Shown: positions 1 to 13,159 of the stretch, one piece after another
How the letters are laid out: the number at the start of each line of letters is the position of its first letter
Numbering within the stretch: the stretch's first letter is position 1
Source: Clostridia bacterium
GTDB lineage: Bacteria; Bacillota_A; Clostridia; Christensenellales; Borkfalkiaceae
Assembly: GCA_017621955.1 (NCBI GenBank)
Contig: JAGASB010000062.1
Location: 1 to 13,159 of the forward strand
Direction: 5' to 3'
DNA length: 13,159 bases
Translations under genes and position numbers: made by a program
Notes under the pieces: model-generated
What the model was told of the DNA's origin: nothing
The model's input: only the letters and a program-made list of their open reading frames with translations
The model's database searches: none

Positions 1-1
1 A

Positions 2-400
2 GCAGAAATAATAAGAACTCTAAACGAAGAAAAAATAGATATTATTGTTCTTGCAGGATTTTTATCTATTTTAAGCGAAGATTTCACAAAGCGCTTTTCT
101 AACAGAATAATAAACGTGCATCCGTCGTTAATCCCTAGTTTTTGTGGCGAAGGTTTTTACGGCTTAAAGGTACACGAAGCGGCGTTATTTTACGGCGTAA
201 AGGTAACGGGTGCAACCGTTCACTTTGTAAACGAAGTTGCTGACGGTGGTGAAATTATAATGCAAAAGGCAGTCAGCGTTAAGGACGGCGATACGCCAAG
301 TAAACTTCAAAAAAGAGTTATGGAACAAGCGGAGTGGAAAATTCTTCCCGCAGCGCTTGAAAAAGTTTGTAAAATGGTACTTAAAGGAGAAATTCAATGA
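2..400 (+). CDS. purN: Phosphoribosylglycinamide formyltransferase, C-terminal part (5' end outside window)
   Basis: PurN transfers the formyl group of 10-formyl-tetrahydrofolate to GAR, giving FGAR, the third step of cytosolic de novo purine synthesis. The open frame runs in from the left edge; 132 codons are present of a usual 190-205, so about 70 N-terminal residues, including the substrate phosphate-binding loop, lie outside. Visible are the core strand IDIIVLAGF (residues 12-20 of the fragment), the catalytic Asn and His in INVHPS (N38, H40) and the catalytic Asp in ADGGEI (D81). The loop FCGEGFYG after the active site is, from memory, a form common in clostridial PurN. A GTG at 116 could be taken as a start, but it is the Val of the active-site motif, so it is internal. 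The stop overlaps the next gene by four bases (ATGA), which suggests translational coupling in the purine operon. Confidence 0.95.
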   Translation, partial: AEIIRTLNEEKIDIIVLAGFLSILSEDFTKRFSNRIINVHPSLIPSFCGEGFYGLKVHEAALFYGVKVTGATVHFVNEVADGGEIIMQKAVSVKDGDTPSKLQKRVMEQAEWKILPAALEKVCKMVLKGEIQ

Positions 401-1134
401 GTGTAAAAGGATTGAACACTATTAAAGATTTATTGTCTAAAAACAGTTATCCCGGTAGGGGAATTATCGTAGGCAAAAGCGCAGACGGTAAGAGTGCAAT
501 GATTGCTTACTTCATTATGGGTAGAAGTGAAAATAGCCGTAATCGTATTTTTGAAAGATACGCTGGCGGTATGAGAACAAAGGCGTTTGACGAAAGCAAA
601 CTCACCGACCCAAGTTTAATCATATATAATCCTTATTTAGAATGTAAAAGTAAAAATATAGTTACCAACGGCGACCAAACGGACACAGTTTATAACTATA
701 TAAAAGAACACGGCGACGATGGTTTTTCTTTTGAAAAATCACTTCATACTCGTGAGTTTGAACCAGATAAGCCTAACTTTACACCAAGAATTTCTGCAAT
801 TTTAGATTATGATTTTGCTAAAAAAACATTTAAATATAAAATGTCTATATTAAAGAGCAGTGACGGTGACCCCCAAGTATGCGACAGATATTTTTATAGT
901 TATTCGCCCATTGACTCTCTTGGACACTTTATTCACACTTATGAATGTGACGGCAATCCCATTCCGTCCTTTTACGGTGAACCTGAAAGGGTGACTCTTC
1001 CAAATACAGCAAGTGAACTTGCTGACGTTGTTTGGGAAAACTTAAATAAAGACAACAAGGTTTCTTTGTTTGTGCGTGTTGTTCCGCTTGATGGAAGCAC
1101 CCCCGAAGAAATTATCATTAACAAGAATAAATAG
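397..1134 (+). CDS. purO: PurO-like IMP cyclohydrolase
   Basis: The 245-residue product resembles the PurO-type IMP cyclohydrolase family (Pfam IMP_cyclohyd), which closes the ring of FAICAR to give IMP, the last step of purine synthesis. The recognisable part is the N-terminal stretch with YPGRGIIVGKSADGKSA (about residues 18-34), followed by AYFIMGRSENSRNRIF (about 37-52), then NPYLE and TNGDQTD further on. The first biochemically characterised members are archaeal; the bacterial branch is assigned by homology and by position. Here position is strong support: the following purH encodes only the transformylase half and lacks the usual IMP cyclohydrolase domain, so this gene fills the missing activity. 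The start ATG overlaps the purN stop (ATGA) and is preceded by AAAGGAGA ending about 6 bases upstream. No signal peptide or membrane segment is seen. The family is fairly sure; the exact activity is inferred. Confidence 0.86.
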   Translation: MSVKGLNTIKDLLSKNSYPGRGIIVGKSADGKSAMIAYFIMGRSENSRNRIFERYAGGMRTKAFDESKLTDPSLIIYNPYLECKSKNIVTNGDQTDTVYNYIKEHGDDGFSFEKSLHTREFEPDKPNFTPRISAILDYDFAKKTFKYKMSILKSSDGDPQVCDRYFYSYSPIDSLGHFIHTYECDGNPIPSFYGEPERVTLPNTASELADVVWENLNKDNKVSLFVRVVPLDGSTPEEIIINKNK

Positions 1135-1145
1135 GAGAAATCAAA

Positions 1146-2333
1146 ATGCAGGAATTAGAACTTAAATACGGCTGTAACCCCAACCAAAAGCCGTCTAGAA
1201 TTTATATGGCAAACGGTCAAGAATTGCCCGTTACAATTTTGAACGGTAAACCAGGATATATAAACTTTCTTGATGCGTTTAACTCGTGGCAACTTGTTAA
1301 AGAACTTAAAGAAGCAGTAGGCAAACCGTGTGCAACGTCATTTAAGCACGTTAGTCCCGCAGGTGCAGCAGTTGGTGAAAAACTTTCGGACGTAGAAAAA
1401 AAAGCGTGCTTTGTAGACGATATAGTAGGGCTTGACGATTCGCCTATGGCTTGCGCATACGCAAGGGCAAGGGGTACGGACAGAATGAGTTCGTTCGGCG
1501 ATTGGATTGCGCTTTCAGACGAATGTGATGAAACTACCGCATTGATTATTAAAAGAGAAGTTTCGGACGGTGTAATCGCACCATCTTATTCACCAAAAGC
1601 ACTTGAAATATTAAAGGCAAAGAGAAACGGAACGTACAACGTTGTTCAAATAGACCCTAACTACGTTCCCGAAGAAAAGGAAAGAAAACAAGTTTTTGGC
1701 GTAACCTTTGAACAGGGCAGAAACAACTTTAAGATTGATAGGGAACTTGTTACAAACAAAATTGTTACGGCAAACAAAAATCTTCCCGAAAGTGCAATTC
1801 AAGATATGATAGTTGCATTAATCACTTTAAAATATACTCAGTCAAATTCGGTATGCTTTGCGCATAACGGTCAAGCAATAGGCGTAGGCGCAGGTCAGCA
1901 GTCAAGAATACACTGCACCCGCCTTGCTGGAAGTAAAGCGGACAATTGGTTCTTGCGTCAGTGCGATAAAGTGCTTAATCTTCCTTTCCTTCCTACGCTT
2001 GGTAGACCGGACAGAAATAACGTTATAGATATTTATATCTCTGACGAATGTGAAGATTTGTTAGTTGACGGCGTATGGCAAAAATATTTTACTGAAAAGC
2101 CGTCGTTATTTACAAAGGAAGATAAGCGTGCAGTGCTTTCAAAGGTAACGGGCGTAACGCTTGGTTCAGATGCGTTCTTCCCGTTTAGTGACAATATTGA
2201 ACGTGCAGCAAAAAGTGGTGTAAGTTATATTGCAGAACCGGGTGGTTCAGTTCGTGACGACCTAGTAATTAAGGCTTGTGATGATAGAAATATGGTTATG
2301 TCGTTTACGGGCATGCGCCTTTTCCACCATTAA
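1146..2333 (+). CDS. purH: AICAR transformylase, stand-alone (PurH C-terminal type)
   Basis: This enzyme formylates AICAR with 10-formyl-tetrahydrofolate to give FAICAR, the penultimate step to IMP. The 395-residue protein starts directly with the transformylase domain (LKYGCNPNQKPS, residues 6-17) and carries the catalytic Lys-His pair in SFKHVSPAGAA (K67, H68), then SNSVCFAHNGQAIGVGAGQQSR near residue 230 and the C-terminal FPFSDNIE and IAEPGGSVRDD segments. Ordinary bifunctional PurH is about 510-530 residues because it has an N-terminal MGS-like IMP cyclohydrolase domain; that domain is absent, and the upstream PurO-like gene presumably replaces it. The ribosome site AGGAGA overlaps the stop codon of the upstream gene and lies 7 bases before the ATG, so the two are probably coupled. 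The product is cytosolic. Its folate cofactor is supplied by Fhs, encoded at the end of the same operon. Confidence 0.95.
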   Translation: MQELELKYGCNPNQKPSRIYMANGQELPVTILNGKPGYINFLDAFNSWQLVKELKEAVGKPCATSFKHVSPAGAAVGEKLSDVEKKACFVDDIVGLDDSPMACAYARARGTDRMSSFGDWIALSDECDETTALIIKREVSDGVIAPSYSPKALEILKAKRNGTYNVVQIDPNYVPEEKERKQVFGVTFEQGRNNFKIDRELVTNKIVTANKNLPESAIQDMIVALITLKYTQSNSVCFAHNGQAIGVGAGQQSRIHCTRLAGSKADNWFLRQCDKVLNLPFLPTLGRPDRNNVIDIYISDECEDLLVDGVWQKYFTEKPSLFTKEDKRAVLSKVTGVTLGSDAFFPFSDNIERAAKSGVSYIAEPGGSVRDDLVIKACDDRNMVMSFTGMRLFHH

Positions 2334-2338
2334 TAATC

Positions 2339-2344
2339 GGAGAG
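2339..2344 (+). promoter_or_regulatory. Ribosome binding site that sets the purD start
   Basis: GGAGAG lies 5 bases before the ATG at 2350. This start gives the normal PurD N-terminus MKVLVVGNGGREH. The open frame extends upstream to an ATG at 2278, but those 24 extra codons overlap the end of purH, have no family resemblance and no ribosome site, so 2350 is the real start. Confidence 0.85.
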
Positions 2345-2349
2345 TAAAA

Positions 2350-3618
2350 ATGAAAGTTTTAGTTGTTGGTAACGGCGGTAGAGAGCACGCCATTATTCAA
2401 AGTCTTAAAAAGAGTAAAAAAATAGACGAACTTTACGCAATCGCAGGGAACGGTGGTATCGCCGCCGATGCGGTTACGGTTGAAATGGACGTTAAGGACG
2501 TTAATAAGGTAGCAAATTGGGCAGTTGAAAACAAAATCGACTTTGCAGTAGTTGCACCCGACGACCCACTTGTTCTTGGTGCAGTAGACCTTCTTGAAGA
2601 AAAAGGTATACCGTGTTTTGGTCCGTGCGCAAAAGCCGCTATTATTGAGGGAAGTAAGATTTTTTCTAAAAACTTAATGAAAAAATACAATATCCCCACG
2701 GCAAAGTACGAAACCTTTTCCGATGCAGAAAGTGCTATTAAATATCTTGAAACACAAGAAATGCCTATCGTTATTAAGGCGGACGGTCTTGCACTCGGCA
2801 AGGGTGTTATTATTGCTGAAACACTTGAAGATGCAAAATCGGCCGTTAAGTCGATGATGGAAGATAAGGTGTTCGGCGCTTCGGGTAGCAATATCGTAAT
2901 AGAAGAATTTTTGACAGGCCCCGAAGTATCCGTCCTTTCGTTTACCGACGGTAAAACGCTTGTTCCTATGGTTTCTTCAATGGACCATAAGCGTGCGCTT
3001 GACGATGATAAGGGTTTAAATACGGGCGGTATGGGTACTGTTGCACCCAACCCGTATTATACCGAATCGGTTGCAAAAGAGTGTTATGATAAAATTTTTA
3101 TACCCACTATGAACGCTATGAATAGTGAGGGTAGAACGTTTAAGGGTTGCTTGTATTTTGGGCTTATGCTTACGCCAAAAGGACCAAAGGTAATAGAATA
3201 CAACTGCCGTTTTGGCGACCCTGAAACACAGGTTGTGCTTCCACTACTTAAAACCGACCTTTTTGAAATAATGCAGGCTGTTTCACAAGAAAGACTTTCA
3301 GAAATTGACGTGGTATTTAAAAAGAAATCGGCTTGCTGTGTTATTATGGCAAGCAAGGGTTATCCCGAAAAGTACGAAAAGGGATACGAAATAGTTTATA
3401 AAACAAGTACAAAGAACGTTTTCGTTGCAGGTGCAAAGCTTGTCAACGGCAAACTTAAAACAAGCGGTGGCAGGGTGCTTGGCGTAACGGCTGTTGCAGG
3501 CGACCTTAAAAAAGCAATCGCAAAAGCGTATAAAAAAGTAAGAAAAATCAGTTTTGCAAATGCGTATTATCGTAAGGATATAGGCAAGCGTGCACTGAAA
3601 GCATATGGAGAAAAATAA
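2350..3618 (+). CDS. purD: Phosphoribosylamine-glycine ligase (GAR synthetase)
   Basis: PurD joins glycine to phosphoribosylamine with ATP, giving GAR, the second step of purine synthesis and the substrate of PurN encoded upstream. The 422-residue length is normal. The N-terminal domain has GNGGREHA (residues 7-14) and APDDPLV, where many families have GPE-PL. The ATP-grasp core shows KADGLALGKGV (143-153), GPEVSVLSF, the signature SMDHKRALDDDKGLNTGGMG, and EYNCRFGDPETQ (283-294) with the metal-binding Glu and Asn. The C-terminal domain follows, with ASKGYPEKYEKG. The protein is cytosolic and soluble. The stop codon overlaps the purL start by one base (TAATG), so translation of the pair is likely coupled. 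Nothing looks damaged. Confidence 0.97.
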   Translation: MKVLVVGNGGREHAIIQSLKKSKKIDELYAIAGNGGIAADAVTVEMDVKDVNKVANWAVENKIDFAVVAPDDPLVLGAVDLLEEKGIPCFGPCAKAAIIEGSKIFSKNLMKKYNIPTAKYETFSDAESAIKYLETQEMPIVIKADGLALGKGVIIAETLEDAKSAVKSMMEDKVFGASGSNIVIEEFLTGPEVSVLSFTDGKTLVPMVSSMDHKRALDDDKGLNTGGMGTVAPNPYYTESVAKECYDKIFIPTMNAMNSEGRTFKGCLYFGLMLTPKGPKVIEYNCRFGDPETQVVLPLLKTDLFEIMQAVSQERLSEIDVVFKKKSACCVIMASKGYPEKYEKGYEIVYKTSTKNVFVAGAKLVNGKLKTSGGRVLGVTAVAGDLKKAIAKAYKKVRKISFANAYYRKDIGKRALKAYGEK

Positions 3619-6600
3619 TGGTTTACAGAATTTACGTTGCTAAAAAACCCGAATTCGCTAATGAAGCAAACGCTTTGATGGGCGAAATTAAAAACCTTTT
3701 AAAAATTGACTCGATTAAGTCGCTTTCGGTTGTAAACCGTTACGACGTTGAAGATATTGAAAAAGCACTTTTTGACAAGTGCATAAATTCGGTATTTTCA
3801 GAACCGCAAATTGACGATGCGTTTACTGCGCTTCCAAAAGCAGATTATATATTTGCAGTTGAACCGCTTCCCGGTCAGTTTGACCAACGTGCAGACTCTG
3901 CCGCTCAGTGTATTCAACTATTTTCGGCGGGCAATCGTCCCGTTGTAAAGACTGCAAAAGTTTACGCAATAAATGGTCAACTTAGCGAAAGCCAACTTCA
4001 AGCAATAAAGAAGTACGTTATCAACCCCGTTGAGTGTAGAGAAGCCGACCTTAGCGAAAAGAAAACGCTTGCGATGACTTACGAACTTCCCGATAAGGTT
4101 GAAACGTTAATCGGTTTTAACGCACTTGATGAAAATGGTTTAAGTTCGTTCTTAAAGGAAAAAGGTCTTGCTATGGACCTTGACGACCTTAAATTTTTAC
4201 AGTCGTATTTTAAAGATGAAGGTAGGGAACCCACTATCACTGAAATTAAAATGATAGATACTTACTGGTCAGACCACTGCCGTCATACGACCTTTTTGAC
4301 TACTATTGAAAACATAGAGTTTGAAGACCAACTTGCAAACAAGATTTATCAAGAATATATCGATGCAAGAAAAGAACTTAACAGAACTAAGCCTATTAAC
4401 CTTATGGACCTTGCGACTATCGCAACAAGGTATCATAAAAAGACGGGCGCTCTTCCTAAGATTGATGAATCGGAAGAAATCAACGCTTGTACTGTAAAAA
4501 TCAAAGTAAACGTGGGCGGTGAAAAACAAGATTGGTTGTTGCTTTTTAAAAACGAAACGCACAACCACCCGACTGAAATTGAACCGTTCGGTGGCGCTGC
4601 AACTTGTATCGGCGGTGCTATCCGTGACCCACTCTCTGGCAGAAGTTACGTTTACGCAGCAATGCGTGTCACGGGTGCAGGCGACCCGTTAAAACCCTTA
4701 AACGAAACTATTAAGGGTAAATTGCCACAAAGAAAGATTGTTACTACCGCAGCAAACGGTTATTCTTCATACGGCAACCAAATAGGTCTTGCTACCGGTA
4801 TGGTTGATGAAATTTATCACGACGGTTACGTTGCAAAGCGTATGGAAATCGGTGCAGTTATTGCTGCTGCGCCCGAAAAGAACGTTCGCCGTGAAGTGCC
4901 AGAAAAAGGCGACGTAGTAATTTTACTTGGTGGAAGAACGGGTAGAGACGGTTGCGGTGGTGCAACGGGTTCTTCTAAATCACACAACCTTGAATCGCTT
5001 GCGTCTTGCGGTGCAGAAGTTCAAAAGGGTAACGCACCCGAAGAAAGAAAACTTCAAAGGTTGTTTAGGAATGAAAAGGCTTCACGCTTAATTAAGCGTT
5101 GTAACGACTTTGGTGCAGGTGGTGTTTCAGTTGCTATCGGTGAACTTGCCGACGGACTTAACATTGACCTTGATAAAGTGCCAAAGAAGTACGATGGTCT
5201 TGACGGAACAGAACTTGCAATCAGTGAATCGCAAGAAAGAATGGCTGTTGTCGTTGAAAGTGGTGACGTTGAAAAGTTTATTGAACTTGCAACAGAAGAA
5301 AACTTGGAAGCAACGGTCGTTGCAACGGTTACTGACGATGCAAGACTTAAAATGACTTGGAAAGGCAACACTATCGTTGATATTTCAAGAGAATTCTTAA
5401 ACAGTAACGGTGCAGAAAAGAAAACCAACGTAAAAATTGTTAAACAAGAAATGGATAAAAAGGCTATTCCCGAAAACTTTAAGTCGGGAATGGAAGAACT
5501 TGCAGTAAACTTAAACGTTTGCAGTAAGCGTGGACTTTCAGAACGTTTTGACTCAACTATCGGTGCAGGTACGGTACTTATGCCGTTTGGTGGTAAAAAC
5601 CAAAGAACGCCTATTCAGGCAATGGTAAACAAAGTTTCGGTTGAAAATGCTGATACCGATACTTGTTCGTTTATGAGTTGGGGCTACAATCCGTTCATTG
5701 CTGAAAAGAGCCCATTATACGGTGGTTATTACGCAGTTATTGAAAGCGTATGTAAACTTATTGCAACGGGTGCAACTAAGGAAGATACTTATCTTACTTT
5801 CCAAGAATATTTTGAAAAGCCGAATAAAGACGCTACCCGTTGGGGTAAACCTGCCGCAGCACTTTTAGGTGCGTTCCGTGCGCAAAGAGAACTTAAACTT
5901 TCTGCTATCGGTGGAAAGGACTCTATGAGTGGTTCTTTTGAAAACATAGACGTTCCGCCAACGCTCGTTTCGTTTGCAGTTACTACCGACAGTTTAGATA
6001 AAGTTGTTTCACCTGAATTTAAAAAGGCGGAAAGCAAAGTAGTTCTTCTTAAAGCAAAAACTACGGCTGATGGACTTATTGATACTGACGACTTGATTGA
6101 AAATTTTGACGTTATTGAAAAACTTAATGCGGACGGAAAAATCCTTTCAATGTATACGCCCACTTACGGTGGCGTAGCCGAAGCGATTATGAAAATGAGC
6201 TTTGGTAACGGTATCGGTTTTGAGTTTGAAAATGTTTCTTTAAACGAAATTTTTGGATACAATTACGGTGCGTTTATCATTGAACTTGACGGTGACGTTG
6301 ACGTGAAAAAAGCAACCGTTATCGGAAAAACGTGTTCTGACGGTGTTATTAAGTACAAAGGCGAAAGCGTTTCGGTTGAAAACACGTTGTGCAAATACGA
6401 AGATAAACTTGAAAGCGTGTTTAAGTGTAACGACGTTAAGACTGATACGGGTGTAATACCTAAAATCGAATATAGCGCAAGTGAGTGGAGTTATTCACCC
6501 ACTAAGTTTGCTAAACCAAGAGTGCTTGTTCCCGTATTCCCCGGTACAAACTGTGAATACGATACTAAAAAAGCATTTGCAAGGGCAGGTGCTGACGTTG

Positions 6601-7307
6601 AAATTTTCGTTATTAAGAATTTATACGACGTTAAAGAGTCGGTTGATGCGTTTGCTAACAAGATAAAAAATAGCCAAATAATATTCGTTCCGGGTGGATT
6701 CTCGGGCGGTGACGAACCCGACGGCTCAGGTAAATTTATCACGGCTTTCTTCCGCAATAAAGCGATAAAAGAAAACGTAAGCGAACTTCTTGATGTTAGA
6801 AAAGGACTTATGGGTGGTATTTGTAACGGCTTCCAAGCGCTTATCAAACTTGGTCTTGTTCCTTACGGCAAGATTACTGATGAAATGAGTGAAGATATGC
6901 CTACTTTGACCTTTAACACCATTGCACGTCACCAATCTATGCTTGTTAAAACACGCATCGCTTCTAATAAGTCGCCTTGGCTTATGGAAACTAACGTGGG
7001 TGACGTTTACACCGTACCTATTTCACACGGCGAAGGTAGATTTATTATAAAGGATGAACTTTTAGAAAAACTTATCAAAAATGGTCAAGTTGCAACTCAG
7101 TACGTTGACCAAAGCGGTAATCCTACTTACGATATTAAGTTTAACCCCAACAATTCGGTTTATGCAATCGAAGGTATTACTTCACCCGATGGTAGAGTAT
7201 TCGGTAAAATGGGACACTCTGAAAGAACAGGCAACGGACTTTATAAAAACGTTGACGGCGAATACGATATTAAGATGTTCGCTTCTGCTGTTAAATACTT
7301 TAAATAA
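3618..7307 (+). CDS. purL: Phosphoribosylformylglycinamidine synthase, single-chain form
   Basis: This glutamine amidotransferase converts FGAR to FGAM with ATP and glutamine, the fourth step of purine synthesis. The 1229-residue chain carries all parts that are separate PurS, PurL and PurQ proteins in Bacillus: an N-terminal PurS-like region (about 1-150), a linker with DTYWSDHCRHTTF (about 215), two AIR-synthase-like halves with FKNETHNHPTE (N312, H315, H317 region) and later GGKDSMSG (about 768), and a C-terminal class I glutaminase domain from about residue 965. The glutaminase nucleophile is C1069 in GGICNGFQ; the His-Glu pair is H1200 and E1202 in GHSERTGNG. FVPGGFSGGDEPDGSG precedes the nucleophile. 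ATG was chosen because GGAG lies 7 bases upstream and the start overlaps the purD stop by one base. All catalytic residues are present, so the gene looks intact. Confidence 0.97.
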   Translation: MVYRIYVAKKPEFANEANALMGEIKNLLKIDSIKSLSVVNRYDVEDIEKALFDKCINSVFSEPQIDDAFTALPKADYIFAVEPLPGQFDQRADSAAQCIQLFSAGNRPVVKTAKVYAINGQLSESQLQAIKKYVINPVECREADLSEKKTLAMTYELPDKVETLIGFNALDENGLSSFLKEKGLAMDLDDLKFLQSYFKDEGREPTITEIKMIDTYWSDHCRHTTFLTTIENIEFEDQLANKIYQEYIDARKELNRTKPINLMDLATIATRYHKKTGALPKIDESEEINACTVKIKVNVGGEKQDWLLLFKNETHNHPTEIEPFGGAATCIGGAIRDPLSGRSYVYAAMRVTGAGDPLKPLNETIKGKLPQRKIVTTAANGYSSYGNQIGLATGMVDEIYHDGYVAKRMEIGAVIAAAPEKNVRREVPEKGDVVILLGGRTGRDGCGGATGSSKSHNLESLASCGAEVQKGNAPEERKLQRLFRNEKASRLIKRCNDFGAGGVSVAIGELADGLNIDLDKVPKKYDGLDGTELAISESQERMAVVVESGDVEKFIELATEENLEATVVATVTDDARLKMTWKGNTIVDISREFLNSNGAEKKTNVKIVKQEMDKKAIPENFKSGMEELAVNLNVCSKRGLSERFDSTIGAGTVLMPFGGKNQRTPIQAMVNKVSVENADTDTCSFMSWGYNPFIAEKSPLYGGYYAVIESVCKLIATGATKEDTYLTFQEYFEKPNKDATRWGKPAAALLGAFRAQRELKLSAIGGKDSMSGSFENIDVPPTLVSFAVTTDSLDKVVSPEFKKAESKVVLLKAKTTADGLIDTDDLIENFDVIEKLNADGKILSMYTPTYGGVAEAIMKMSFGNGIGFEFENVSLNEIFGYNYGAFIIELDGDVDVKKATVIGKTCSDGVIKYKGESVSVENTLCKYEDKLESVFKCNDVKTDTGVIPKIEYSASEWSYSPTKFAKPRVLVPVFPGTNCEYDTKKAFARAGADVEIFVIKNLYDVKESVDAFANKIKNSQIIFVPGGFSGGDEPDGSGKFITAFFRNKAIKENVSELLDVRKGLMGGICNGFQALIKLGLVPYGKITDEMSEDMPTLTFNTIARHQSMLVKTRIASNKSPWLMETNVGDVYTVPISHGEGRFIIKDELLEKLIKNGQVATQYVDQSGNPTYDIKFNPNNSVYAIEGITSPDGRVFGKMGHSERTGNGLYKNVDGEYDIKMFASAVKYFK

Positions 7308-7330
7308 TTTGATTTTAAGGAGAAGCTTTT

Positions 7331-9004
7331 ATGGGCTACAAAAGCGATATAGAAATTGCTCAAAGCGTTACGCCCGAACATATTTCGGTCATAGCAAAGC
7401 GTGCGGGCGTTCCCGACCATTGCTTAGAGCAGTACGGTAACTATAAAGCAAAAGTTGACTTATCTTTGCTTAGCAATGAAAATCGCAAAGACGGCAAGTT
7501 GATTTTGGTTACGGCAATAACGCCTACGCCTGCGGGCGAAGGTAAAACCACAACCACTATCGGCTTAGCAGACGGCTTAAAAAGAATAGGCAAAAACGTT
7601 ATAGTTGCACTTCGTGAACCGTCTTTGGGGCCTGTGTTTGGCGTTAAGGGTGGTGCTGCTGGCGGTGGATACGCTCAGGTTATACCTATGGAAGACATTA
7701 ACTTGCACTTCACGGGTGATTTTCACGCAATAGGCGCAGCAAACAACTTGCTTGCAGCAATGCTTGATAACCATATTTATCAAGGTAACGCTTTAAATAT
7801 CGACCCAAGAAGAATAACGTGGAAAAGATGCGTCGACATGAACGACCGTCAACTCCGTTTTGTTGTGGACGGCTTGGGGGGCAAGGTCAACGGCGTTCCC
7901 CGTGAAGACGGTTACGATATAACGGTCGCTTCTGAAATTATGGCGGTATTGTGCTTATCTTCTTCAATAACCGACTTAAAGAAAAGGCTTTCAAATATAA
8001 TAGTTGGCTACACTTATGACGATAAACCCGTAACGGCAGGGCAACTTAAAGCGCACGGTGCTATGACGGCACTTCTAAAAGATGCGTTAAAACCAAACCT
8101 TGTTCAAACGCTTGAAGGAACGCCTGCTTTCGTACACGGCGGACCGTTTGCAAATATTGCGCACGGCTGCAACTCTGTTATGGCAACCAAGATGGCGTTA
8201 AAGCTTGGCGACTATACTGTAACAGAAGCAGGTTTTGGTGCAGACCTTGGTGCAGAAAAATTCTTAGATATTAAGTGCCGTTTGGCAAATCTTAAACCCG
8301 ATGCAGTTGTTATCGTTGCAACTATAAGGGCGTTAAAGATGCACGGCGGTTTGAGTAAGACTGAACTTAACAGTGAAGATTTAACCGCACTTGAAAAGGG
8401 ACTTCCTAACCTTTTAAGGCACGTTCACAATATTAAAGACGTGTATAAACTTCCGTCGGTGGTTGCAGTCAACCGTTTCCCGACCGATACCGATGCAGAG
8501 ATTGAACTTGTTATCAAAAAGTGTAAAGCACTTGGCGTAAACGTGGTTTTATCTACCGTATGGGCAGATGGCGGAAAGGGTGGCGAAGCACTTGCGAAAG
8601 AAGTGGTTGAACTTTGCGAAAAGAAAAACGACTTCACGTTCAGTTACTCTGATGATGATAGCATAAAAGAAAAAATAAACAACGTAGCAACCAAAGTTTA
8701 CGGTGGCGACGGCGTTATATTTACCGCAGAAGCCGAAAAGCAAATCAAAACGCTTGAAGATTTAGGGTTTAAAAATTTACCCGTTTGTATTGCCAAAACG
8801 CAATACTCTTTCTCAGACGATATGACTTTGCTTGGCGCACCTGAAAACTTCAAAATCACGGTACGTTCTATTAAAGTGTCGGCAGGCGCAGGATTTATAG
8901 TAGTGCTTACGGGCAATATTATGACTATGCCAGGGCTACCAAAAGTTCCAGCCGCTGAGAACATTGACGTTACCGAAGACGGAAAAATAGTCGGATTATT
9001 CTAA
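7331..9004 (+). CDS. fhs: Formate-tetrahydrofolate ligase
   Basis: Fhs makes 10-formyl-tetrahydrofolate from formate, ATP and tetrahydrofolate in the cytosol. The 557-residue length is that of the bacterial single-function enzyme. The nucleotide-binding loop is [12 protein letters not shown] (residues 64-75, with K72), followed by [19 protein letters not shown] (from about 94), [24 protein letters not shown], and the C-terminal [18 protein letters not shown] lies 8 bases before the ATG. It follows purL after 23 bases and ends just before a strong terminator, so it is the last gene of the purine operon. That placement links it to the two folate-dependent steps encoded upstream (PurN and PurH). 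It is also a Wood-Ljungdahl enzyme, but Fhs alone does not show an acetogen, since many non-acetogenic Clostridia carry it for purine synthesis. Confidence 0.97.
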
Positions 9005-9017
9005 AAAACAATATAAT

Positions 9018-9042
9018 CGCCGTGCAAAAGCACGGCGTTTTT
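9018..9042 (+). terminator. Intrinsic terminator of the purine operon
   Basis: An 8-bp perfect GC-rich stem (9018-9025 CGCCGTGC pairs with 9030-9037 GCACGGCG) closes an AAAA loop and is followed by five T. It begins 13 bases after the fhs stop and marks the 3' end of the purine operon. Confidence 0.92.
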
Positions 9043-9080
9043 AACGGTATTATTTATTGAACAAAAAGGAATAGACTACA

Positions 9081-10666
9081 TTGAAGAACTACAAATATAA
9101 AGAATATTTAATTAACATTATACCGTGTATAGGCTACGGAATACTTTGTGGCGCACTGACGGGCGCATTCGTATTTTTATTTAAGTTTTTATCAAGCAAA
9201 GCAGAACAACTTTCACGATATATTTACGCTATTGCAAGTACGAACGTTTTATTTATTATGTTGGTGTTTGTTGCGCTTATCGGCTTTGCTATCTTGATGC
9301 GGTTTTTACACAAAAAAGTGCCCGAAGTTAAGGGCGGTGGAATTCCCCGTAGCGAAGGCGTATTAAGGGGAATGTTATCGTTTAGGTGGCTAAGAACACT
9401 TATCGGCACTTTCGTAGGCAGTATGATAGGCTTTTTGTGTGGGCTTCCACTTGGTTGTGAAGGTCCTGCCGTGCTTATGGGAACGGCGATAGGTTCAGCG
9501 TGCGTTAAGTTTTCAAAAAAGCAGTCGGCTTGGGGTAGATATATAATGTCCGGTGGTGCAGGGGCAGGCTTTGCCGTAGCAACGGGCGCTCCACTATCGG
9601 GCATACTATTTACGCTTGAAGAAGTGCATAAACGTTTTACACCTATACTTACTATCGCAGTTTCAGTATCGGTTGTGTCGGCAACATTTATAAGTAGGTT
9701 GCTTTGCACGTCTTTTAATATTGATTATGCGTTTATCAACTTATCTATGCTTGCCGAATTTGAACTTTCGCAAGTAGGATATTTACTGTTGCTTGGCGTG
9801 CTTTTGGCGCTTGCTGTCGGTGCGTTTGATTGGGCAATATCTCTTATAGGAAAATTTACTAAAAAATATAAAAGGACACTAACGCCATTAGTAAAACTAA
9901 TAACGGTTTTTGTTATAACGGGCATACTTGGTTTTACACTTTCGGGCGCACTGTATAGTGGACATCACGAAATTATTGAAACGGTAAAAGGTAACAAAAT
10001 TTTAGCAACGGTAGTGGTTTTATTTGTCGTAAGGTTTATTATAATGATGTTTGTTGCGGATAGTGGTGTTACGGGCGGAATATTCCTACCAACGCTTGCA
10101 ATAGGTGCGTTAATCGGTGCGGTGTTTTCAGAACTTCTAATTTTAATGGGTATGCCAAGGCAGTTATATTCTACGGTAGTAATGCTTAGTATGTGTGCGT
10201 TTATAGGTGGAACTTTGCGTGCACCCTTGACGGCAACGGTGTTATTTATAGAACTTTCAGGGCAGTTTACAAACCTTTTTACGTTGCTCTTGTTGTATTC
10301 ACAGTAACCATAATTACTGAAATTTTAAACAGAACGCCATTTTACGATAGAGTTCTTAAAAATATGGAAGAACACGAACATCAAGGCAAGGTCTATTCTA
10401 CAAGTTGTTTTAAACTTACTGTTTCGCACGGTGCGTTTGCTATCGGTAAAGCGGTAAGGGATATTATGTGGCCACAGTCTGCGGTAGTGCTTAACGTAAA
10501 ACACGCTAACGATAGAATTCAAGAAGTTGAAAATGAGGGCGAAAAGAAACTTTATGCAGAAGATATGGTTATCGTTAGGGCAAAGTACGATGATAAAGAA
10601 CGACTTAAAACGCTTTTATACGACATTGTTGGAAACGATTTTGAAATAACCGATTATACACTATAA
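9081..10666 (+). pseudogene. ClC-type chloride/proton exchanger with C-terminal TrkA-C-like domain, frameshifted
   Basis: ClC exchangers move chloride against protons across the cell membrane. The first frame (9081-10307) shows the filter motif KGGGIPRSEG (G85-P89; Gly86 where E. coli ClC-ec1 has Ser107), GCEGPAVLMG with gating Glu E127, PLSGILFTLEEVHKRF with the proton-pathway Glu pair E180/E181, and TGGIFLPTLAIGA (from 331). Many hydrophobic helices span the chain. At the T run 10276-10280 homology continues in the minus-one frame (Y at 10280): a last helix YVALVVFTVTIITEI, PFYDRVL with the Tyr at 10343 that matches ClC-ec1 Tyr445, and a C-terminal domain like TrkA-C (LYAEDMVIVRA). One extra T would restore 528 residues. 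As it stands, frame one ends at TAA 10305-10307 with 408 residues. The TTG start at 9081 has AAGGA 10 bases upstream. Real mutation or sequencing error cannot be told apart here. No clear promoter was seen after the preceding terminator. Confidence 0.92.
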
Positions 10667-10673
10667 AACAACA

Positions 10674-10699
10674 ATTCCCACGGTTGCCACCGTGGGAAT
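10674..10699 (-). terminator. Terminator of the minus-strand RNA, facing the ClC gene
   Basis: A 10-bp perfect stem (10674-10683 with 10690-10699, arm ATTCCCACGG on the plus strand) closes a 6-base loop. On the minus strand it is followed by TGTTGTTTTAT, a good U-rich tail. On the plus strand the tail (ATTTATCT) is weaker, but the hairpin begins 7 bases after the ClC stop, so it may stop transcription from both sides. Confidence 0.85.
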
Positions 10700-10784
10700 A
10701 TTTATCTATCATATTCAGTTTTAATTGCACCCTATATAATTTTTAGGATACCCGACTAACTTTAAGAAAATTAAACTTTTTATC

Positions 10785-10803
10785 CGTCGCCTCCTTTACG
10801 ACG
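10785..10803 (-). other. Hairpin with a Shine-Dalgarno octamer in its loop
   Basis: On the minus strand a 5-bp stem CGTCG/CGACG (10803-10799 with 10789-10785, extendable by a U-G pair) holds the 9-base loop TAAAGGAGG. AAAGGAGG is a full match to the anti-Shine-Dalgarno end of 16S rRNA in Firmicutes. No ATG, GTG or TTG follows at translation distance, so it does not serve a gene here. It sits at the centre of the candidate RNA. Confidence 0.6.
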
Positions 10804-10939
10804 ACATTATAACTTAAATCGTATCCTACTTAACTATACACGGTGCAAACTTAGATATTTCCTCAATACTGTTCATTGGTCTGCACCCCCTAAATAAAGA
10901 TTTCCTCTATTTCACTCCTTATCTATATTTTCTGGCTTT

Positions 10940-10968
10940 ATTGTAACACGGATTCTGTGTTTTGTCAA
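10940..10968 (-). promoter_or_regulatory. Sigma-A promoter for the minus-strand RNA
   Basis: Read on the minus strand, TTGACA (10968-10963) and TACAAT (10945-10940) are separated by 17 bases: a consensus -35 box and a one-mismatch -10 box at ideal spacing. The expected start is near 10933. The nearest minus-strand feature downstream is the candidate RNA; no real gene on that strand follows before its terminator. Confidence 0.8.
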
Positions 10969-11013
10969 TATGTTTTTTAAAAATTTTGTTGAGAAAATTT
11001 ACTTAAAACAGTA

Positions 11014-11042
11014 TTGACAGATAAGTATTTTTATGTTATTAT
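11014..11042 (+). promoter_or_regulatory. Sigma-A promoter for the RimK-like gene
   Basis: TTGACA (11014-11019) and TATTAT (11037-11042) are separated by 17 bases. Expected transcription start is near 11049-11050, leaving a leader of about 26 bases. The -35 boxes of this promoter and the divergent RNA promoter are 45 bases apart, with AT tracts between them (around 10973-11003) that could act as UP elements. Confidence 0.82.
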
Positions 11043-11075
11043 TTAAAATAGTGGGTAAAAAAATAAGTAAGTGAT

Positions 11076-11951
11076 ATGAAAGGTTTTATAATTATAAATC
11101 CGTTTTTGGTGCCACAAGAAAGTGTTTATCAAGCGGAAAGGCTAAAAAGCGAATTTGAAAATAAAGGAGTGTCGGTTGAAATAATTTCCGATGCTTTTTT
11201 GCGTGCTGAATTAGAATGTAAGTTAAGGTCAGATTTAAGTAGTGCCGACTTTATCATTTATTTAGATAAAGATAAATATCAATCACAAATACTAACTAAA
11301 CTTTCAGTAAGGCTATTTAATAGTCACGAAGCGATAAGGTTATGCGACGACAAGGCGGAAACTTATATTGCGCTATCTAACGTAGGTATTAACTTACCTA
11401 AAACAATTTTTGGTGCACTTTGCTACAATAAAGACTTATCTATTAAAGAAGAGTGGGCAGATAAAATTATTGACAGTTTAGGGCTTCCCGTTATCGTTAA
11501 GGAAAGTTTTGGCTCTATGGGAAAGGGTGTTTATAAAGCGGACGATAAAGAGAGCCTTTTAAGTATAATGGAAAAGGTTAAATTAAAACCGCACCTGTTT
11601 CAGCAGTATATAAGTAAAAAAGTGGGCGTAGACGTGCGTGTTATAGTAATAGGCGGGAAAGCCGTCTGTGCTATGGAAAGAGTAAATGAAAGCGATTTCC
11701 GTTCTAACGTAGCAAGGGGTGGAAGTGGTGTTAAAGTTGAACTTTGTCCCGAATTTAAGTCGGTTGCTGAAAAGTGTGCGCAAGTGCTTAATCTTGATTA
11801 TTGTGGTGTGGACTTGCTTTATGGGGAAAATAACGAACCTATCGTTTGCGAAGTCAACTCAAACGCTTTTATAGGTGGAATAGAAAGTGCAACGGGCTTT
11901 AACGTTGCAAAAGCATACTGTGAATATATACTTAACGAACTAAGTAAATAA
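11076..11951 (+). CDS. RimK-like ATP-grasp ligase, substrate unknown
   Basis: The 291-residue product belongs to the ATP-grasp superfamily and most resembles RimK-type ligases, which use ATP to join an amino acid, often glutamate, to a carboxyl group on a peptide, protein or cofactor. The N-terminal third (about 1-95) is the divergent pre-ATP-grasp domain. The ATP-binding core shows VIVKESFGSMGKGV (139-152, with K142 and the Gly-rich loop), the segment VDVRVIVIGGKAVCAMER, the RimK-like RSNVARGGSG, and the metal-binding end CEVNSNAFIGGIE (E259, N261). No signal peptide or membrane segment is seen, so it should be cytosolic. It has its own strong promoter and terminator and no partner gene, so context does not reveal the substrate. 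The ribosome site is weak: there is no GGAG-type sequence within 15 bases of the ATG. LysX-like or other peptide-ligase roles remain possible. Confidence 0.82.
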   Translation: MKGFIIINPFLVPQESVYQAERLKSEFENKGVSVEIISDAFLRAELECKLRSDLSSADFIIYLDKDKYQSQILTKLSVRLFNSHEAIRLCDDKAETYIALSNVGINLPKTIFGALCYNKDLSIKEEWADKIIDSLGLPVIVKESFGSMGKGVYKADDKESLLSIMEKVKLKPHLFQQYISKKVGVDVRVIVIGGKAVCAMERVNESDFRSNVARGGSGVKVELCPEFKSVAEKCAQVLNLDYCGVDLLYGENNEPIVCEVNSNAFIGGIESATGFNVAKAYCEYILNELSK

Positions 11952-11957
11952 CTTAAA

Positions 11958-11988
11958 AAAGCCGTCGGGGAACGTCCCCGACGGCTTT
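11958..11988 (+). terminator. Bidirectional terminator between convergent genes
   Basis: A 14-bp perfect stem (11958-11971 with 11975-11988) with core GCCGTCGGGG closes a 3-base ACG loop. The plus strand leaves with three T then AACATT; the minus strand leaves with six T in a row. It starts 6 bases after the RimK-like stop and 8 bases past the hydrogenase stop on the other strand, so it likely ends both transcripts. Confidence 0.92.
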
Positions 11989-11996
11989 AACATTAA

Positions 11997-13157
11997 CTAT
12001 CTATGTTTATATTCGTTTACGGCACTAACTATATTTTCTTTATTTGATTTTTTGCCGTGTTTTTCGATATGTATTTTATTTACGTCACCGTGAGTCAAAC
12101 ACCCAGCACCGCCTACACAACCACCGACGCAAGCCATACCTTCAATAAAGTTACCATCAAGTATACGCTTGGTCGCTTTAAGAAGTGCAACTCTGCACGC
12201 TTCAATGCCGTCGCACGGAACGGCTTTAAGGTCAAAACCGTCAATACCACGTTCTTTTATTCCTTCGGCAACCGCTTCTGAAAGACCGCAACTTCTTGCA
12301 AAGATTCTGCCGTAGTAAGAAGCGTCGTCAATTTCTTCTTCGGGAAGACTGTTGATTTCTATATCCTTACTGTCGAACAGTGCTTGCAATTCTTCAAAGG
12401 TGATTACGCTGTCAACGTAGGGCGCAACGTCCTCTTTTTTATATTCCATTTTTTTAGCAGTACACGGACCTATGAAAACAACTTTTGCGTTAGGCTCATC
12501 TTCTTTGATTTTCTTCGCAATGGTTGCCATTGGGGAAAGGTTATGTGAAATGTAATCGGATAGGTCGGGGAATTGCTTTTTAACGTACGACACGAACGCA
12601 GGACAGCAAGAACTTGTTAAAAATCCTTTTTCGGCAAGTTCCTTTGCTTCTGAAAGCGCTACTATATCCGCACCCAAAGCCGCTTCAACCACGTCGTGAA
12701 ACCCAAGTTCTTTTATTCCTTTAAGAACTTGACCGAGTTTTGCGTATACGAATTGACTTGCGATTGACGGCGCAACGACGGCGTAAACCTTAAATTTAGT
12801 GTTGTTTTCACTATCTTTTATCAAATTTATTACGTCAAGTATGTAAGACTTATCGTTTATTGCACCCCACGGGCATTGATAAACGCACGCACCGCAAGCA
12901 ATACACTTTTCATCGTTGATTTTTGCAGCCTTGTTTTCGTCCATAGATATTGCTTTAACTTTACAAGCCCTTTCGCACGGACGTTTGTGGTTGATTATAG
13001 CACTGTATGGGCAAACCTTTGCGCAAAGACCACATTCAACGCACTTAGATTTATCAATGTGTGCTTTTTGGTTAGCGTCAATTGTTATAGCGCCCTTTTT
13101 GCACACGTCTTCACAACGGTGCGCAAGACACCCCCTACAAGCGTCTGTAACTTCAAA
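11997..13157 (-). CDS. [FeFe] hydrogenase, group B-like, N-terminus outside window
   Basis: [FeFe] hydrogenases interconvert protons, electrons and H2 at the H-cluster; this type is cytosolic and probably works with ferredoxin. The frame is open to the right edge, giving 386 residues; a GTG at 13106 is internal because upstream codons (TDACRGCLAHRCED) continue the cysteine motif. In fragment numbering, iron-sulfur cysteines are C7, C10, C15, C19; C39, C42, C45, C49 (CVECGLC...CP); C61 and C65 (RPCERAC); and C85, C88, C91, C95 (CIACGAC...CP). The H-cluster motifs follow: TSSCCPAF (C184, C185), GPCTAKKMEY (C232) and EGMACVGGCVGG (C343, C347), so all four expected ligands are there. Motif forms fit the clostridial group B (monomeric B1/B3) better than group A, which usually has TSCCPGW, MPCTAKK and a GGGQP ending. 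Perhaps 60-100 residues are missing. No maturase gene (hydE, hydF, hydG) is in view. Confidence 0.9.
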   Translation of the reverse strand, partial: FEVTDACRGCLAHRCEDVCKKGAITIDANQKAHIDKSKCVECGLCAKVCPYSAIINHKRPCERACKVKAISMDENKAAKINDEKCIACGACVYQCPWGAINDKSYILDVINLIKDSENNTKFKVYAVVAPSIASQFVYAKLGQVLKGIKELGFHDVVEAALGADIVALSEAKELAEKGFLTSSCCPAFVSYVKKQFPDLSDYISHNLSPMATIAKKIKEDEPNAKVVFIGPCTAKKMEYKKEDVAPYVDSVITFEELQALFDSKDIEINSLPEEEIDDASYYGRIFARSCGLSEAVAEGIKERGIDGFDLKAVPCDGIEACRVALLKATKRILDGNFIEGMACVGGCVGGAGCLTHGDVNKIHIEKHGKKSNKENIVSAVNEYKHR

Positions 13158-13159
13158 AC

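Follow-up and report, generated by a model that had tools for sequence, protein, structure and literature searches.

Organization of the RNA locus

The window, by which we mean the whole 13,159-nucleotide stretch of Clostridia DNA that was analysed, carries on its minus strand a candidate RNA gene, one of uncultured gut Clostridia, divergent from a gene for a RimK-like ATP-grasp ligase. The features that we assign to this locus are as follows.

10973..10987, minus: A/T tract AAAATTTTTAAAAAA upstream of the -35 element; tract alike in 7 aligned sequences
10940..10968, minus: promoter TTGACA-17-TACAAT, score 11/12; TTGACA kept in 7 aligned sequences
10933-10664 (about), minus: candidate RNA gene, predicted start to terminator, ~260 nt
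10915..10920, minus: 5′ Shine-Dalgarno-like AAGGAG without an assigned start codon, from the sequence alignment
10877..10890, minus: segment A, the Shine-Dalgarno sequence GGGGGTGCAGACCA; predicted to pair with segment B
10826..10876, minus: mini-ORF MNSIEEISKFAPCIVK, 16 codons, stop codon TAG, from ORF reading and relatives
10821..10850, minus: segment B, from the middle of the ORF to just beyond its stop codon; partner either A or C
10786..10805, minus: hairpin H, stem GUCGUC/GGCGAC, loop GUAAAGGA, from energy folding and covariation
10725..10751, minus: segment C, forming the 3′ side of the long rod; partner segment B
10712..10722, minus: 3′ motif AAAACTGAATA, same or similar in relatives
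10664..10699, minus: intrinsic terminator (11-bp hairpin, 10699-10674) and T-rich tail
11076..11951, plus: RimK-like ATP-grasp ligase gene, divergent neighbour (TIGR00768, 196 bits vs a cut-off of 143)

The original prediction had described a minus-strand TTGACA-17-TACAAT promoter and a strong U-tailed terminator hairpin framing ~270 nt with no plausible gene. Both signals are present, the promoter at 10968-10940 with its 11/12 score and the hairpin with its T-rich tail. The position of the promoter predicts a transcription start at ~10933, and the A/T tract upstream of it presumably resembles an UP element. Terminator-like sites in the region exceeded expectation (2 found vs 0.4 expected), and promoter-like sites were at chance number (4 found vs 3.4 expected); this chance level also covers a plus-strand promoter-like site at 10684-10712 that bears on the question of an antisense antitoxin. 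To judge from the DNA, the gene would be transcribed, and probably strongly. The AAGGAG near the predicted 5′ end is kept in a 5-sequence alignment and lost in L006 and L001.

The absence of a plausible gene was not borne out, as a strong Shine-Dalgarno sequence and a conserved 16-codon mini-ORF lie at 10890-10826 on the minus strand. A reading frame conserved across the RNA had been named as a finding that would speak against a structured RNA; the conserved frame exists but spans just 51 of the ~260 nt.

Two observations concern other genes of the window. A ClC-type chloride channel gene is represented by overlapping plus-strand frames (9081-10307 and 10193-10666) that correspond to a single frame in L018, so that either an assembly error or a broken gene may account for the split. 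In a purine cluster at 397-2333 (plus), the one standard bifunctional enzyme is replaced by two separate proteins encoded side by side, one IMP cyclohydrolase-like (PF07826) and the other of AICARFT type (PF01808).

Type-1 relatives and their neighbours

RNAs of the window's kind, here called type 1, were collected with covariance models. A first model (R1), built from 5 sequences, was scanned against 398 family genomes, 19 of which matched at E<=0.01; 15 were kept, and L028-L031 were rejected by eye. A second model (R2), built from 17 sequences, identified type 1 in 17/44 genus genomes, 16 of them at E below 1e-7 and one (G386) at 0.032, the last match lying in the usual place beside the ATP-grasp gene. 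One more locus was recognized by eye (L052, in genome G385), giving 18 of the 44. Additional weak covariance-model matches were left out, and the R2 rows L068, L069, L073 and L076-L078 were dropped by eye. When R2 was applied to 396 genomes sampled from the order, 3 matched, all already known from the genus. The named relatives are metagenome-assembled genomes (MAGs) of Clostridia, several from goat or sheep gut.

The RNA divergently adjoins the RimK-like ATP-grasp gene in all 17 model-found genus loci. Eight loci were found the other way round, via the divergent ATP-grasp protein, and six of them have the RNA upstream of that gene; it was not seen in the 500 bases upstream in L007 and L008. 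The ATP-grasp gene occurs in 41/44 genus genomes and is therefore commoner than the RNA. On the 3′ side the neighbour varies (fhs, ClC or unrelated ORFs, named by eye or tblastn), and in the window, as in 9/9 loci from L017 to L025, the terminator is followed by a convergent gene. The RNA therefore has no gene downstream that it could regulate in cis, and an attenuator or leader RNA was rejected for the same reason. The free-standing structured RNA of the original prediction, with its predicted promoter and terminator, draws support from sequence conservation, from covariation and from the exchange of one neighbour, and its conservation as a gene is well supported by these sequence comparisons.

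A short ORF with conserved start, frame and length

Inspection of the type-1 sequences revealed that the ORF is opened by a unit of the form GGRGG..NACC/NUCC-N-AUG, with GUG replacing AUG in L052. Peptide, complementarity, prefix-folding and z-score analyses were carried out on 18 type-1 sequences, leaving aside L075, a 19th sequence with an ORF of 20 codons. The ORF is 14-23 codons long in 18/18 sequences, compared with 3/18 for the frame +2 control; in frame +1, ATGA mostly places a stop right at the start. Relatives thus keep the start, the frame and the approximate length of the mini-ORF. Spacing between the AUG and an ATATC-type motif varies (15, 18, 21 or 27 nt) and is a multiple of three in 13/13 sequences with the motif at the aligned place; the motif is lacking in four type-1 sequences, and L004 has ATATT elsewhere.

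Many type-1 peptides begin MNSxxEIS and differ beyond, and all four third bases occur in the Ser codon that follows GAAATA. By eye the 14-23-residue peptides look hydrophilic, against the small hydrophobic membrane peptide of a type I toxin mRNA. A second ORF over hairpin H was considered and rejected, its frame relation differing between the window and L003. We infer that the mini-ORF is translated and that it has been conserved because a short stretch of translation, and not a protein product, is under selection.

Covarying helices and competing pairings

Three helices had been proposed for the window RNA, and the complementary strands sit exactly as stated (TTGCACC/GGTGCAA, TAGGATAC/GTATCCTA and CGTCG/CGACG). 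The two long helices correspond to the pairing of segments B and C. For the small 5-bp hairpin (10803-10785) the complementarity is real, but folding and covariation favour another register, hairpin H, in which GUCGUC (10805-10800) pairs with GGCGAC (10791-10786) around the loop GUAAAGGA. Energy folding predicted the window RNA to be more stable than shuffled sequence (z of -5.3 with the terminator and -4.7 without it). In 5/18 type-1 sequences z was above -2, suggesting that the structure is only moderately stable there.

Changes on both sides of a pair were counted in 42 cells of the 17-sequence alignment, compared with 14.9 ± 3.2 after shuffling (0/500 shuffles reached 42), and the signal was lost on sliding the partner strand; having been fitted to the structure, this alignment is biased in its favour. 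Seven sequences of one clade, aligned with MAFFT, gave 14 two-sided changes vs 5.7 ± 1.7 (0/500 shuffles reached 14). Two helices covary. One is hairpin H, with two-sided changes at 6/6 pairs in the 17-sequence alignment and a loop that hardly varies, being GUAAAGAA in the majority of the relatives with this hairpin; L006 and L001 lack H in this form and have something different at its place. The other is A:B, formed by the Shine-Dalgarno segment and the middle of the ORF, with five pairs showing two-sided changes. B:C has a single pair with two-sided changes in the MAFFT alignment of the seven-sequence clade.

B:C could not be aligned across all relatives and was therefore tested in each sequence against dinucleotide shuffles. 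Complementarity reached p<=0.05 in 17/18 type-1 sequences, with 0.053 in the other. A:B reached p<0.05 in 12/18 by the same kind of shuffle, failing in L004, L017, L021, L023, L024 and L025. Since the sequences share ancestry, the combined p-values of these complementarity tests (5e-21 and 1e-11) exaggerate their independence. For the four sequences of the window's clade, in which the 3′ strand of B:C fails to align, RNAalifold predicted A:B and H and not B:C.

As segment B is common to both, A:B and B:C are mutually exclusive. Prefix folding predicted fewer expected A:B pairs in a 250-nt transcript than in a short one in 16/18 sequences; in L004 and L052 they rise. Openness of the Shine-Dalgarno sequence increased with transcript length in 13/18 sequences and fell in the window, L002, L003, L023 and L064. 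Release of the Shine-Dalgarno sequence on exchange of A:B for B:C was thus rejected, the result being mixed and contrary in the window itself.

Probable relatives with tandem units

Weak R2 matches L067, L070, L071, L072 and L074, in genus genomes in which no type 1 was found, define a second type. Here ORF1 has 8-9 codons and ORF2 2-12 codons, and the four loci not cut by a contig end have a third unit that is nearly identical to the type-1 unit apart from AUC in place of AUG. AUC occupies the same unit position in L084-L086, and AUU does so in L087. A stem, GCUUGCU/AGCAAGC, is the equivalent of B:C, with two-sided changes at three pairs among six sequences. In 3/5 second-type genus loci (L067, L070 and L072) similar ORFs, recognized by eye as coding for a glutamate-5-kinase-like amino acid kinase, lie upstream on the same strand.

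A sequence-only model of the second-type loci (R3) matched 47/398 family genomes at E<=0.01, and 30 of 48 places were examined. We judged 27 of these 30 loci to be relatives by eye and three (L096, L103 and L107) to be unrelated. Outside the genus set lie 20 of the 27; the others are five second-type genus loci and two of type 1. L109 is doubtful by eye. L110, a further relative, comes from a genome that is not among the family's 398, and of 11 R3 matches in a class-wide sample only L142 and L143 look real. At the R3 match in L148 there are three 51-nt tandem repeats, readable either as Shine-Dalgarno/AUG-UUC-CGG-stop units or as a frame-shifted repeat protein, so that this may be a coding repeat. 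The wider relatives probably belong with the type-1 RNA, a kinship that rests partly on judgement by eye.

These probable relatives appear to be stand-alone RNAs, mostly with two to four tandem Shine-Dalgarno/AUG units, many of 2-3 codons; because R3 models the units, their presence in R3 loci is circular. Two features outside R3 were therefore informative, the 3′ motif AACUGAAUA and a strong promoter, one or other of which is common to about half of the wider relatives. Among the 23 loci outside the genus set, three rejected loci included, the motif lies downstream in 12 (4/460 shuffles, letters shuffled singly) and a promoter scoring at least 11/12 lies upstream in 13 (1/460 shuffles). Of these 12 loci, 7 have a recognizable terminator after the motif. 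Among the longer RNAs, several (L090-L095 for example) finish with CAACTGAATT or lack the 3′ motif. When 842 kb of fetched DNA was scanned with a regular expression for at least two units within 170 nt, which forces CC and the start-codon set, 29 clusters emerged, all but one within the RNA candidates; this count covers both strands and overlapping loci, with L079-L083 repeating L067-L074 and some places counted twice. Neighbouring genes differ between groups of wider relatives and are shared by close relatives.

NAC codons (Asn, Tyr and His) are read by queuosine-type tRNAs. NAC is the second codon in 48/62 units, compared with 11/154 long ORFs with a Shine-Dalgarno sequence, an excess that could be search bias given that the search models favour AAC and UAC. 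This count, and that of self-sequestration of the Shine-Dalgarno sequence in tandem units, used 19 of 25 loci, six near relatives being left out. Self-sequestration was rejected, with 1/43 units at p<0.05, and gating by A:B is therefore at best a type-1 feature.

The 3′ motif seemed to us to resemble rRNA-spacer sequence. An origin there was rejected, since TTGAAAACTGAATA with one mismatch occurred near control frequency in 18 genomes and 0/20 examined places adjoined an rRNA recognized by Rfam; this rejection is weak because MAGs often lack rRNA operons. A phage or plasmid origin was also set aside, as no similar DNA was found, and two exact motif patterns had no match in viral contigs.

A proposed role for translation initiation

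Comparison of the sequences supports a conserved RNA gene with covarying helices, a mini-ORF of conserved start, frame and length and, in type 1 only, competing pairings. From these we infer action in trans and gating. Our model, to which we give slightly less than even credence, is that of a stand-alone ribosome-engaging RNA that would act in trans and whose fold would depend on initiation at the mini-ORF. Ribosomes would bind the strong Shine-Dalgarno sequence and translate the tiny ORF. A:B would be expected to form first during transcription, and the full-length RNA would favour B:C. With a ribosome on the ORF neither pairing could form, and the fold, together with any trans contacts of the 3′ half or of hairpin H, would therefore depend on initiation. 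Initiation would keep segment B unpaired; otherwise A:B or B:C would form. Where units occur in tandem, initiation could be registered by several tiny ORFs, and a near-cognate start might render some of the units responsive to the fidelity of initiation.

The strongest rival to this model is a ribosome sink or sensor without the refolding step. More generally, the RNA might act on the translation machinery through strong Shine-Dalgarno sequences with tiny or defective ORFs, by which 30S subunits, initiator tRNA or the fidelity of initiation would be captured or sensed, an idea that we regard as doubtful and nevertheless take seriously. In its favour, the ORF has <=3 codons in 29/53 AUG/ACG units of the probable relatives, and the last unit before the 3′ domain starts with AUC (7) or AUU (1) in 8/8 second-type loci read. 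CsrA, the alternative binder of GGA repeats, was found in 0/33 genomes by a search for PF02599 whose control detected it in 3/14 known genomes, and we rejected a CsrA sponge on this basis. However, the frame control for <=3 codons was mixed (5/61 in frame +2 and 25/61 in frame +1, where ATGA is a built-in stop), type 1 has a single unit with a longer ORF, and the kinship of the relatives was judged partly by eye.

It is unlikely that the RNA is instead a messenger that encodes a small protein of 14-23 residues and ends in a long structured 3′ region. Such a protein would fit the retention of start, frame and length, the recurrent MNSxxEIS N-terminus and the variation at third codon positions, but the peptides are not conserved past their first residues and second-type ORFs of 2-3 codons are too short for a protein. 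Slightly less probable again is that the Shine-Dalgarno and AUG sequences only look like translation signals, the units being binding sites for protein or RNA and the ORFs by-products. Units without AUG (AUC, AUU or ACG) do keep their surrounding sequence, and unit positions +4/+5 (AC) are conserved. Against this stand the in-frame length control in type 1 and the in-frame stop within 18 codons in 61/61 units (25 loci).

Comparison with known RNA classes

A search of Rfam 15 (4227 families) gave no RNA match at gathering score for the window or for 28 related loci, where a tRNA (in L008) was the only thing matched. In the RNA region the matches up to E 10 numbered nine, all with E above 1. raiA, offered as a candidate class in the original prediction, was not among them, RF03072 matching neither at gathering score nor at E up to 10. 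The same was true of 6S RNA (RF00013). In 15 type-1 genomes 6S was found in one, below the cut-off (L032 in G354), and these genomes may therefore have no recognizable 6S, although in the control the search detected 6S in just 6/14 known genomes and missed 8/14. tmRNA (RF00023) had no match in the window, and a separate tmRNA scored above the cut-off in 14/15 genomes. That the RNA is a divergent representative of a class already known, be it raiA, 6S, tmRNA or some other Rfam family, is highly improbable, as the scarcity of recognizable 6S, its one point in favour, is outweighed by the lack of any Rfam match at gathering score or convincing match at E up to 10 and by the tmRNAs elsewhere.

Dual-function small RNAs such as RNAIII/hld, SR1/SR1P and SgrS/SgrT share with the window RNA a stand-alone unit, a structured RNA and a short ORF behind a strong Shine-Dalgarno sequence. 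To the extent that sequence can tell, the window RNA has its own promoter and terminator and a short ORF conserved in frame and length; in contrast to these RNAs, its ORF is much shorter, and the wider relatives have tandem tiny ORFs. The lambda bar minigene (AUG-AUA-UAA) recalls the 2-3-codon ORFs behind strong Shine-Dalgarno sequences in the wider relatives, whereas here the ORFs form part of a chromosomal RNA, frequently several in a row. rnTrpL/peTrpL of Sinorhizobium is reported to be an attenuator-derived RNA and leader peptide that act in trans (PMC7298713). It resembles the window RNA in its very short peptide ORF, its small structured RNA and a pairing that could compete with the ribosome, and differs in that the window RNA has no downstream operon, the gene past the terminator being convergent where examined. 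raiA RNA is an abundant, stand-alone RNA of Clostridia of about 210 nt with a compact fold and two pseudoknots (PMC11751092). The window RNA, likewise from Clostridia, is comparable in size and also a structured stand-alone RNA, but it has no covariance-model match, carries a Shine-Dalgarno/ORF unit and shows far more sequence variation. In the open-access papers searched (including PMC6429828, PMC11109978 and PMC11751092), as far as these were covered, no such class is described.

Implications

We consider it possible, though on balance improbable, that type 1 and its probable relatives form a widespread chromosomal class of the Clostridia with ribosomes as the ligand, in which one to four Shine-Dalgarno/AUG-NAC mini-ORFs, many of 2-3 codons and some with weak starts (AUC, AUU or ACG), would sense or absorb initiation and switch the fold with no protein needed. 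If this is right, and given the lack of a match among the 4227 Rfam families and in the open-access literature search, they would be an undescribed class of bacterial RNA that blurs the line between mRNA and structured noncoding RNA. A stand-alone RNA without a downstream gene would then have tiny ORFs, in many cases arranged in tandem, as its working parts, and ribosomes as the input of a trans-acting RNA would become a directly testable question.
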